A DNA stretch of 64,000 nt, from assembly GCF_000758755.1 (NCBI RefSeq), contig NZ_JRMV01000272.1, forward strand, positions 186,001 through 250,000, written 5' to 3'. Positions 1 to 64,000 of the stretch are shown here, piece by piece; the first letter of the stretch is position 1, and each line of letters starts with the position of its first letter. The position numbers and the translations under genes are program-made. Source of the DNA: Actinomyces sp. S6-Spd3. GTDB lineage: Bacteria > Actinomycetota > Actinomycetes > Actinomycetales > Actinomycetaceae. The notes under the pieces are model-generated. The model was given only the letters and a program-made list of their open reading frames with translations, did not search any database and was not told the DNA's origin.

Positions 1-1
1 C

Positions 2-937
2 ACCATGGCGGCCACCGGAGTTTTGCGCGGAATGAAGGACACCACCACTCCGCTCATCGCGGCTGGAGCGGGCGCAGCGCTGAACATTGGCCTCAATGCA
101 TTCCTCATCTACGGGATCAATCTGGGGATTGTCGGTAGCGGCATTGGAACCTCGATCGTTTCAACCATCATGGCGATCACCTTGGTCGCAATCCTCGCCC
201 GCCCCGCACGAGCCGCGGGTGTCTCTTTGCGTCCGTCACTGACAGGAATCCGCCAATCCGCGCGCGTCGGCGGCCCTCTCTTGGCGCGCTCGGTCGCAAT
301 TCGCCTGGCCTTCCTCACCTCGATCTGGAGCGCGACGACGATCAGCGTCAACGGCCTCGCGGCCTACCAAGTCGTCATGTCGGCCTGGCAAATCCCGCTC
401 TTCCTTCTCGACTCCCTTGCGATCGCCTCGCAAACTCTGGTCGGATTCGCCATCGGTTCGGGGGATCGCTCGCAGCTGCGCACGCTGCTCCGCACCCTCT
501 CGTGGTGGGGAATCGGAGCGGGCGTCATCATCGGCGCGCTCACCGCTTCCCTTTCCCCGTGGATCCCTTCCTTCTTCGTTTCCGAGGCCGTCGTCCGCCA
601 CATGGCAATCCCCGCGGTCATCGTCAATGCGGTCTTCTTCCCCGCACAATCACACGCATTCCTGCTCGACGGTGTCTTGATTGGTGCAGGGCGCGGAGCT
701 TCCTTGGCAAAGGCAGCATTCCTCAACCTCGCGATCCTGCTTCCCGCGCTGTGGGGATTTACGCTTCTTCGTCCCCGCCTGAGTGAGACCGCGGCGGTAG
801 CGGTACTCATTGGTTTGGTGACCGGTTTGTACATGGTGACCCGAGCGATCACAAACTCGTGGATCACGTGGTTTTCGCCGCGAAATGCGCTCATTCCGCG
901 GGATGATTCGCTCGCTCCATCACAGGCCGCAGTGTGA
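2..937 (+). CDS. MATE family efflux transporter, 5' truncated by the window
   Basis: C-terminal part of a multidrug and toxin extrusion (MATE/DinF) transporter, an inner-membrane cation- or proton-coupled exporter. The frame is already open at the window edge. The first visible residues (GVLRGMKDTTTPL) correspond to the middle of MATE proteins, just before the seventh or eighth helix, so the true start lies upstream and the ATG at position 5 is not the start. At least five hydrophobic segments follow. The segment with GLAAYQVVMSAWQIP and LASQTLVGF-like residues is typical of the second half of the family. The substrate cannot be told from the sequence. The next gene is the rpsF operon, which has its own promoter. 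Confidence 0.85.
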   Translation, partial: TMAATGVLRGMKDTTTPLIAAGAGAALNIGLNAFLIYGINLGIVGSGIGTSIVSTIMAITLVAILARPARAAGVSLRPSLTGIRQSARVGGPLLARSVAIRLAFLTSIWSATTISVNGLAAYQVVMSAWQIPLFLLDSLAIASQTLVGFAIGSGDRSQLRTLLRTLSWWGIGAGVIIGALTASLSPWIPSFFVSEAVVRHMAIPAVIVNAVFFPAQSHAFLLDGVLIGAGRGASLAKAAFLNLAILLPALWGFTLLRPRLSETAAVAVLIGLVTGLYMVTRAITNSWITWFSPRNALIPRDDSLAPSQAAV

Positions 938-947
938 TTCACCGCTC

Positions 948-976
948 GTGACAGGAAGCTGAAAAAACGCTAGACT
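948..976 (+). promoter_or_regulatory. Candidate promoter of the rpsF-ssb-rpsR-rplI operon
   Basis: A GTGACA hexamer (948-953) lies 17 bases before TAGACT (971-976). This gives sigma-70-like -35 and -10 elements at the ideal spacing. They sit just after the MATE gene and about 160 bases before rpsF, which leaves a long leader. Seen in sequence; the activity is inferred. Confidence 0.5.
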
Positions 977-1088
977 TGGACGCTGGACTGTTTCCACCCA
1001 CCCGGGATGGAACTCAGTCTCGCGGACACCCATGTGTCCGTGTGCAAAAGCCGGTGGAACTCCGGTGATTGCAACGCATGACCCTCCT

Positions 1089-1107
1089 GTCACGGAAATA
1101 CCGTGAC
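1089..1107 (+). promoter_or_regulatory. Leader hairpin just upstream of rpsF
   Basis: GTCACGG (1089-1095) and CCGTGAC (1101-1107) form a perfect 7-bp stem with a 5-base loop. It ends 13 bases before the Shine-Dalgarno sequence of rpsF. In other bacteria, rpsF leaders carry a hairpin with a CCG element bound by S6:S18 for autoregulation. A CCG is present here, but whether this is the same element is only a possibility. Confidence 0.35.
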
Positions 1108-1136
1108 CGCGAAGACCACAGGAGGTGGGTATCAAC

Positions 1137-1427
1137 GTGCGTGAATACGAACTGATGGTGATCCTCGATCCTTCGATCGACGAGCGCACCGTCGCCCCGC
1201 AGATGGAGAAGTACCTCGAGCAGGTCACCGCTAACGGCGGCTCCGTCGAAAAGGTCGACATCTGGGGCAAGCGTCGTCTTGCCTACGACATTCTCAAGCG
1301 TTCCGAGGGTATCTACGTTGTCATCAACATGACGACCACCCCCGAAATTGCGCTGGAAATCAACCGCTTGATGACTCTGAACGAGTCCATCCTGCGCACG
1401 AAGCTCCTGCGTCCGGACGCCCACTGA
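1137..1427 (+). CDS. rpsF: 30S ribosomal protein S6
   Basis: Component of the small ribosomal subunit that binds 16S rRNA with S18. The protein has 96 residues and begins [21 protein letters not shown], the usual actinobacterial S6 start. I chose the GTG at 1137 because it lies nine bases after a strong GGAGGTGG (1121-1128). An upstream GTG at 1125 overlaps that ribosome binding site and would add four non-conserved residues. First gene of the rpsF-ssb-rpsR-rplI operon, co-transcribed and ended by the terminator at 2875-2914. Confidence 0.95.
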
Positions 1428-1476
1428 CCTTCGCTCACCTGAGCAATCACCTCACACAGCCCACCAAGGAGATCCA

Positions 1477-2040
1477 ATGGCTGGAGAAACCGTCATCACG
1501 ATCATTGGCAATTTGACCAATGATCCGGAACTGCGTTGGACGCAGAGCGGAGCACCCGTCGCCGACTTCACGGTGGCATCCACCCCGCGTTCCTTCGACC
1601 GCCAAAGCGGCGAATGGAAGGACGGGGAAACCCTGTTCATGCGCTGCTCCGTCTGGCGCGAAATGGCTGAAAATGTCGGCGAATCCCTGCGAAAGGGAAT
1701 GCGCGTCATTGTCACCGGTCGCCTCGTGCAGCGCTCTTTCGAAACCCGCGAGGGCGAACGCCGTACCGTCGTCGAACTTCAGGTCGAAGAAGTCGGCCCC
1801 TCACTGCGTCGCGCAAAGGCACAGGTCACCCGCACGGGCGGCCAGGCCTCGGCAGGCGCACCCCAGGGAGGCTACTCCCAGGGTGGCGGATACGGACAGC
1901 AGCAGGGCTACGGAAACCAAGGTGGTTACTCGCAGAGCCAGGCCAGCTACGGCGCACCTGCCGGCGGTTCACAAGACGATCCGTGGCGCACATCCGATTC
2001 CGGTGTTGCGACCTCTTTCGCCGAGGATCCGCCCTTCTAA
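1477..2040 (+). CDS. ssb: Single-stranded DNA-binding protein
   Basis: Binds single-stranded DNA during replication, repair and recombination, and recruits partners through its C-terminal tip. The 187-residue protein has an N-terminal OB fold (about residues 1-110, with [12 protein letters not shown] and the later [10 protein letters not shown] strand). A Gly/Gln/Tyr-rich disordered linker follows (about 125-170). The acidic-hydrophobic tail AEDPPF is the partner-binding tip. A good ribosome binding site (AAGGAGATCC) precedes the ATG. Its position between rpsF and rpsR is the normal arrangement. Confidence 0.97.
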
Positions 2041-2129
2041 ATAGCACCGCGCGCCAAGTAACCGGTGCGCACACGTGCTGAACACATGCTTGGGAGCGTT
2101 CACTCGCTCAGATCATCAAGGAGAACATC

Positions 2130-2372
2130 ATGGCGAAGCCTCAACTTCGCAATAAGCCCATTAAGAAGAAGGCCAACCCGCTGAAGTCGGCCAAGATCGA
2201 ATCGATCGATTACAAGGACACCGCTCTGCTGCGTAAGTTCATCTCGGACCGTGGCAAGATCCGCGCTCGCCGCGTCACCGGTGTCTCCGTCCAGGAGCAG
2301 CGTCGCATTGCTCGCGCCGTCAAGAACGCACGCGAAATGGCTCTGCTGCCCTACACCTCTACCGGCCGCTGA
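2130..2372 (+). CDS. rpsR: 30S ribosomal protein S18
   Basis: Small-subunit protein that pairs with S6 on the platform of the 30S subunit. It has 80 residues, with the conserved [23 protein letters not shown] core and the basic C-terminus with [15 protein letters not shown] precedes the ATG. It lacks the four-cysteine zinc pattern seen in some S18 copies, so this is the zinc-independent form. Followed 21 bases later by rplI in the same operon. Confidence 0.96.
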
Positions 2373-2393
2373 TTCGAAGGGAAGGACTGAAAA

Positions 2394-2852
2394 ATGGCAA
2401 CTACCAAGCTCATCCTCACCCACGATGTGGATCGTCTCGGATCCGCCGGCGATGTCGTCGAGGTCAAGTCTGGATACGCTCGTAACTACCTGATCCCCCG
2501 TGGCTTCGCCACCAAGTGGACCAAGGGCGCACAGGTTCAGATCGATCAGATGGCTGCTGCTCGCCGCCGTCGTGAGATCGCGTCCATCGACGATGCTCGC
2601 ATCGTGCGCGATGCCCTGCAGGCCGCGGTTGTGACCGTGAACAGCAAGGTTGGCGCACATGGACGCCTCTTCGGTTCCGTCTCCGCTTCTCAGATTGCAG
2701 AAGCTGTGAAGGAACAGCTGGGCCAGACCATCGATCGTCGTCGCGTGATCATCGCTGACCCGATCAAGACCACCGGTGACCACACCGTGACGGTCAACCT
2801 TCACTCCGAAGTCACCGCGAACCTCAAGGTCCGCGTGCTGGCTGTCAAGTGA
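2394..2852 (+). CDS. rplI: 50S ribosomal protein L9
   Basis: Large-subunit protein with two domains joined by a long helix. The N-terminal rRNA-binding domain (about residues 1-50) contains DVVEVKSGYARNYLIPRGFA, the family signature. The C-terminal domain (about 80-152) contains KVGAHGRLFGSVS. At 152 residues it has the usual length. Last gene of the operon; the terminator at 2875-2914 follows the stop codon directly. Confidence 0.96.
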   Translation: MATTKLILTHDVDRLGSAGDVVEVKSGYARNYLIPRGFATKWTKGAQVQIDQMAAARRRREIASIDDARIVRDALQAAVVTVNSKVGAHGRLFGSVSASQIAEAVKEQLGQTIDRRRVIIADPIKTTGDHTVTVNLHSEVTANLKVRVLAVK

Positions 2853-2874
2853 GCGTCTGACAAGACCATAAAGA

Positions 2875-2914
2875 GGGCCGGGGCACTCCCTTTCGGGAGG
2901 CCCCGGCCTTTTTG
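2875..2914 (+). terminator. Rho-independent terminator after rplI
   Basis: A G+C-rich stem (GGCCGGGGC paired with GCCCCGGCC, with an inner CTCCC/GGGAG extension around a TTTC loop) is followed by TTTTTGTC. It stands between the end of rplI and the convergent end of the penicillin-binding protein gene. Confidence 0.9.
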
Positions 2915-3003
2915 TCTTTCTTTTTCACGGGTGTCAGGCAGCTGCCTGAGCAGCGCTCCATTCGACGCTCGAAGACGTGTCCGCGCCGATGGAGCCCCCG
3001 AAA

Positions 3004-5409
3004 CTACCTGCCTTCTGCCCGACTCGGACCGCCACCCTCAGAGCCCGCCGCACCCGTATTTTGAGCAGTCGGAGTCTGGGTCGGCTGTACCTCAGATCCC
3101 TGTGTCGACTCACTCGCCTCGGGGGTCGGAGTAGGCGTCTCTTCGGTAGGTGTAGGTGTCGTCGAAACCTGGGGGTCGGGGACCACAGGAGTAGCCGACT
3201 GGCGGGTGTACCAATCGAAGTGGAGCTTCGTCTGGTTCGCAGTCGCCTGCTTCATGTAGCGCATCCACACGGTCACCGGCCAGTCACCACCGTGGAATTG
3301 GCCAAGCCCACCGATATTCGTCAAAGAAACGGGATTGCCGTTTTCATCGAGCTGGTACATGCTCACTGCAGTGACCAGTTCAGGCGTAAAACCAACGAAC
3401 TGCGCGGTCTTTTGGTCTTCGGAGGTACCGGTCTTACCGCCCGTGTCCTGCTTGAGTGCGGCCGCGGCCTCGGCAGTACCACCCGAAGCGGTCACTGCTT
3501 CAAGCGCAGGAAGGACGGTCGACATGGTCTTGGTATCGAAAACCTGTTCCGGGTCAACGTTTGTCTTGAAGACCTTGGAACCATCGGAGTTTTGAACCTC
3601 GCGGACAATGTGCGGAGTGGTTCGCTTTCCACCCGAAGCAATCGTCGAATAGGCGTGCGCAAGGTCAATGTTGTGGGGAGCCGCAAAGCCCAAGACGTTG
3701 AGCAGCGAGTCATCCAAACCGCTCGTGTCCTCGGGGATTCCCAAGTCGATAGCAACCTTCTTCGTGGTTGCGGGGCCAACTTCCTGGTTGAGTCCAACGA
3801 AAACAGTGTTGATCGAGTTCTTCGTCGCGTTCACCAGGTTCTGACGGCCCCAAGACACACCAGAATCGTTGCTCACCGCACGCGACATTCCACTAAAGGT
3901 CTTGGGCGAGGAGCCATCGTAAACGTCGTAGATCGAACCCCCCTGCTCGGCGTGAGCAACCAGGGCGAAAGGCTTGAAGGTTGAACCGGCAGCCATGATG
4001 TCTTGCGTTGCCGCATTTTGCTGGCGCGTGAGGTAATCCTTGCCGCCGTACTCTGCGACGATTTCGCCGGTAGCGGGATCCAATGACGTCAAAGCCACGT
4101 GCATGGAATCTTCATTCCATCCGCGCACCGTGTACATGTACTCTGCAGCGGCAACAGCCTGATCCTGCTTGTCCTTATCAATCGTGGAAATAATGCGGTA
4201 TCCGCCGGTCGCCAGCTGGTCTGCCGTGAAGCCTTCTGCCGCGAGTTCAGTCCGGACCTGCTCCATGAGATAGCCGGTCGGGCCTTCCATCGTCGGACCA
4301 CCCAAGGTATCGGGATCGATGGTCTTTGGGAACTCGGCGGCGTTTGCGTCCGCCTGCGAAATCCAACCATCCTCAACCATCAGGTTGATGACGCGCTGCC
4401 AACGCGAGCGTGCTTTCTCTTCATCGACTGCCGGATCCCACGCGGAAGGAGCGGGGATGATCCCAGCGATCATTGCGGCCTCGGAAAGGGTGAGATCCTT
4501 TGCTTCGTGGCCGAAATACGCCTGAGATGCGGCTTCGATACCGTAGGCACCGCGACCAAAGTAAATGGTGTTGAGGTAGTTGCCAATGATCTCGTCCTTG
4601 GTCTGCTCACGATTGATCTTGAGAGCAAGGATCGCTTCCTTGGCTTTACCCACATAACCGGTCGTTTCACCGACGTAGTAGCGCTCAACATACTGCTGGG
4701 TCAGGGTCGACGCACCCTGGCGCGCCCCGCCCCTAATATTGTTGACCAGCGCGCGACCGATGCCTTTGAGATCGACACCCGAATTCGTGTAGAAGGTGCG
4801 ATCCTCCGAGGCAACCACGGCATGTGAGACATAGTCAGGCAGGGTACTGGAATCGATGATCTTCCTATTCACCTGCGACATCCGGCCCATTTCGGTGGTG
4901 CCATCGGCGTAGTAGACGGTCGTCGTCTGCGCAAGAGCAACCTGATCCGCCTGCGGAATCTTCAACGAGGCGTAGGCAATGAGGAAGGTACCAAAGCCGG
5001 CAATAATGAGGCCGAGGAAGGTGTAGAAGACTCCTCGTGCAATCCGTGCTGCGAGGCTACGCTTCTTTTTCCCCTTGGCCGGCCCCTTCTTCTTTCCGCC
5101 GCCCTTGCCGGACGCTGCCGTGCGCGAGCTTGCCGGACGCGTCGACCCCGTGCGCGAGGTACTCCCCGACGAGGCCGCGCGAGTGCTTGCGCGCCGACTT
5201 CCGCTTGAGCTGGCTGCTGCCCCACTCGAGGAGCCGCGAGAAACTCGCGCAACCGCTGAAGTGCGCTTAGGTGCAGAAGAAGCAGGTGTCTGGGGGATGG
5301 TTCCCTCGCCTTCACGACGGGCCTGCTGCGCAAGTCGACGTCGAGTCGCCTCGGCTCGCGAGGGAAGGGCGCGACGTCCCTGATCGTCGTTTGCTTGTGA
5401 AGGTGCCAC
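3004..5409 (-). CDS. ponA: Class A penicillin-binding protein (transglycosylase/transpeptidase)
   Basis: Bifunctional peptidoglycan synthase that polymerises glycan strands and cross-links the peptides. The protein has 801 residues. Residues 1-120 are a Ser/Arg/Ala/Lys-rich cytoplasmic tail, then one membrane helix (about 122-149). The GT51 transglycosylase domain follows, with EDRTFY near 200 and GASTLTQQ. The transpeptidase domain has STFK near 473, SIN near 530 and KTGTS near 655. The end is a Pro/Thr/Glu-rich extracellular tail. The start is a GTG after GAAAGGCTGG. It is convergent with the ribosomal operon. The unusually long basic N-terminal tail is typical of actinobacterial PBP1 and may carry regulatory sites (inference). 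Confidence 0.95.
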   Translation of the reverse strand: MAPSQANDDQGRRALPSRAEATRRRLAQQARREGEGTIPQTPASSAPKRTSAVARVSRGSSSGAAASSSGSRRASTRAASSGSTSRTGSTRPASSRTAASGKGGGKKKGPAKGKKKRSLAARIARGVFYTFLGLIIAGFGTFLIAYASLKIPQADQVALAQTTTVYYADGTTEMGRMSQVNRKIIDSSTLPDYVSHAVVASEDRTFYTNSGVDLKGIGRALVNNIRGGARQGASTLTQQYVERYYVGETTGYVGKAKEAILALKINREQTKDEIIGNYLNTIYFGRGAYGIEAASQAYFGHEAKDLTLSEAAMIAGIIPAPSAWDPAVDEEKARSRWQRVINLMVEDGWISQADANAAEFPKTIDPDTLGGPTMEGPTGYLMEQVRTELAAEGFTADQLATGGYRIISTIDKDKQDQAVAAAEYMYTVRGWNEDSMHVALTSLDPATGEIVAEYGGKDYLTRQQNAATQDIMAAGSTFKPFALVAHAEQGGSIYDVYDGSSPKTFSGMSRAVSNDSGVSWGRQNLVNATKNSINTVFVGLNQEVGPATTKKVAIDLGIPEDTSGLDDSLLNVLGFAAPHNIDLAHAYSTIASGGKRTTPHIVREVQNSDGSKVFKTNVDPEQVFDTKTMSTVLPALEAVTASGGTAEAAAALKQDTGGKTGTSEDQKTAQFVGFTPELVTAVSMYQLDENGNPVSLTNIGGLGQFHGGDWPVTVWMRYMKQATANQTKLHFDWYTRQSATPVVPDPQVSTTPTPTEETPTPTPEASESTQGSEVQPTQTPTAQNTGAAGSEGGGPSRAEGR

Positions 5410-5493
5410 GAAATCCAGCCTTTCAGCATAGGTTCATCGTGACTAGCCTACGCAGAAAGGCAGGCAATTGCCTAAAGGTAGCTCCGGATCGGC

Positions 5494-7098
5494 TTAGTTT
5501 TCGCTGGCAGCGCGACGTTTACGAGCCCTCTTCTGCGCGGACATTTCTTCCCAGCGAGCCTGCTGAGCCTGATACTCTTCGGCAACTTCTCGCACCTCAT
5601 CGGATGCCCACCACGCAAGCAGGGCCTCGCGCGCGGCCTCTTCACCCATGGGCCCGTTTTCCATACGCAGGTCAAGGAGGTAGTCACGCGCCATCTTCAC
5701 GGCCTTAGAGGGGCGAATCCCCAGAATCTCCATGATCTGATCCCCGTCAAGATCGGGGCGGATCGCATCGAGTTCTTCTTGCGCGCGCAACGCGGCAATA
5801 CGCTCTTCCAGATCGTCATAGGCGGCAGACAAGAATGCGGCCTTACGCTTGTTGCGAGTCGTGCAGTCCGCTCGGGTCAATCGGTGAAGGCGCTCGAGAA
5901 GTTCTCCCGCGTCCGCCACGTAGCGACGAACCGCCGAATCGCTCCACTTCGCATCGCCATAACCGTGGAAACGCAAGTGAAGAGCAACCAAGTCAGACAC
6001 GGCATCGGTCGTGGCCTTGTCGAAACGCAGGGCCTTCATGCGCTTGCGCGTCATCTTTGCGCCCACCAATTCATGATGGTGGAAAGAGACCGTGCCATTA
6101 GATTCGAAGCACCGCGTAGCCGGCTTACCGACGTCGTGCATGAGGGCAGCAAAACGCAAGATAAAGTCCGGTTCGGGAACCGGGCCATCCGCGTCGGTCT
6201 CCAGGTCGATCGCCTGATCCAAGACGGTGAGCGTGTGCTGATAGACGTCCTTGTGCCTATTGTGCTCATCAACTGTTGACACGAGGGCTGACAATTCAGG
6301 AAGGACAATGTCAGCAACGCCCGTGTGGACCATGAGCTCAAGGCCTCGCCTGGGCCACGGGGAAATAATCAGTCGCTCGAGTTCAGCGCGAATACGCTCT
6401 GCCGAAACAATCTCCAAGCGCCCCGCCATAGATTCCATAGCGTCCATGACGTCCTCATCCACGTCAATGCCAAGCTGGGCGCTAAAGCGTGCGGCTCGCA
6501 TGATGCGCAGCGGGTCATCATCAAAGGATTGCAGTGCGCTAACCGGGGTGCGAAGACGACCAACGGCCAGATCAGAGAGGCCGTCATGGGGGTCAACGAG
6601 CGCCAATTGCGGCAGGCGCATCGCCATAGCGTTGACGGTGAAGTCGCGGCGAGTGAGGTCACCTTCCAAAGTGTCGCCGTATTCGACCTCGGGCTTTCGC
6701 GACCCCACTTCATAAGAATCAGTGCGATAGGTCGTCACTTCGACGACAAAATTGCCGCGCCTGCCACCGATGGTGCCGAACTCGCGGCCAATGTCCCAGG
6801 TTGAGTTTCCCCATTGAGCAAGAAGCTCTTCGGTTTTTTCTGGGCGAGCAGAGGTCGTGCAGTCAAAATCGTGAGGGGTCAGCCCCAAGAAAGCATCGCG
6901 AACCGGTCCTCCGACCAAGCTGATTTCCTCACCGGCCTGGGTGAAGATTTCGCCCAGTTCGAGGATTTCCTTGGGAATACGGGAGAAAGCCTCTTTCGCC
7001 TGGGCCATGAGCAGGCCCAAATCACCCTCGCCTAAACCAGAGGGGCGGGGTGCGTGAGAGCGGGCTTGACCCATTGTTCGCGACAGTTGTGTACTCAT
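5494..7098 (-). CDS. cca: CCA tRNA nucleotidyltransferase with HD domain
   Basis: Adds or repairs the CCA end of tRNAs. The nucleotidyltransferase head has VGGPVRDAFLG and the catalytic DFD near residue 77. The tRNA-binding head/neck region follows, and an HD phosphohydrolase domain with HDVGKPAT lies near residue 318. From the chosen ATG at 7098 the protein has 534 residues. The frame stays open upstream to 7224 with several possible starts. 7098 was chosen because GGAGGGG immediately precedes it, although the spacing is short, so the start is uncertain. It is divergent from the NUDIX gene, as in mycobacteria, where the corresponding gene pair also flanks the MurJ block. Confidence 0.92.
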   Translation of the reverse strand: MSTQLSRTMGQARSHAPRPSGLGEGDLGLLMAQAKEAFSRIPKEILELGEIFTQAGEEISLVGGPVRDAFLGLTPHDFDCTTSARPEKTEELLAQWGNSTWDIGREFGTIGGRRGNFVVEVTTYRTDSYEVGSRKPEVEYGDTLEGDLTRRDFTVNAMAMRLPQLALVDPHDGLSDLAVGRLRTPVSALQSFDDDPLRIMRAARFSAQLGIDVDEDVMDAMESMAGRLEIVSAERIRAELERLIISPWPRRGLELMVHTGVADIVLPELSALVSTVDEHNRHKDVYQHTLTVLDQAIDLETDADGPVPEPDFILRFAALMHDVGKPATRCFESNGTVSFHHHELVGAKMTRKRMKALRFDKATTDAVSDLVALHLRFHGYGDAKWSDSAVRRYVADAGELLERLHRLTRADCTTRNKRKAAFLSAAYDDLEERIAALRAQEELDAIRPDLDGDQIMEILGIRPSKAVKMARDYLLDLRMENGPMGEEAAREALLAWWASDEVREVAEEYQAQQARWEEMSAQKRARKRRAASEN

Positions 7099-7277
7099 CC
7101 CCTCCAGCATGCCATGTTTTGGGCTTCTTTGGCTTGCTCGCATCACGGCTTCATTCATGGTTGACACGGGAATAAGGTCACTCGCAGCCATAGCACAGGC
7201 TGTAAAAAGTGCGGTAATTCCCACTCGACCGATGGTGCGACCTGACCCGGAGGGCTAATCCCGCTTAAAGTGGAACT

Positions 7278-7817
7278 ATGACTGTACCTTCTGAAGCGTT
7301 ACGACCCGGAGTGCCTCAGCCTCCGCGTCGTCATCCTTCGTTGCGTACAGCGAATTCGGCCCCTCATTTCCTTCCCGTTTCCTCTGAAACTTCTGCCGGG
7401 GGCATCGTTGTCGATGTTCGCAATGGCCAGCCCTACGCAGCAATCATCGCCAGACGGAATCGATCGGGGAAGATTGAGTGGTGCCTCCCCAAGGGGCATC
7501 TTGAAGGCTTGGAGTCTCCCGAAGAAGCCGCTCTTCGCGAAGTCGCTGAAGAAACCGGTATTCACGGGCGCATCATTCGCCACCTCGCCTCGATTGATTA
7601 TTGGTTTTCCGGCGCAGATCGGCGGATCCACAAGGTTGTCCACCACTACCTGATGGGTTACATTTCCGGGTCCATCACCGTTGAGGGGGATCCGGATCAC
7701 GAGGCCGAGGACGCCGCCTGGGTCCCCTTGCGTGAGCTCTCGCATGACTTGGCTTACCCCAACGAGAGGCGCATTGTCGGGATCGCTTTGGACTTGCTTT
7801 ACCGGGATGCATCATGA
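7278..7817 (+). CDS. NUDIX hydrolase (MutT-like)
   Basis: Hydrolyses a nucleoside diphosphate linked to another group; the substrate is not predictable. The 179-residue protein has the full Nudix box between about residues 74 and 96 (GHLEGLESPEEAALREVAEETG). The glycine, glutamate and REVAEE residues that bind the metal are intact. The first 35 residues are Pro/Arg-rich and not part of the fold. The stop overlaps the start of the DUF6049 gene by four bases (ATGA), so the two are translationally coupled. The order NUDIX-DUF6049-murJ matches Rv3908-Rv3909-Rv3910 of Mycobacterium tuberculosis. Confidence 0.92.
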   Translation: MTVPSEALRPGVPQPPRRHPSLRTANSAPHFLPVSSETSAGGIVVDVRNGQPYAAIIARRNRSGKIEWCLPKGHLEGLESPEEAALREVAEETGIHGRIIRHLASIDYWFSGADRRIHKVVHHYLMGYISGSITVEGDPDHEAEDAAWVPLRELSHDLAYPNERRIVGIALDLLYRDAS

Positions 7818-10300
7818 CGCGACTGCGAGCCACTCGAATTGCACTGACTCTTGTGCCCCTGAGCGCCCTGCTTCTTTCACTTCAACCCGCGAGCGCGGCC
7901 ACCCTTGCCTCACTTCCCACCGCGGGCACTCACGAGGCCTCGGCAGCGTCAGCCTTACCCGCAGCACTTACGCCCCAGGCCAATGCGCGACCGGAGGTTT
8001 TGGGTGAGGCACCCCAAGCCTTGGGAGTGGACGTTCGGATTAACCGCCTCGAACCGCGAGTGATCACTGCTCAAAACAATGTGCAGGTCTCGGGCGTTGT
8101 CCGCAATCTGACGGATAAGCCCATCCAGAATCCGTCTTTGGATGCCTATGTTCAGACTTATTCGCCGCTGACCGCTTCGGACCTCTCGGCTTATGTGACG
8201 GGGAAGTCCTATCAGGGTCGGCGCGTGCATGCGGGAACCTTGGAAGCAACGATCCAGCCAGGCGCCGAACAGACCTTCCATATGACGATTCCTTTTGAAG
8301 ACCTCCCCTTCACTTCGGACTTTGAGTGGGGGCCGCGAGGTATCACGGTCGTTGTTGAGGGTGATGAAAACCGGGGAAGTGACCGCTCCATTCTGATCTG
8401 GGATTCGGCATATTCCCTTGAACGCACGCGCGTCAATGTTCTCTTGCCCTGGACGTCCTCAACTCCACGCGTGACCAGTGATTCCTATTCGATCCTGTCT
8501 GCGGCATCCATGTCGGGAGTAACTTTCGCGACCGACTCGCAAACTCTGGTCGACGAGCTCACCGTCCCTGAAGATCGCGCAAGCTCCAGCGCCTCGTCTT
8601 CTTCGCCAACGCCTTCTGCTTCTTCTTCCGAGGCCAGTGCTTCCGCTTCCGCAACCAGCGCCTCGCCGTCTCCTTCCTCTTCCGCCACCCCGCGTTCCGA
8701 GGCCGAGATCACTGCTGATCGCAATACGCGCGTTGCTTTCCTCCAGACCTTCTTTGAGCGCACCCGTGAGCTCGTGGCTCTACCCAGTAACGATGCGGAC
8801 CTGACGCTTGCGACGACTCTCGATAACGACACGATCATGAAGTATCTTGTCGACTCGCGGGCACAGGTTCCTACGACTCTTGCCAAGACGCAGGCTCTTC
8901 TTCCCTCTTCCTCCCGTTCCTCGGCAAGCGCCTCCGCTTCTGCCAGCGCAAGCTCCTCTGCCAGCCCAAGTGAGGCCTCGCAAAGTCCAAGCCCCTCGCC
9001 AAGCACTGAGGCAAGCCCGACGCCGAGCAGCACTGCAGTACCCAAGCTCATCGATAACGTGTCATGGACGACCTCGGGAAGCTGGGGAAAGCAGTCCTTG
9101 AACGGGCAGCTTGGCTCAACCTTCATTGCTCCACCCGGCGAACTTGCGCCCGAAAGCGAACAAAACTTCACCTCTATGGCGAAGGTTCAGCTCTCAGCCG
9201 ATGGCCAGACCATCACCAATAATGATGATCACTCAGGTGAAAGCTACACGGCTCTCAGTTCCCTCTCGCCCATGACGGACCTGCTTTCCTGGGATGCCCA
9301 AAGCCTTGATGACGAACTCGATACCCAGCAGTTCCTCACGGCTATGACCGCAATGATCACCCGCGAACGCCCGAGCTTGTCGCGGACACTTTTCGTCCCG
9401 CTTCAACGTTCTTCCTCACTGGATGAGACCCGACTTGAGCGCGTGCGAGCAATCCTCGATAACCGCTGGGTTGAGGGGATTTCCTTCAGTGACCTGATGA
9501 ACTCCGAGGCGACAGACATCGAGCGTACGGCCGTCCAAGATTCGCCTTTTAGCGACTCGCTTCGTTCAGAGATGAGCGCGTTAGGCGGCGCTTATGCGGC
9601 TACTCTTCCCTTGGCGGGAGCAACAGAAAATGTTGATGCAGCTCGACTGAGGGTGGATACAACCGTTTCGAGCGCACTTCGGGCAGACCTTGGGGATCAG
9701 CGATCCGAAACGATCGTGAGCAGCATTCAGTCGCTCAATACTTTTAGCTCTTCCGTATCGGTTGAGTCTTCAAACGCGGTCAACCTCATTAATAAGAGCG
9801 CTAATTTCCCCGTTCGCGTGCGCAATTCTTTGCCGTGGCCGGTCAATGTCGAGGTCACTTTGCTCCCGGGCGATCCCAGATTGCGTGTCACCAGTACCTC
9901 GACAGCCACGATTCCAGCGAATTCTTCCTCAACGGTTGAAGTACCCGTGACCGCCATCGGTTCGGGCGATATACGCGTGACCTACAAGGTATCGACACCC
10001 AGCGGAACCATCCTTGATGATTCGCAAAAGGTTCTAGTCCGCATGCGCGCCGGATGGGAAGATGCAGCAACAGTCGTCATGGCGGTTCTTGTCGGACTTG
10101 CCTTCGTTGGCGGAATTATCCGCACGGTTCGGCGTCGCTTCAATGCCTCGACCACTGAGGAGTCCTCGCACCTGCCCGGCGTTGGTGGCGTTGAAAAAGG
10201 GACGGTCAACGTTCCACTGTCCACCGGAGCATTCGTGAAAGCCGGGCGTCCCCCGGCCAAGCCGACTACATCCGACTCACATGAAGAGGATCAGGAATGA
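7814..10300 (+). CDS. DUF6049 family membrane-anchored extracellular protein
   Basis: Function unknown. The 828-residue protein has a signal peptide (residues 1-29, ending ASAA) and a large extracellular region. One transmembrane helix lies near residues 750-772, followed by a short basic cytoplasmic tail. Two Ser/Ala/Pro-rich low-complexity stretches (about 255-297 and 360-410) interrupt the extracellular part and look like linkers. The family is recognised by its fixed place between a NUDIX gene and murJ in actinobacteria. Both ends overlap the neighbours by four bases, so it is made together with MurJ. A role in the cell envelope beside lipid II export is a reasonable inference, not shown. 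Confidence 0.85.
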   Translation: MTRLRATRIALTLVPLSALLLSLQPASAATLASLPTAGTHEASAASALPAALTPQANARPEVLGEAPQALGVDVRINRLEPRVITAQNNVQVSGVVRNLTDKPIQNPSLDAYVQTYSPLTASDLSAYVTGKSYQGRRVHAGTLEATIQPGAEQTFHMTIPFEDLPFTSDFEWGPRGITVVVEGDENRGSDRSILIWDSAYSLERTRVNVLLPWTSSTPRVTSDSYSILSAASMSGVTFATDSQTLVDELTVPEDRASSSASSSSPTPSASSSEASASASATSASPSPSSSATPRSEAEITADRNTRVAFLQTFFERTRELVALPSNDADLTLATTLDNDTIMKYLVDSRAQVPTTLAKTQALLPSSSRSSASASASASASSSASPSEASQSPSPSPSTEASPTPSSTAVPKLIDNVSWTTSGSWGKQSLNGQLGSTFIAPPGELAPESEQNFTSMAKVQLSADGQTITNNDDHSGESYTALSSLSPMTDLLSWDAQSLDDELDTQQFLTAMTAMITRERPSLSRTLFVPLQRSSSLDETRLERVRAILDNRWVEGISFSDLMNSEATDIERTAVQDSPFSDSLRSEMSALGGAYAATLPLAGATENVDAARLRVDTTVSSALRADLGDQRSETIVSSIQSLNTFSSSVSVESSNAVNLINKSANFPVRVRNSLPWPVNVEVTLLPGDPRLRVTSTSTATIPANSSSTVEVPVTAIGSGDIRVTYKVSTPSGTILDDSQKVLVRMRAGWEDAATVVMAVLVGLAFVGGIIRTVRRRFNASTTEESSHLPGVGGVEKGTVNVPLSTGAFVKAGRPPAKPTTSDSHEEDQE

Positions 10301-13278
10301 GTGAAAGCCAAGCTCGCAACGGTTCGCTTTTACGGGCCAGCGTATTGATGGCCTCGGGAACAATGGTTTCCCGAGTCCTTGGCTTCATCAAGACCGCAAT
10401 GCTATTGGCGGCGCTGGGTTCGGCCGGCGGTGCGGTCTCGGCTGCATTCCAGACAGCAAACACCCTGCCCAACACGATCTTCAATCTCCTTGCCTCCGGC
10501 GTTTTCGACGCTGTCTTGGTTCCGCAGATTGTTCGCGCACTCAAGAGAGATGAAGGCCAGGTTTACATCAACCGCCTCATCACACTGGCCGGAACGATCC
10601 TCTTCGTGGTGGCTTTCGTTTCGACTCTTCTTGCGCCACTTCTCATCATCATCATGGCGCCGGGCTACAGTATGGAGATTCGCTCCCTTGCAGTTTCCTT
10701 CGCCTTCTTGTGTTTGCCGCAGATCTTCTTCTACGGGCTCTATAACCTGCTCGGTGAGCTCCTCAATGCCCGTGGAGTTTTCGGCCCCTATATGTGGGCG
10801 CCGGTGCTCAATAACGTCATTGCAATCGCAGGTCTGACCGCTTTCTTGGTTCTGTGGGGTTCCCACGAAGACTTCGCCATCACGGACTTCACCTCCCCGC
10901 AATTCTGGCTCTTGTCGGTGACAACGACCTTGGGCGTTGTCTGCCAGGCACTTGTTTTGTTCATCCCCATGAGACGAGCGGGAATCTCATTCAAACCTGA
11001 CTTCCACTTCCGTGGGACTTCTTTCGGCTCGGCCTCGAAGGTTGCAGGCTGGACATTTGCGACCTTGGGCGTGTCCCAAGTTGGCGTTCTCTCAACGAAC
11101 GCCATCGCCTCGATTGCGGATAACTACCTCAACCAAAACCCCCAGCCCATCGCAGGTCTGGCCGGATATTCGGCTGCATTTTTGATCTTCATGCTCCCGC
11201 AGTCGGTCATTACCGTTTCTCTTGCGACCGCAATCTTCACACGATTGAACTACGCGGTCGCCGAAGATAACGACGAGGAAGTTGCCGAGAACTACCACAC
11301 GGGTATTCGCCTCATTACCTCCCTGACGGTTCTTGCTGCCGCGATCTTCATGGCGGGCGCTGCCCCGATGATGCAGCTGGTCGTCACCAATACGACCCGG
11401 CCCGAACTGATCTCTTCCTACGCGCTGATTCTGGTTTCCCTCATGCCCGGCGTGGCCTCGACGGGAATCGTGCTGATGAGCCAGCGCGTCTTCTTCGCTT
11501 ACGAGGACGCAAAACCCGTGTTCCTCATGGGCATTGTCCCCACGATTTTGCAGATCATCGTCGGGTGGTCGATCTACTTTGCGACGGGCGTGCGTTGGTG
11601 GGTCATCGGCGCGGCTCTTGGCGAAACAGTGTGCCGCATCGTTCAGGGTTTGATTGCCATGCGTTGGGTTGGCAATCGCAATCGCTTCGTCAATTCCTCG
11701 CTTATTGTGCGCTCCTACCTGACCTACGTCTGCTGCGCGGTTGTGGCTGGAGTCGTCGGTTTTAGCGTGCTGTGGCTCATGGGAATCTACACGACGATTT
11801 CCTCGAAACTGGTGCGCTGGCTGGTATCTGGCGTGAAGTTCGGGGTCGTCGCAATCGTTGTCACCGTGATCTACATGCTTGCGATGCGCTTCATCAACCC
11901 GCAAGAGTCTGCAACCAGTATTCGTCCCCTGCTCACTCGTCTGCGTCTCCCCGCAGCACTGTGTGCGTTCCTTTCGGCCGCGCCGTCGCCGCAGCGTCCC
12001 GAGAGCATTCATAATAGGCTGGCAGCATCACGCAAGGAGGAAGTCATGTCCGCTGAGGATCACCGCACCCCTGCCGAAGGTATGCCTCGCTGGGTTCCGC
12101 TCTCCGTCGACCTCTCCGTGCCTGCTTTCGATGAGATCGTCAATCCCGATGGGCCGCATGAGTCGGCTCCCGCGCCGCAGACTCCCGCGCCGGAAGTTCC
12201 TGCCTCGCAGCCCACGCTTCCCCAGGAGAACCACGCTTCCCGAGGCCGCGTCGAGGTAAGCCAGGCCAAGCCTGAGCTTCCCATTGTTCCGACCCTCCCA
12301 GCTACAGCGCGCGTCTACGACCTCGATGCGACCGCGCCTGCTGGTATTCCCCTGGGTGCTGCAGCTGCCGAGGCCGCGGCGGAAACTTCCGCCGCAAAGT
12401 CTCCTTCTACTCCTTCTCCTTCTCGTATCCCCGCACCGCATCCCAAGGGTTTTGCTGAGGGTGCTGTTGTGGGCGGCGCTGCTGCTGCCGAGGGTGTGGC
12501 GGCGACGGCTGCCGCGCGCGTCGGTCACGCTGGTGCTTCCTTCGCAGGTAGCGGGCACAGCGGTGGTACCGGTGGCGGAAACGGCGGCGGCCGAGGCGAA
12601 GGTGGCCGCGCACAAGGATCACCGGCCTCGGGCGGCGAAAGCGCGGAGCGCGGAATTGATCCCACGCGCCCAACGATTATCTTTGCCGCAGTGCTGACGG
12701 TCCTCGCTACCATTTGGGCGGGTGCAACCGTACTCAGCCCGGTCAAGCACTCCGGTGTTGACGACATCGTGAACCAAGCGAAGAGCGCCTCGCCTTCGGC
12801 TTCCGCATCGGCTCAGCCTTCCGACAATCCTTCACAGACGACAACTGTGACACCGGTGATCTCCAGTGTGTCCGTGCTGTCGTGGAAGGATGACAAGGGC
12901 GACCACGAAGAAATGGCCGTCAATATGATCGATGGAGACGCAAAGACCAGCTGGCACTCGCGCTACTTCGATTACAACCAATTCCTAGACGACACCGCGG
13001 TCACCGTGCTCGTGAAGTTCGAGAAGAAGTCAACGGTTTCTGAAATCACCTTGACGATGGATCCCTCGACGAGTGGCGGTGAAGGTGTTGTTCGTGCTGT
13101 AGATCCCAATTCACCTCGTGCGGGAACAGAAATCGCAACCACGACGTTCTCTCCCACAACGGACATCAAACTGGCACATCCCGTGGAGACCGATGCCATC
13201 AGCATTACCTTCCGCAAGATGCCAACCTCGCAAGATGGTCGCGCGTGGGCGTGGATCAGCGAGCTGTCAGTGAAGTAA
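10297..13278 (+). CDS. murJ: MurJ lipid II flippase with C-terminal cytosolic linker, extra helix and discoidin-like domain
   Basis: Exports lipid-linked peptidoglycan precursors. Residues 1-540 are the MOP-superfamily core (starting ASGTMVSRVLGFIKTAML). Residues 541-785 are a Pro/Ala/Gly-rich cytosolic stretch. A helix follows near 790-810, then an exported domain (about 855-993) with the AVNMIDGDAKTSWHS pattern of F5/8 type C (discoidin-like) folds. The mycobacterial orthologue has a pseudokinase between core and extra helix; none is visible here. An in-frame ATG at 12046 (Met584) is preceded by AAGGAGG (12034-12040) with five-base spacing. The C-terminal part could therefore be made separately, or really be a second gene fused by a lost stop. 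Confidence 0.92.
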   Translation: MSESQARNGSLLRASVLMASGTMVSRVLGFIKTAMLLAALGSAGGAVSAAFQTANTLPNTIFNLLASGVFDAVLVPQIVRALKRDEGQVYINRLITLAGTILFVVAFVSTLLAPLLIIIMAPGYSMEIRSLAVSFAFLCLPQIFFYGLYNLLGELLNARGVFGPYMWAPVLNNVIAIAGLTAFLVLWGSHEDFAITDFTSPQFWLLSVTTTLGVVCQALVLFIPMRRAGISFKPDFHFRGTSFGSASKVAGWTFATLGVSQVGVLSTNAIASIADNYLNQNPQPIAGLAGYSAAFLIFMLPQSVITVSLATAIFTRLNYAVAEDNDEEVAENYHTGIRLITSLTVLAAAIFMAGAAPMMQLVVTNTTRPELISSYALILVSLMPGVASTGIVLMSQRVFFAYEDAKPVFLMGIVPTILQIIVGWSIYFATGVRWWVIGAALGETVCRIVQGLIAMRWVGNRNRFVNSSLIVRSYLTYVCCAVVAGVVGFSVLWLMGIYTTISSKLVRWLVSGVKFGVVAIVVTVIYMLAMRFINPQESATSIRPLLTRLRLPAALCAFLSAAPSPQRPESIHNRLAASRKEEVMSAEDHRTPAEGMPRWVPLSVDLSVPAFDEIVNPDGPHESAPAPQTPAPEVPASQPTLPQENHASRGRVEVSQAKPELPIVPTLPATARVYDLDATAPAGIPLGAAAAEAAAETSAAKSPSTPSPSRIPAPHPKGFAEGAVVGGAAAAEGVAATAAARVGHAGASFAGSGHSGGTGGGNGGGRGEGGRAQGSPASGGESAERGIDPTRPTIIFAAVLTVLATIWAGATVLSPVKHSGVDDIVNQAKSASPSASASAQPSDNPSQTTTVTPVISSVSVLSWKDDKGDHEEMAVNMIDGDAKTSWHSRYFDYNQFLDDTAVTVLVKFEKKSTVSEITLTMDPSTSGGEGVVRAVDPNSPRAGTEIATTTFSPTTDIKLAHPVETDAISITFRKMPTSQDGRAWAWISELSVK
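12034..12048 (+). promoter_or_regulatory. Strong ribosome binding site and ATG inside the murJ frame
   Basis: AAGGAGG (12034-12040), five bases, then ATG (12046-12048) in the murJ frame. It sits at the boundary between the flippase core and the C-terminal extension. It is as good as any start in this window. It would give a 410-residue protein with a cytosolic linker, one helix and the discoidin-like domain. Whether it is used is not known. Confidence 0.6.
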
Positions 13279-13304
13279 CCCGCAACCTGCCCATAGGAGA
13301 CACC

Positions 13305-14237
13305 ATGTCTGAAAACATCCGTGACGTCGTTATTGTCGGTTCTGGCCCCGCGGGGTACACGGCGGCTATTTACACTGCTCGCGCGGGTTTTAAGCCCGTC
13401 GTTGTCGCCGGTGCGCTTGCAGCCGGTGGTGCTCTGATGAATACCACCGAGGTTGAGAACTTCCCGGGTTTCCCCGAGGGAATTATGGGCCCGGACCTCA
13501 TGGACCAGATGCGTCAGCAGGCTGAAAAGTTCGGCGCGGAAGTGCGCTACGAGGATGCCTACGCGCTTTCTCTTGAGGGCGATATCAAGACGATCACCCT
13601 TGAGGACGAGACCCTCCAGGCGCGCACTGTGATTCTGGCGACCGGCTCCGAATACCGCCACATGGATGTGCCCGGTGAACAAGAGTTCTCTGGTCGCGGT
13701 GTGTCCTACTGCGCGACCTGCGATGGTTTCTTCTTCCGTGACAAGCACCTGATCGTTGTCGGTGGTGGAGATTCCGCTATGGAAGAGGCCACCTTCCTGA
13801 CGAAGTTTGCCTCGAAGGTGTCGGTTGTTCACCGTCGTGACCAGCTGCGTGCCTCGAAGGCAATGGCTGATCGTGCTGCGGCTAACCCGAAGATCGAATT
13901 CGTGTGGAATTCCGTTGTCGAGGAAGTCCTTGGGGATTCTTCGGTGACGGGTGTGCGCCTGCGCAACACCGTTGATGGTTCCGAGAGCGTCCTAGAAGCC
14001 GAAGGCGTTTTTGTTGCGATTGGCCACCTTCCCCGCACCTCGCTGATCGCCGATCAAGTTGCCTTGGACGAGGCGGGCTACATCGTGGTCAACGATCCGG
14101 GGACCGCGACCAACCTCCCGGGTGTTTTCGCCTGCGGTGATGCCGTTGACCATACCTATCGTCAGGCGATTACCGCTGCGGGTTCCGGTTGCCGTGCTGC
14201 TCTTGACGCGCAGCACTGGCTCGAATCTCAGGTGTAA
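13305..14237 (+). CDS. trxB: Thioredoxin-disulfide reductase
   Basis: NADPH-dependent flavoenzyme that reduces thioredoxin. It has 310 residues, with the FAD-binding GSGPAGYTAAIY at the N-terminus and the redox pair CATC at residues 136-139. The NADPH-binding GGGDSAMEEA and the C-terminal FACGDAVD FAD motif are also present. The ATG at 13305 follows TAGGAGACACC; an upstream in-frame GTG would add 20 residues from the end of murJ. In mycobacteria sigM and a thioredoxin gene accompany this block; neither is present here. The broken oxidoreductase gene follows after three bases. Confidence 0.96.
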   Translation: MSENIRDVVIVGSGPAGYTAAIYTARAGFKPVVVAGALAAGGALMNTTEVENFPGFPEGIMGPDLMDQMRQQAEKFGAEVRYEDAYALSLEGDIKTITLEDETLQARTVILATGSEYRHMDVPGEQEFSGRGVSYCATCDGFFFRDKHLIVVGGGDSAMEEATFLTKFASKVSVVHRRDQLRASKAMADRAAANPKIEFVWNSVVEEVLGDSSVTGVRLRNTVDGSESVLEAEGVFVAIGHLPRTSLIADQVALDEAGYIVVNDPGTATNLPGVFACGDAVDHTYRQAITAAGSGCRAALDAQHWLESQV

Positions 14238-14240
14238 GTA

Positions 14241-14489
14241 TTGAAGGCCTTCGGTTTCCTGAGCTTTGGACACTACGCACGGGACGGAAGGCGCGGACTA
14301 AGCGGGCGCGATGCCCTTCATCAGGCAATCGAGTTATCTGTTGCCGCTGATGATCTTGGAGTGAATGGAGCCTACTTCAGGGTTCATCACTTTGCGCCTC
14401 AGGGGGCTTCCCCTATACCGCTTCTTTCAGCGGTTACAGCACGGACGGCACATATTGAAGTGGGTACCGGCATTATCGATATGCGCTAG
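14241..14489 (+). pseudogene. Luciferase-like (LLM class) flavin oxidoreductase, N-terminal fragment
   Basis: Begins at TTG three bases after trxB with KAFGFLSFGHYA, the normal start of this family of FMN-dependent monooxygenase-like proteins. The reading frame matches the family for about 82 residues up to IEVGTGIIDMR, then stops at a TAG created by inserted DNA. The continuation (YENPLYLAEEAAALD) is found 2.5 kb downstream at 16978. The gene is therefore split by the metal-resistance cassette and is almost certainly non-functional. Confidence 0.88.
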
Positions 14490-14522
14490 CACATGTCTGA
14501 GTCATGACGTTCGATGCCACCC

Positions 14523-16427
14523 CTATCGTTTGTGGGCACGCGCTGCGCGCAGCCCGTTGGCGATAACGACGACCTCGGCGACCTCGTGGACGAGGACGAC
14601 CGCGGCCAGGCCGAGCACGCCGGTGATGGCCAGCGGCGGCAGCACGGCGATGATCGCCAGGGACAGCACGATGTTCTGGTTCATGATCGCCCGGCCGCGG
14701 CGGGCATGCCGCAGCGCCTGCGGGATCAGGCCGAGGTCGTGCCCGGTGAAGGCGACGTCGGCAGACTCGATCGCGGCGTCGGAGCCGGTCGCGCCCATCG
14801 CGATGCCCACAGTCGCACCGGCCAGGGCGGGGGCGTCGTTGATGCCGTCGCCGATCATCGCGGTCGGCGACGTCTCCGAGAACCCGGCAACGATGCGAGC
14901 CTTGTCCTCGGGACGCAGCTCGGCATGCACGTCGCCGATCCCGGCCAGCTTCGCCAGCGCAGCAGCGGTGCGGGAGTTGTCGCCGGTGAGCATGCTCACC
15001 TCGACGCCCTGGTCACGCAGGGTCCGCACAACCTCGGGGACCTCGGGGCGCAGCTCGTCGCGGACGCCGATCGCCCCGGCCAGGAAGCCGTCGACGGTGA
15101 CGAGCACGCAGGTCTGCCCCTCGGCCTCCAGGTCCTCGACCCGGGCCTTGAGCGGTCCGGCGTCGATCCAGCGGGGGCTGCCCACCGTCACCCGGCGGCC
15201 GTCGACCAGGCCACCGATGCCGTGCCCGGCCTCCTCGGCCACGTCCTGCGCGGCGGGGGTTCCCCGGCCCGCGGCGGCGATGGCGGCGGCGAGTGGGTGC
15301 GTCGAGTGCTGCTCGACGGACGCCGCCCAGGCGAGCACCTGCGCGTCGTCGAACCCATGGGCGGCGACGACGGCGGTGACCTCGGGCCGGTTGCGGGTCA
15401 GAGTGCCGGTCTTGTCCACGGCGAGGTGCCGGATGCCGCCGAGGCGCTCGAAGGCGGCCCCGCTCTTGATGACGACGCCGAACTTGGTCGCCGCGCCGAT
15501 CGCGGAGACCACGGTGACTGGCACCGCAATCGCCAGCGCGCAGGGGCTGGCCGCGACGAGGACGACCAGGGCGCGGGTGATCCAGGTCTCTGGGTCGCCG
15601 AGCAGGGACCCGAGCACGCCGACGAGGACGGCGAGGACCATCACGCCGGGCACCAGCGGGCGGGCGATCCGGTCAGCGATCCGGGCTCGGTCGCCCTTCT
15701 CGGCCTGGGCCTGCTCTACCAGCTCCACGATCGTGGTCAGCGAGTTGTCGGTGCCCGCGGCGGTCGCCTCGACCTCCAGCACTCCGGCGGTATTGATCGC
15801 TCCCGCCGAGACCGCGTCATCGGGTGCGACCTCGACCGGGATCGACTCGCCGGTGATCGCGGACGTGTCCAGGCTGGAGCGTCCGACGCGGACGATCCCG
15901 TCGGTGACGACCCGCTCGCCCGGACGGACCAGCAGCACGTCGCCGACCGCGATCTCCTTGGCCGGGACCTCCACCGAGGCACCGTCGCGCAGCACGGTCG
16001 CGGTCTCCGGCACGAGCTTGAGCAGCGCGCGCAGGCCGCCGCGGGCGCGGTCCATCGCCTTGTCCTCCAGGGCCTCGGCGATCGAGTACAGGAACGCCAG
16101 CGCGGCGGCCTCCTCCACGTAGCCGAGGATGACCGCGCCGACGGCACTGATCGTCATCAGCAGAGCGATCCCGAGCTTCCGCTTGGCGAACAGCTTCCGC
16201 AGCGCGCCGGGCACGAACGTGTACGCGCCCAGCAGCAGGCCCGCCCAGAACGCGACCAGCGCCGCGACGTGCAGCCCCGACCACTCCAACACCAGGCCGG
16301 TGCCGAACGCGACCCCGGAGAGGATCGGCACCACCAGGCCCGGGTCGCGCCACCACGGGCGCTCGGTCTCCTCTGCCTCTTCAGCGGCGTTGGTGGTCGG
16401 CTCGTCGCAGCCGCAGGCGGCGCTCAC
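14523..16427 (-). CDS. P1B-type heavy-metal ATPase with SPC metal site
   Basis: Metal-exporting P-type ATPase of 634 residues. It has the TGES actuator motif (SAITGESIPVEV), DKTGTLT with the phosphorylated Asp near residue 336, and GDGINDAP. The membrane metal site is SPC (AASPCALAIAVP, near 290) rather than CPC, and the last helix has HEVAEVVVIANGLR. SPC is typical of the P1B-4 group (Co/Zn/Fe/Cd export). There is no N-terminal HMA domain, only a Cys pair (ACGC). The GTG start at 16427 overlaps the stop of the regulator gene by four bases. Cadmium or lead as a substrate is suggested by the CmtR-type regulator. The codons are far richer in G+C than those of the neighbours, which suggests acquisition. 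Confidence 0.9.
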   Translation of the reverse strand: MSAACGCDEPTTNAAEEAEETERPWWRDPGLVVPILSGVAFGTGLVLEWSGLHVAALVAFWAGLLLGAYTFVPGALRKLFAKRKLGIALLMTISAVGAVILGYVEEAAALAFLYSIAEALEDKAMDRARGGLRALLKLVPETATVLRDGASVEVPAKEIAVGDVLLVRPGERVVTDGIVRVGRSSLDTSAITGESIPVEVAPDDAVSAGAINTAGVLEVEATAAGTDNSLTTIVELVEQAQAEKGDRARIADRIARPLVPGVMVLAVLVGVLGSLLGDPETWITRALVVLVAASPCALAIAVPVTVVSAIGAATKFGVVIKSGAAFERLGGIRHLAVDKTGTLTRNRPEVTAVVAAHGFDDAQVLAWAASVEQHSTHPLAAAIAAAGRGTPAAQDVAEEAGHGIGGLVDGRRVTVGSPRWIDAGPLKARVEDLEAEGQTCVLVTVDGFLAGAIGVRDELRPEVPEVVRTLRDQGVEVSMLTGDNSRTAAALAKLAGIGDVHAELRPEDKARIVAGFSETSPTAMIGDGINDAPALAGATVGIAMGATGSDAAIESADVAFTGHDLGLIPQALRHARRGRAIMNQNIVLSLAIIAVLPPLAITGVLGLAAVVLVHEVAEVVVIANGLRAARAHKR

Positions 16428-16792
16428 GAGGCGTCCTCGGAGCCGCTCGGACCGCAGCAGCCGGGCACCGAGCAGTGCGGGTCGATGCACGGGGCGCTCT
16501 CGTCCACCGCCAGCGTCACGTCCATCAGCGCCGTCAGCGCCGCGGCCAGGTGCGGGTCGGCGATCTCGTAGCGGGTCTGCCGCCCCTCGGGCTCAGCGAC
16601 CACGATGCCGCAGTCGCGCAGACAGGTCAGATGGTTGGACACGTTCGAGCGGGTCAGCCCCAGCTCGCGCGAGAGCACGGCGGGGTGGCTCGGGCCGTCA
16701 AGCAGGGACATCAGGATCCGGGAGCGCGTCGGGTCGGCCATGGCCCGGCCGAGCCGGTTCATGACGTCGAGGCGCGAAGCAATAGTCAGCAT
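16424..16792 (-). CDS. cmtR: ArsR-family metal sensor repressor (CmtR type)
   Basis: Winged-helix repressor that leaves DNA when it binds metal. From the ATG at 16792 it has 122 residues and starts LTIASRLDVMNRLGRAMADP. The recognition helix region is LTRSNVSNHLTCLRDC. With this start the cysteines fall at residues 57, 61 and 102, exactly the Cd(II)/Pb(II) ligand positions of Mycobacterium tuberculosis CmtR. That supports both the start and the function. An upstream start at 16822 would shift them. The stop overlaps the ATPase start (GTGA), so the two form an operon. The sequence just upstream (ACTGTACAGT, 16798-16807) is a 10-bp palindrome and a likely operator half. Confidence 0.9.
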   Translation of the reverse strand: MLTIASRLDVMNRLGRAMADPTRSRILMSLLDGPSHPAVLSRELGLTRSNVSNHLTCLRDCGIVVAEPEGRQTRYEIADPHLAAALTALMDVTLAVDESAPCIDPHCSVPGCCGPSGSEDAS

Positions 16793-16977
16793 GCACTGAA
16801 CTGTACAGTGATAGCTGACCAATAGTCCAGTTGCAGGGGCTGCCGCACGCGCTCCGCGCGCTTGCCCTCGGGAATCACGGTCACCTCTCGCGCCACCTCG
16901 TTCGTCTTCCTCAGCGACACCAGTTCAACCATGCAACCAAGCTTAGGTGAACCGGTGTTTGCAACCGCCATATGTGC

Positions 16978-17451
16978 TACGAAAACCCGCTGTACTTGGC
17001 TGAGGAAGCTGCTGCACTGGACCAGAGCGGTGATCGCAGTTTCGTTGAGATCCAGGCCGAGCAGATTGCACTCTACCGGACTGCATGGAAAGAAGCGGGG
17101 CACTCGTGGACACCTAGGGTGTCTGTATCGCGTTCGATCTTTCCATTGCTCAGCGCGAAGGATCGCGGAATGTATGGCTTGGAAGCATACTCAAGCGATC
17201 AGGTCGGACGTTTGGATATGGGAACAGCGACTTTTGGCCGTTCCTATGCCGCTACGCCCGATGTTTTGATCGAGCAGCTTCAGGCCGATCCGGCTATTGC
17301 TGCAGCGGATACTTTGTTGCTGACAATTCCCAACCAGCTGGGGTTTGAAGAGAATCTGTCGATTATTAGCAACTTTGCGAAGTATGTTGCTCCTGAACTG
17401 GGGTGGATTCCAGCCGATCAGGGTCCGGTGACGGGTTATCCGATTCAGTGA
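16978..17451 (+). pseudogene. Luciferase-like flavin oxidoreductase, C-terminal fragment with internal deletion
   Basis: Continues the fragment at 14241: YENPLYLAEEAAALD follows DMR in intact relatives. After ALD the family normally has about 100 residues (the GGRLQLGISRGSP region and beyond). Here these are missing and the frame passes directly to QSGDRSFVEIQAEQI. The rest (AWKEAGHSWTPRVSVSRSIF, FGRSYAATPDVLIEQL, LLLTIPNQLG) is well preserved and ends normally. It has no credible start of its own. The gene has therefore suffered both an insertion and an internal deletion. Confidence 0.85.
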
Positions 17452-17750
17452 ATCTGTTCGTGGCAAGGCTCGTGTGCCACTAGGTGGATTGAGTTAATTG
17501 CCCGCGTGATTGAGGGGCTGACGTGCCGGTGCCGTTGTAGGGGCAAAGACACCGGCCCGTCATTCCACCGGCGCCATTGCAGGTGGAAGCTCACCAGTTC
17601 GAGCCCCTGACCTCTCGATCTAATACGCTTAATTTTAATCCGTCTAAAACGTCAGAAGGAGGGAAAACGTGCAACCCTACGTGCACGTTTTCCCAGCTCA
17701 GACAGACATCTGACGTTTTTCTTCAGGAATGTTCTTTGTCGCCAGTTTCC
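17452..17750. other. Intergenic region with nested inverted repeats
   Basis: No gene seen. The right third carries the nested palindromes described separately (17646-17719). The left part contains a short AGGGGCT/AGCCCCT inverted pair near 17513 and 17601, but no tRNA, promoter or repeat I can support. Confidence 0.6.
17646..17719. repeat. Nested perfect inverted repeats, possible bidirectional terminator
   Basis: Inner arms GGGAAAACGTGCA (17661-17673) and TGCACGTTTTCCC (17682-17694) pair perfectly around an 8-base loop. Outer arms AAAACGTCAGA (17646-17656) and TCTGACGTTTT (17709-17719) also pair perfectly. Runs of T follow on the plus strand (GTTTTT). It lies just downstream of the minus-strand ABC operon. 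Termination is likely, but the two-layer design is unusual. Confidence 0.7.
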
Positions 17751-19100
17751 CTATTTCATTCCTTCCCGCATGTCACTGAGCAGCCTTCGTCGCAGTGGAC
17801 CGGTGCTTTCTGAGGCAAGGAGAATCAGCGCGACTCCTCCCGCTGTCATCCCGATAAAGATTCCCATACTGCTCAAGGACACTCCCATAGTCAGTACCGG
17901 AGACATGAAGCACAGTCCCAGCACCAGCGCACCGCCGATCATGAGCACGGCAGGAAGCATAATTTCAAGCCTGCGCGAGCGGTCCAGGAATTTTGCCGGA
18001 GAACCCATGTACTCCAAGGCCTTAATCTGATCGATCGAATCAATGACGCGAATCCCCTGGTTGATCGCCGTAGAGATCGCTCCCAAAACCAGTGTGATTC
18101 CGAAAGTCAGCAGCATCCCCGTACGGATATCACCGAGCAGGATCACACTGGTCTCTTCCATATCGGGGCTACTCGACACGCTTGTTGCCTCAAAGAGCGG
18201 CATAAGTACTCCCACGAGGAAGGCAACTAGGGCAATCGCGCCGAAAGACCTCCACACGCTCTTGGGATCATCAGTAATGCGTCTTCCAGCGAGCATCATC
18301 TGCGGCGTACGCGCGCATGCGGACATGATTCGTCCCAAGACCGAGACACTCAAGGCACCGACGACGTTGACCAAGGCAAAGATCACGCCCATGAATCCCA
18401 ATAGCACCGACAAGCCGATAGCAATTCCTGCATTCCAGATGGTTCCACCAATAAAGAGCCAGACGACCATGAGGGCGACCATGATGCCCAGCCCCACCGG
18501 AGACACCTTCGACACATCGCTTCTTCGGCTCACTCCTAGGGGCGTGACGGCCACGCGACGCATCGCAAGCATCGCGGAGGCAGCTGCAAGGACCATCATC
18601 AGTGCGGCCTCGGCAATGAGGATCAGGGGACCGACCCACATCTCGCCGACACTCAAGGCAATTCCCTGGAAAGAAACGAAACTCCATCCGGGTAAGCACG
18701 CTGCGTACAGCAGCGAACCCGCAACAACACCGACCAGCGCATAAACCGCGGTCTCGATGACGCAAGCAAGGCGAGTTTGCCCCGGTTTTAAGCCGATGAG
18801 TCGCAGTACAGCAAGGTCACGCGCTCTGCGACTCAGCCCCAGGCGCGCGGCCGCACCACCCATCGAGAGGATCGGGACAGTCATCAGCGTTGCAGCAAAA
18901 CACGCCATCACCACGTAGAAGGTTGCGACATCTGTAAAACCGACAGGCGGGTTACTCGCACGAGAAACAAATGCGCACACCCCTCCTGTGACGCTCAGCA
19001 AAATCGCATGCGGGAAAGCGAAAGCAAGAACCGTCAGGATTGTTGTCGCGCGGTCACGCGAACGCAACGTTGCCTTGGCTGCGGTCAGTGTTGCGCTCAT
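17751..19100 (-). CDS. ABC transporter permease, FtsX-like
   Basis: Membrane subunit of an MacB/LolC-type ABC system, usually for peptide or lipid export or envelope stress sensing. The 449-residue protein has about eight hydrophobic segments and two FtsX-like repeats. The first has ARDLAVLRLIGLKPGQTRLACVIE and the second ends with QIKALEYMGSPAKFL, the coupling-helix motif. The gene overlaps the ATPase gene by four bases (19097-19100). No dedicated substrate gene is adjacent, so the substrate is unknown; a peptide antibiotic or bacteriocin efflux role is only a possibility. Confidence 0.88.
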   Translation of the reverse strand: MSATLTAAKATLRSRDRATTILTVLAFAFPHAILLSVTGGVCAFVSRASNPPVGFTDVATFYVVMACFAATLMTVPILSMGGAAARLGLSRRARDLAVLRLIGLKPGQTRLACVIETAVYALVGVVAGSLLYAACLPGWSFVSFQGIALSVGEMWVGPLILIAEAALMMVLAAASAMLAMRRVAVTPLGVSRRSDVSKVSPVGLGIMVALMVVWLFIGGTIWNAGIAIGLSVLLGFMGVIFALVNVVGALSVSVLGRIMSACARTPQMMLAGRRITDDPKSVWRSFGAIALVAFLVGVLMPLFEATSVSSSPDMEETSVILLGDIRTGMLLTFGITLVLGAISTAINQGIRVIDSIDQIKALEYMGSPAKFLDRSRRLEIMLPAVLMIGGALVLGLCFMSPVLTMGVSLSSMGIFIGMTAGGVALILLASESTGPLRRRLLSDMREGMK

Positions 19101-19837
19101 CGAGACACCTGCTGATCGATCAAGCCGTCGCGCATGTGGATTTCATGCGGGAGGCGCGCCGCAACTGAAGGATCGTGGGTCACCAAGATCAGACTGGCAC
19201 CCGTTGCCGAGCACGCTCCGGTCAGGACGCCCATGACTTCGGCTCCCGTCCCTTGGTCCAGCGCGCCCGTCGGCTCGTCAGCAAAGACGACTTTGGGGTT
19301 GGTAATGAGCGCGCGCCCAATAGCGACGCGTTGTGCTTGCCCGCCGGAAAGTTGGCCCGGGCGGTAGGGGCCTGCACCATCCAGCCCCAGATTCATCAGG
19401 ATCTGCTGTGCTTGAGTAACCGCGTTCTTGCGCGACACTCCCGCCAGCATGAGCGGCATCGCAACATTCTCTTGACATGGCAGCTCGGGGAGGAGCTGAC
19501 CGTCTTGGAAGACAAAACCAAAATTGCGCAGCCGCAGTTGCGAGATCGCCCCCTCACTCATCGCCGCCAATTCGGTACCGTCGAGCATAATGCTTCCCGA
19601 AGTCGGGCGAAGAACCCCCGCGAGGCAGTGCAGCAAGGTCGTTTTACCGCATCCTGAGGGTCCCATGATGGCCAGTTGGCTCCCCTGAGGGATCGAGAGG
19701 CTTACTCCCGCGAGTGCAAGGACCGTGTTTCCGCCTCGCTGGTAGGTTTTTGTCAGCCCGCGAACGATCATTCCCGAGGCCGTGGATGCGTTGGGTGCGT
19801 CTGGCGCGCTTGCGCCCTGCTGCAGTGGAGTAGTCAT
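19097..19837 (-). CDS. ABC transporter ATP-binding protein
   Basis: Energy-coupling subunit paired with the permease downstream. It has 246 residues, with Walker A GPSGCGKTT, signature LSGGQAQRVAIGRAL, Walker B VVFADEPTGALD and the switch histidine in LVTHD. The first 20 residues are a non-conserved extension before the nucleotide-binding domain (GLTKTYQRGGNTVLAL). It belongs to the MacB/LolD subgroup by its EPTGALD motif. Coupled by a four-base overlap to the permease, which is translated second. Confidence 0.92.
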   Translation of the reverse strand: MTTPLQQGASAPDAPNASTASGMIVRGLTKTYQRGGNTVLALAGVSLSIPQGSQLAIMGPSGCGKTTLLHCLAGVLRPTSGSIMLDGTELAAMSEGAISQLRLRNFGFVFQDGQLLPELPCQENVAMPLMLAGVSRKNAVTQAQQILMNLGLDGAGPYRPGQLSGGQAQRVAIGRALITNPKVVFADEPTGALDQGTGAEVMGVLTGACSATGASLILVTHDPSVAARLPHEIHMRDGLIDQQVSR

Positions 19838-19967
19838 AGTTTTAGTGTGCTCGTGAGCTACCCGCGTTCACTATTGGGTATTGCCCTGATTTACCCCTGG
19901 TCGTGACGATGGGGATGTACCCTAGGAAACAATTACGTGCACGCCGTTATTATCACCGAGGAAGGCC

Positions 19968-20672
19968 ATGCTGACCCTAACCCAACATTTTGAGCAGATT
20001 GCCGGGATTCTCCTCGCCCTACTCCTGTCTTCTCTGATCGGTCTGGAACGTCAGGCACGTGGAAAGAGCGCGGGTCTACGCACGGATGCGATCGTTGGCA
20101 TGACCTCTGCTCTCCTCATGGTGGTCTCCAAGTATGGCTTCGACGATGTGCTCGCCGCAGATTTGGTCCGCGTAGACCCCTCCCGTGTCGCCGCGCAGAT
20201 TGTTTCCGGTATTGGCTTCCTCGGTGCTGGCATTATTTTGACCCGGTCAGGTGCGGTACGAGGCCTGACCACCGCCGCCACGGTGTGGGAAACCGCCGGG
20301 ATTGGTATGGCGTGTGGTGCGGGGTTGTGGGTCGCGGGCGTTGCAGTGACGCTCATGCACTTCCTCATTGTTTTTGCCCTTACGCCGCTTGCCCGCCACA
20401 TCGGTCCGCATTCCCCGCGTCGGCCAAATACTGTTGTTCTTGAGGTTGTTTTTGACTCCGGGCAAGGGGTGATGCGCCGTGTGATGAACGTGATGACAGA
20501 ATCGAAATGGCGTATTTCCCAGGTTCGCAGTGATACCGAAGGCAAGCGCGGTCACGCATACATCGAAACGACGACCGCGGACCGTGTCGCACTCCCGGCG
20601 CTGATTGCAACGATCTCAGATCTTCCCGGGATCTACTCGGTTGAAGAAGCGGATCCGCACGGCTTGGATTAA
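19968..20672 (+). CDS. MgtC/SapB family membrane protein
   Basis: Five-helix membrane protein of the MgtC family, linked in other bacteria to magnesium homeostasis, acid tolerance and ATP synthase control. The 234-residue protein has the family signature LLSSLIGLERQARGKSAGLRTDAIVGM and GIGFLGAGIILTRSGAVRGLTTAATVWETAGIGMACG. A C-terminal ACT-like domain (about 145-230) ends with DLPGIYSVEE. GAGGAAGG precedes the ATG. It stands alone between the divergent ABC operon and the aminotransferase gene. No leader peptide or riboswitch is visible upstream. Confidence 0.9.
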   Translation: MLTLTQHFEQIAGILLALLLSSLIGLERQARGKSAGLRTDAIVGMTSALLMVVSKYGFDDVLAADLVRVDPSRVAAQIVSGIGFLGAGIILTRSGAVRGLTTAATVWETAGIGMACGAGLWVAGVAVTLMHFLIVFALTPLARHIGPHSPRRPNTVVLEVVFDSGQGVMRRVMNVMTESKWRISQVRSDTEGKRGHAYIETTTADRVALPALIATISDLPGIYSVEEADPHGLD

Positions 20673-20771
20673 AGGCATCCACGGCCTCGTCGACGCTATT
20701 CAATAGTGGGCGAATAGTGGCACACTTGGACGTGTGTCTTTTGACATAGTGACTCAGAAAGGTTCGCGATT

Positions 20772-22091
20772 ATGACTCAGGATTCTCAGTTGCAGGGAAC
20801 TCGACTCGACCCGTGGTTTGATGCCTACGCCGATCGAGCTCACAACCTGCGAGCTTCTGAGATTCGCGCGCTTTTTTCTGTCGTCTCGCGGCCCGAGGTT
20901 GTTTCACTTGCGGGCGGTATGCCGAACCTGAAGGATCTTCCTCTGGAGAGCTTGGCCGAAACCGCGAAGGAGCTGATCCTTTCCTCCGGCGCCCAGGCAC
21001 TGCAATACGGTTCGGGCCAGGGCTGGGAACCCTTGCGTGAGCAACTTGTCAACGTCATGACCTATGACGGCATCATCGGCGCTGACCCTGACGACGTCGT
21101 CATTACGACGGGTTCGCAACAGGCACTCGACTTGATGGCCGAGCTCTTTATCGATTCCGGTGACGTTGTTTTGGCCGAGTCTCCTTCCTACGTTGGCGCC
21201 CTTGGCTGTTTCCGTGCCCGCCAAGCCGATGTCATTCACGTTGATATGGATGACAACGGCATCATTCCCGAGGCCTTAGAAGAGACAATCCGTCGCCTGA
21301 AGTCCGCCGGTCGCGCCATTAAGTTCCTTTACACGATCCCGAACTTCCACAATCCTGCGGGCGTCACGCTTTCTTTGGAGCGTCGCCCCCTGATCGCTGA
21401 AATCTGCATGCGTGAACACGTGTTGATTTTGGAAGATAACCCGTACGGCTTGCTTGGTTTTGATTCCGATCCGCTTCCCGCACTTCGTTCGTGGTCTCCC
21501 GAGGGCGTTGTCTACTTGGGTTCGGTTTCGAAGATGTTTGCGCCCGGTATGCGTATCGGTTGGGCCCTTGCTCCCCACGCCATTCGCGCGAAGCTGATAC
21601 TGGCTTCTGAGGCCGCAATTTTGTCCCCAGGTATGTTCGGTCAGATGTTCCTCTCGAGCTACCTGGCCGGTTATGACTGGTACAGCCAAGTCAAGGTCTA
21701 TCGCGCAATGTACGCCGAACGTTGCAAGGCCATGTTGGATGCTTTGGCGGAGTACATGCCCGAGTGCTCGTGGACGACTCCGGATGGCGGTTTCTACACA
21801 TGGGTGACCCTGCCCGAGGGTTTGAATGCGCGCAGCATGCTTCCTCGCGCTGTAAAGGCACAGGTCGCCTACGTTTCCGGTACCGCTTTCTACTACGACG
21901 GCCGGGGTGCTGATCACATGCGCTTGTCCTTCTGCTATCCCGAACCCGATCGTATCCGTGAAGGTATTCGTCGCCTTGCTGGCGTTGTTAATGCTGAGAA
22001 GCAGCTCGTCGATATGTTCGGCGTTGCACCCGAAGAAGAAGCTGAATTTTTAACGAACCGTCATGATGGTTCCGTTCATACCGAAGACTAA
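20772..22091 (+). CDS. PLP-dependent aminotransferase (2-aminoadipate/MocR-like class I)
   Basis: Fold-type I aminotransferase of 439 residues without an N-terminal DNA-binding domain. Pyridoxal phosphate-binding elements are visible: ALQYGSGQGWEPLREQL, NFHNPAGVT, DNPYGLL, and SVSKMFAPGMRIGW with the Schiff-base lysine. It resembles LysN and the aminotransferase half of MocR regulators. It is followed 18 bases later by a D-Ala-D-Ala ligase-like gene. That pairing, beside parB in several actinobacteria, suggests that the two make and ligate a particular amino acid. Which one is unknown. AGAAAGG serves as ribosome binding site. Confidence 0.9.
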   Translation: MTQDSQLQGTRLDPWFDAYADRAHNLRASEIRALFSVVSRPEVVSLAGGMPNLKDLPLESLAETAKELILSSGAQALQYGSGQGWEPLREQLVNVMTYDGIIGADPDDVVITTGSQQALDLMAELFIDSGDVVLAESPSYVGALGCFRARQADVIHVDMDDNGIIPEALEETIRRLKSAGRAIKFLYTIPNFHNPAGVTLSLERRPLIAEICMREHVLILEDNPYGLLGFDSDPLPALRSWSPEGVVYLGSVSKMFAPGMRIGWALAPHAIRAKLILASEAAILSPGMFGQMFLSSYLAGYDWYSQVKVYRAMYAERCKAMLDALAEYMPECSWTTPDGGFYTWVTLPEGLNARSMLPRAVKAQVAYVSGTAFYYDGRGADHMRLSFCYPEPDRIREGIRRLAGVVNAEKQLVDMFGVAPEEEAEFLTNRHDGSVHTED

Positions 22092-22109
22092 TTCCGAGGA
22101 GAAATCGTC

Positions 22110-23060
22110 ATGTCCACTGATTCATTAAAGGTCCTTATTATCGCTGGCGGCCTCACCCATGAGCGTGATGTTTCTGTTCGCTCCGGACGTCGCGTCGCAA
22201 ACTCCCTGATCAACCAGGGTTTCGACGCTAAGGTTGTCGATTTTGATCAGAATCTTCCCGCTGAGATTTCCGCTTTCGGCCCCGATGTTGTGTGGCCGCT
22301 TGTTCACGGATCTTTGGGCGAGGATGGTTCTCTCCAATCCCTTCTTGAGGGTGTGGGAGTTCCTTACGTGGGGTCGACACCTGCGCAGGCGATGCTGGCT
22401 TCCAACAAGCCCACGGCTAAGGCGCTCGTTGGCGCAGCCGGACTTGATACCCCCGGGTGGATTGCCCTTCCCCAGCTTTTGTTCCGCCAGCTCGGCGCGC
22501 ACAATGTTCTTGGGATGATCAACTCCTCTTTGACTTTCCCGCTTGTCGTCAAACCTTCTTCGGGTGGTTCGGCTCTTGGAATGTCCCGTGCTCAGGATTC
22601 AAGTGATCTTCGTTCTGCGATGGTTGATGCTTTCTCCTACGAGGAGCATGTCATGCTCGAACGTTTCGTTGAAGGCCGCGATATCGCTGTTTCGGTTGTC
22701 GATCTAGAGGAAGGGCCTATTGCCCTGCCACCCGTCGAGGTCTCCACCGACGACGGTCACTACGATTACGAGGCTCGCTACACAACTGATGAGAGCGAAT
22801 ACTTTGTACCCGCCCGCCTGAGCAACGATGAGATGACGGATGTCCAGGCTGCCGCTATCCAGATCCACGAGTTGCTTGGTCTTCGTGACCTGTCACGTAT
22901 TGACTTTATTGTTGACGATAACGGGAGCTTTTGGTTCATTGACGCGAATGTTTCGCCCGGAATGACCGATACTTCGCTTTTCCCGCAGGCTGCCGAGGCC
23001 ACAGGTTCCTTTGACGAGATCTGCGCGGCTATCGTTCGCTACGTTGCAAGCCGGGATTGA
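22110..23060 (+). CDS. D-alanine-D-alanine ligase-like ATP-grasp protein
   Basis: ATP-grasp ligase of 316 residues. It has VHGSLGEDG, VVKPSSGGSALGMS and the C-terminal ANVSPGMTDTSLFPQAAEA, the family's nucleotide and substrate loop order. It is shorter than house-keeping Ddl proteins (about 350-370 residues). It also has SSGGSALG where canonical Ddl has the GSS(V/I)G loop. It may therefore be a second ligase with a different substrate rather than the cell-wall Ddl. It forms an operon with the preceding aminotransferase. The bidirectional terminator at 23091-23129 follows. Confidence 0.85.
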   Translation: MSTDSLKVLIIAGGLTHERDVSVRSGRRVANSLINQGFDAKVVDFDQNLPAEISAFGPDVVWPLVHGSLGEDGSLQSLLEGVGVPYVGSTPAQAMLASNKPTAKALVGAAGLDTPGWIALPQLLFRQLGAHNVLGMINSSLTFPLVVKPSSGGSALGMSRAQDSSDLRSAMVDAFSYEEHVMLERFVEGRDIAVSVVDLEEGPIALPPVEVSTDDGHYDYEARYTTDESEYFVPARLSNDEMTDVQAAAIQIHELLGLRDLSRIDFIVDDNGSFWFIDANVSPGMTDTSLFPQAAEATGSFDEICAAIVRYVASRD

Positions 23061-23090
23061 CCTAGCCGCTTAGCGCTCATTGTTTCGCAT

Positions 23091-23133
23091 AGTTGGGGGC
23101 GGGCACCATGAAGGTGCCCGCCCCCAACTTTCA
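23091..23133. terminator. Bidirectional terminator between ddl-like and HAD genes
   Basis: A perfect 17-bp inverted repeat, AGTTGGGGGCGGGCACC (23091-23107) and its complement (23113-23129), around ATGAA. A-T-rich flanks lie on both sides, between two convergent genes. Confidence 0.9.
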
Positions 23134-23137
23134 TGTT

Positions 23138-23770
23138 TTAGAGAAGCCCGAGCTGAATGAGCTCTTCCCTGGTTTCATGCGCGTTTGCCCAGCTCAAGGT
23201 CGAAATACCCAAGTACTCCGCCGCCTTCGTATTTTGTTCGCGATCGTCGATGAACAAAATTTTCTCTGCCTCGAGCCGCGCGGCTTCAATCGCCTCGCGA
23301 TAGATTCCACGATTCGGTTTTGCGACTCCAACATAGGATGAGAAGATCATTGGTCCATTGAAGTACTTATGTGCCCACGGACTTTCCATCACGATTGACG
23401 CGTGAGGCGCTGGCATATTCGTCAGGACCCCCATGATGTAGCCCTTAGACTTCAGTTCTTCAAGAAGGTACGCGGCACACTCATCAATGCCGTACATTCG
23501 GCGAGAGTCAGCAGTAACAAGTTCATCGAGTTGGGATTCGCTTGGCTCCGGTAGCCCGCAGTCACCGCTGACAGCGTTCCAGAATTCCTTGTCTGTCATA
23601 CCTTCGTCATATGAGTCTCGATGGGCCCAGATCGCATGGTCGACGAGTGTCAGCACATGAGGCTCGTTCCCTAGGTTCAGGATCGAGGCAAATTGCCCAG
23701 GATCAGGCCGCTGTGTGACCAGAACTCCACCAATGTCGAAGTAGATGAGATCAGGTTGTGGTCTATCCAT
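23138..23770 (-). CDS. HAD family hydrolase (YihX-like)
   Basis: Haloacid dehalogenase-superfamily protein of 210 residues. Motif I is YFDIGGVLVT, with the nucleophile Asp but Gly at the usual +2 Asp position, as in the YihX/epoxide-hydrolase N-terminal subgroup. Motif II is LTNMPAP and motif IV is FIDDREQNTKAA. An alpha-helical cap sits between motif I and II. It probably dephosphorylates a small sugar or nucleotide phosphate (family knowledge); the substrate is not predictable. The ATG is 65 bases from the parS palindrome, and the gene is convergent with the ligase gene. Confidence 0.88.
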   Translation of the reverse strand: MDRPQPDLIYFDIGGVLVTQRPDPGQFASILNLGNEPHVLTLVDHAIWAHRDSYDEGMTDKEFWNAVSGDCGLPEPSESQLDELVTADSRRMYGIDECAAYLLEELKSKGYIMGVLTNMPAPHASIVMESPWAHKYFNGPMIFSSYVGVAKPNRGIYREAIEAARLEAEKILFIDDREQNTKAAEYLGISTLSWANAHETREELIQLGLL

Positions 23771-23835
23771 AAGTGCTGTGAACCTCCGGTTCTATTGTCT
23801 CGCATTACTGCCCCGACAACAAACCGCCTTCTCAT

Positions 23836-23879
23836 ACATGTGTGGGTGATGTTTCACGTGAAACATCACCCACACATGT
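23836..23879. other. parS: 44-bp perfect palindrome containing a parS site
   Basis: TGTTTCACGTGAAACA (23850-23865) matches the consensus ParB-binding site. It is the centre of a larger perfect palindrome of 22 bases per arm (arms start ACATGTGTGGGTGA and end TCACCCACACATGT). It lies between parB and the HAD gene, both on the minus strand, and could also act as a hairpin after parB. Confidence 0.92.
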
Positions 23880-24013
23880 TCTTTCTCTTTCGGGTCTTGC
23901 TACCTACCTCGCCGAAGCCTCATCTTTGGCTGCAACATTTTCCTCCAGCTCAAGTGAATGCTTACCAAGCGCGCATCCCATCAAATGCAGCAGGTGCACC
24001 AAACGGCTCAGAA

Positions 24014-25288
24014 TTAGTCTTCGCGGTTCGCTTTGGGAAGGAGAAGATCCGCAAGACGTTGAAGATCCTCACTACCCGCGAATTCGATGATGATCTTACC
24101 CTTGCGCTTACCCTCAGAGATCGTCACGCGGGTGTCCCAAGCGTCTGCGAGGACTTGGCTCATATGTTCACCAAGCGGAGATGCAACCTTCATACGCTTC
24201 ACCGAGTGATGCGTCGGGCGTTGGATTGAACCTAAGCGAACGAGCTCTTCTGTCGTACGTACAGAAAGTCCTTCTGCAATGATGCGGTTGGCGAGGATCT
24301 CCATTTCTTCCGGCGTACTCAGCCCGAGAAGTGCACGTGCGTGGCCTGCCGACAGAACCTGCGCTGATACCTTCTTCTGTACGGATGCAGGTAGCTTAAG
24401 AAGTCGAAGTGTGTTCGCAATCTGCGGCCGTGAACGCGCAATCTTCTTCGAAAGTTCTTCCTGCGTGGCTCCAAAATCTGCCATAAGTTGCTGATAGGCG
24501 AAGGCTTCTTCAAGGGGATTGAGCTGTGCGCGGTGCAGGTTTTCAAGCAGAGCGTCACGCAGAAGATCCTCGTCCTCAGTATGGCGGACGATAGCAGGGA
24601 TGCTTGATAGCCCAGCCAATTCACTTGCCCGCAATCTGCGCTCACCCATGATGAGCTCATAGCGTGCCTCAGGTTTCTCCTCAAGGAACTGCTTGAGCGT
24701 TTCTGACGGCGCCTGATCGAGCGCAATCCTACGGACGACAATCGGCTGCAGGACGCCGACCTCGCGAATAGAGGCAGCGAGTTCATTGAGATCATCTTCG
24801 TCAAACACTTGCCGCGGTTGACGGGTATTGGGAACAATCTGCTCCAAAGGAATCTCTGCGAAGGTCGCACCAGGAACGTTCAGAAGTTCTGATGTTTCAC
24901 GTGAAACATCGCTTCTATCAACGCGACTATCACTTAGAGACTCGACCGCGGCCGATACCAAAGTAGACGCCGCTTCCTTCTTTCCGTCGGCCTGCGAGGG
25001 TTGCTGCACCTTGGAATCCTGGCTCTTACGTGCCCGAGTAGACTTCGGGGGAGTCGAACCGCGCCCGCTCGTCGCCTTCCGACTCTTAGGTTCGAGCAGT
25101 TCGCGCGCGGAACCTCCGCGCGTCGTCGTGCTTGAGCGCTGACCGGGGAAGAGAACGTCAAGAGGACGCTTTGCTACCTCCTCAGGATTCTCACTCTGTG
25201 CCTGGGGGATAAGGGCACCGAGCCCTCTACCCAGCCCTGCTCGCCGTTGAGCCTTATGCTGTGATTCGGAGTGCTCCGCCATGCTCAT
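24014..25288 (-). CDS. parB: Chromosome-partitioning protein ParB
   Basis: CTP-dependent clamp that loads at parS and organises the origin for segregation. The 424-residue protein starts with a basic region containing AGLGRGLGALIP (the ParA-activating tail). It is followed by a long disordered stretch (about 25-140). The ParB/Srx domain has EIPLEQIVPNTRQPR and the CTP-binding GERRLRA. The helix-turn-helix region has SRPQIANTLRLLKLP and AGHARALLGL, and a C-terminal dimer domain ends the protein. One parS lies within the gene, in the disordered stretch. It is transcribed after parA; two in-frame ATGs (25288 and 25282) are possible starts. Confidence 0.96.
   Translation of the reverse strand: MSMAEHSESQHKAQRRAGLGRGLGALIPQAQSENPEEVAKRPLDVLFPGQRSSTTTRGGSARELLEPKSRKATSGRGSTPPKSTRARKSQDSKVQQPSQADGKKEAASTLVSAAVESLSDSRVDRSDVSRETSELLNVPGATFAEIPLEQIVPNTRQPRQVFDEDDLNELAASIREVGVLQPIVVRRIALDQAPSETLKQFLEEKPEARYELIMGERRLRASELAGLSSIPAIVRHTEDEDLLRDALLENLHRAQLNPLEEAFAYQQLMADFGATQEELSKKIARSRPQIANTLRLLKLPASVQKKVSAQVLSAGHARALLGLSTPEEMEILANRIIAEGLSVRTTEELVRLGSIQRPTHHSVKRMKVASPLGEHMSQVLADAWDTRVTISEGKRKGKIIIEFAGSEDLQRLADLLLPKANRED
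24893..24908. other. parS: parS site inside parB
   Basis: TGTTTCACGTGAAACA, a perfect consensus palindrome within the parB coding region. It encodes part of the disordered linker (DVSRETS), so the protein tolerates it. Confidence 0.93.
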
Positions 25289-25323
25289 TTACCAATCTCG
25301 CGTACTCGTGATGATGAATCCAT

Positions 25324-25339
25324 TGTTTCACGTGAAACA
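25324..25339. other. parS: parS site between parB and parA
   Basis: TGTTTCACGTGAAACA in the 160-base gap between the parA stop and the parB start. It may also let ParB influence its own transcription (inference). Confidence 0.93.
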
Positions 25340-25447
25340 CAAAAATGTGGACTGAACAATCAAAAAACGATTTTCACAGCGTCCTTCTCCTGAGATTCGC
25401 GAGACCACTGAATCTCGAAAAAGTGCCTTCCGAAAAACGAAATAAAC

Positions 25448-26317
25448 CTACTTGGCCAGACGCAGACTCAACTCGAGTGCAGCTTTCCGGTATGCGAGGC
25501 TACCCGCGCCATTTGGATCATAGGTAATAACACTCTGCCCATAGCTCGGAGCTTCAGAGACGCGCACCGAACGAGGAATCACTGTCTGGAGTGTTTGGGT
25601 TGGGAAGTGTGAACGAACTTCCGACTCAACCTCTTCAGAAAGTTTCGTTCGCTTATCGGCCATGGTCAACAACATAGTTGAAACATGCAGTTTCGGGTTC
25701 AGGTCACCACTGATGCGATCAATGGTGGACCATAGCTGGCTCAGGCCCTCAAGCGCGTAGTACTCGGTCTGAATCGGAATCAAAACCTCATCAGCAGCGA
25801 CCATGACATTCAAAGTGACCAAACCCAAGGAGGGCGGGCAATCGATGAAAACTAAATCAATTTGCTGATAGGCCTCGACGAAATGCGAAACTGCGTCGGC
25901 AAGGCGAAACTCGCGCCGCGCAAGATCAACAAGCTCAATCTCGGCCCCAGACAAGTCAATCGTCGCCGGACAAACCCAGAGATTATCTAAATCAGGGCAG
26001 GCCTGGAGGACCTCACCAATCGAAGCCTGACCAGTGATCACCTCATAGGTCGAAGGAGTACCGGGGGTATGCGCGATGCCCAGCGCACTCGAGGCATTGC
26101 CCTGAGCGTCGGCGTCGATCACGACAACCTTCAACCCACCCAAAGCACACGCCGCAGCAAGATTAACAACCGACGTGGTCTTGCCAACCCCGCCCTTTTG
26201 ATTGGCAACGGCGATCACGCGAGTAAAAAAAGGCACACCAAACTTTGCCTTCTCCAAGAAGGCGCGATCTTGAAAGTTTTGGGTGATCTGATCCGAAAGC
26301 GGAGTCTGACCGGCCAT
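25448..26317 (-). CDS. parA: Chromosome-partitioning ATPase ParA (Soj)
   Basis: Walker-type ATPase that moves ParB-parS complexes on the nucleoid. It has 289 residues from the ATG at 26317, which follows GAGAAAGG; an upstream extension to 26371 is not conserved. The deviant Walker A is KGGVGKTT preceded by IAVANQ. The A' motif is VVVIDADAQGNAS, and Walker B is LVFIDCPPSLG. An N-terminal stretch of about 35 residues precedes the ATPase, as in actinobacterial ParA. Together with parB and the three parS sites it makes the complete parABS system. The gap before rsmG is about 100 bases. Confidence 0.96.
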   Translation of the reverse strand: MAGQTPLSDQITQNFQDRAFLEKAKFGVPFFTRVIAVANQKGGVGKTTSVVNLAAACALGGLKVVVIDADAQGNASSALGIAHTPGTPSTYEVITGQASIGEVLQACPDLDNLWVCPATIDLSGAEIELVDLARREFRLADAVSHFVEAYQQIDLVFIDCPPSLGLVTLNVMVAADEVLIPIQTEYYALEGLSQLWSTIDRISGDLNPKLHVSTMLLTMADKRTKLSEEVESEVRSHFPTQTLQTVIPRSVRVSEAPSYGQSVITYDPNGAGSLAYRKAALELSLRLAK

Positions 26318-26416
26318 AGAAGTTGAGCCTTTCTCGCACGTCAATGACACAAGTGTAGGCAAGAAGAACACACCCTGATAGCTGAGGACACGCGCTACCA
26401 GAGCTATCCCGGCAAG

Positions 26417-27082
26417 CTACGAGCGAACTCTCTTCGCGACGACAACGAAGGTCGAGTCATCCTCCATCACGGAAGGCACCTCGTGAATCGAGGCAGCCAA
26501 ATGGTGGCGCTTGAGCTCAACTTGCGCAGCCTCGACCTCTTCACCCGCGCGACGACCTTTAAGTGCAACCAGTGAACCACCGGGGGCAATTAACTTCGAG
26601 GTCATACGGACAAGCTTGGTCATATTCGCCAACGCTCGCGAGGTCACGACGTCTGCCTTGCCCTTACCTCGGAGTTCTTCAGCACGTGCTTGATGAATAG
26701 TGACGTTATCCAAACCAAGTGCATCAACAACATCGGCAAGCCACACGCAGCGCCGAGCCATGGGCTCCGCAAGGTGAACATCTAGGTTCGGCCTGCATAC
26801 AGCGATGACAATACCCGGGAATCCGGCTCCCGATCCGACGTCGAGAACCTGTCCCTTCTTGGGTAGGAAATCAAGGACCGCAGCAGAGTTCACGAGGTGG
26901 CGCGACCAGAGCCGGGGAAGCTCTCGCGGACCAATCAGTCCGCGAAGCTCTCCCTCTTCAACCAACATGTTGGCAAACTCGGCGATATCTGGATATGCCA
27001 AGCCGAAAAGTTCGCGAACTTCAGGTCCGGGAACCTCAAGTTCAATCTCTAGCTCACCCGAGCCGCCCGCGAGGGTGTCCAC
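26417..27082 (-). CDS. rsmG: 16S rRNA (guanine527-N7)-methyltransferase
   Basis: Uses S-adenosylmethionine to methylate G527 of 16S rRNA. The 221-residue protein has the SAM-binding LDVGSGAGFPGIVIAV, the HLAEPMARRCVWL second motif, and VVTSRALANMTKL. The N-terminal LWSRHLVNSAAVLDFL stretch is family-specific. The GTG start follows the jag stop codon with no spacing, so the two are coupled. Loss of RsmG gives low-level streptomycin resistance in other bacteria. Confidence 0.95.
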   Translation of the reverse strand: MDTLAGGSGELEIELEVPGPEVRELFGLAYPDIAEFANMLVEEGELRGLIGPRELPRLWSRHLVNSAAVLDFLPKKGQVLDVGSGAGFPGIVIAVCRPNLDVHLAEPMARRCVWLADVVDALGLDNVTIHQARAEELRGKGKADVVTSRALANMTKLVRMTSKLIAPGGSLVALKGRRAGEEVEAAQVELKRHHLAASIHEVPSVMEDDSTFVVVAKRVRS

Positions 27083-27604
27083 TCAGGCCTCCTCGGCCTC
27101 GTCGGCGGCGGACTCTTCGGCAGGAAGAATAACGACACGGCGACGGGGCTCGACGCCTTCAGATTCGCTACGCAGGCCCTCAGAGGCAACAACGTCGTGG
27201 CAAACCTTGCGCTCGAAGGGGTTCATCGGCTCAAGCTTCTGCGGCTCACCGGTTGCACGCAGCCGCGCGATGGCCTCGTGAGTCAGATCCTGCAGATCCG
27301 CCTTACGATCAGCGCGGAAGCCTGCGATGTCGAGCATGAGGCGCGAACGCTCGCCGGTTTCGGTCTGGACGGCAAGTCGAGTCAGTTCTTGGAGCGCATA
27401 AACGACTTCACCGTCCTCGCCAACGAGGTGGTCAAGAGCAGAGGGGTCCTCGGAAATGATCTCAACCAGTGCGCGGCCATTTTCGACATCGATTTCAATA
27501 TCGCCGTCAAGATCAGCGATATCGAGAAGCTCTTCCAGGTAGTCGGCTGCGAGTTCGCCTTCTTCCTCCAGGCGCGACAGCTCGCTGGACGTATCTTCGC
27601 TCAT
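27083..27604 (-). CDS. jag: KH/R3H RNA-binding protein Jag (KhpB)
   Basis: RNA-binding protein linked to control of cell division and elongation in Gram-positive bacteria. The 173-residue protein is acidic at both ends. The central KH-like domain (about 45-105) has LVGEDGEVVYALQELTRLAV, in which GEDG replaces the classic GxxG. The R3H domain (about 108-160) has LTHEAIARLRATGEPQKLEPMNPFERKVCHDVV. It lacks the N-terminal Jag_N domain found in Bacillus. It sits in the usual place between yidC and rsmG. Confidence 0.92.
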   Translation of the reverse strand: MSEDTSSELSRLEEEGELAADYLEELLDIADLDGDIEIDVENGRALVEIISEDPSALDHLVGEDGEVVYALQELTRLAVQTETGERSRLMLDIAGFRADRKADLQDLTHEAIARLRATGEPQKLEPMNPFERKVCHDVVASEGLRSESEGVEPRRRVVILPAEESAADEAEEA

Positions 27605-27666
27605 AGTATTTCCTCCATCAGGGGATGTTTGATGCCATGGGCATCGAGTGGTCTGTGGTGGCGCGC

Positions 27667-28974
27667 TCAGCGCTTCTTCTTCTTTGCAGCGGCGCGACGA
27701 GCCTTGCGGCGCTCCTGGCGCTTGCGCTCAAGTTCGTCAGCATCAACCGAGGAGTTCGGATTCTCGGAGGCCGCCTGTGCACGAGGCGAACGGGTACGTG
27801 CCTGACGTTGTGCTTCCTCACGCTTGGCTGCGGCCTCGCGACGATCCGCCGCACGTTCGGTCGCAACCTTGACTCCGCGCATCCACACCTCGTCGGGAAG
27901 GGTCGTCCATTCCTGCATCGAAAGATTGCGGTAGATCGAAACGATCTCTCCCTCGCTCATGACCTCGGGGAAATCAGAGGCGACCTTCTGGCGCTTTGCG
28001 CGAGCGCGCAATTCCTTCAAAGTGGCCGAGTTCAAAGCCTTGAGCTCATCGGAACCATCGGCCAAGACGCGACGCTTCTCGTCGTAATCGGCAAAGAAGG
28101 GGCGAGCCCACGTCTGGTAGGCACTCTGACGCTTGGCCAAGAGCTCCTTGTAAGCAGCGGAGTTCGGGTTCGGCATGTTCTTGATGACCCACAGCATCTG
28201 CAGGTAGCCCCAAATGCCCGCGGTCGTCGTGTAGATGACGACACCCATCTGGAAGAACAGGCCCGAGAAGATGAACATGAAGGGCATGACGTACATCATC
28301 ATGCGCTGCGAACGAACCATGGGGTTGTTCGGATCCTGGTTCTGCGGCATGTTCTTCGTCATCGTCAGACGGATGGTCAAGAACTGCGTCGCGACCATGA
28401 TGACGATGAAGACACCGAAGATCAGCGTCGGAAGCGAGGCAAAGGACGAGTCGCGGATCGTGTGGGACAGCGGGACGCCGAAAACCTGCGAGGAGTCGAT
28501 TTCCGAGGCGACGGCCTGAGTGATCGGACCCAGGGAGTCCACGTGACGCGAACCGACCTGGTAGCTGCTTTCTGCCAGGGCGTGGATGGCGTAGATCGCA
28601 CGGTACATCGCGAAGAGAACCGGCAGCTGAACGAGCATCGGCAAGCACGAGGCGAAGGGGTTCACACCGTACTTCTTATTGAGCTCGGAGATCTCCTGCT
28701 GCATGCGCTGGCGGGAGGCCATATCCGTCTTGCCCTTGTACTTGGCCTGAATCTTCTGCATCTGAGGCTGAACAATCGACGTGCCTCGCATGCTCTTGAG
28801 CTGCTTGAGGTACAGCGGGATGATCAGCACGCGCACCAAAATGGTCAGCAGAACGATGGACAGGACCCATGTAAATCCTGCACCGCTGTTCATTCCAACG
28901 AGCAACAGCAGGTCGTGAATCCTGACCCAGAGCCAGGCGACCGCTACTGCAAAGGGATAGAGAATCGAATCCAC
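27667..28974 (-). CDS. yidC: Membrane protein insertase YidC
   Basis: Inserts and folds membrane proteins, alone or with Sec. The 435-residue protein has no lipoprotein signal. The first helix is followed by the cytoplasmic hairpin (VQPQMQKIQAKYKGK). The conserved core is YGVNPFASCLPMLVQLPVLFAMYRAIY. After the fifth helix the long basic C-terminal tail (about 310-435, Arg/Ala/Lys-rich) is typical for actinobacterial YidC and likely contacts ribosomes. The GTG start follows AAGGAGATCTCCT. The gene lies in the rpmH-rnpA-yidD-yidC cluster. Confidence 0.95.
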   Translation of the reverse strand: MDSILYPFAVAVAWLWVRIHDLLLLVGMNSGAGFTWVLSIVLLTILVRVLIIPLYLKQLKSMRGTSIVQPQMQKIQAKYKGKTDMASRQRMQQEISELNKKYGVNPFASCLPMLVQLPVLFAMYRAIYAIHALAESSYQVGSRHVDSLGPITQAVASEIDSSQVFGVPLSHTIRDSSFASLPTLIFGVFIVIMVATQFLTIRLTMTKNMPQNQDPNNPMVRSQRMMMYVMPFMFIFSGLFFQMGVVIYTTTAGIWGYLQMLWVIKNMPNPNSAAYKELLAKRQSAYQTWARPFFADYDEKRRVLADGSDELKALNSATLKELRARAKRQKVASDFPEVMSEGEIVSIYRNLSMQEWTTLPDEVWMRGVKVATERAADRREAAAKREEAQRQARTRSPRAQAASENPNSSVDADELERKRQERRKARRAAAKKKKR

Positions 28975-28985
28975 AGGAGATCTCC

Positions 28986-29393
28986 TTATGATGCGCGGGG
29001 GACGCTCACTGCGTCCGCGTGATGCTCGGCCTTCGCCGAGAAGTCTTCGAGAGTGTCGACCGATGTCTTGTCATCGGTGCGATCCATGCCCATGGGGGTT
29101 TGTGCCCACGGATCGTCGTAACCGGCCCAGTCCTGGGGTGGCGTCCACGCTTCGCTGGTCCATTTGCCGCGTGCGGGAACTTCATCGACCCCGCCGAGGC
29201 TCCAGGGGTTACAGCGAAGGATTCGCCAGATGGCTAATAGTGTTCCCTTGACGAGGCCGTGAGTGCGCAGAGCGCCGAGGGCGTAGCTTGAGCAGGTGGG
29301 GTAGTAGCGGCAACGCGGCGCGAAAAGTGGGGAAATGAAACGCTGGTACACGCGCACGGGGATGATTGCGATATACGCGAAAGGAGAGCTCAT
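28986..29393 (-). CDS. yidD: Membrane protein insertion efficiency factor YidD
   Basis: Small peripheral membrane protein that helps insertion. The 135-residue protein has the family core [31 protein letters not shown] with three conserved cysteines, then [24 protein letters not shown]. The remaining 60 residues are a non-conserved tail. The start at 29393 was chosen because AGGAGGGG precedes it; it overlaps the rnpA stop by four bases (ATGA). An upstream ATG at 29429 would lie inside rnpA and is unlikely. Confidence 0.93.
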
Positions 29394-29758
29394 GCACGCC
29401 CCTCCTGAGATCGATCCCATTTCTTCCATGCCCTGGCCAAAACCTGATCTAATTCTTCACCCAATTGCTCCGAAGTGACACCCAATGCATCGGCCTTTAC
29501 TCGGACGACGACGCGGGCACCGGCAGGCTGTGCGCTAAGGCGATCGGCCATGAGATGGCGCAATTGACGCTTAACTCGGTTGCGCCCAACTGCTCGCTTG
29601 ATCTGGCTCTTAGGTACGACGAAACCGACGAGGCGTGAATCACTTTCCTCGTCGGTTCGACAATGCACAATGAGCCTTTGCTGACCCGCGCGCGATCCGC
29701 TTCGGATTGCGAGGCGGAAGTCCGCTGGATTCACCATGCGGTTCGAGCGGGGCAACAC
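29390..29758 (-). CDS. rnpA: Ribonuclease P protein component
   Basis: Protein cofactor of the ribozyme that matures the 5' ends of tRNAs. The 122-residue protein starts GTG-TTG ([20 protein letters not shown]). It carries the RNR signature [17 protein letters not shown] and [10 protein letters not shown]. Eleven bases separate it from rpmH, and it overlaps yidD by four. The RNA subunit gene is not in this window. Confidence 0.95.
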
Positions 29759-29769
29759 CTCGCGAAAGC

Positions 29770-29910
29770 TCAGGCGGAGAGGCGGGCGCGGCCCTTACGA
29801 CGACGCGCAGCCAGAATCGCGCGGCCAGCGCGGGTGCTCATACGCAGGCGGAAGCCGTGCGTCTTGGAACGACGACGGTTGTTCGGCTGATAAGTCCGCT
29901 TGGTGGTCAC
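29770..29910 (-). CDS. rpmH: 50S ribosomal protein L34
   Basis: Small basic large-subunit protein of 46 residues, [20 protein letters not shown] at the start and [11 protein letters not shown] at the end. The GTG at 29910 follows GAGGAGATATCA. Longer frames starting at 29961 would include non-conserved residues from the leader. It is the first gene of the leftward cluster, and its promoter must lie in the origin region. Confidence 0.96.
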
Positions 29911-30292
29911 TGATATCTCCTCGAATTGGTCATGGACGGTGTTTATCTCAACGACAAACACATACGAACCAACAGCCTAAGGGTTTTTCGCCGTTCCGTC
30001 AACGAAAGAACCACTTAATTCAGGCCATCCACACCTGTGGAAGGAGGTGTGGATACATAAGGGGTAAGTTATCCACATTGCAAGTTATCCACAAACCTGC
30101 GGATAGAGACATTTTCTTTGTCGCTCAACGGGGAGGTCTTGTAACTACACAAATGTCATTTGGGGATTAAATATCCACAGGTATATCCCCAGCTGTGGAA
30201 AACGTGGCATCATATTAGAGTTATCGGCGGAAGATGATTTCGACAGATATCATTTCTCGTGTCCTATCTCACGTCAGTTTCCGGAGGTTCTT
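29911..30292. other. rpmH-dnaA intergenic region with DnaA boxes
   Basis: Two perfect DnaA boxes TTATCCACA at 30069-30077 and 30085-30093, 16 bases apart. A one-mismatch box (ATATCCACA) lies at 30171-30179. Reverse-orientation partial boxes such as TGTGGATAC (30048-30056) and TGTGGAAAA (30194-30202) are also present. It also holds the divergent promoters for rpmH and dnaA; I see no clear -35/-10 pair. The region is A+T-richer than the genes around it. Part of oriC or of dnaA autoregulation. Confidence 0.8.
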
Positions 30293-31747
30293 GTGTCTAT
30301 CGATGCCCTTACTCAGGCATGGTCTGAGGCACTTGCTCAAATCTCAGACCAATTGAGACCTGCAACCTTGTCTTTCCTACGCTCAGCAAAACCCCTGGGC
30401 GACATTGACGGAACGATCTTGATCGCTGTTCCCAACGATTTCACAAAGAAGTGGATCGAAAACAACGACGCGACTGATCTCACTGCCTCTCTAACCAACA
30501 TCCTTGGGCGCAGCGTTCGTCTAGCGGTCACCATTGACCCCTCGCTTGAACCCGAACCCGAACCAGTCGAGCAACCCTCACCAGTTGCCTCGTCGGTGGA
30601 GGGCTCGGACCAGGTTCAACCAAGCGCTACCACACCACACCAAGCCGCCCCGGCTCAGGCAACACCGTCAAGTAGCCCGCAATTAGCAATCGACACCGCT
30701 AGTACCCACCTGAACCCGAAGCACACTTTCGATACTTTCGTGATTGGTCCCTCGAATCGCTTCGCCCATGCTGCGGCTTTTGCGGTCTCGGAAACTCCCG
30801 GTCGCGCCTACAACCCCCTCTTTATTCACGGTGATTCCGGTCTGGGAAAAACCCACCTCATTCACGCGATCGGCCACTACACGCTTTCGCTTTTCCCGCA
30901 GATGCGCGTGCGCTACGTGAATTCAGAGGAATTTACGAACGACTTCATTAACTCCGTTCGTGAGGAGAGCATCGAAGAGTTCCAGCGGCGATACCGCGAA
31001 GTCGATGTGCTTCTGATCGACGATATTCAGTTCATTCAAGGCAAAGAACGCACGGTTGAAGAGTTTTTCCACACCTTCAATTCCCTCTATAACGCGGGAA
31101 AGCAGATCGTGCTGACCTCGGATGTTCCGCCTCGTGAACTCGATTTGGAGGACCGCATTCGTTCTCGCTTCGCTGCGGGTCTCTTGGTCGATGTCTTACC
31201 GCCTGATCTTGAAACGCGTATCGCAATTTTGCAGAAGAAGGCGAGTGCGGAAAACATAGAGGTGGATCCTCGTGTCTTGGAGTACATTGCTCAACGAATT
31301 TCTTCGAATATTCGCGAACTCGAAGGTGCGCTCGTCCGCGTCGCAGCCTTTGAATCCCTGTCAAAGGAACCCGTCACCGTATCGATGGCGGAAATGCTCC
31401 TCAAGGACTTCGCTTCGGATCCTCAAGATACCGAGGTGACACCTACTTTGATCATGAGTCAGACTGCGACCTACTTCGGGGTAACCATCGATCAGCTTTC
31501 GTCTTCGGATCGCTCACATGTCGTCGTCGAAGCACGTCAGATCGCGATGTACTTGTGCCGAGAACTCACTGATTTGTCCCTGCCCAAGATCGGCGCAGCA
31601 TTTGGCGGACGCGACCATACAACTGTCATGCACGCTAATAAGAAGATCGTCGGCTTGATGGCGGAAAAGAGGGAGACATTTAACTACGTCACTGAATTGA
31701 CGAACCGCATCAAACAGGCTGCGCGCGAGTCAGCGACACTGGGTTAA
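30293..31747 (+). CDS. dnaA: Chromosomal replication initiator protein DnaA
   Basis: Binds DnaA boxes and opens the origin. The 484-residue protein has domain I (about 1-90, SEALAQISDQLRPATLSFL). A Pro/Gln/Ser-rich domain II (about 90-145) follows. The AAA+ domain III has Walker A GDSGLGKTHL near 180-188 and Walker B LLIDDIQF. Domain IV has the DNA-binding LPKIGAAFGGRDHTTVMHA signature. The GTG start follows GGAGG. Domain II is short compared with Streptomyces. Convention puts chromosome coordinate 1 here. Confidence 0.98.
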   Translation: MSIDALTQAWSEALAQISDQLRPATLSFLRSAKPLGDIDGTILIAVPNDFTKKWIENNDATDLTASLTNILGRSVRLAVTIDPSLEPEPEPVEQPSPVASSVEGSDQVQPSATTPHQAAPAQATPSSSPQLAIDTASTHLNPKHTFDTFVIGPSNRFAHAAAFAVSETPGRAYNPLFIHGDSGLGKTHLIHAIGHYTLSLFPQMRVRYVNSEEFTNDFINSVREESIEEFQRRYREVDVLLIDDIQFIQGKERTVEEFFHTFNSLYNAGKQIVLTSDVPPRELDLEDRIRSRFAAGLLVDVLPPDLETRIAILQKKASAENIEVDPRVLEYIAQRISSNIRELEGALVRVAAFESLSKEPVTVSMAEMLLKDFASDPQDTEVTPTLIMSQTATYFGVTIDQLSSSDRSHVVVEARQIAMYLCRELTDLSLPKIGAAFGGRDHTTVMHANKKIVGLMAEKRETFNYVTELTNRIKQAARESATLG

Positions 31748-32140
31748 ATGGCGGATTACTCCCATTTTCGGTGCAATCCACAGAAGCTGTGGAAACTGTG
31801 GTGAAATCGCAGCGTGAACATGTGTACAGGAAAAGGGAGGCTGTGGACCTTCGTTAATGACAAAAATTTCTTCCACAAAAAGATGTAGTTCGTTCACACT
31901 CGGATACACATCTACGTCCACGATGAAATTCTTGTCATTAAGCGGAAAGAACCACTTATCCACACTATCCACATAGCCGATGACGAAGACGAACTAAGTT
32001 CAAGACAAATAACAAAAATTCGCCCGCATCACTCAAGCCCCCTGGTGAACTCCACAGCGGCGAATTTTTCAGTTTCCTTGACGCCTACAGCCAGCTAAAC
32101 TAACAACCGGTATTTCTTTATTCAGTTCCAAGGAGAATCC
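31748..32140. other. oriC: dnaA-dnaN intergenic region, likely oriC
   Basis: A perfect DnaA box TTATCCACA (31956-31964) is directly followed by CTATCCACA (31965-31973). Weaker boxes lie nearer dnaA: reverse-orientation TGTGGA repeats around 31788-31855, AATCCACAG and TTCCACAAA. An A+T-rich stretch (31861-31885) lies among them. A stem-loop of AAAAATTCGCC (32014-32024) and GGCGAATTTTT (32059-32069) precedes dnaN. In most actinobacteria oriC is in this gap. Confidence 0.85.
32014..32069. repeat. Long-loop inverted repeat upstream of dnaN
   Basis: AAAAATTCGCC and GGCGAATTTTT, 11 bases each and perfectly complementary, are separated by 34 bases. They lie 72 bases before dnaN. The T-run at the right arm could make it a terminator for transcripts from dnaA or an attenuator for dnaN (inference). 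Confidence 0.6.
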
Positions 32141-33274
32141 ATGAAGTTCACCGTCGCCCGCGACGTGCTTGCTGAAGCTGTTTCATGGACAGCGCGTGTA
32201 CTTCCTACCCGTCCTGCAAGCCCCATCCTTGCCGGAATGCGTATTTCAGCCCAGGGTCAAGAACTGACTCTGTCCTCCTTTGACTACGAAGTCTCGGGAA
32301 ACTCACGAATTCCTGCATCCGTTGATGAAGAAGGCGAAGTCCTAGTTTCAGGTCGACTTCTTGCCGATATTTCAAAGTCACTGCCCAACAAGCCCGTCAC
32401 CATCGAAGTCGACGGACAAAAAGTTTCACTTTCTTGCGGTTCTTCGCACTTCACCTTGGCTGTCATGCCCATTGATGAATATCCCTTGCTTCCCGGACAG
32501 CCCCAGGTTGCCGGGTCTGTCGATTCGCAGGTTTTTGCACAGGCCGTTGCTCAGGTGTCAATTGCTGCGTCGCGCGATGAAACTCTTCCCCTGCTCACTG
32601 CAGTTCGCGTTGAAATCGACGGCGACAACATCACGCTTTTGGCAACCGACCGCTACCGCTTGGCCATGCGTGAACTTCACTGGGATTCTGTTTCCGACAT
32701 GTCCGAAGCCGCATTGGTGAAGGCACGGATCCTCCAAGACGTTGCCAAGTCGATGACCAGTGGTGCAAAGGTTGACGTTGGTCTGTCCCAAGAATCTCAG
32801 CCTGGTGCCTCCTCACTCATTGGTTTCCAGGCCGGTGGACGACGCACAACCTCGACCCTCATGGATGGCGATTACCCGCCCGTTCGCAGGCTTTTCCCCG
32901 AAACCACAACAATTCAAGCCATTGTTGAGCGCCATACTCTGCTCGAAGCAGTCAAGCGCGTGTCTTTGGTTGCCGAACGCAAGACCAGTGTTCGACTCTC
33001 CTTCTCGGATGGACAGCTTGTCCTCGAAGCCGGCCAAGGTGACAATGCTCAGGCTTCCGAAGTTGTTCCTGCACAGCTCATAGGCGAGGACATCGCGACG
33101 GCGTTTAATCCCCAGTACCTCAGCGAGGGCCTGTCGGTGATGGATACGGACTTCGTTCGTTTCGGTTTCACTCACCCCACGAAGCCCGCGGTCATCACGG
33201 GCCAAGAGAAGGCAGACGGCGGAGAATCAACCGATTTCCGCTACCTGCTCATGCCGATCCGCTACGGAATCTGA
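32141..33274 (+). CDS. dnaN: DNA polymerase III beta subunit (sliding clamp)
   Basis: Ring-shaped clamp that tethers the polymerase. The 377-residue protein has three repeated clamp domains, starting MKFTVARDVLAEAVSWTARVLP and ending FRYLLMPIRYGI. That end is the family's C-terminus forming the protein-binding pocket. CAAGGAG precedes the ATG. recF starts 12 bases later. Confidence 0.97.
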   Translation: MKFTVARDVLAEAVSWTARVLPTRPASPILAGMRISAQGQELTLSSFDYEVSGNSRIPASVDEEGEVLVSGRLLADISKSLPNKPVTIEVDGQKVSLSCGSSHFTLAVMPIDEYPLLPGQPQVAGSVDSQVFAQAVAQVSIAASRDETLPLLTAVRVEIDGDNITLLATDRYRLAMRELHWDSVSDMSEAALVKARILQDVAKSMTSGAKVDVGLSQESQPGASSLIGFQAGGRRTTSTLMDGDYPPVRRLFPETTTIQAIVERHTLLEAVKRVSLVAERKTSVRLSFSDGQLVLEAGQGDNAQASEVVPAQLIGEDIATAFNPQYLSEGLSVMDTDFVRFGFTHPTKPAVITGQEKADGGESTDFRYLLMPIRYGI

Positions 33275-33286
33275 TCTGGAGTTTGT

Positions 33287-34447
33287 GTGCGAGTTTCGCA
33301 CGTTGCGCTGGATGATTTTCGTTCATACCGCCATGCGGTAGTGGAGTTTTCGCCCGGGACGACAGTGCTTCTGGGCGCCAACGGCCAGGGGAAGACCAAC
33401 CTCGTCGAGGCGATTTCCTACCTTTCGGCTTTTTCGTCGCACCGCGTCAGTGCCGAGCAGGCGCTCGTGCGTCTCCCGCTTGAGGCAGATGAGCCCCAAC
33501 CCGGCGGTGCAGTGGTCAGAGTCAAACTCGTCACTGCCGGTGAGCGCGAAACCGTTATTGAGCTCGAAATCGTCCGCGGCAAAGCCAACCGTGCAAAGGT
33601 GAACCGTACTCAGGTGCGTCCACGAGAAGTCTTGGGCCTTCTCAAAAGTGTGGTCTTTTCACCCGAAGATCTTCAAATCGTTCGCGGTGACCCGCAGCTT
33701 CGCCGTCAATTCATGGACGATTTGCTCATTCAACAGCACCCGCTGATCGCGCAGGTAAAGAATGATTTCGAGAAGGTTGCTCGCCAAAGAGCGGCGCTGA
33801 TGAAAAGCGCGCAGTCTCAACTGCGCAGGGGATATACCCCCGATTTTTCAACGATTGATGTGTGGGATGAGACCTTCGCTGAGCTCTCTGCCCGACTGAG
33901 CCTTGCTCGCGCCGGCCTCGTCGCCAAACTTCGCAGGCCCGCAGCCGATGCTTACGAAGAAATCGGTGGGTCGCCTCGGAAAATGGATATCGAATTCGTT
34001 GCTTCACAGGGAAGTTGCGCACCCGAGGCCAGCGCCGCGCAACTCAAAGAAGAACTTAAGGACCTGCTCGCTGCTTCGCGCATGAAGGAAGCCGAACGAG
34101 GGGTAAACCTGGTCGGCGCGCATCGAGATGACCTCAAACTTTCCCTTGGTGGGATGCCGGTGAAAGGTTATGCAAGCCACGGTGAGACATGGTCGGTTGC
34201 ACTTTCACTGCGTTTGGGTGCTTTCGAGTTGCTTTCTCGCGATGGTGACACCCCGATTCTTATTCTCGACGATGTATTTGCAGAGCTAGACTCCTCCCGC
34301 CGAACCGGTTTAACACGTATGATTACCGGAGCGGAACAGGTATTGATCACGGCAGCTGTCGCCGATGATGTTCCGCCAGAATTGCACGCTCAGACTCATG
34401 CTGTTCACTGGGATCCTGAGCTTGGAACGGTGGTCGGTGATGAGTGA
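33287..34447 (+). CDS. recF: DNA replication and repair protein RecF
   Basis: SMC-like ATPase that helps RecA load at gaps. The 386-residue protein has Walker A GANGQGKTNLVEAI near residue 30. The signature region is SLRLGAFELLS, and the D-loop/Walker B is ILILDDVFAELDSSRR. The start is a GTG (RVSHVALDDFRSYRH). It overlaps the dciA start by eight bases. Confidence 0.96.
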   Translation: MRVSHVALDDFRSYRHAVVEFSPGTTVLLGANGQGKTNLVEAISYLSAFSSHRVSAEQALVRLPLEADEPQPGGAVVRVKLVTAGERETVIELEIVRGKANRAKVNRTQVRPREVLGLLKSVVFSPEDLQIVRGDPQLRRQFMDDLLIQQHPLIAQVKNDFEKVARQRAALMKSAQSQLRRGYTPDFSTIDVWDETFAELSARLSLARAGLVAKLRRPAADAYEEIGGSPRKMDIEFVASQGSCAPEASAAQLKEELKDLLAASRMKEAERGVNLVGAHRDDLKLSLGGMPVKGYASHGETWSVALSLRLGAFELLSRDGDTPILILDDVFAELDSSRRTGLTRMITGAEQVLITAAVADDVPPELHAQTHAVHWDPELGTVVGDE

Positions 34448-35090
34448 ATTTTCCGATTTTGAATACGCCTCTGCAGCACTACGGCGTGCACAAGCCAGAG
34501 CACAAGCCCAGGGACACTACCGCGTGCCCTTGCGGACTCGACGCCGCTCGATCAGCGGTCAAAGTGAAGAGTTTGCCCAAGAAATTCTGCTCGATGATGA
34601 GCACGAGCTTGATGACGTGAGCGTTGATTCCGAGGCTGACCCCGATGGTGAATTCAGTGCGCTTTCCACTGTTGTCTCGCGGGCGGGAAGTCGATGGATC
34701 AAAATGCCAGGAATGGCACCACTGCGCCGAAAGTACCGGGAACCCAAGCGCCTTGGACTCACCGTTGATTCCCTCATCGCTCAGCGCGGTTGGCAAGAGC
34801 ACACTCGCATGGGGGATCTCATGTCGAGGTGGAACCAGATTGCTGGCGAGGAGATTGCTGCTCACTGCAGGATCGAAGCAATTGAAGACCGACGAGTCAT
34901 TGTCCAATGCGATTCGACGAACTGGTTTAAGAACGTTCAGCTCTTTCTTCCCCAGCTTGAGCGCAATATTGCCGAGGCCGTGGGTGAGGGTGTTGTTCAG
35001 CAGGTGATCTTGCGTCCACCGGCCTCTCCTTCGTGGAAAAAGGGCCGTTTATCAGTGCCTGGACGCGGTCCTCGAGATACCTACGCGTAG
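34440..35090 (+). CDS. DciA-like protein (DUF721)
   Basis: DUF721 proteins (DciA) load or work with the replicative helicase in bacteria that lack DnaC/DnaI. The 216-residue protein has a disordered N-terminal half. The conserved KH-like domain is near residues 100-185 (LTVDSLIAQRGW, WNQIAGEEIAAHCRIEAI, VQCDSTNWFKNVQLFLPQL). The ATG at 34440 lies inside the end of recF. The gene order recF-dciA-gyrB is typical for actinobacteria. Confidence 0.9.
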   Translation: MSEFSDFEYASAALRRAQARAQAQGHYRVPLRTRRRSISGQSEEFAQEILLDDEHELDDVSVDSEADPDGEFSALSTVVSRAGSRWIKMPGMAPLRRKYREPKRLGLTVDSLIAQRGWQEHTRMGDLMSRWNQIAGEEIAAHCRIEAIEDRRVIVQCDSTNWFKNVQLFLPQLERNIAEAVGEGVVQQVILRPPASPSWKKGRLSVPGRGPRDTYA

Positions 35091-35117
35091 TTTCTGAACG
35101 TGTGACTGATCACAGCC

Positions 35118-35146
35118 TCAAAAACCGCTAGATTTCGCGGTTTATT
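35118..35146 (+). terminator. Possible terminator after dciA
   Basis: AAACCGC (35122-35128) and GCGGTTT (35137-35143) form a 7-bp stem with an A-run before and TTTA after it. It is weak but sits just after the dciA stop. Confidence 0.4.
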
Positions 35147-35291
35147 CCTGTGAGTGATTAGCCCTCATAGCGGTGTCAATCAGGGCTTTCCCCTTGCCTT
35201 TTCGGTAGAATAGGAACGGTTGTTTTATTGATACTGCGCCATTTTCGGGCAGTACGCACCCGTGTGGGTGAAGAATGAGGGGAGCCATTAG

Positions 35292-37322
35292 GTGGCTGAA
35301 ACGCAAGAACCAACAGTCGATGACGGATCCGACGGCTACGGCGCGTCAGATATTACCGTCCTCGAAGGTTTGGAGGCGGTGCGTAAGCGCCCCGGTATGT
35401 ACATTGGGTCAACCGGTGAGCGCGGCCTACACCACCTGGTGTACGAGGTAGTTGATAATTCCGTTGACGAGGCCTTGGCTGGCTACGCGGACCACATTGA
35501 GGTCACGATCCTGGCCGATGGCGGTATTCGCGTCGTCGATAACGGCCGCGGTATTCCTGTCGACGAACACCCCACCGAGCACAAGCCCACGGTTGAGGTC
35601 GTCATGACGATTCTCCACGCCGGCGGTAAGTTCGGCGGCGGCGGTTACGCCGTCTCCGGTGGTCTTCACGGCGTGGGTATTTCGGTTGTGAATGCGCTGT
35701 CAACGCGCGTTGACACGGTTATTCGTCGGCAGGGCTACGCATGGCGCATGTCTTTTGCCAACGGTGGTCATCCCATCACAGAGCTCGTTCGCGGTGAAGA
35801 AACCCACGAGACCGGCACGACGCAAACCTTCTACCCGGATCCCGAAATCTTTGAGACGACCGTTTTCGATTTTGAGACCCTGCGTCAGCGTTTCCAGCAG
35901 ATGGCATTCCTCAACAAGGGACTGCGCATTACCTTGACCGATGAGCGCGAAAGCGCCACCGGCGAAGGCGACGAAATCGCGGGCGACGAGCAGGCCTCGG
36001 AAGAAAAGCACAAGGGATTCCGCCAGGTCTCCTACATGTACGAGCACGGTCTGCGTGACTACGTGGAGTACCTGGATTCAGCGAAGAAGACCGAAGCTAT
36101 TAACGCTGACATCATCGACTTCGAAGCGGAAAACGACGAGGGCACCATGAGCGTGGAAATCGCCATGCAGTGGACCACCTCGTATTCCTCCTCGGTTCAC
36201 ACCTTCGCAAACACGATCAACACCACCGAAGGTGGCATGCACGAAGAAGGCTTCCGTACGGCGCTGACTTCGCTGGTGAACCGCTATGGGCGCGAAAAGG
36301 GAATCATCCGCGACAAGGATGACAACCTCACCGGTGACGATGTGCGTGAAGGCCTCACCGCCGTCATCTCCATCAAGCTCACCGAGCCCCAGTTCGAAGG
36401 CCAGACGAAGACGAAGCTTGGAAACACCGAAGCTCGTACTTTCGTTCAACAGCAGGTCTACTCCAAGCTCACCGACTGGTTCGACGCGCACCCCGCAGAC
36501 GCGAAAGCCATTATTTCGAAGGGTCAGGCCGCTCAGGCCGCTCGCGTTGCCGCACGAAAGGCGCGTGAGGCGACCCGCCGTAAGGGCGTTCTGGAGTCGG
36601 CCTCGATGCCCGGCAAGCTGCGCGATTGCTCCTCGCGAGTGCCCTCAGAATGCGAAATCTTCATCGTCGAGGGTGACTCCGCAGGCGGTTCGGCCGTCGG
36701 CGGACGCGACCCCGAACACCAGGCAATTTTGCCGATCCGAGGCAAGATTTTGAACGTGGAAAAGGCTCGCCTGGACCGCGCCCTGAGCTCGGATACGATT
36801 CGCTCTCTGATTACGGCTTTCGGCACCGGAATTGGTGAGGATTTCGATCTGTCGAAGCTGCGTTACGGCAAGATTGTCATCATGGCGGATGCCGACGTGG
36901 ACGGCCAGCACATTGCAACCCTGTTGCTCACGCTGCTCTTCCGTTACATGCGTCCCCTGGTCGAACAGGGACACACCTTCATCGCTATGCCTCCGCTGTA
37001 CCGCATCAAGTGGTCGAATGCGGAGCACGAATTCGCCTACTCGGACAAGGAACGCGACGAAATGCTTGCCGCGGGAGCTGCAGCAAACCGCAGGCTTCCC
37101 AAGGAAGGCGGCATCCAGCGCTACAAGGGTCTGGGTGAGATGAATGATCACGAGCTGTGGGAAACCACCATGGATCCTCAGCACCGCATCCTCAAGCAGG
37201 TCACTCTCGAAGATGCAGCAGATGCCGATGAGACCTTCACCATCTTGATGGGTGACGACGTCGAGAGGCGCCGCACGTTTATCCAGCGCAACGCCACCGA
37301 CGTGCGCTTCCTCGACATCTAA
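35292..37322 (+). CDS. gyrB: DNA gyrase subunit B
   Basis: ATPase half of gyrase, which introduces negative supercoils. The 676-residue protein has the GHKL ATPase domain ([15 protein letters not shown], the GRGIPVD loop, [14 protein letters not shown]). The TOPRIM domain has EGDSAGGSA near 458 and MADADVDG, and the tail ends DVRFLDI. The GTG start follows GAGGGGAG. A -10-like TAGAAT (35206-35211) upstream may be its promoter. gyrA follows 62 bases later. Confidence 0.97.
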
Positions 37323-37384
37323 AGCCCAGCGACGGGGCCACACACGTGCGGCCTCGTCAGTAGAAAACGAAACGAAGGACCAAA

Positions 37385-40006
37385 GTGAGCGACGAACAGA
37401 CAGTCGATGCCGAACACATCCGCGACATCGAACGTATTCGCCAGGTCGACCTGCAAAAGGAAATGCAGCGCTCCTACCTCGACTACGCAATGAGCGTGAT
37501 CGTCGGGCGCGCGCTGCCCGACGTTCGTGACGGACTCAAGCCCGTGCACCGCCGCATTCTCTACGCGATGTACGACGGTGGTTACCGTCCCACCTCTTCA
37601 TTCTCCAAGTCATCGCGTATCGTCGGTGACGTCATGGGTAACTACCACCCGCACGGTGACGCGGCGATCTACGACGCGCTCGCACGCCTCGTGCAGCCCT
37701 GGTCGCTGCGCGCTCCGCTGGTGGCAGGCCAAGGTAACTTCGGTACCCCCGGTAACCTCGGCCCGGCAGCACCCCGTTACACCGAATGTAAGATGGCACC
37801 CCTGGCCATGGAAATGGTCCGCGATATCGACGAAGAATGCGTTGATTTCCAGGACAACTACGATGGCCGCAACCAGGAACCGACCATTCTTCCCTCCCGA
37901 TTCCCCAACGTCTTGGTCAATGGTTCGGAAGGTATTGCCGTCGGTATGGCCACCCGAATCCCCCCGCACAACCTGCGTGAAGTCGCACGCGGCGTGCAGT
38001 GGGCGCTGGACAACCCCGAGGCCTCGCGCGAAGAACTGCTTGACGCTCTGATCAAGCTCATTCCCGGCCCCGATTTCCCAACCGGCGCAACGATTTTGGG
38101 CCACCGTGGAATTGAGGATGCCTACCGTACGGGACGCGGCTCCATCACTCAGCGAGCCGTTGTTAGCGTTGAAGAGATCCAGGGACGCCAGTGCTTGGTG
38201 GTCACCGAACTGCCCTACCAGGTCAACCCCGACAACCTCGCTGACAAGATCGCTCAGCTAGTTCGCGACGGTCAGATCCAGGGCATCGCGGATATTCGCG
38301 ATGAGACTTCGGGACGTACCGGTCAGCGTTTGGTGATTGTCTTGAAGCGTGACGCTGTTGCGAAGGTTGTTTTGAACAACCTCTACAAGCGCACCTCCCT
38401 GCAAGAGAACTTCTCGGCAAACATGCTCGCGCTGGTCGACGGTGTTCCGCGAACCCTGTCGATTGATGGCTTTATCCGTCACTGGGTTGCTCACCAGATC
38501 GACGTGATTGTTCGCCGCACGCAATTCCGCCTGCGCAAGGCTCAAGAGCGTCTGCACATCTTGGACGGTTACCTCAAGGCCCTGGATGCATTGGATGAGG
38601 TTATTGCCCTGATTCGTCGCTCGCCCACGGTCGACGAGGCGCGAAGCGGCTTGATGGAGTTGCTCGATGTCGACGAGATCCAGGCCGACGCGATCTTGGC
38701 TCTGCAGCTGCGCCGCCTGGCCGCTCTGGAACGTCAGAAGATTTTGAACGAGCACGCCGAACTGCGTGCACGCGTTGAAGATCTGCAGGATATCTTGGCC
38801 AAGCCCGAACGTCAGCGCGCGATTATCTCCGAGGAACTCGGTGAAATCGTTGAAAAGTATGGTGATGAGCGCCGCACGACCATCGTTCCCTTCGACGGAG
38901 AGATGTCGATGGAAGACCTCATCCCCGAAGAAGATGTTGTCGTCACCATCACCCGCGATGGCTTCGCAAAGCGCACCCGCACCGACAATTACCGTTCCCA
39001 GAAACGAGGCGGTAAGGGCGTTCGCGGGACCCAGTTGCGCGGCGATGACGTGGTGGAGCACTTCTTTGTCACGACCACGCACCACTGGCTGCTGTTCTTC
39101 ACGAACCTCGGTCGCGTGTACCGCGCGAAGGCCTACGAGATTCCCGAAGGCGGTCGCGATGCCAAGGGCCAGCACGTAGCAAACCTCTTGGCCTTCCAGC
39201 CCGAGGAGCGCATCGCACAGGTCTTGGCGATCCGTACTTACGAGGACGCACAGTACCTGGTGCTGGCAACAAAGTCCGGCCTGGTGAAGAAGACCCCGCT
39301 GGAGATGTACAACTCTCCGCGAAGCGGCGGCATCATTGCCGTTAACCTGCGTGAGGACGAAGAGGGCAACCCCGATGAGTTGGTCTCCGCTCAGCTGGCT
39401 AACGCAGATGATGATCTGCTGCTGGTTTCGCGTGATGGTCAGGCCGTTCGCTTCGCGGCAACGGATGAGCAGTTGCGGCCCATGGGCCGCTCGACCTCGG
39501 GTGTGCGCGGCATGAAGTTCCGCGGCGACGATGAGCTCTTGACCATGGATGTCCCGCGTGAAGGCACGGACCTGCTCATTGTGACGGAGTCCGGTTATGC
39601 CAAGCGCACTCCGATTGAGGAGTACCCGACCAAGGGCCGTGGAACCATGGGCGTGCGCGTGGGTCGCCTTGTTGAAGAACGTGGTGGACTTATTGGCGCG
39701 CTGGTTGTGGATCCTGAAGAAGACATCATGGTCATTACCGAGTCCGGCAAGCTTGTCCAGGTCAATGCTTCCGATGTTCGCCCGACCGCTCGTAACACCA
39801 TGGGTGTGATCTTTGCTCGCCCCGATGAGAATGACCGAATCATTGCAGTGACGCGCAATCCTGAGCGCGACATTGACGAAGAGGATGGCGAGCAGTCGAC
39901 CTCAGAAGAGGAAAACTCTCAGGTGGGTGTCGGCGAAAATAGTGACGAAACCCCCGCACAGGATGTAGCGTCAGAGCATGACGACTCACAGGAGGTTCAG
40001 GAATGA
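37385..40006 (+). CDS. gyrA: DNA gyrase subunit A
   Basis: DNA-cleaving subunit of gyrase. The 873-residue protein has the active-site tyrosine in [12 protein letters not shown] (near 131). The quinolone-resistance region is [26 protein letters not shown]. In this stretch residues HGDAAIYD are the drug-sensitive-type Ala-Asp pattern by position (family knowledge; no phenotype claimed). The C-terminal pinwheel contains the GyrA box QKRGGKG near 539. The tail is acidic. The stop overlaps the next gene by four bases (ATGA). Confidence 0.97.
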
Positions 40007-40395
40007 GTGATCACGCATCCAATGACCGCGATGATCTTCCCCGTCAGGTAGACCTCGCGATTGTGCGAGTGGACCCCTGGGGAGTCATGAAGGTGGCTTT
40101 CCTTCTCAGTGTTGCACTGGGAATCGCCATGGTGGTCGCAGTGTTGATCTTGTGGCTCATGCTCAATGCGATGCATGTCTTCGCGTCGGCAGAGAGCTTC
40201 CTGCAGTCCATCGGAGCTTCGCAGATGGTTTCGCTTCTGGACTACGTCAGGCTTCCGAAGGTCATGGCCTACGCGACTTTGATTGCTGTGATGAATGTCG
40301 TCATGTTGACCGCCTTGTCGGCACTGGGCACATTCTTGTACAACCTGGTCGCTTCGCTCGTCGGTGGCATCAAGGTCACATTGATGGATGACTGA
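40003..40395 (+). CDS. DUF3566 membrane protein
   Basis: Conserved actinobacterial membrane protein (Rv0007-like) of unknown function found right after gyrA. The 130-residue protein has a short N-terminal tail and two long hydrophobic segments. The first is [21 protein letters not shown]; the second, near residues 85-110, is in the [23 protein letters not shown] part. The family motif includes WGVMKVAF and [11 protein letters not shown]. In mycobacteria the neighbouring cwsA links this locus to cell shape; that role is not shown here. Confidence 0.9.
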
Positions 40396-40414
40396 TCGGG
40401 CATTCGAGCTCGTT

Positions 40415-40461
40415 GGCCCGGGGGTATTGATGGGGACATCAATACCCCCGGGCCTGTGTTT
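40415..40461 (+). terminator. Terminator after the gyrase operon
   Basis: A perfect 18-bp stem (GGCCCGGGGGTATTGATG and its complement, 40415-40432 and 40437-40454) with GGGA loop, followed by TGTGTTTT. Confidence 0.92.
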
Positions 40462-40617
40462 TGCCTACTGCGGCGGCAGCCGCTAGCTCGAGCTTTGCAA
40501 GTGATTCCGGGCGATAGCAGCATCTGCCAGCAATGAGTGGGCGACGTCACGATCAACAATTTGGCGCGAACGCCCGCTCGCATGTACTATTTAACGCGTG
40601 CCTTTCGGCATGGCAAT

Positions 40618-40694
40618 GGGCCTATAGCTCAGTAGGTTAGAGCGCAGTCCTGATAAGACTGAGGTCGGTGGTTCGAGCCCACCTAGGCCCACCA
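40618..40694 (+). tRNA. ileT: tRNA-Ile (anticodon GAT)
   Basis: Cloverleaf with acceptor arms GGGCCTA/TAGGCCC, anticodon loop CTGATAA with GAT, T-loop GGTTCGAGCC, discriminator A and an encoded CCA end (40692-40694). In the usual place after gyrA. Confidence 0.97.
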
Positions 40695-40723
40695 TCCGCA
40701 GGAACAATTGAGCGGAGGCTCCC

Positions 40724-40861
40724 ATGAAGAAGTTTGTGAAGACTCTTTCGCTAGTGGCTTGTGTCGCTGCAGTGGGGCTTGTGGTCCGGCAGATCTGCCA
40801 GGATCTCTCCGACAATGAGGAACTGTGGACATCCCTTACGGATGACGTCTCGCAGGCGTAA
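40724..40861 (+). CDS. DLW-39 family small membrane-associated protein
   Basis: A 45-residue protein between the two tRNA genes: basic start (MKKFVK), one hydrophobic helix (about residues 7-22), then an acidic tail with NEELWTSLTDD. The DLW-39 family is a roughly 40-residue actinobacterial protein encoded exactly here, named for its conserved Asp-Leu-Trp; this copy has ELW. GGAGG (40714-40718) precedes the ATG with good spacing. Function unknown. The stop codon is 17 bases before tRNA-Ala, so it is probably transcribed with the tRNAs. Confidence 0.82.
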   Translation: MKKFVKTLSLVACVAAVGLVVRQICQDLSDNEELWTSLTDDVSQA

Positions 40862-40878
40862 TTCTGGGGAACCCCTTT

Positions 40879-40954
40879 GGGGCTATGGCGCAATTGGTAG
40901 CGCACCTGCTTTGCAAGCAGGGGGTTACGGGTTCGAGTCCCGTTAGCTCCACCA
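40879..40954 (+). tRNA. alaT: tRNA-Ala (anticodon TGC)
   Basis: Acceptor arms GGGGCTA/TAGCTCC (one G-T pair), anticodon loop CTTTGCAAG with TGC, T-loop GGTTCGAGTCC, and an encoded CCA end (40952-40954). Confidence 0.97.
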
Positions 40955-40958
40955 CTAA

Positions 40959-40988
40959 AGGTCCAGCTTCGGCTGGGCCTTTTTGTTG
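40959..40988 (+). terminator. Terminator after tRNA-Ala
   Basis: GGTCCAGC and GCTGGGCC (one G-T pair) around TTCG, followed by TTTTTGTTG, directly after the CCA end. Confidence 0.88.
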
Positions 40989-41040
40989 TCTACGGTATCT
41001 AGCTTGGCCTTCGAAATCCGCGCATGACAGACGGTTTTCG

Positions 41041-41122
41041 CTCACCCATTCCTCGTTTAGCTCGCTCACCTACCGTCTTAAAACGGCAATAGACCCGGAA
41101 TGGGTGAGCTAAACCAGGAATG
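41041..41122. repeat. Nested inverted repeats between tRNA-Ala and the lipid kinase gene
   Basis: CTCACCCATTCC (41041-41052) is perfectly complementary to GGAATGGGTGAG (41097-41108). CATTCCTCGTTTAGCTCGC (41047-41065) pairs imperfectly with the segment ending at 41122. A small CCGT/ACGG hairpin sits in the middle (41073-41086). A 29-base run of purines follows (41128-41156). No gene is seen here. Confidence 0.6.
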
Positions 41123-41201
41123 TGTGTGGGGGAGGAGGGAAAGGGGGAGAGGGAGGTGGCCTTCAGTCGGTGTCTACCCGGCGCTGCTTACCCGGCAGTG
41201 T

Positions 41202-42377
41202 TCAGCCCGCGATCAGCAGCGCACCCTGGTCGATACGCACACCAACTTTGCGCGAGCGACCGATCGCATCGCCATCGACCTCAACAATGGCAGCTTGATC
41301 CAAGGAAAGCTCGCCTTCTGTAAGCTGCCTAAATGACAATTCCGCGGGAGATGCGGGCATATTGACGGCCGGCAAGCCCAAGCTTTGCCCAAAGACCTTC
41401 AAAGACAGGTGCGCCCAGCCGACAATACCAACCTGCGTATCCACAGCGATGACATCGACTAAACCGTCATGCAAGGAAGCTTCGGGAGCCAAGGTTACGA
41501 CGGGCAAATCGCCACAGTTTGCAAAGAGAACGCAGCGCGCAGTGAATCGTGTTGACACATCACTGCCGTCAGCTCCCTTTCCCTTCAGGCGCGCACCCAT
41601 GCGGGGCACATTAAGCGAGTTCACCGCTGAAATGACATAGGCCGCCCAGCCAATAGTTTTCTTGAGCTCGGGGTCCGTCTTCGACATTGTTTCGCCGTCA
41701 AAGCCCATCCCGGCCAAGGTCACAAAGGGGAACTCGTCGTCCAAGGCAAGCGCGGCCTCGTCAGTGGAACGACGAGAATCCAAAGTTACTGCGGACAGGA
41801 GCTTTCCCTCGCAGGGAAGGGAAAAACGCTCCTCGGGGTCGATCATCCGAAGCCAGGCCAAATCAACGCTGCGGGTCGACTCACCCAAAGCAACCGCCAG
41901 AGCATCAAGGGGAGAATCCAAGGGAAGCCCAAGATTGCGGGCCAAAACATTACCCGTACCCTCGGGCAGGATGCCCATGCGCACCCCGGTGTGAGCAAGA
42001 CCAGCGGCCACCGCGCGGACGGTTCCATCGCCGCCGGCTGCGATCACATGCGTCGCACCTGCGCGCACGGCCTTTCGCGCCTGAGAGACTCCGGGATCTT
42101 CAATAGTGGTCTCAAGGAAGTGAATGTCTCGCACGCCAAGAGCGCGCGCATCCATGGTCACCGAATTGCGGAAAGCCTGGGGATCCTCGTGCTTGGAAGG
42201 ATTAAAAACTACCCAGGGGCGGATATTCTCAGCGATGCCCGGGGGAAGTGAAATCGCCGAACGATGCGCACGACGAGCACGAGATTGAATGAAGTATTTA
42301 GCACCAGCCGTCACGCCAGCGCCAGCGATTCCGGCAAGCGCAATCAAGTAGGGCGACGGTGGATGAAACTTACGCAT
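41202..42377 (-). CDS. Diacylglycerol kinase family lipid kinase
   Basis: Phosphorylates a membrane lipid such as diacylglycerol. The 391-residue protein has an N-terminal helix (about 9-30). The catalytic domain has VVFNPSKH and the nucleotide loop IAAGGDGTVRAVA. It continues GILPEGTGNVLARNLGLP, and a C-terminal beta domain contains LAGMGFDGETM. The ATG at 42377 is preferred because the frame upstream runs into the divergent serS gene and loses family similarity. Which lipid it uses (diacylglycerol, sphingoid or polyprenol) is not resolved. Confidence 0.9.
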   Translation of the reverse strand: MRKFHPPSPYLIALAGIAGAGVTAGAKYFIQSRARRAHRSAISLPPGIAENIRPWVVFNPSKHEDPQAFRNSVTMDARALGVRDIHFLETTIEDPGVSQARKAVRAGATHVIAAGGDGTVRAVAAGLAHTGVRMGILPEGTGNVLARNLGLPLDSPLDALAVALGESTRSVDLAWLRMIDPEERFSLPCEGKLLSAVTLDSRRSTDEAALALDDEFPFVTLAGMGFDGETMSKTDPELKKTIGWAAYVISAVNSLNVPRMGARLKGKGADGSDVSTRFTARCVLFANCGDLPVVTLAPEASLHDGLVDVIAVDTQVGIVGWAHLSLKVFGQSLGLPAVNMPASPAELSFRQLTEGELSLDQAAIVEVDGDAIGRSRKVGVRIDQGALLIAG

Positions 42378-42457
42378 ACTGCAAGTGTAAAGGGCACATC
42401 GGCGCACGCGGTGATATTCGTCGGCACTGACGCGGGTGCGTGAACTAAGATGGCCCC

Positions 42458-43738
42458 ATGATTGATGTGCGTGCATTGCGTGAAAACCCTGAGCCCGCCC
42501 GCGCCTCACAGCGCGCTCGCGGAGCTGACCCCGCCCTTGTTGACCAGATCCTCGAAGCCGACGTCGCCCGTCGCGAGGCCTTGCAGTCTTTCGAGGCCCT
42601 GCGTGCGACCCAGAAAGAGGTCTCCAAGTCCGTGGGTCGCGCCTCAGCGGAGGAACGCCCTGCGATCCTTGCACGCGCAAAGGAACTGGCCGATGAGGTG
42701 AAGGCTGCCGAGGCTGCCGCAAACGCTGCCGATGCCGAGGCCGATCGCCTGGCCCGCCTGCTCCCGAACCTGGTCCTTGATGGCGTTCCCGTCGGCGGCG
42801 AGGAAGACTTCGTTGTCCTGCGCCACGAGGGCCCCGCGCCTCGTGATTTCGCAAGCGAAGGTTTTGAGCCCCAGGATCACCTGGCACTGGGTGAGGGCTT
42901 GGATGCGATCGACACCAAGCGCGGTGCGAAGGTGTCGGGTGCTCGCTTCTACTACCTCAAGGGTGTGGGCGCACGCCTCGAACTCGCTCTCATGACCATG
43001 GCCATGGACCAGGCCGTCGCCAACGGTTTCGTGCCGATGATGACTCCGACCCTGGTGACCCCGCAGGTCATGGGTGGTACGGGCTTCCTCAACGAGCACT
43101 CCGAAGAGATCTACTACCTGCCCGCCGATGACCTGTACCTGACGGGTACCTCTGAGGTTGCGCTCGCCGGCTACCACGCCGATGAGATCCTCGACCTCAG
43201 CGCTGGCCCCAAGCGCTACATGGGTTGGTCGACCTGCTACCGTCGCGAGGCCGGTTCGGCTGGTAAGGATACGCGAGGCATTATCCGTGTCCACCAGTTC
43301 AACAAGGCTGAAATGTTCAGCTTCTGCCGTCCTGAGGATGCAGAAGAAGAGCACGCACGCTTCCTCGCATGGGAAGAAGAGATGCTCGCTAAGGTTGAGC
43401 TGCCCTACCGCGTGATCGATACGGCCGCCGGTGACCTGGGCACTTCTGCTGCCCGCAAGTTCGACTGCGAGGCCTGGCTGCCGACTCAGGAACGCTACAT
43501 GGAGGTCACCTCGACCTCGAATTGCACGACTTTCCAGGCACGTCGCTTGGGTATTCGTGAGCGTCGCGAAGATGGCATGACCGCGGTGGCCACGCTCAAT
43601 GGAACCCTGGCCACCACCCGCTGGCTGGTTGCGATTCTTGAGAATCACCAGCAGGCCGATGGTTCGGTCCGCGTTCCCGAGGCAATGCGTCCCTACCTGG
43701 GTGGCCTCGAGGTTCTTGAGCCTGTTGCCGCAAAGTAA
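42458..43738 (+). CDS. serS: Seryl-tRNA synthetase
   Basis: Class II synthetase that charges tRNA-Ser and tRNA-Sec. The 426-residue protein has an N-terminal coiled-coil arm (about 30-100, Ala/Glu-rich). Motif 2 is [26 protein letters not shown], and motif 3 is the [24 protein letters not shown] stretch. Usual length. It is divergent from the lipid kinase with 80 bases between. The HAD gene follows after nine bases, so they are probably co-transcribed. Confidence 0.97.
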
Positions 43739-43747
43739 CGAGGCTGC

Positions 43748-44659
43748 GTGACCAGCTATTTGACGGCGCCGCTGAGCGGTGAGGCTCCCCGTCCTTTCGG
43801 GGAACTTGTGGAGGAGGCGCTCAATGCGCTTCCTTCCACTTTCCCGCGTGATATCACGCAGGTGATGGTCGCCCTGGACATCGATGGAACTATCTTGAGT
43901 CCCAGCGGTGCCAGCGCACAGGTCGTTGAATCGATTGCAGCGCTCAGTCGCGCCGGTGCGCAGGTCGTCATTGCGACCGGTCGCTCGATGGGTGCGGTCC
44001 TGCCAGTTCTCCCGCTGCTCGGTTTTCGCCGCGGGTGGATCGTTGCTTCTAACGGTGCGGTCCTTGCTCGCGTTCACGAGGCCGGCTACGAGATTGTGCA
44101 TCGCCACGAATTTTCCCCCGCCGAGGTCATCGACGAGGCGTTGAAGACTCTTCCGCATGCGCGTTTCGCCGTCGAAGACCGTAATCTTCGCTTGATTTCA
44201 ACAGGTTTTCCCGAAGGGGAGATCGTTGAAGACACCAAGCTGGTGAGCGTTGATGAACTCAAAGCGATGCGCACGCCCAAGCTCGTCATTCGCGAGCCAG
44301 CTTTGGACCGCGATGCTTTCGAAAGTATCTTGTGTGCCCTGCCTTTCGCGAAGACTCACGAGGTTTTCGTTGGCTGGACCTCGTGGGCTGATATCAGTTC
44401 ACTCGGGGTGACGAAAGCCAGCGGGCTTGATGAACTCCGACGGGATCTCTCGCTTCCCGTTGAGGGAACTGTCGCTATTGGCGATGGAACAAACGACATT
44501 GCCATGATTCAGTGGGCGGCCTTCGGGGTCGCCATGGGCGGTGCCACCGAGGAGATTCGCGTTCACAGCGATTTTGTTGCGGCAGCAGTCGAAAACGATG
44601 GTGCGGCCGCCGTCATGCAGGCGATTTTGCGCTGGTGTGGGAAGATCAGCGAACTGTGA
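43748..44659 (+). CDS. HAD family hydrolase (Cof-type)
   Basis: Haloacid dehalogenase of the Cof/IIB type, usually a sugar- or nucleotide-phosphate phosphatase. The 303-residue protein has motif I VALDIDGTIL near residue 40, motif II VIATGRS and motif IV GDGTNDIAMIQWA. The GTG start leaves 38 residues before motif I, longer than usual, so a later start is possible. It forms a pair with serS, an arrangement seen in several actinobacteria. Convergent with the RloB gene, only 12 bases apart. Confidence 0.9.
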   Translation: MTSYLTAPLSGEAPRPFGELVEEALNALPSTFPRDITQVMVALDIDGTILSPSGASAQVVESIAALSRAGAQVVIATGRSMGAVLPVLPLLGFRRGWIVASNGAVLARVHEAGYEIVHRHEFSPAEVIDEALKTLPHARFAVEDRNLRLISTGFPEGEIVEDTKLVSVDELKAMRTPKLVIREPALDRDAFESILCALPFAKTHEVFVGWTSWADISSLGVTKASGLDELRRDLSLPVEGTVAIGDGTNDIAMIQWAAFGVAMGGATEEIRVHSDFVAAAVENDGAAAVMQAILRWCGKISEL

Positions 44660-44671
44660 GTAGGGGCTGCG

Positions 44672-45253
44672 CTAGCTCTCTTTAGGTGGCGTGAGCAGCA
44701 GATCGATGAACCATGGCATGGCGGATGAGGGGTTTGGCCCTTTCTCATTTGGTGTGGGGTTTGGCCACGCGTCGCGCGCCCGAGTCATTGCCTCATCGAT
44801 GCTCTCGATAGGGAACTTCGCGGTAAGTGCCTTGTCCTTTGTAAGATTGTGACTGCGTGTGAGTTTGACGCACTCGTGGGTTTCGACGTGTCCTCGCCTG
44901 TCTATTGCATGCCAGAGTAGCCACAATTCGAAGCATGGACTGGAGACAACTGCGTCAACGTCAGTGCAGGACTTGCATTCTCGTAATGTCTCGTCAAGCT
45001 TATCGTGCTGGTCAACGTCTATGATCAGGATTGCTCGGTCGAAGTCTTCGCGTTGCCGTGCTTTCCGGTATTCCTTTAGCACTTTCGATGGCTCACCGCC
45101 GATGGCGTGAATGCTGAAAGTCGCATATTTAGGACGAAGATACTGGCGGAGCAGCTCGAGGTATAGCGGCTCAGTAACCTGTCCTTCTGTGAAAACCGCA
45201 TAATGAGTCTTGATCTGCTTCGAGGGATGAGATCTGCGGTTGCGTCGTACCAT
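44672..45253 (-). CDS. RloB family protein (TOPRIM-like, AbiLii type)
   Basis: The 193-residue protein matches the RloB family by VFTEGQVTEPLYLELL near the N-terminus, LIIDVDQHD in the middle, and VSSPCFELWLLWHAI. The Glu of TEG and the DVD pair resemble the metal-binding residues of TOPRIM nucleases (inference). RloB-like proteins paired with an AAA ATPase form the AbiL abortive-infection system of Lactococcus and related defence loci. Here the partner is encoded just upstream with a 6-base gap. The C-terminal 40 residues are not conserved. Less G+C-rich than the house-keeping genes nearby, which suggests acquisition. Confidence 0.82.
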   Translation of the reverse strand: MVRRNRRSHPSKQIKTHYAVFTEGQVTEPLYLELLRQYLRPKYATFSIHAIGGEPSKVLKEYRKARQREDFDRAILIIDVDQHDKLDETLRECKSCTDVDAVVSSPCFELWLLWHAIDRRGHVETHECVKLTRSHNLTKDKALTAKFPIESIDEAMTRARDAWPNPTPNEKGPNPSSAMPWFIDLLLTPPKES

Positions 45254-45259
45254 TGATCC

Positions 45260-46564
45260 TTACTCCGTTTCCTCGGTGTGAGAGTTCAGTAGGTTGTGGA
45301 TCAGTGATGGAACCGTGTAAGGAACTCCTCCGAAGCGACCTTCAAGATACTGTTTAACAATGTTGCTACCTCTCTGCAGAGGGAAATCCGCAAGGTTGAA
45401 GAGTTCACTTGCGCCGTCGCTGTTCTTTTCGACGAACCACACCTGCTCACGCTTCTCTCTATTGCCACGCCCGCTATCGAGCAGCGTCATATCATGGCTT
45501 GTAAAAATGAGCTGTGCTCCGGTCGCATTTGTTACTGGATCCTCGAACCAATCAATCATGAGGCGTGAGAGCTGTGGATGCAGGCTTGAACCGAGTTCGT
45601 CGACGACGAGTACCTGTCCTTCTCTCAGCGCTTTGATGACGGCAGTGCCTAGAGCTATCCAAGCCATGGTGCCTGTAGATTCGTCAGAGCTTCTGAGTTT
45701 CCCTTCTTCGGCTCCATGGCGGAAGAGGAAGTTGCGCGCGATGAAGTCACTCAGATCTTTCACATCATCTGAAGATTGTTCTTCAGCAGCCTCCTGATTA
45801 GTGTCAGCTTCAGGAGTAAGCATTCGTGCTATTAGCTGAGCAAGCTTTGCAGGAATTTTGTGTTCTTCTACTTCAATGTGCGTAATTCCAGTATCTGCGA
45901 TTCGGGCTAGAGTAACTAGTTCGTTAAGACTGATGTCTTGGTCTCGGAGTTGCTGCGCGATGTGATCAAGACGCTCGACTACTTCCCGTTCTCCTACACG
46001 ATAGAAATCAAACCCACTCGTCAGCCCTTCCCAGATAGGATGGAGAACAGTATTGCCAAGTTGAGCGGAGCGTGACAGTACAAGCTCGCGCGGGGCAACA
46101 CGAGGAATTCCGCTCAGGCCCTTGACTCGTCCGTCTGAAGTGCGTGTGAAGATTGCTTTCCATCGAGTATTGACAACGCGGAGTGACTCCTCGACAATGC
46201 CGTCAGTGTTCGTCATAAATCGATAGTCGTAGCGTTTGCCTGCGTGGATGAACTCGAGTTCGAAGGTGGCTGGAGCGGCAATTGCCTCCACGGTGAGGGC
46301 AAAGGGAGTCCGAAGGAAACGCGGGCGGTCTAGCCACGATGTTGCAGAAGATCCAATTGCTCCGAGCATGTAATGGAGCGCGTCGAGGACATTCGTCTTT
46401 CCAGATGCATTAGCTCCGTAGATACCGTCTGCGTGGTGGATGTGATCAGCCCATGATGTCCCCTCTGGGAGTTTGAGTGTATTTAGAGAGGGGCGCGTCA
46501 GGTCAAGAGTCGCTTCGTCGAGGAATGACCGATGGTTCGCGAATGTGAATCGTAGGAGATGCAT
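45260..46564 (-). CDS. AAA ATPase, partner of RloB (AbiLi type)
   Basis: The 434-residue protein is an SMC/RecF-like ATPase. Walker A is GIYGANASGKTNVLDALHYML near residue 50. A long middle region follows. Walker B is LVVDELGSSLHPQLSRLMIDWF with the ABC-type D-loop, then FTSHDMTLLD with a switch histidine. This AAA_15/AAA_21 type is common in phage-defence pairs (AbiL, PrrC-like, Gabija-like). It is read first, RloB second. The A+T-rich 56 bases upstream (46565-46620) probably hold the promoter. Anti-phage function is inferred from the pair, not shown. Confidence 0.82.
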   Translation of the reverse strand: MHLLRFTFANHRSFLDEATLDLTRPSLNTLKLPEGTSWADHIHHADGIYGANASGKTNVLDALHYMLGAIGSSATSWLDRPRFLRTPFALTVEAIAAPATFELEFIHAGKRYDYRFMTNTDGIVEESLRVVNTRWKAIFTRTSDGRVKGLSGIPRVAPRELVLSRSAQLGNTVLHPIWEGLTSGFDFYRVGEREVVERLDHIAQQLRDQDISLNELVTLARIADTGITHIEVEEHKIPAKLAQLIARMLTPEADTNQEAAEEQSSDDVKDLSDFIARNFLFRHGAEEGKLRSSDESTGTMAWIALGTAVIKALREGQVLVVDELGSSLHPQLSRLMIDWFEDPVTNATGAQLIFTSHDMTLLDSGRGNREKREQVWFVEKNSDGASELFNLADFPLQRGSNIVKQYLEGRFGGVPYTVPSLIHNLLNSHTEETE

Positions 46565-46620
46565 GGCAATAGCCTATCTTATAGACCTTAATTTGATAAA
46601 TTTTATCGAAAAATGGGTAT

Positions 46621-47808
46621 TTAGACAGACGAATCATCATTAGTCGCACAGTTCGGGGTCGCGGTGAGCCAATCACCCATAATCGCGAAAGCTTGGTCAA
46701 GATCACCAAGTTGGCAATGCTCAGCCATATCCGGGTCATCCACGGCATGGAACTCCCGGATCTCAAGGCTTGCGGCATTTCGTAGTGCTCGACGCACATC
46801 CTCTAAGCGTTCAAAGGGCACGTACTGATCAGAATCCCCGGCCATGACGAGGCAGTGCTGGTTGATCCTTCCTTCCAATGGGGCCATAGTGAAAGCTCCC
46901 ATTGCCCTTAAGACATCGGTTGGCACACGTAAACCGGTGAGATCACGCGCCTGCTGAAGCTTCCATGCTAGGTCGGCATTCATGTGGGGCAAAACATTCA
47001 TACTTGTGTTGATGAGCCATTCAGGCTCTGATCTATCGATGAATCCATCAATTGCTGGACGCAGTGCGCGAGGTAGCGGCATCGTTAGCCCGTCCAGAAG
47101 GCGGTACATCATGTCGAATGCAATGACGTGGCTAATACGTGGGGTGTATGCCGCAGCGCGCATGACTAGGTAACCGCCAAAAGAAACTCCCAGTGCAGCA
47201 GCACTTTCAATTCCGAAGAAGTCTAAGACCGCGGCAGTTGGGCGCTCCCACTGTGGTTCCAAAGGCATTCCTGCCAGTGCCGTATGCCCCTGTCCTGGTC
47301 CGTCGAAGACGATGATGTCGAAGGGGCGAGTGGGAAAGTGCATAGCAAAGCTCATGATTTCTTCGGCGTAACCGTCGAAACCATTCATCATGATGAGGGT
47401 GCGAGGGCTATTCGCGCCGACGGTCTTTCGATCCATCGAGTCGGCTTGCCAACGCATTGCTGTTAGTTCGCCACCGCCATAGGGGATCTTGTGGCGAGTG
47501 AAACCTTGATCTGCATAGGCGCAATCGAAACGATGTGACATCGAGTCAATAAACTCTTGTTTGTGTGGATCATTTCTTGGCAGGTAGAAGGCGGCAAGTT
47601 CATAGAGGCGCCACGCTGCATCTGCGTCGTCCACTTTGTCGAAATGCTGGGCCGATTGGAGCGCTAGCCTTGTGATGTCGTGAGTGGACTTGATGCGAGG
47701 CAAGAGATCTGTGGAGACGGCATCCATTCCTTCTCGGTTTAGGAGCGGATCAAATACGCGGTTGAGTTGCAGATCGAATTGGCGATTACCGGTGTACTTA
47801 ACGAACAT
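46621..47808 (-). CDS. Alpha/beta hydrolase (FrsA/DUF1100-like esterase)
   Basis: The 395-residue protein has an N-terminal helical region (about 1-100) and an alpha/beta hydrolase core. The oxyanion strand is TLIMMNGFDGYAEE. The FDGPGQGHT motif is present, and the nucleophile elbow is GVSFGGY. A later Asp (AGDSDQYVP) and His (AEHCQLGD) complete a plausible triad. Related proteins include 2,6-dihydroxypseudooxynicotine hydrolase and FrsA-like esterases. It is divergent from a TetR regulator, which probably controls it. Substrate unknown. Confidence 0.85.
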   Translation of the reverse strand: MFVKYTGNRQFDLQLNRVFDPLLNREGMDAVSTDLLPRIKSTHDITRLALQSAQHFDKVDDADAAWRLYELAAFYLPRNDPHKQEFIDSMSHRFDCAYADQGFTRHKIPYGGGELTAMRWQADSMDRKTVGANSPRTLIMMNGFDGYAEEIMSFAMHFPTRPFDIIVFDGPGQGHTALAGMPLEPQWERPTAAVLDFFGIESAAALGVSFGGYLVMRAAAYTPRISHVIAFDMMYRLLDGLTMPLPRALRPAIDGFIDRSEPEWLINTSMNVLPHMNADLAWKLQQARDLTGLRVPTDVLRAMGAFTMAPLEGRINQHCLVMAGDSDQYVPFERLEDVRRALRNAASLEIREFHAVDDPDMAEHCQLGDLDQAFAIMGDWLTATPNCATNDDSSV

Positions 47809-47862
47809 GAAAGCAGCCTATATCGTGTAATCGCAGCATAAAACGCACAAAATCTAACAATA

Positions 47863-47877
47863 TGTTCGATATGAACA
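47863..47877. promoter_or_regulatory. Candidate operator between hydrolase and TetR genes
   Basis: TGTTC-GATAT-GAACA, an inverted repeat of five-base arms in the 126-base divergent gap, placed where a TetR dimer could cover both promoters. Inferred from position and symmetry. Confidence 0.45.
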
Positions 47878-47934
47878 CGTTGTCCTTAAACGGTAGGATA
47901 ACTATGAAATGACGCGAAAAATGATCGGATCATC

Positions 47935-48573
47935 ATGTCCTTGAATGAAGTTGACGCGAGTGATGAAAATACGGATCTCCGTATCCGAAAGACTCGTCGA
48001 GCGATCCGCGCAGGCTTCCTTGCCGTTTGTGAAAACAAACCCTACGACAAGGTCACTGTGACCGATATATGCACCGCGTCATTGGTTTCACGAACAACGT
48101 TTTATGACCACTATGTCGACAAAGATGCCGTCCTTACAGAAGTTGTCACACTTTTCATCAGGCAAATGACTCCGGCGATCAAAGGCCTGTGGTTGCAGGA
48201 CACTCGAATGAGCGATCCCGAAAAACTCCGCCACGACCTCGCAAATTTCTACGCACAAAATGGCCGCGAGCTCAAGACGCTCCTTTCGTTGCGTCGTGGG
48301 GCTGAAGGAGACCTGAGCGCACAGATCGCGAACATGTGTCGTACGGTTTTTGACCAGTGGGCACGCGGCCGTATCAAGGAATCCCTCCTTCCCCTGGCTT
48401 CCGATATCTACGCTTCCGTCGTACTCACTTTCATTGAACGAGGCGCAAGCGAAGCTCTAACGAACGAAGAACTTTCCCTGATCGGCACTCTTCAGTCCCT
48501 CATCATCGAGGCGACCGCGCCGAATCCGCATGACGCAGGCGTTTCGGGTGGGGAAGTGACGACCAAAAGATAG
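47935..48573 (+). CDS. TetR family transcriptional regulator
   Basis: The 212-residue protein has an N-terminal helix-turn-helix (about 18-65) with AIRAGFLAVCENKPYDKVTVTDICTASLVSRTTFYDHYVDKDAVL, the family's recognition-helix order. The C-terminal ligand-binding domain is not assigned. The start is the ATG at 47935; no strong ribosome binding site is seen. It probably represses the divergent hydrolase gene and itself through the operator candidate at 47863. Its ligand may be the hydrolase substrate (inference). Confidence 0.88.
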   Translation: MSLNEVDASDENTDLRIRKTRRAIRAGFLAVCENKPYDKVTVTDICTASLVSRTTFYDHYVDKDAVLTEVVTLFIRQMTPAIKGLWLQDTRMSDPEKLRHDLANFYAQNGRELKTLLSLRRGAEGDLSAQIANMCRTVFDQWARGRIKESLLPLASDIYASVVLTFIERGASEALTNEELSLIGTLQSLIIEATAPNPHDAGVSGGEVTTKR

Positions 48574-48632
48574 CTACCCACCTCAGCGAGCCACGGCCTC
48601 GTGAAGGGGAAGAAAACCGCTACGATAGCCCC

Positions 48633-49514
48633 ATGGGAAAAGCCTCACGTCGTAAAAAAGTAGTCGTCAGCGCGGATCAACCGGCATACCGCCCCCCGAT
48701 CCCCTTCGTGGAACGCCCCTTCGAAGGGCTACCCAACGAGGTTGAACTGGTCGCAATGCGCGAAATTATCCCCTGCGCAGTGCTGAGTGGGCGCACCACC
48801 GAAGAACACGGTGGCGCAGAGTTCGACATCGTCACCCTTCTGCCCGACGGCCACCCTGCGATGATCCGTCCCGATGGGCGCATCCTCGTTGGACTACAGA
48901 CGCGCTCGAACTCGGGCGACCTCTCCCATGACGTTGCCGCTGCTCTCCTTGCTGCTCTTCAGGCACAGTCCGACGGTGTTGACGGCGTCATCGATATTGA
49001 TGTGCGTGAGCCCGCACCTCGCCTCCAGGACATTGTTGATCCGAAGGCGTTTAGCGACATGGAGATCACTGCCGACTTCGGCTACTGGTTCGATCCGAAT
49101 CAGGAACTCACCCCCGAAATGCGCGACGCGCTCGAACAGAACCGCGCCGACGTCGTTCCCACCGTTGCAGTTCCCGGAACCGAGGGCATGTACTGGTGCG
49201 AAATGAACCGCAACTTCGTCCGCTACGTGTCTGCTGCTCCTGAGCACAAGCTTTTTGATGCGCTGGCACGTTTGCAGGCGGTAGGAAATGCGCGCTTGGG
49301 CGAAGGTTCGCGCTTCGTCGGTGCGTTCCGCGCATGCGGCCTGGCGATCCCGGTTTTCGAGCTCGCTGAGGGCGCTTCGGCCGAAGACGTAGCCCCGGAA
49401 GCGAAGGTTCTTGCAGAAAACGTTGAGAAGGCACTGAAGGACACCACCCCGCTGAGTACAGACGAACGTCGCGCACGCCAGGGCCTCGTTTCGCGCCAGG
49501 TGACGATCCGCTAA
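48633..49514 (+). CDS. DUF5926 family protein
   Basis: Conserved actinobacterial protein of unknown function, 293 residues. It starts with a basic MGKASRRKK stretch that in databases has sometimes led to a preprotein translocase-like name. It continues with PFEGLPNEVELVAMREIIPCAVL and a central domain with DFGYWFD. No catalytic motif, membrane helix or signal peptide is visible. It is followed 35 bases later by the glycosyltransferase gene, a common order. Confidence 0.82.
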   Translation: MGKASRRKKVVVSADQPAYRPPIPFVERPFEGLPNEVELVAMREIIPCAVLSGRTTEEHGGAEFDIVTLLPDGHPAMIRPDGRILVGLQTRSNSGDLSHDVAAALLAALQAQSDGVDGVIDIDVREPAPRLQDIVDPKAFSDMEITADFGYWFDPNQELTPEMRDALEQNRADVVPTVAVPGTEGMYWCEMNRNFVRYVSAAPEHKLFDALARLQAVGNARLGEGSRFVGAFRACGLAIPVFELAEGASAEDVAPEAKVLAENVEKALKDTTPLSTDERRARQGLVSRQVTIR

Positions 49515-49549
49515 CCGATCCCGGGGGAAGGTCGGGATAAACTAGCAGG

Positions 49550-50401
49550 GTGACTCCCGCTCAATCCGTCGAACCCTCACCTTCCCAGAAGGTCGCGGCG
49601 ATCATCTGCGCCCACAATGTCGGCCGCCAGATCGCCTCGACCGTGCGCGCATGCCGAGCAATCCCGGGCGTTGACCTGCTCATCGTCATCGATGATGGTT
49701 CCGATGATGAGACGGGAAAGTACGCACGCGCAGCAGGTGCGGTTGTCGTCCGCCATTCCGTTCCCCGAGGCCGGGCCTCGGCACGCGAAACGGGCGTTAA
49801 GGTTGCCGCAATGCGTGACCGCGTTGATGCGCCCGGTCGACACATCCTCTTCCTCTCGGGAGACCTAGGGGAGAGCGCCGTGGATGCGGCTTTCCTTGTC
49901 GAGGCCATTTCCAGCGGCCGTGCGGACCTTGCCTGCGCCGTTCCCGCGGGCCTTGGCAGCGAGGATCCGAGCAGTGCGCGCAAAGAGACCGCCGCGCAAC
50001 GCCTCGCACACAATACGATTCGCCGCCAAACGGGTTGGGATTCTCAAGCGCCCCTGTCCGAACAGCTGTGTATCACCCGCGAGGCGCTCAACGTGATCAT
50101 GCCTTTTGCCAATGGTTACGGCCTAGAACTGGACATGAAGGTCCGGTTGCTCGCTTTGGGGATGACCGCTATCGAATTGCCCTGCGCTTTTGAGCACACG
50201 GGTGATGACCATAGCCTGGTCGCTTTGAACCGGCCGGCGAGCCTAGCCGATGTCGCGTGGACTTCGACGATGCTTGCGTTGCGTAAGGTTCGCCTCCGTC
50301 GACGCTATCGCACTCCAGTTTCGGCGCAGCGCGTGGGCATTCCCTTCCCAGATCCCGAACACACTCCGATTTCCCAATCACATCCAGGAGAAGTCAGTTA
50401 A
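49550..50401 (+). CDS. Family 2 glycosyltransferase
   Basis: GT-A fold glycosyltransferase of 283 residues. The nucleotide-sugar strand is VAAIICAHNVGRQIASTVRA. LIVIDDGSDDETGKYAR and HSVPRGRASARETG follow. A later ELDMKVRLLALGM region corresponds to the acceptor side. The start is a GTG. The stop TAA shares its last base with the ATG of the DUF2079 gene. It may act on a lipid-linked sugar or envelope glycan (inference). Confidence 0.87.
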   Translation: MTPAQSVEPSPSQKVAAIICAHNVGRQIASTVRACRAIPGVDLLIVIDDGSDDETGKYARAAGAVVVRHSVPRGRASARETGVKVAAMRDRVDAPGRHILFLSGDLGESAVDAAFLVEAISSGRADLACAVPAGLGSEDPSSARKETAAQRLAHNTIRRQTGWDSQAPLSEQLCITREALNVIMPFANGYGLELDMKVRLLALGMTAIELPCAFEHTGDDHSLVALNRPASLADVAWTSTMLALRKVRLRRRYRTPVSAQRVGIPFPDPEHTPISQSHPGEVS

Positions 50402-51855
50402 TGTCTGAAAAAGGTACCCGTTGGCGCCCCTTAGAGCTGCTTTCGGCTTATCTTCCCGCGGCCCTGTCGGTCCTGCTCGGTGCCTGCTTATACATCACTT
50501 TCTCTGTGGGACAGTGGCGCTCGCTTGATGTCCCCTCGTGGGATCTGGCTATTTTCACCGAAGCCGCGAAATCCTATAGTCACTTCCAGGCGCCGATCGT
50601 TCCCGTCAAAGGCCCCGGATACAACCTGCTGGGCGATCACTTCCACCCGATTTTGGTGCTTTTGGGGCCGATCTATCGCTTCTTCCCCTCAGGATTGACC
50701 CTGCTGGTTGTTCAAGATCTTTTGATTGCGGTTTCAGCGTGGCCGCTGGTTCGCCTCGCGACAAAGCAGGCAGGATGGCTCCTCGCCTCGATTATCGGTA
50801 TCGGCTACGTGACCGCATGGGGTTTCCAAGGCGCTGTCTCCTCCCAATTCCACGAAATTGCCTTCGCGCTCCCCATGCTTGCGTGGGCCTCGGCCGCTTT
50901 CGTTGAAGGCCGTTGGGTGGCAACGATGGCATGGTCTGCGCCGCTTGTTCTGGTTAAGGAAGACCTTGGCCTCACCATCATGATGATCGGCTTGATTCTG
51001 TCGTGGCGAGGCAGGGATTCAATCAAGAGCTTCGCGTACCCCCTGTTTTTTGCGGCTTTCGGAGTCATCGCTTTCGTCGTGACGATTAAGCTCCTGCTGC
51101 CCGCTTTCAATGCTTCAGGAACCTGGGCGTACAGCCTCGATGGCTCGCAGGGCCGTGGAAACGTGACCCTGATCGAAAGGGCCTTGTGGCCCTCACAAAA
51201 GTTCGGTGTTATCGCCATGGCCGTCTTGGGTGCGGGGATTATTGGCCTCGCCTCGCCCTGGTTCTGGGTGATCCTACCGACCATCGCATGGCGTTTCCTC
51301 GGTTCCGTCGACTACTACTGGGATTGGAAGCACTGGCACTACAACGCAATTTTGGTGCCGATCCTTCTGGGCGCTCTCTTGGACGCTCATCGCAGGTGGA
51401 GTGAGCGCGAGCAATCTGATATTTCACGAGGCCTGGGCTGGGTGATCAGTCGACAGCGTCCCTTCGTCGCCACGGTTGCCTTGGCGATTCCCTGTGCGGC
51501 CGCACTCATCACGGCCCCGCAGCTTCCCATGTGGAAGATGACGAACCCCGGGTTTGGAGCAGTGAGCTCTAGGATGGCTCAGGTTCAGGAGATCAATTCA
51601 TTGATCCCGGAAAACGCCAATGTTGAAACGGACCTGACTCTGCTTGCCTACCTGATCCCCGATCATGAGGTCTACTGGGTGGGATCCGCGAAGGGTGTTG
51701 CCGTGGATTACGTGGTTGTTGATCAGCACGGTGCCGCCTGGGGTGATCAGAAGAACGTTGAAGCTGTGTCCTATGCGCAGGGAGCACACCCTGGTTCGAC
51801 CTATAAGTTGATTTACAACTCGGGAGGCTTCCAGGTCGCTCAGCGCGTTAACTAG
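50401..51855 (+). CDS. DUF2079 membrane protein (GT-C-like)
   Basis: The 484-residue protein has about nine hydrophobic segments. The family's early motifs are PSWDLAIFTEAAKSY, LLGDHFHPILVLLGPIYRFFPS and the loop before LLVVQDLL. The acidic residues near WDLAIF and the H in GDHFHP are typical of DUF2079, which shares the GT-C architecture of lipid-linked sugar transferases. It overlaps the stop of the preceding glycosyltransferase by one base, so the two are coupled and may act in the same envelope glycan step. The terminator at 51902-51930 follows. Confidence 0.86.
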   Translation: MSEKGTRWRPLELLSAYLPAALSVLLGACLYITFSVGQWRSLDVPSWDLAIFTEAAKSYSHFQAPIVPVKGPGYNLLGDHFHPILVLLGPIYRFFPSGLTLLVVQDLLIAVSAWPLVRLATKQAGWLLASIIGIGYVTAWGFQGAVSSQFHEIAFALPMLAWASAAFVEGRWVATMAWSAPLVLVKEDLGLTIMMIGLILSWRGRDSIKSFAYPLFFAAFGVIAFVVTIKLLLPAFNASGTWAYSLDGSQGRGNVTLIERALWPSQKFGVIAMAVLGAGIIGLASPWFWVILPTIAWRFLGSVDYYWDWKHWHYNAILVPILLGALLDAHRRWSEREQSDISRGLGWVISRQRPFVATVALAIPCAAALITAPQLPMWKMTNPGFGAVSSRMAQVQEINSLIPENANVETDLTLLAYLIPDHEVYWVGSAKGVAVDYVVVDQHGAAWGDQKNVEAVSYAQGAHPGSTYKLIYNSGGFQVAQRVN

Positions 51856-51901
51856 AAACGTTCATGCGAATTGATTGAGCGTCATATCAGTCAAGACACA
51901 C

Positions 51902-51930
51902 GGTGCCCCCGCGATTTTCGCGGGGGCACC
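51902..51930. terminator. Bidirectional hairpin between DUF2079 and copA
   Basis: GGTGCCCCCGCGA (51902-51914) and TCGCGGGGGCACC (51918-51930), a 13-bp perfect stem between the convergent genes. There is no strong T-run on either side. Confidence 0.75.
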
Positions 51931-51949
51931 TGCATGAGAGTGATACTTT

Positions 51950-54412
51950 TCAGTGCGCGCGACGCAGCCTCATGGAGTTGAGGACAACGCACACCGAGGA
52001 CATGGCCATCGCCGCGGAAGCGAGCATCGGGTTGAGAAGCCCGAAGATCGCTAGCGGAATCATGATGACGTTGTAGAAGAACGCCCAGAAGAGGTTCTCT
52101 TTGATGACCTTGAGGGTCGCACGCGAAATACGAATCGCGGCGGCAGCCATCGTGGGATCTGAGCTCACTAGCGTCATATCTGCGACGGCGATCGCGCTAT
52201 CCGCGCCCGAACCCATGGCAATACCCAAACCCTGAGTCGAGGCCTGTGCCAGAGCAGCCGCGTCATTCACGCCATCGCCCACCATGGCTACCTGGTGGCC
52301 TTCTTCTTGAAGGCGCATCACGGCATCGCGCTTATCTGCGGGAAGAACTCCTGCAATAACCGAGTCAATCCCCACCTGCGAGGCAACAAAACGTGCTGCA
52401 GATTCGTGATCACCAGTGAGCAAGGTCGGAGTAATCCCCAAGGCCTTGAGCTGGGCAATCGCATCCTTCGATGACTCTTTCACCGTGTCACGCACAACGA
52501 AAGCACCCAGAAGTACGCCATCGAGGTGCTCGGGAAGTTCACGCGTTTGTGGAGTGAGAGTTGCGGCAGGTGCTTGAGCGGAAGCAAGCCGACGCGAACG
52601 AACCTGCGGCTCGTAGCCCGCTGCCTTGACGACCTCTTCAAGCTCAGCGTCACTGTAATCGTGCTTGAGGGTAATTCGAGCACTCTCAGTTGCCAGGTTA
52701 ACCTGCGCATGAACGCCATCGAGCTTGCCCAGCTTGCGCTCAACCCTGCGGACACAGGAGGCACAGGTCATGCCGCCCACTGCCATGTCGACGATGATTC
52801 CGCCGTCCTCGTCCTCATCTGCGGGTTGTGAAGCCTGCGTCGAGGCCGTATCACCGGCGGAGGAAGTTTCCTGCCAGCCCTCAACGCGCGCACTGGCCAC
52901 GACGGTCGCTCCCGTGGCCTCGGCCTCGGAAATGGCGGAAAGTGCGGACGGGGGAAGGGGAATACCCAGCTCACGCAACCAGCTCACGCGGCCGGCCAGG
53001 AGAAGCGCACCGTCCTCGCCAAGCGCGGAAACCCCAAGTCCGGGGTGGTTGCGCAGCTCGCGAACCGGGTGCGAGGAAAGATCGCGCTCGCGGGCGGCGG
53101 CGGTCAGCGCACGGGCGATGGGGTGCTCCGAGGCCGACTCCAGCGAGGCGGTCACGCTCAGTGCGTCCTCGCTGGACTGGGAATCAGGGGAATTTGCGCT
53201 TCCGTCGGGAAGGATGACGGACTCCAATGACATCGTGCCCTTAGTCAAAGTGCCGGTCTTATCAAGGAGGATTGTGTCGATACTGCGCGTACGCTCAAGG
53301 ACCTCGGCGGAAGAAATGAGGATACCCATCTGCGCGGCCTTACCTGAACCAACAAGGAGGGCGGTCGGAGTGGCCAGACCAAGCGCGCAGGGGCAGGCAA
53401 CAACCAGCACGGCAACCGCAGCAGTGATTGCGCTTTGAACGCCAGATCCGGCAAGGAGCCAGCCCGCCAAAGTCAGTAGGGAAAGCGCAATGATCGTCGG
53501 AACGAAAACCGAAGAAATACGATCCGCAAGACGTTGGACGGGGGCCTTGGTTGCCTGGGCCTCAGTGATCATCTGGCCAATGTGCGCCAGCTGGGTCCCA
53601 GAGCCAACGGCGGTTGCGCGGACGATCAAGGCACCCGAGGTGTTGAGGGTTCCACCGGTCACCGCACTGCCGGGGGATACTTCGCGAGGAAGAGATTCGC
53701 CCGTCATCAGCGAGGTATCCAGCGCGCTGGTGCCCTCTTCGACGATGCCGTCGGTGGCGATCTTGTCTCCCGGGCGCACCTGGAAGCGGTCGCCCACGGC
53801 AAGTTCCGAGGCCGCAATGGTGCGGTAGGTGCGCTCGCTGCCGCTTCCTTCAACGAGGATTGCGTCCTTCGCTCCGAGTTCGAGAAGGGAGCGCAGGGCA
53901 TCCCCGGAGTGGTAACGGGTGCGTGCTTCCATCAGGCGACCGGCAAGGAGGAAAGTGACGATCGCGCAGGCGCCCTCGAAGTAGATTTCCGCGTGCGTTG
54001 CGTGGCTGCGCGCGGGGATCAGTGACATGTGCATGCGCATGCCAAGCATCCCTGCACCACCAAAAACGAGGGCGTACCACGACCATAGGCTCGATGCGAT
54101 CACGCCGAGGGAGACCAGGGTATCCATGGTGGAAGAGCCGTGGCGGCCCGCCTGGAAGGCAGCGCGGTGGAAGGGGGCCGCACCCCAGATCACGACGGGC
54201 AGTGAGGCGAAGGCAACGACCCACTGCCAGCCCGAAAACTGGAGGGCAGGAACCATTGACAGGCCCAGAACGATGACGGTGAAGGGGAGAGTCACAAGGA
54301 AGCGGTTGCGCAGGTCCGCGGCGCGGCGTAGCAGTCCGTCCCCCAAGTGTTCACTTTCAGTTTCAGTTGATGCGCGGTGAGTTTCGGTAGTCATTATGAG
54401 CGATTCTGTCAT
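51950..54412 (-). CDS. copA: Copper-exporting P1B ATPase with an internal HMA domain
   Basis: Copper-type P-type ATPase, 820 residues from the ATG at 54412 (a second ATG at 54394 is possible). There is no N-terminal metal-binding domain: membrane helices begin near residue 35. TGES is near 236, CPC near 338, DKTGTLT near 381, SEHPIARAL near 426, LLTGDH near 662 and GDGVND near 709. An HMA domain with GMTCASC lies at about 538-606, inside the cytoplasmic loop. It falls between the ASARVEG strand and the DGVLLGAFVVRDTVKESS strand, where relatives have only a short turn. The distance from HP to TGD is thus about 235 residues, against about 110 normally. It belongs to the csoR-copZ-copA set. Confidence 0.92.
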   Translation of the reverse strand: MTESLIMTTETHRASTETESEHLGDGLLRRAADLRNRFLVTLPFTVIVLGLSMVPALQFSGWQWVVAFASLPVVIWGAAPFHRAAFQAGRHGSSTMDTLVSLGVIASSLWSWYALVFGGAGMLGMRMHMSLIPARSHATHAEIYFEGACAIVTFLLAGRLMEARTRYHSGDALRSLLELGAKDAILVEGSGSERTYRTIAASELAVGDRFQVRPGDKIATDGIVEEGTSALDTSLMTGESLPREVSPGSAVTGGTLNTSGALIVRATAVGSGTQLAHIGQMITEAQATKAPVQRLADRISSVFVPTIIALSLLTLAGWLLAGSGVQSAITAAVAVLVVACPCALGLATPTALLVGSGKAAQMGILISSAEVLERTRSIDTILLDKTGTLTKGTMSLESVILPDGSANSPDSQSSEDALSVTASLESASEHPIARALTAAARERDLSSHPVRELRNHPGLGVSALGEDGALLLAGRVSWLRELGIPLPPSALSAISEAEATGATVVASARVEGWQETSSAGDTASTQASQPADEDEDGGIIVDMAVGGMTCASCVRRVERKLGKLDGVHAQVNLATESARITLKHDYSDAELEEVVKAAGYEPQVRSRRLASAQAPAATLTPQTRELPEHLDGVLLGAFVVRDTVKESSKDAIAQLKALGITPTLLTGDHESAARFVASQVGIDSVIAGVLPADKRDAVMRLQEEGHQVAMVGDGVNDAAALAQASTQGLGIAMGSGADSAIAVADMTLVSSDPTMAAAAIRISRATLKVIKENLFWAFFYNVIMIPLAIFGLLNPMLASAAMAMSSVCVVLNSMRLRRAH

Positions 54413-54467
54413 GTGTATTTGGGATATCCGGGGGCACTCGTGTGCGGTGCCCCCGGTTGGTTAAGGA

Positions 54468-54713
54468 TCAGAAGTCGCGGGCGATTCCGACCAGTTCGAA
54501 GCCGGCCTCGGAGACAGCGTCGCGCAGGGCGTTGTCGTCGAGTTCGGTGTTGGTGACGACGGTGGCCTTCGAGGTTGCGCCGGAGTTGAGGATGACCTCG
54601 ACGTCAAGAACGCCGGGAACCTCCTTGAGTTCTTCGGTAACCGATGCGACGCAGTGTCCGCAGGTCATTCCGTTGATGGAGAGCTCAACAGTGCGATCAA
54701 TTTCCTGTGCCAT
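54468..54713 (-). CDS. copZ: Copper chaperone CopZ
   Basis: Single heavy-metal-associated domain of 81 residues. The Cu(I) site is GMTCGHC near residues 15-21 and the usual ferredoxin-like fold follows. AAAGAAAGG precedes the ATG. It lies 55 bases before copA and just after csoR. It passes copper to CopA, either to its internal HMA domain or directly to the membrane site. Confidence 0.93.
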   Translation of the reverse strand: MAQEIDRTVELSINGMTCGHCVASVTEELKEVPGVLDVEVILNSGATSKATVVTNTELDDNALRDAVSEAGFELVGIARDF

Positions 54714-54764
54714 GATGGCGCCTTTCTTTGGTGGTGGAAATGGGGAAAAACGTGTGGTGTGCGC

Positions 54765-55049
54765 TCAGGACTTCACCAGTCGCGCGATTGCCTTTGTGGC
54801 TTCTTGGATCTTTTCGCGTCCTTCTTCCTCGCTGTGTTGGGCGGCGTGAAGAACGCAGTGGTTCATGTGGTCTTCAAGGAGGCCAAGTGCGACGGAGTCC
54901 AGAGCGGACTGCACTGCAGAGATTTGCGTGAGGACATCAATGCAGTAGGTGTCCTCTGCAACCATGCGTTGCAGGCCCCTGAGCTGGCCTTCGATTCTGC
55001 GCAGTCGCTTGAGGTAGTGCTCGGTTTCTTCGGTGTATCCGTGAGCCAT
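54765..55049 (-). CDS. csoR: Copper-sensing repressor CsoR
   Basis: Four-helix repressor that releases DNA when it binds Cu(I). It has 94 residues from the ATG at 55049, preceded by AAGGAGG. The ligands are Cys36, His61 and Cys65, in the same numbering as Mycobacterium tuberculosis CsoR, which supports this start over an in-frame start at 55100. It lies 22 bases from the operator at 55074-55091 and heads the csoR-copZ-copA set. Confidence 0.94.
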   Translation of the reverse strand: MAHGYTEETEHYLKRLRRIEGQLRGLQRMVAEDTYCIDVLTQISAVQSALDSVALGLLEDHMNHCVLHAAQHSEEEGREKIQEATKAIARLVKS

Positions 55050-55073
55050 GGTGGTCCTCCTTGTGCTTCGAAA

Positions 55074-55091
55074 TATACCCCCGGGGGGTAT
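55074..55091. promoter_or_regulatory. CsoR operator
   Basis: ATACCCCCGGGGGGTAT in TATACCCCCGGGGGGTATG, the G-tract inverted repeat bound by CsoR proteins, 25 bases upstream of csoR. It implies autoregulation of the csoR-copZ-copA set. Confidence 0.88.
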
Positions 55092-55113
55092 GTGCGTCAA
55101 GAGAGGAAAATGT

Positions 55114-55154
55114 CTGTCCCCCCACTCCGAAACGGTGCCGGAGTGGGGGGACAG
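55114..55154 (-). terminator. Terminator of the surface protein gene
   Basis: CTGTCCCCCCACTCCG (55114-55129) and its complement (55139-55154), a perfect 16-bp stem. It is followed on the minus strand by a T-rich stretch, between the surface protein stop and the csoR operator. Confidence 0.85.
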
Positions 55155-55202
55155 CGTGGTTATTGGGCGCCGAGGCCGCTGGCGCCTCGTGCGCGCAATC
55201 AG

Positions 55203-56459
55203 TTATGCGCGCCGACGCGTCGTAGCAACGGTGGCCACACCTGCGAGGGCGAGCAGGCCGCCCAGCGGAAGGACGAAGTCAGCTGCGCCCGTACGTGCCA
55301 GAGGGCTCTTCGGGTTCTCAGAGGGAGCCGCGGCGGGGATCGACGGAGAAGAAGTTGCACCCGGAGTGGGCGAAGACGTCTGCTTGACGGTCGGGGCCCA
55401 CTTCGTGTTGTAGGTGACGCCACCGCAGGCGGACTGGGTGCGAGTCATGCCCGCGTTTGCCTTCCAATCCCACTGGATATCAGCGGTGTCGACAACAGTC
55501 TTTGCCGGGCGAGGCAAGTCAGTGACGGGAGCAGATCCGATCGCACCTTCTTGTGTGTATTCCATTGCGGTGATCTCCGCGGGAAGCGCATGTGCCGCAT
55601 CATCGGAGGAGTAGGTGACCGTGAGTGAGGGTTGCTGCTTGAGCTCGATGGTGACAGGGGCACCCACACCGTTGGTGAAGTTCACGGGGCGCATGCCAGC
55701 GAGGAAAGGAACGCCGGCAAGGGCGGGAATATCCAAGCTACCGGTGACGCTGGGAGAGGTTGCCTGAATCGATGAGCTTGCCGAGGCATTCATACGCGCT
55801 TGAGAAACTGTCAGGCTTCCTTCGAGGCTTGGGAAGTAGACCTTGTTGGGGCGCATGGAAGCATCTTCCAAGGCGCCGGCAGTGGTTCCATCGACCCAAT
55901 TTCCGCTGGCATCTTGGTGCATGAGGCGGTAGGTCGCAGAGAAGGTTCCATTGACGACCGAAACACTCTGGACGCGCATGGCCTTTGAGAAAGCCTCGCC
56001 AGTTGCGGCATTGGCCTTCTCGAATTGCTTCTGTACTGCCTCGACCGTGTAAGCGGAAGTATCGATATCGACATCATTCGTGTCAACAGTCATGCTGGTC
56101 GTCCACTCACCAGTGATGACCAAACGATTGAAAGCAGCGGCATTCGTGAGGCGGCCATAGGTAGCCATGTCTTCGTAATTCGTCCACACATTGGTCATAT
56201 CGAGAACGCCCTGGAAGCCAATAGCGTAGCTGTCCTTGGGAGAAGCTCCACGGCAGACAAGGGCGGCAGGCTGTGCGGGATCAACATCGGCGGGCAGAGT
56301 CACGATGTCGCTTCCGGGAGTGTAGACCTCACCCGAGACCGAAATCGGGATATCAGTAGATGCCTGTGAACTGTGGAAACTGCCGCCGCCGACAAGAATC
56401 GCACCGGCGAGTACGGGAACACTGCACAGTGCGAATACGCGATATGACGAACGCTTCAT
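55203..56459 (-). CDS. Cell-wall-anchored surface protein with LARTG sorting signal
   Basis: The 418-residue protein starts with a basic signal peptide (KRSSYRVFALCSVPVLAGAILVGGG). The C-terminal sorting signal is LARTG, then a hydrophobic helix and RRR, recognised by a sortase. LARTG instead of LPxTG is a variant. Before it comes a Pro/Ser/Thr-rich spacer (SSPTPGATSSPSIPAAAPS). The middle has no domain I recognise; a single Cys pair (VCRG and SACGG) may form a disulfide. The start at 56459 was taken because the residues upstream of it are not signal-like. No sortase gene lies in this window. Confidence 0.85.
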   Translation of the reverse strand: MKRSSYRVFALCSVPVLAGAILVGGGSFHSSQASTDIPISVSGEVYTPGSDIVTLPADVDPAQPAALVCRGASPKDSYAIGFQGVLDMTNVWTNYEDMATYGRLTNAAAFNRLVITGEWTTSMTVDTNDVDIDTSAYTVEAVQKQFEKANAATGEAFSKAMRVQSVSVVNGTFSATYRLMHQDASGNWVDGTTAGALEDASMRPNKVYFPSLEGSLTVSQARMNASASSSIQATSPSVTGSLDIPALAGVPFLAGMRPVNFTNGVGAPVTIELKQQPSLTVTYSSDDAAHALPAEITAMEYTQEGAIGSAPVTDLPRPAKTVVDTADIQWDWKANAGMTRTQSACGGVTYNTKWAPTVKQTSSPTPGATSSPSIPAAAPSENPKSPLARTGAADFVLPLGGLLALAGVATVATTRRRA

Positions 56460-56620
56460 GGAGGTCTTCTTTCTACGGGCTGCCAAATTTCGCGGAAAAG
56501 CGCGAAACATTCTGGAAAATTCTAACAGTCGATACGAGTATGAATCCAGTAGCGTAACCTCAAACTATCCCCACCTGCACACATGCGGGTTTAGGCTATC
56601 GTGAAGGGAAGGAGGGACTC

Positions 56621-58555
56621 ATGAAAACGCGACGCTATCGCAACTACTACGCACGCAGGCGTGCCCCGCACTCCCTCTCCTCCTTCTACCTACGCGCAAA
56701 ACTGATCCCACTTGCCCCCAAGCTCCTTTCAGCGCTCGCGGTTGGTGCGGCCTCGGCAATGGGATTTCTCCCCACGGATATCCGCAGCCGGCTGCGCATG
56801 CAATCTGACCGCCTCGGCGAAGAAGTATCGGAGCAATCTCAATCGATCTTCTTCCGCGAACCCGGACTTGATGTTCTTTTCGTACGTGTGCTCGCCTCAA
56901 TCGCCGGAACAGCCGGTGCCATCGTTCACGCGGCAGCCGCATTCGATGCGATCGTGGGATGGGATCGAAGCGGGAAGCTCCAGCGCCTCGCTCAAGTCAC
57001 ACCACGCAATGGCTATGAGGCGCTGATGGCAGGGATGCTCATAGCGGGAACATCCCTTGGACAAATGACGGGTGGAGCCGCGCACGCGGACAAGTACTTT
57101 GACTCTGAAATGGGGTCGAATATCATCGAATATCCCGGACACCCCAAGTCCTCGGCCCATCGCCTGTGGGCTCCGCGCTCCCTTCAGGATATGGCTGCGG
57201 ACATTGATGACCTGTACTGGGCGGGAACGTACGGGCAATCGATCAAAATCACCAGGGTCGGCAAAGATGAGCAACGGCGCTGGTTGGTGTCGATCCCGGG
57301 GACAAACCACTTTGATACGCCATCGACCCCTAACCCCGCGGATACGGAAACCAACATCCGCGAAGCTTTGGGGCTGAGCTCATCCATGCGAATGGGCATC
57401 ATTCGCGCTCTTCACCAGGCAATGAGTGAAGACGGCGTTGATCCATCGGACTACGCAAGCGAGCCCATTATCATTGTTGCCCACTCGCAAGGCGGCCTCA
57501 TTGCAGTCAATCTGGGAAGCTTGCCCCCAGAAGATGTCGGGGTCAATGTCCAGGGGATTTTAGGGCTCGGATCGCCGGGACACCGGGCATGTCTGCGTTC
57601 CGATGTCGTCATGGTGGATGTTGCACACGATCAAGATGTCGTCCCATCGACTGATGGAGCTGGCGCACGTATCCGCGATCACCGGGTAATGGTTGGTCGG
57701 AACCTCAATCAACCGCGCATGCAACCGCTGTACTATGCGCACTCCTCGTCGACCTACACCGAAACGGTTGGCCGTTTGGAGCGCAGGTCAGAGGTGACGC
57801 GATGGGACCGCGTGGGACAGGCAATCCGCGCACTGCAAGAAATGTTGCCCCATGATGGCGAACCCACGCGCGTTCGTATCTATGACATTTGGCAAGAACT
57901 CGATGACCCGCACGGAAGTGTCTGGGCAAGGGTTAATGTCCTTGAATCTACTCAATCGCAGGACACCGCAACTGATGGTGACAACAATTCTCACGGGGGG
58001 GAACTGATGGCGCAGAATCGTTCAATTGCGCGAATCCTTGGGATTGTCCAGCAACGAGCAGAGCAGATTTCACTCCCTCGCGTATCCAACCGGCTCGGCC
58101 TTGCCGCTTTGGGCGTGGCAAGCCTCGGGGTGGGGGCAGCACTCACTCGCTTGCGTCCGACGGATCGAGGCGGGCGATCTGAGCGTTTCCAAGCCTTGAT
58201 TGAAGATACGCTTGAACAAAGTGCGCAGCCATGGGTGTGCACAAGTTGCCAGGTTCAGGTCAACGAAGGTTTTGGCAAACCGACCATGGTGAGCTTTTCG
58301 ATCAACATGGAAGCAAAGCAGCCTATAGATGATGATCGCGTTGAATTTGCCCGAAAGCTCCTCGAGGCCGCGGTGCGCAGCGTGTGGAAAAACCCCGAAA
58401 TTGCACCAATTGGCATCCAAGGACGCATGAGCGTCAACGGCGAAGACACAGTCAATATGCAGGACCTCGGCTACTCTGCGCTCCAAGTACGCCCCGAAGA
58501 ACTCTTCGAACGACTCGGAGCCCCGGCTATCGATCGAGGATGGACACCCGCCTGA
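56621..58555 (+). CDS. Alpha/beta hydrolase-domain protein with C-terminal extension
   Basis: Unknown 644-residue protein. The N-terminus is Arg-rich, with a hydrophobic stretch (about 35-50). The middle (about 210-400) is an alpha/beta hydrolase: SIPGTNHFDTP, nucleophile elbow VAHSQGG, Asp in HDQDVVPSTDGAG, His in YYAHSSS. The last 180 residues form a separate region. An in-frame ATG at 58007, after a run of seven G (57995-58001), could start that region alone. The pattern VP..DGGA..R..H is shared with the protein at 60417. AAGGAGGG precedes the ATG. Possibly secreted or surface lipase-like; substrate unknown. Confidence 0.75.
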   Translation: MKTRRYRNYYARRRAPHSLSSFYLRAKLIPLAPKLLSALAVGAASAMGFLPTDIRSRLRMQSDRLGEEVSEQSQSIFFREPGLDVLFVRVLASIAGTAGAIVHAAAAFDAIVGWDRSGKLQRLAQVTPRNGYEALMAGMLIAGTSLGQMTGGAAHADKYFDSEMGSNIIEYPGHPKSSAHRLWAPRSLQDMAADIDDLYWAGTYGQSIKITRVGKDEQRRWLVSIPGTNHFDTPSTPNPADTETNIREALGLSSSMRMGIIRALHQAMSEDGVDPSDYASEPIIIVAHSQGGLIAVNLGSLPPEDVGVNVQGILGLGSPGHRACLRSDVVMVDVAHDQDVVPSTDGAGARIRDHRVMVGRNLNQPRMQPLYYAHSSSTYTETVGRLERRSEVTRWDRVGQAIRALQEMLPHDGEPTRVRIYDIWQELDDPHGSVWARVNVLESTQSQDTATDGDNNSHGGELMAQNRSIARILGIVQQRAEQISLPRVSNRLGLAALGVASLGVGAALTRLRPTDRGGRSERFQALIEDTLEQSAQPWVCTSCQVQVNEGFGKPTMVSFSINMEAKQPIDDDRVEFARKLLEAAVRSVWKNPEIAPIGIQGRMSVNGEDTVNMQDLGYSALQVRPEELFERLGAPAIDRGWTPA

Positions 58556-58572
58556 GCAAGCCGGAAGTCACT

Positions 58573-60039
58573 CTACTCGGCGCTGATCCACTCAACCATG
58601 TCCGGGGCATACCCGGTATAACTCGCGGGAGTCAGTTCCATCAGTCGGTCTTTCGCGTCCTGAGGAAGATCCAGCGATTCAACGAAATCGTGCAGGCGAG
58701 TGGCGTCGATATCGTGTCCGCGAGTGAGCTCCTTCATGCGCTCATAAGGGTTCTCCATCCCCTGACGCCCCTCAAGGGAAGCAAGACGCATCACCTGCTG
58801 AATGGCCTCGGAAATCACTTCCCAATGCTCATCGAGCTCGGCGGACATCACCTGGGCGTTCAACTCAATACCCTCAAGGCCGCGGGTCAAATTGTCGATT
58901 GCGACAAGAGAGTGGCCAAGGGCAACGCCAATATTGCGCTGGGTTGACGAATCCGTGAGATCACGCTGAAGTCGCGAGGTCACCAGGGTTGCCGCAAGCG
59001 TTTCAAGAAGAGACGAGGCGATCTCAAAGTTAGCTTCAGCATTCTCGAAGCGAATCGGATTGACCTTGTGAGGCATCGTCGAAGAACCCGTGGACCCCTG
59101 AGCACCCAACTTTTGGTGGAAGTAGCCCATGGAGATGTAGGTCCAGCAATCCGTTGCAAGGTTGTGAGCGATGCGGCCAAAGCGCGAAATATCGCTGTAG
59201 AGCTCGCTTTGCCAGTCATGGGACTCAATCTGAGTTGTCAGCGGATTCCACGACAGCCCGAGGCGCTCAACAAAGTCCTTCGTGAGGAGCGGCCAGGGGA
59301 CAGTGGGCAAAGCAACGCGGTGCGCTGCCCAGGTGCCCGTCGCACCGTTCATCTTCCCCAGGTACTCAGTGTCTTCGATGCGCGAAATTTGGCGGGAAAG
59401 TCGGTAGACAAAGACAGCCAATTCCTTACCGATCGTGACCGGAGTTGCCGGCTGACCGTGCGTTCGCGCAAGCATGGGGATTTCAGCGCCGGCCTCGGCA
59501 AGCTCAAGCAAGCGCGCGAGAAGTCCACGTGCGCGCGGCAACCAGACCTGGCGGATTGCGGCTTGAATGTTCAGCGCGTGTGCAAGGTTATTGATGTCTT
59601 CGGAGGTTGCGAAGATGTGAACCAGAGGACGCAGCTGGGGAAGGACCGTATCCGGACCAAAGAGGGAGCGCGCCTCCTCAAGTCGATTGTCGATGTAGTA
59701 CTCAACTGCCTTGACATCGTGGCGGGTTTCGGCTTCGATGTGGGCGAGTTCGGCAATGGAATCAGCGTTGAATTCCCGCGGAAGTGCGCGCAAATAGTCA
59801 ACTTCAGCGTCAGAGAGCAGGGGCGCGTGGGCAATGACTCCGCGGCGAAGTAGCTCAATCATCCATTCGATCTCAACGTAGATGCGGGTGCGGTTGAGCG
59901 CGGCTTCGGACAGGTACTGGGTCAGTTCCTGAGTGTGCAGGCGATAGCGGCCATCGAGGGGCGACAAAGCTTGGCCTGCGGCCGCCAAGTCTGCATATCC
60001 GGTCTCGGGTGAAAACATGGATTCCTGCTGCGATGTCAT
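58573..60039 (-). CDS. purB: Adenylosuccinate lyase
   Basis: Acts twice in purine synthesis, removing fumarate from adenylosuccinate and from SAICAR. The 488-residue protein has SPLDGRYRLHTQEL at the start, AHIEAETRHDVKAVEYYI, and the fumarase/lyase signature GSSTMPHKVNPIRFENAE near 315-335. It is a long-form PurB like the E. coli enzyme. The gene is convergent with the hydrolase gene at 56621 and divergent from the WXG100-like gene. Confidence 0.96.
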   Translation of the reverse strand: MTSQQESMFSPETGYADLAAAGQALSPLDGRYRLHTQELTQYLSEAALNRTRIYVEIEWMIELLRRGVIAHAPLLSDAEVDYLRALPREFNADSIAELAHIEAETRHDVKAVEYYIDNRLEEARSLFGPDTVLPQLRPLVHIFATSEDINNLAHALNIQAAIRQVWLPRARGLLARLLELAEAGAEIPMLARTHGQPATPVTIGKELAVFVYRLSRQISRIEDTEYLGKMNGATGTWAAHRVALPTVPWPLLTKDFVERLGLSWNPLTTQIESHDWQSELYSDISRFGRIAHNLATDCWTYISMGYFHQKLGAQGSTGSSTMPHKVNPIRFENAEANFEIASSLLETLAATLVTSRLQRDLTDSSTQRNIGVALGHSLVAIDNLTRGLEGIELNAQVMSAELDEHWEVISEAIQQVMRLASLEGRQGMENPYERMKELTRGHDIDATRLHDFVESLDLPQDAKDRLMELTPASYTGYAPDMVEWISAE

Positions 60040-60189
60040 GTCTTAATCATCTCAGACCTGCGCCATCGCGCCACGCGGGCACTCGCGTCAGAGGGAAGGT
60101 CTATCCACAGGGATGCAATGCCATCGGCGTTTTCCACAGATTTTTGGTGCGCTCTGTGGGGGTGGGGTCGACATTCTTAGGCTGAGCTC

Positions 60190-60420
60190 ATGTGGTTCAT
60201 TACGGTGTGCCAGTCACTGAAGGTGATTGAAGACAATTGCGTGGCAATCAGCGAAGAACTGCGTGCTCATTCTTTTGATTCGTGGACGGGTCAGGGAAGC
60301 GAAGGGGCGCGCGCAGAAATTGAGCAGATTAGCAACGACTGTCGGATGTGGGCGGCGCTGGCAATCGAAGCGCGCGACCTAGCCGAAATTGAGAGCGCGA
60401 CGTTGGGAGGTCAGACATGA
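60190..60420 (+). CDS. WXG100-like small protein
   Basis: A 76-residue, probably all-helical protein with a Trp-Thr-Gly turn (SFDSWTGQGSEGARAEI) between two amphipathic stretches. That is the WXG100 helix-turn-helix arrangement of type VII secretion partners. Its stop overlaps the next gene's start by four bases (ATGA). The pairing with a downstream hydrolase that itself has a WXG-like N-terminus fits a chaperone-like role, as for small WXG100 or LXG-associated proteins (inference). No EccC-type secretion gene is in the window. The ribosome binding site is weak. Confidence 0.6.
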   Translation: MWFITVCQSLKVIEDNCVAISEELRAHSFDSWTGQGSEGARAEIEQISNDCRMWAALAIEARDLAEIESATLGGQT

Positions 60421-62033
60421 GCGGGCAGTGCGTGTCATGGATGGTGGTTTCTTCGGATACAACGCGCATTGATACCGAGGCGCTTGTCGGCGACGTTCTA
60501 TTCCTGCGAAGGATTCGCGAGGCCCTTGATAGTCAGCTAGGCGCGGCGCATTCGCTCAATCAGGAGTTGTGTGCACATCAGTGTGGGGGTGTTTTGCAGC
60601 GTTTGTGTGCCCTCGGTGCACAACTGAGCGAGCAGATTGGTAGTTGTGCGGACAGGCTTGCTTACGTTGCGTCCATCCATGCCGCTGCCGAGGCCGACGC
60701 TGCTTCCTATCAGAAGACCGTGCGCAGGCTGGGTGGCAGTATGGGCGAGCTTTCGTGGGCGGGAGGATTGACAGCATCGCGAAAGATTGCAGGCGTGGGG
60801 AAATACGTTAATCCTTATGTCCCTTTCCTCTTCGCACCGCTTGGCATCTTTCATGGGATAGCAACTATCAGCGCCCACGGTCTGTCTTTTGTTCGCCAGC
60901 CATCAGATGCGTCTTTGGGGTTACGTACACAAATGGATGTTGCTGAACTATCTCGGCTGGTCAACGGGACTTCATCGCGCTCGGACGTTGAGGTCACTCG
61001 AGATGCTGCTGCACAGATGTCAACGCTGTATGCAGCAATGGGATGGTTGATGTTTGGTCGCCATTCGGGGGTGAGGATTTCAGCGCAGAACCTTCCCGAT
61101 GACGCGCCGTCTGGGCCGACAAGCCAAGTACTCTTGGGAGTTGCGCAGGGAGGGCGCCCGACGGAATATTGCGGTTCTTTCGGCGCGGTCGTCTATGCCG
61201 TTAACGCTGTAGCAGCTTATCCACCGCATACTTCCTCTCCTCAATCGCAGGTTTCGCGTCCCCAGGCGGGTTCCAAGCTGGAGAAGGTCGAAACCCCGTT
61301 GAAGGCCTCGGAGGCATTGGAACGTATCGGGCAACTTCGCTCCAGTGCAGACGAGGGACAGATTGAGATCCTTCAGCACGTGACGGTAGACAGTGATGGA
61401 AGGGAGCATCGAGCGTGGTCGGTCATGATCAGAGGGACGCAAAAGTGGGGGCCGGGCGAAGACAATCCCCAAGATATGCTGACGAATCTTCAAGCAGTTG
61501 GGCAATCCAATTCCGACCAGCTCAGGGCAGTGAAAACTACCATGGATATGGCGGGGATCAAGGCTGATGAGCCCGTTGAATTTGTGGGCCACTCTCAAGG
61601 CGGCATTATTGCTGCACAGTTGGCCGCAGATCCGCAGGTGCGCTCGCACTACCGCGTTGCCTCGGTGCTAACCGCGGGTTCGCCGGTCGCGGGATTCCAT
61701 CCCGACTCAAGTGTTCCCATGCTGAATATGGAAAACACGCGTGACATTGTCCCCGCACTTGACGGCGGAGCGAATGCTAATCGCGGCCACGCATTGACCC
61801 TGCATTTTGATAGTGAGCACTTAGAAAGAAAACAAGGGCAGGACAATCCCATTGCCGCTCACGATATTGCGACCTACACCGAAGCAATTCGAGAGTGCGA
61901 ATCGGCGGACGCGGGCCGCTATCGCAATATCGAGGACGTGCATCGCTGGGAAGAGGAAAGAAGAACTCGGCTGGGTATCACAGATGCGACGCGCACGCGT
62001 TCCTACATTTTTGATACCCGCCGAGTTTCTTAA
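60417..62033 (+). CDS. WXG/LXG-like helical domain plus alpha/beta hydrolase
   Basis: The 538-residue protein has an N-terminal helical region (about 15-110, coiled, with IGSCADRLAYVASIHAAAEADAASY) like a WXG100/LXG secretion domain. A hydrophobic stretch lies near 140-160. The C-terminal alpha/beta hydrolase (about 320-500) has nucleophile elbow VGHSQGGIIA, Asp in MENTRDIVPALDG and His in AAHDIATYTEAI. It shares the GTxxW/GTNHF region, HSQGG and VPxxDGGAN pattern with the protein at 56621. It resembles PE-PPE-type lipases. It may be exported with the small protein and act as a lipase or toxin; no immunity gene was recognised. Confidence 0.75.
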   Translation: MSGQCVSWMVVSSDTTRIDTEALVGDVLFLRRIREALDSQLGAAHSLNQELCAHQCGGVLQRLCALGAQLSEQIGSCADRLAYVASIHAAAEADAASYQKTVRRLGGSMGELSWAGGLTASRKIAGVGKYVNPYVPFLFAPLGIFHGIATISAHGLSFVRQPSDASLGLRTQMDVAELSRLVNGTSSRSDVEVTRDAAAQMSTLYAAMGWLMFGRHSGVRISAQNLPDDAPSGPTSQVLLGVAQGGRPTEYCGSFGAVVYAVNAVAAYPPHTSSPQSQVSRPQAGSKLEKVETPLKASEALERIGQLRSSADEGQIEILQHVTVDSDGREHRAWSVMIRGTQKWGPGEDNPQDMLTNLQAVGQSNSDQLRAVKTTMDMAGIKADEPVEFVGHSQGGIIAAQLAADPQVRSHYRVASVLTAGSPVAGFHPDSSVPMLNMENTRDIVPALDGGANANRGHALTLHFDSEHLERKQGQDNPIAAHDIATYTEAIRECESADAGRYRNIEDVHRWEEERRTRLGITDATRTRSYIFDTRRVS

Positions 62034-62066
62034 GAGAGTGGCTCAAGGCCAGACGGCGCCGGTGAG

Positions 62067-62447
62067 TTACTTCTTCTTAGCGCCCGTGAGTCCTCCAAAG
62101 AGCGAGGAGACAACAGCGGTGATGATGGCACCGATGACGGCCGCACCAAGGCCAGACACAGAGAAGGGCAGGCCCATGGAGTCTGCAATCGATCCCGCCA
62201 CCAGGAAGCCAATGCCATTGGTGATCAGGGCAAAAAGGCCGAAGGTGAGGATGTAGAGCGGGAAGGCAAGAATCTGAATGAGAGGCCGCACAATGGAGTT
62301 CACGACGGTGAATACCAGTGCAATCAACCCCAAAATGACAACGGTTTCCGTCATGGACGTACCGCGCGCAATGGTAATTCCCGGGACAAGAGCAGCTGAG
62401 ACCCATAGGCCCAGCGCCGTTCCAATGAGACGCAGAATAAAGTTCAT
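62067..62447 (-). CDS. Phage holin family (YvlD-like) membrane protein
   Basis: The 126-residue protein has four hydrophobic segments. NFILRLIGTALGLWVSA starts it, and the middle IVRPLIQILAFPLYILTFGLF is the PF04020 signature. It ends AKKK. The family name comes from weak similarity to holins; the proteins are chromosomal membrane proteins linked to envelope stress in some bacteria. An upstream ATG (62462) is possible. Confidence 0.85.
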   Translation of the reverse strand: MNFILRLIGTALGLWVSAALVPGITIARGTSMTETVVILGLIALVFTVVNSIVRPLIQILAFPLYILTFGLFALITNGIGFLVAGSIADSMGLPFSVSGLGAAVIGAIITAVVSSLFGGLTGAKKK

Positions 62448-62480
62448 ACGCCCCATTATCACCGATCGGGTAATAGTCGA

Positions 62481-63278
62481 CTAGGCGACGATTGCCAGGA
62501 CCGCCGAAAAGAGACAGGCACAGGAGACGTATTCCCCAAGTCCGATGATCAGGGGAGGGATCTTGAGGTGCTTGATCTTACGCAGTGCAGGGATAAGGAT
62601 CGCGCGCAGGGCGATCACGACGAAAGCCAGAAGTACTCCGCCGGGAAGAACATGCATGAGCACTCCGATCAGGCATGCGACCACAAGTGCCAAGTGCCAG
62701 GCAACGGAGACGATATACACCGATAGCTTATTTGCCCCGCGGATGAGGGAGCGGACATAGACGATAGACCCCAGCATGTAGGCGGCGACGGCTACCGCTG
62801 CGCACCACAGTTTGTGCTGCGAATAGCCCTCTGAGGTAATCCAGATCGACAGGGGCAGGGTGCACGAACTCGCAAGAACGCTCGACACATGGGAGGCAAT
62901 GGAGCGGCGGCGCTTGCGGAAGGCCTCGTAAGTTGCAACTGCGCAAAAAAGGGTGATGGGGATGATGATCCGTGCGATGGCATGCGGGCGCATGACAATA
63001 ATCGGAACCCCGCACACGACAGCTATGCTCGCCCAGGTGAGGAAGGCGGGAAGGTAGGTGCGGCGTCGCTTGGGAGAGGCCGCCCAATACAGGCTCAGGG
63101 CATGGAAGCTGCAATAGGCGGCGGTCCAAGCTGCAAGGAGCAGGAATTGAATGGGCTGAGGATGGACGGTGCATATTCCGACGGCGATCGGAAGAACGGT
63201 CATGACCCAGGCGCCGTGTTCGTTTGAGAGCCACCCGTGCCGGACCAAGCTTCGCATCTTCGAGCCACGTTGATTCAT
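62481..63278 (-). CDS. YwiC-like membrane protein
   Basis: The 265-residue protein has eight to nine hydrophobic segments and near its N-terminus GWLSNEHGAWVMTVLPI, the conserved motif of the YwiC family. The function is unknown; in Bacillus ywiC lies next to the anaerobic nar/fnr genes. Start codons at 63305 and 63257 are alternatives. It is transcribed toward the YvlD-like gene, 34 bases from its end. Confidence 0.82.
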   Translation of the reverse strand: MNQRGSKMRSLVRHGWLSNEHGAWVMTVLPIAVGICTVHPQPIQFLLLAAWTAAYCSFHALSLYWAASPKRRRTYLPAFLTWASIAVVCGVPIIVMRPHAIARIIIPITLFCAVATYEAFRKRRRSIASHVSSVLASSCTLPLSIWITSEGYSQHKLWCAAVAVAAYMLGSIVYVRSLIRGANKLSVYIVSVAWHLALVVACLIGVLMHVLPGGVLLAFVVIALRAILIPALRKIKHLKIPPLIIGLGEYVSCACLFSAVLAIVA

Positions 63279-63411
63279 GGGCAACAGTGTAGTGGGCGTA
63301 TTCACTTAGGGAAACCTAAGAAATGTGCGGAAAATGTGCCCGCGCTCACCGATATCCCATGCTCTGAGATGAAATTTTCGCGAACTGAATTCTCGGCGCA
63401 ATGTTATAGGT

Positions 63412-64000
63412 ATGTCAACAAACGATACACGCGAAGAAACCGTCCCATCCTCGGTTGCCGCTAAGCCCGAGCTTTCTCAAGAAGATCGTTCTGCCCGCAT
63501 TGCGGTTACCGTATTTCCGCTCATCATTATTGCGGCATTCGCTCTGGGTCTGATTTTCCCGACCCATGCAGCAAAGCTCGCCTCGGGTGTGAACATCGGC
63601 CTGGGCATCATCATGTTCGGCATGGGCTTGACCCTGACCCTTCCCGACTTTGCCCTTGTCGTGAAGCGCCCCCTGCCCGTCATCGTCGGTGTTATCGCGC
63701 AGTACGTGATCATGCCTGGAGTCGCCTTCCTTCTGGCCAAGCTGCTCCACCTCGATCCGGCAATTGCAGCCGGCGTCATCCTGGTCGGTTGCGCCCCGGG
63801 CGGAACCGCCTCGAATGTCATCTCTTACTTGGCTAAGGGTGACGTTGCACTCTCGGTGACCATGACATCGATTTCCACTCTTCTGGCACCCTTCATGACC
63901 CCCCTTCTCACCAAGTGGCTGGCCGGTCAGTACATGCCCGTTGATGCAAAGAGTATGGCGCTCGCAATTGTTCAGATCGTTCTGATCCCCGTCGTCGCAG
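63412..64000 (+). CDS. Bile acid:sodium symporter family protein, 3' truncated by the window
   Basis: Begins at ATG 63412 (STNDTREETV) and runs open past the window edge, so only about 196 residues are seen. Several hydrophobic segments follow, with VGCAPGGTASNVISYLAKGDVALSVTMTSISTLLAP, the conserved sodium-binding crossover region of the BASS family. Members carry bile acids, pyruvate or other organic anions with sodium; the substrate here is unknown. Divergent from the YwiC-like gene. Confidence 0.88.
   Translation, partial: MSTNDTREETVPSSVAAKPELSQEDRSARIAVTVFPLIIIAAFALGLIFPTHAAKLASGVNIGLGIIMFGMGLTLTLPDFALVVKRPLPVIVGVIAQYVIMPGVAFLLAKLLHLDPAIAAGVILVGCAPGGTASNVISYLAKGDVALSVTMTSISTLLAPFMTPLLTKWLAGQYMPVDAKSMALAIVQIVLIPVVA

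Follow-up and report, generated by a model that had tools for sequence, protein, structure and literature searches.

A copper-exporting P-type ATPase that carries its HMA metal-binding domain inside the N domain represents a real, conserved and apparently undescribed layout, which has so far been seen in Actinomycetaceae alone. What is new is the order of the domains in a well-known pump; the system as such is of a familiar kind. The gene lies in the window, by which we mean the whole stretch of 64,000 nucleotides of Actinomyces sp. S6-Spd3 DNA that was analysed, and by its sequence it encodes a P1B-1 Cu(I) exporter that is complete in all other respects, with a single HMA placed between long, variable linkers in the last N-domain hairpin. 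An N-terminal HMA is a typical, not a defining, feature of P1B-1 CopA.

Domain order and operon of the window copA gene

The features of the gene and of its immediate neighbours are as follows.

51950..54412, minus strand: copA, P1B-1 copper-exporting P-type ATPase with the HMA inside the N domain, 820 aa (TIGR01511, Pfam, 3rfu alignment, AlphaFold2)
53249..53263, minus strand: DKTGT phosphorylation motif, residues 384-388 (sequence; Asp384 invariant in 60/60 internal-type loci)
52883..53227, minus strand: N domain to its second-last strand, residues 396-510, lower bound approximate (AlphaFold2, 3rfu alignment)
52799..52882, minus strand: N-side linker, residues 511-538, acidic, disordered (pLDDT <50 at 517-537)
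52592..52798, minus strand: internal HMA metal-binding domain, residues 539-607, ferredoxin-like
52754..52765, minus strand: CASC motif, Cys550 and Cys553 (Cys pair invariant in 60/60)
52520..52591, minus strand: C-side linker, residues 608-631, Ala/Thr/Pro-rich, mostly disordered (pLDDT <50 at 607-623)
52481..52519, minus strand: closing strand of the N domain and entry to the P domain, residues 632-644 (AlphaFold2; aligns with LpCopA 541 onward)
54468..54713, minus strand: copZ, stand-alone HMA copper chaperone, 81 aa, GMTCGHC (HMA 54.1 bits)
54765..55049, minus strand: csoR, copper-sensing repressor (PF02583, 108.9 bits)
55076..55090, no strand: candidate CsoR-type operator TACCCCCCGGGGGTA, upstream of csoR (palindrome, no mismatch to the consensus)

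The copA gene is a single uninterrupted frame of 820 codons. Its product scores 481.7 bits against the curated model of copper-translocating P-type ATPases, above the cut-off of 397, and contains the P-type ATPase motifs TGE, DKTGT, HP and GDGxND. Pfam domains follow each other in the order E1-E2_ATPase (residues 193-361), HMA (PF00403, 544-601, 46.5 bits against a cut-off of 24.8) and the best Hydrolase stretch (614-724), with the HMA located after DKTGT and before GDGVND and the remaining P domain. The alignment with Legionella CopA (3rfu) ends at GASVM (Lp 537) and restarts at VDGKTVALL (Lp 541), and the HMA insert therefore corresponds to the last hairpin of the N domain. Consistently, an AlphaFold2 model of the full-length protein places the HMA elements (539-607) between a strand at 503-510 and another at 632-644, the HMA itself being modelled with low confidence (pLDDT ~65, one model). 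Neither Pfam nor inspection of the sequence revealed an HMA ahead of the first membrane helix or of residue 539. The original prediction, which had assigned the domain to the catalytic region of a protein with a bare N-terminus, is thus borne out by Pfam, by the 3rfu alignment and by AlphaFold2; domain annotation and structure prediction agree on an HMA inside the N domain, flanked by linkers of low pLDDT. The two linkers read QPADEDEDGG and ASAQAPAATLT as it had proposed, and positions 52500-52830, where it had put the feature, span the HMA and both linkers of a gene on the minus strand.

By its sequence, csoR-copZ-copA is a standard-looking copper-export operon: a CsoR repressor, a GC-rich palindromic operator and a copZ adjoining copA are all present. 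The operator search returned one site, on both strands, where a mean of 0.04 matches was expected by chance; its assignment to the CsoR type follows the consensus of such operators. Throughout the source genome only two HMA matches were found at E <= 0.001, namely the internal HMA of copA and copZ. Between copZ and copA, a perfect 10-base inverted repeat (CCGGGGGCAC/GTGCCCCCGG, 54428-54456), with no T run after it, was noticed by eye; the CopZ:CopA ratio might be set by this repeat. Further along the window, a 435-aa protein (55203-56510, minus strand) ends in LARTG, a hydrophobic tail and a basic end, by eye a putative sortase-type anchor, and has no Pfam match. An opposite-strand gene is flanked by two long proteins with an AHSQGG/GHSQGG hydrolase-like motif (56621-58555 and 60417-62033, both plus strand), the first with no Pfam match and the second with only matches below the cut-off.

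Spread and constraint of the internal HMA

The internal HMA is not a feature of a single odd protein. The original prediction had envisaged a survey for such domains, and one match spanning HMA and P domain was found in 62 of the 213 genomes of the family, belonging to 9 of 36 genera (hand count among the matches listed), the weakest of these matches having an E value of 9e-54. In the genus of the window the gene is present in 34 of 35 genomes by protein search, and 33 of the 35 have the spanning match; the two without it are G001, in which a run of N falls inside the gene (L174), and G030, a 560-contig draft with only weaker P-type ATPase matches. Two of the nine genera are mixed, with the spanning match in 2/4 genomes of g24 and 5/6 genomes of g30.

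Among 98 loci with a whole CopA gene, the HMA is internal in 60 (59 distinct proteins, the window's own gene being L003; DKTGT and GDGxND served to select these loci) and N-terminal in 38. Four internal-type loci whose frame is broken by a gap or contig end (L029, L030, L174, L175) were left out of the 60. The N-terminal set comprises loci from 37 genomes, chosen for genus coverage among the 151 of the family that lack a spanning match, together with the named locus L066; a 39th N-terminal case, L216, stands outside the 98, its N domain being missing. By CxxC motif, no locus among the 98 has an internal and an N-terminal HMA together. Each of the 60 internal-type proteins has one HMA, as do 36 of the 38 N-terminal ones; L180 and L201 have two, both N-terminal.

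These counts bear on the most trivial explanation, namely that the window protein is the product of an assembly error, a frameshift or a fusion artefact. The source is indeed a draft genome of 281 contigs, but the gene is one open frame, and a further 58 distinct proteins share its domain order, including 13 encoded by genomes with a single listed contig. We have rejected this explanation and consider it next to impossible.

The layout was sought more widely by sampling around the family. No spanning of HMA and P domain was seen among the matches listed for 361 genomes of the order outside the family (to E ~6e-38), for 393 others of the class (cut-off 1e-42) or for 345 others of the phylum (cut-off 1e-40), in overlapping samples with 7 to 14 first-look candidates scored per genome; divergent cases could escape. 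The best 80 of 575 named loci contain 65 CopA-type frames. A single one of these, L063 from Actinomyces marseillensis (Actinomycetaceae), has an internal HMA, and it is identical to L006; in 62 frames an HMA precedes CPC, L087 having an additional C-terminal one, and the two without HMA are both frames that start at the first base of their contig. On plasmids, none of 3911 matching records has a single stretch that matches 80% of the HMA-to-P-domain query, and the first three records listed comprise two of N-terminal type and one with the HMA in a separate frame. The Methylobacterium nodulans plasmid pMNOD02 (L227) encodes a CopA-like ATPase without an HMA motif and, just downstream, a separate frame with a GMTCASC HMA motif.

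Are the displaced domain and its pump conserved? The HMA cysteine pair is invariant across the 60 internal-type loci, as are T237, G238 and E239 of TGE, D384, H430 of HP (P431 in 59/60), C340 and C342 of CPC, Y780 and N781 of YN, M802, S805 and S806 of MxxSS, and the entry residues M96, E162 and D297. A role of CPC, YN, MxxSS and the entry Met/Glu/Asp at the metal sites is given in PMC9433437. The linkers behave differently: over the same loci they range from 19 to 80 residues on the N side and from 17 to 79 on the C side, with majority-residue identities of 0.25 and 0.29; the HMA reaches 0.69, the N domain 0.50 and the remaining parts 0.73-0.83. A Trp at the linker start occurs in only 25/60.

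Pairwise Nei-Gojobori comparisons within nine sets of close relatives (two to nine members each), in several of which dS exceeds 1.5 so that the ratios are rough, gave a dN/dS of 0.01-0.09 for the HMA in eight sets, the ninth not being computable. The corresponding values are 0.02-0.09 ahead of DKTGT and from the P domain to the end, and 0.09-0.24 in the N domain. Those of the linkers, where computable, run from 0.07 to 0.75; low values for the C-side linker, 0.07 in the window's own clade and 0.12 in g24, blur the contrast between HMA and linkers. These codon comparisons indicate that the internal HMA is under strong purifying selection, with a constraint like that of the core, and that the linkers mostly drift. 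The original prediction had regarded conservation of the cysteine pair and of the linkers as a sign of function: the invariant pair and the selection on the HMA support the former half of this idea, whereas the linkers are not conserved.

Source of the domain and number of moves

Where did the internal HMA come from? Internal and N-terminal CopA HMAs share the motif GMTCASC (51/60 and 33/38, respectively) and a common sequence similar to RVE.KL.K..GV.A.VNLATE. A CopZ-like frame lies beside the internal-type copA in 40/60 loci and was not found in the limited flanks of the other 20; the neighbours have C-x-H-C in 36/40, of which 27 read GMTCGHC. In a search of PDB chains the top rows were chains with several HMAs, and among one-domain chains the Bacillus CopA domain 1jww (38.4 bits) scored above CopZ 1k0v (29.0). 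In genus g24, the internal HMAs of L170 and L171 have, besides each other, the N-terminal HMA of L202 as their nearest relative (0.77 and 0.73), the next-best likeness being 0.61 and 0.57. We infer that the internal HMA is an N-terminal CopA HMA that was relocated within the gene. The domain could conceivably have arisen instead by insertion of the neighbouring copZ, itself an HMA protein that adjoins copA; given the different motif class (GMTCASC versus C-x-H-C) and the nearest relatives among the sequences compared, all of them CopA HMAs, this origin is disfavoured and in our view very improbable.

The place of the HMA does not appear to have changed only once. All trees are of a quick kind, with an unstable backbone and starred branches that are less trustworthy when long rows are present. 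In a core-only tree of 87 rows, from which HMA and linkers as well as the near-copies L004, L063 and L145 were left out, internal placement requires three changes, two of them forced by starred branches, and the internal L170 and L171 join the N-terminal L202 at full support. Adding L216 and leaving out eight near-copies (83 rows) altered the backbone and gave six changes, again two forced; here L216, likewise of g24 and N-terminal in type, falls outside L170/L171/L202 with a support of 92, not starred. A tree of the HMA only (70 columns) resolves little, the internal rows corresponding to seven changes, two forced. A single clade of all internal rows is rejected (lnL lower by 158.6, AU p 0.00015). 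A clade of the internal rows plus L202 is not rejected (AU p 0.57), its lnL exceeding that of the free tree by 5.7, and one inward move followed by one return is therefore as good an account as two inward moves. By these comparisons the place of the HMA appears to have changed at least twice within the family, genus g24 having both layouts, and the N-terminal HMA of L202 may be a return from the internal site.

Two genes of g24 deserve a description of their own. The hairpin of L202 contains no HMA, and in its stead a loop of repeats that also occur downstream of its N-terminal HMA. Both stretches (L202, genome G167, 2718-2825 and 4326-4463) are in-frame copies of a dispersed palindromic repeat, whose 16-base core has 69 matches in G167 (<=2 mismatches), while each of the four further genomes searched has a single one. 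The repeats could have helped the HMA to move, or could merely show that both sites tolerate inserts. L216 is a 749-aa frame with an N-terminal HMA and no N domain, in which a short, unrelated-looking stretch leads from DKTGT to the P domain; it is the sole CopA-like match of its genome (G166) at E <= 1e-40 and may be a broken gene, an assembly error or an odd pump.

The repeat-derived loop of L202, which lacks an HMA, implies that the hairpin site accepts inserts. Together with the wide range of linker lengths, it is in keeping with a relocation that was simply tolerated, whereby the hairpin tip takes inserts and the HMA is kept for binding copper anywhere on the protein, without regulatory coupling. 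The core-like constraint on the HMA and the presence of exactly one HMA by motif in 96/98 loci (the exceptions being the two N-terminal pairs) speak against such indifference, and we hold this account to be distinctly unlikely.

Possible roles of an HMA tethered in the N domain

Among described pumps, the layout appears to have no characterised precedent. A literature search conducted mainly outside subscription journals found, among titles and abstract openings, no description of an HMA inside the N domain, in agreement with the original prediction. Bacterial P1B-1 CopA proteins with an N-terminal HMA (AfCopA, 7r0g; LpCopA, 3rfu/4bbj) have one linker, whereas the window protein has two, with the HMA in the terminal hairpin of the N domain. 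AfCopA (PMC9433437) and L087 resemble it in having an HMA on the CopA core elsewhere than at the N-terminus; however, that domain is an extra one at the C-terminus, after the P domain, whereas the HMA of the window protein is its sole one and lies inside the N domain. The HMAs of ATP7A/B and plant HMA7 are N-terminal, up to six in a row, with none described in the N domain in PMC10973460.

How might the internal HMA act? The retention of the copper-binding cysteines and of the pump motifs leads us to read the protein as a probably working pump with its usual metal-binding domain re-tethered. The original prediction envisaged that copper binding could directly affect the movement of the ATP domain. 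In its simplest mechanical form, such direct straining or moving is unlikely, because the HMA hangs on long, poorly conserved linkers modelled with low confidence; with such flexible linkers, coupling would have to come via docking of the HMA on another domain. We envision a scenario whereby the internal HMA takes up Cu(I) via CASC, probably from CopZ, and whereby its copper load decides whether it docks on or leaves the cytosolic headpiece, at the A/N interface or the membrane platform. Turnover would be throttled when copper is scarce, and the pump would be freed when copper is plentiful. The HMA would thus act through docking and not through direct strain on the N domain, and would require a tether near the headpiece, not one particular chain end. 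Related proposals exist: it has been suggested that the metal-binding region of LpCopA senses copper and lets go of an inhibitory tail lodged between the A and N domains (PMC11970713), and cycle-dependent docking of HMAs at the membrane platform or the A/P interface has been proposed for plant and human pumps (PMC10973460). The brake of LpCopA is, however, a tail ahead of its metal-binding core.

Alternatively, the internal HMA may serve copper delivery, receiving Cu(I) from CopZ and bringing it, by virtue of its long tethers, to the membrane entry formed by M96, E162 and D297. The entry residues and CxxC are invariant in 60/60, a copZ-like frame adjoins copA in 40/60 internal-type loci, and docking of HMAs at the MB' platform has been described for other pumps (PMC10973460, PMC11970713). 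Yet the shortest linkers (19 and 17 residues) may not reach the membrane, no copZ-like frame is near in 20/60 loci (limited flanks), and CopZ has been proposed to pass copper straight to the membrane core of AfCopA (PMC9433437). Because docking would seem to need only a tether near the headpiece, our preferred reading is a docking and undocking copper sensor; delivery, which we judge unlikely, is its first rival. An ordinary metal-binding domain re-tethered in the N domain and acting as a copper sensor on the headpiece is, in our estimate, a somewhat probable reading, of which the relocation and the docking are the parts that we infer.

A bolder form of the docking sensor treats the HMA as a regulatory module whose function does not depend on its position, able to shift within its own gene from the N-terminus to the N-domain hairpin or back, and working from the hairpin as a copper-gated clamp on the catalytic headpiece: the apo-HMA, docked at the A/N interface, would block domain closure, and copper would release it. 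The place would have changed at least two times in one family, each time from one of these two sites to the other, since the tip of the hairpin would be near the docking place of N-terminal domains. We regard this form as possible, if rather doubtful.

The task of the metal-binding domains of copper ATPases, be it copper delivery, copper sensing or restraint of the pump, has been called enigmatic or poorly characterised in recent structural work (PMC10973460 and PMC11970713). In dozens of species of the Actinomycetaceae the same kind of domain is found elsewhere along the chain, and one genus has close relatives with either place. Such natural pairs offer a test of whether attachment ahead of the first membrane helix is required or a mere tether near the headpiece suffices. 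The terminal N-domain hairpin can hold a whole folded domain with the conserved motifs of the pump intact. The internal layout may separate the job of the metal-binding domain from its place in the chain.
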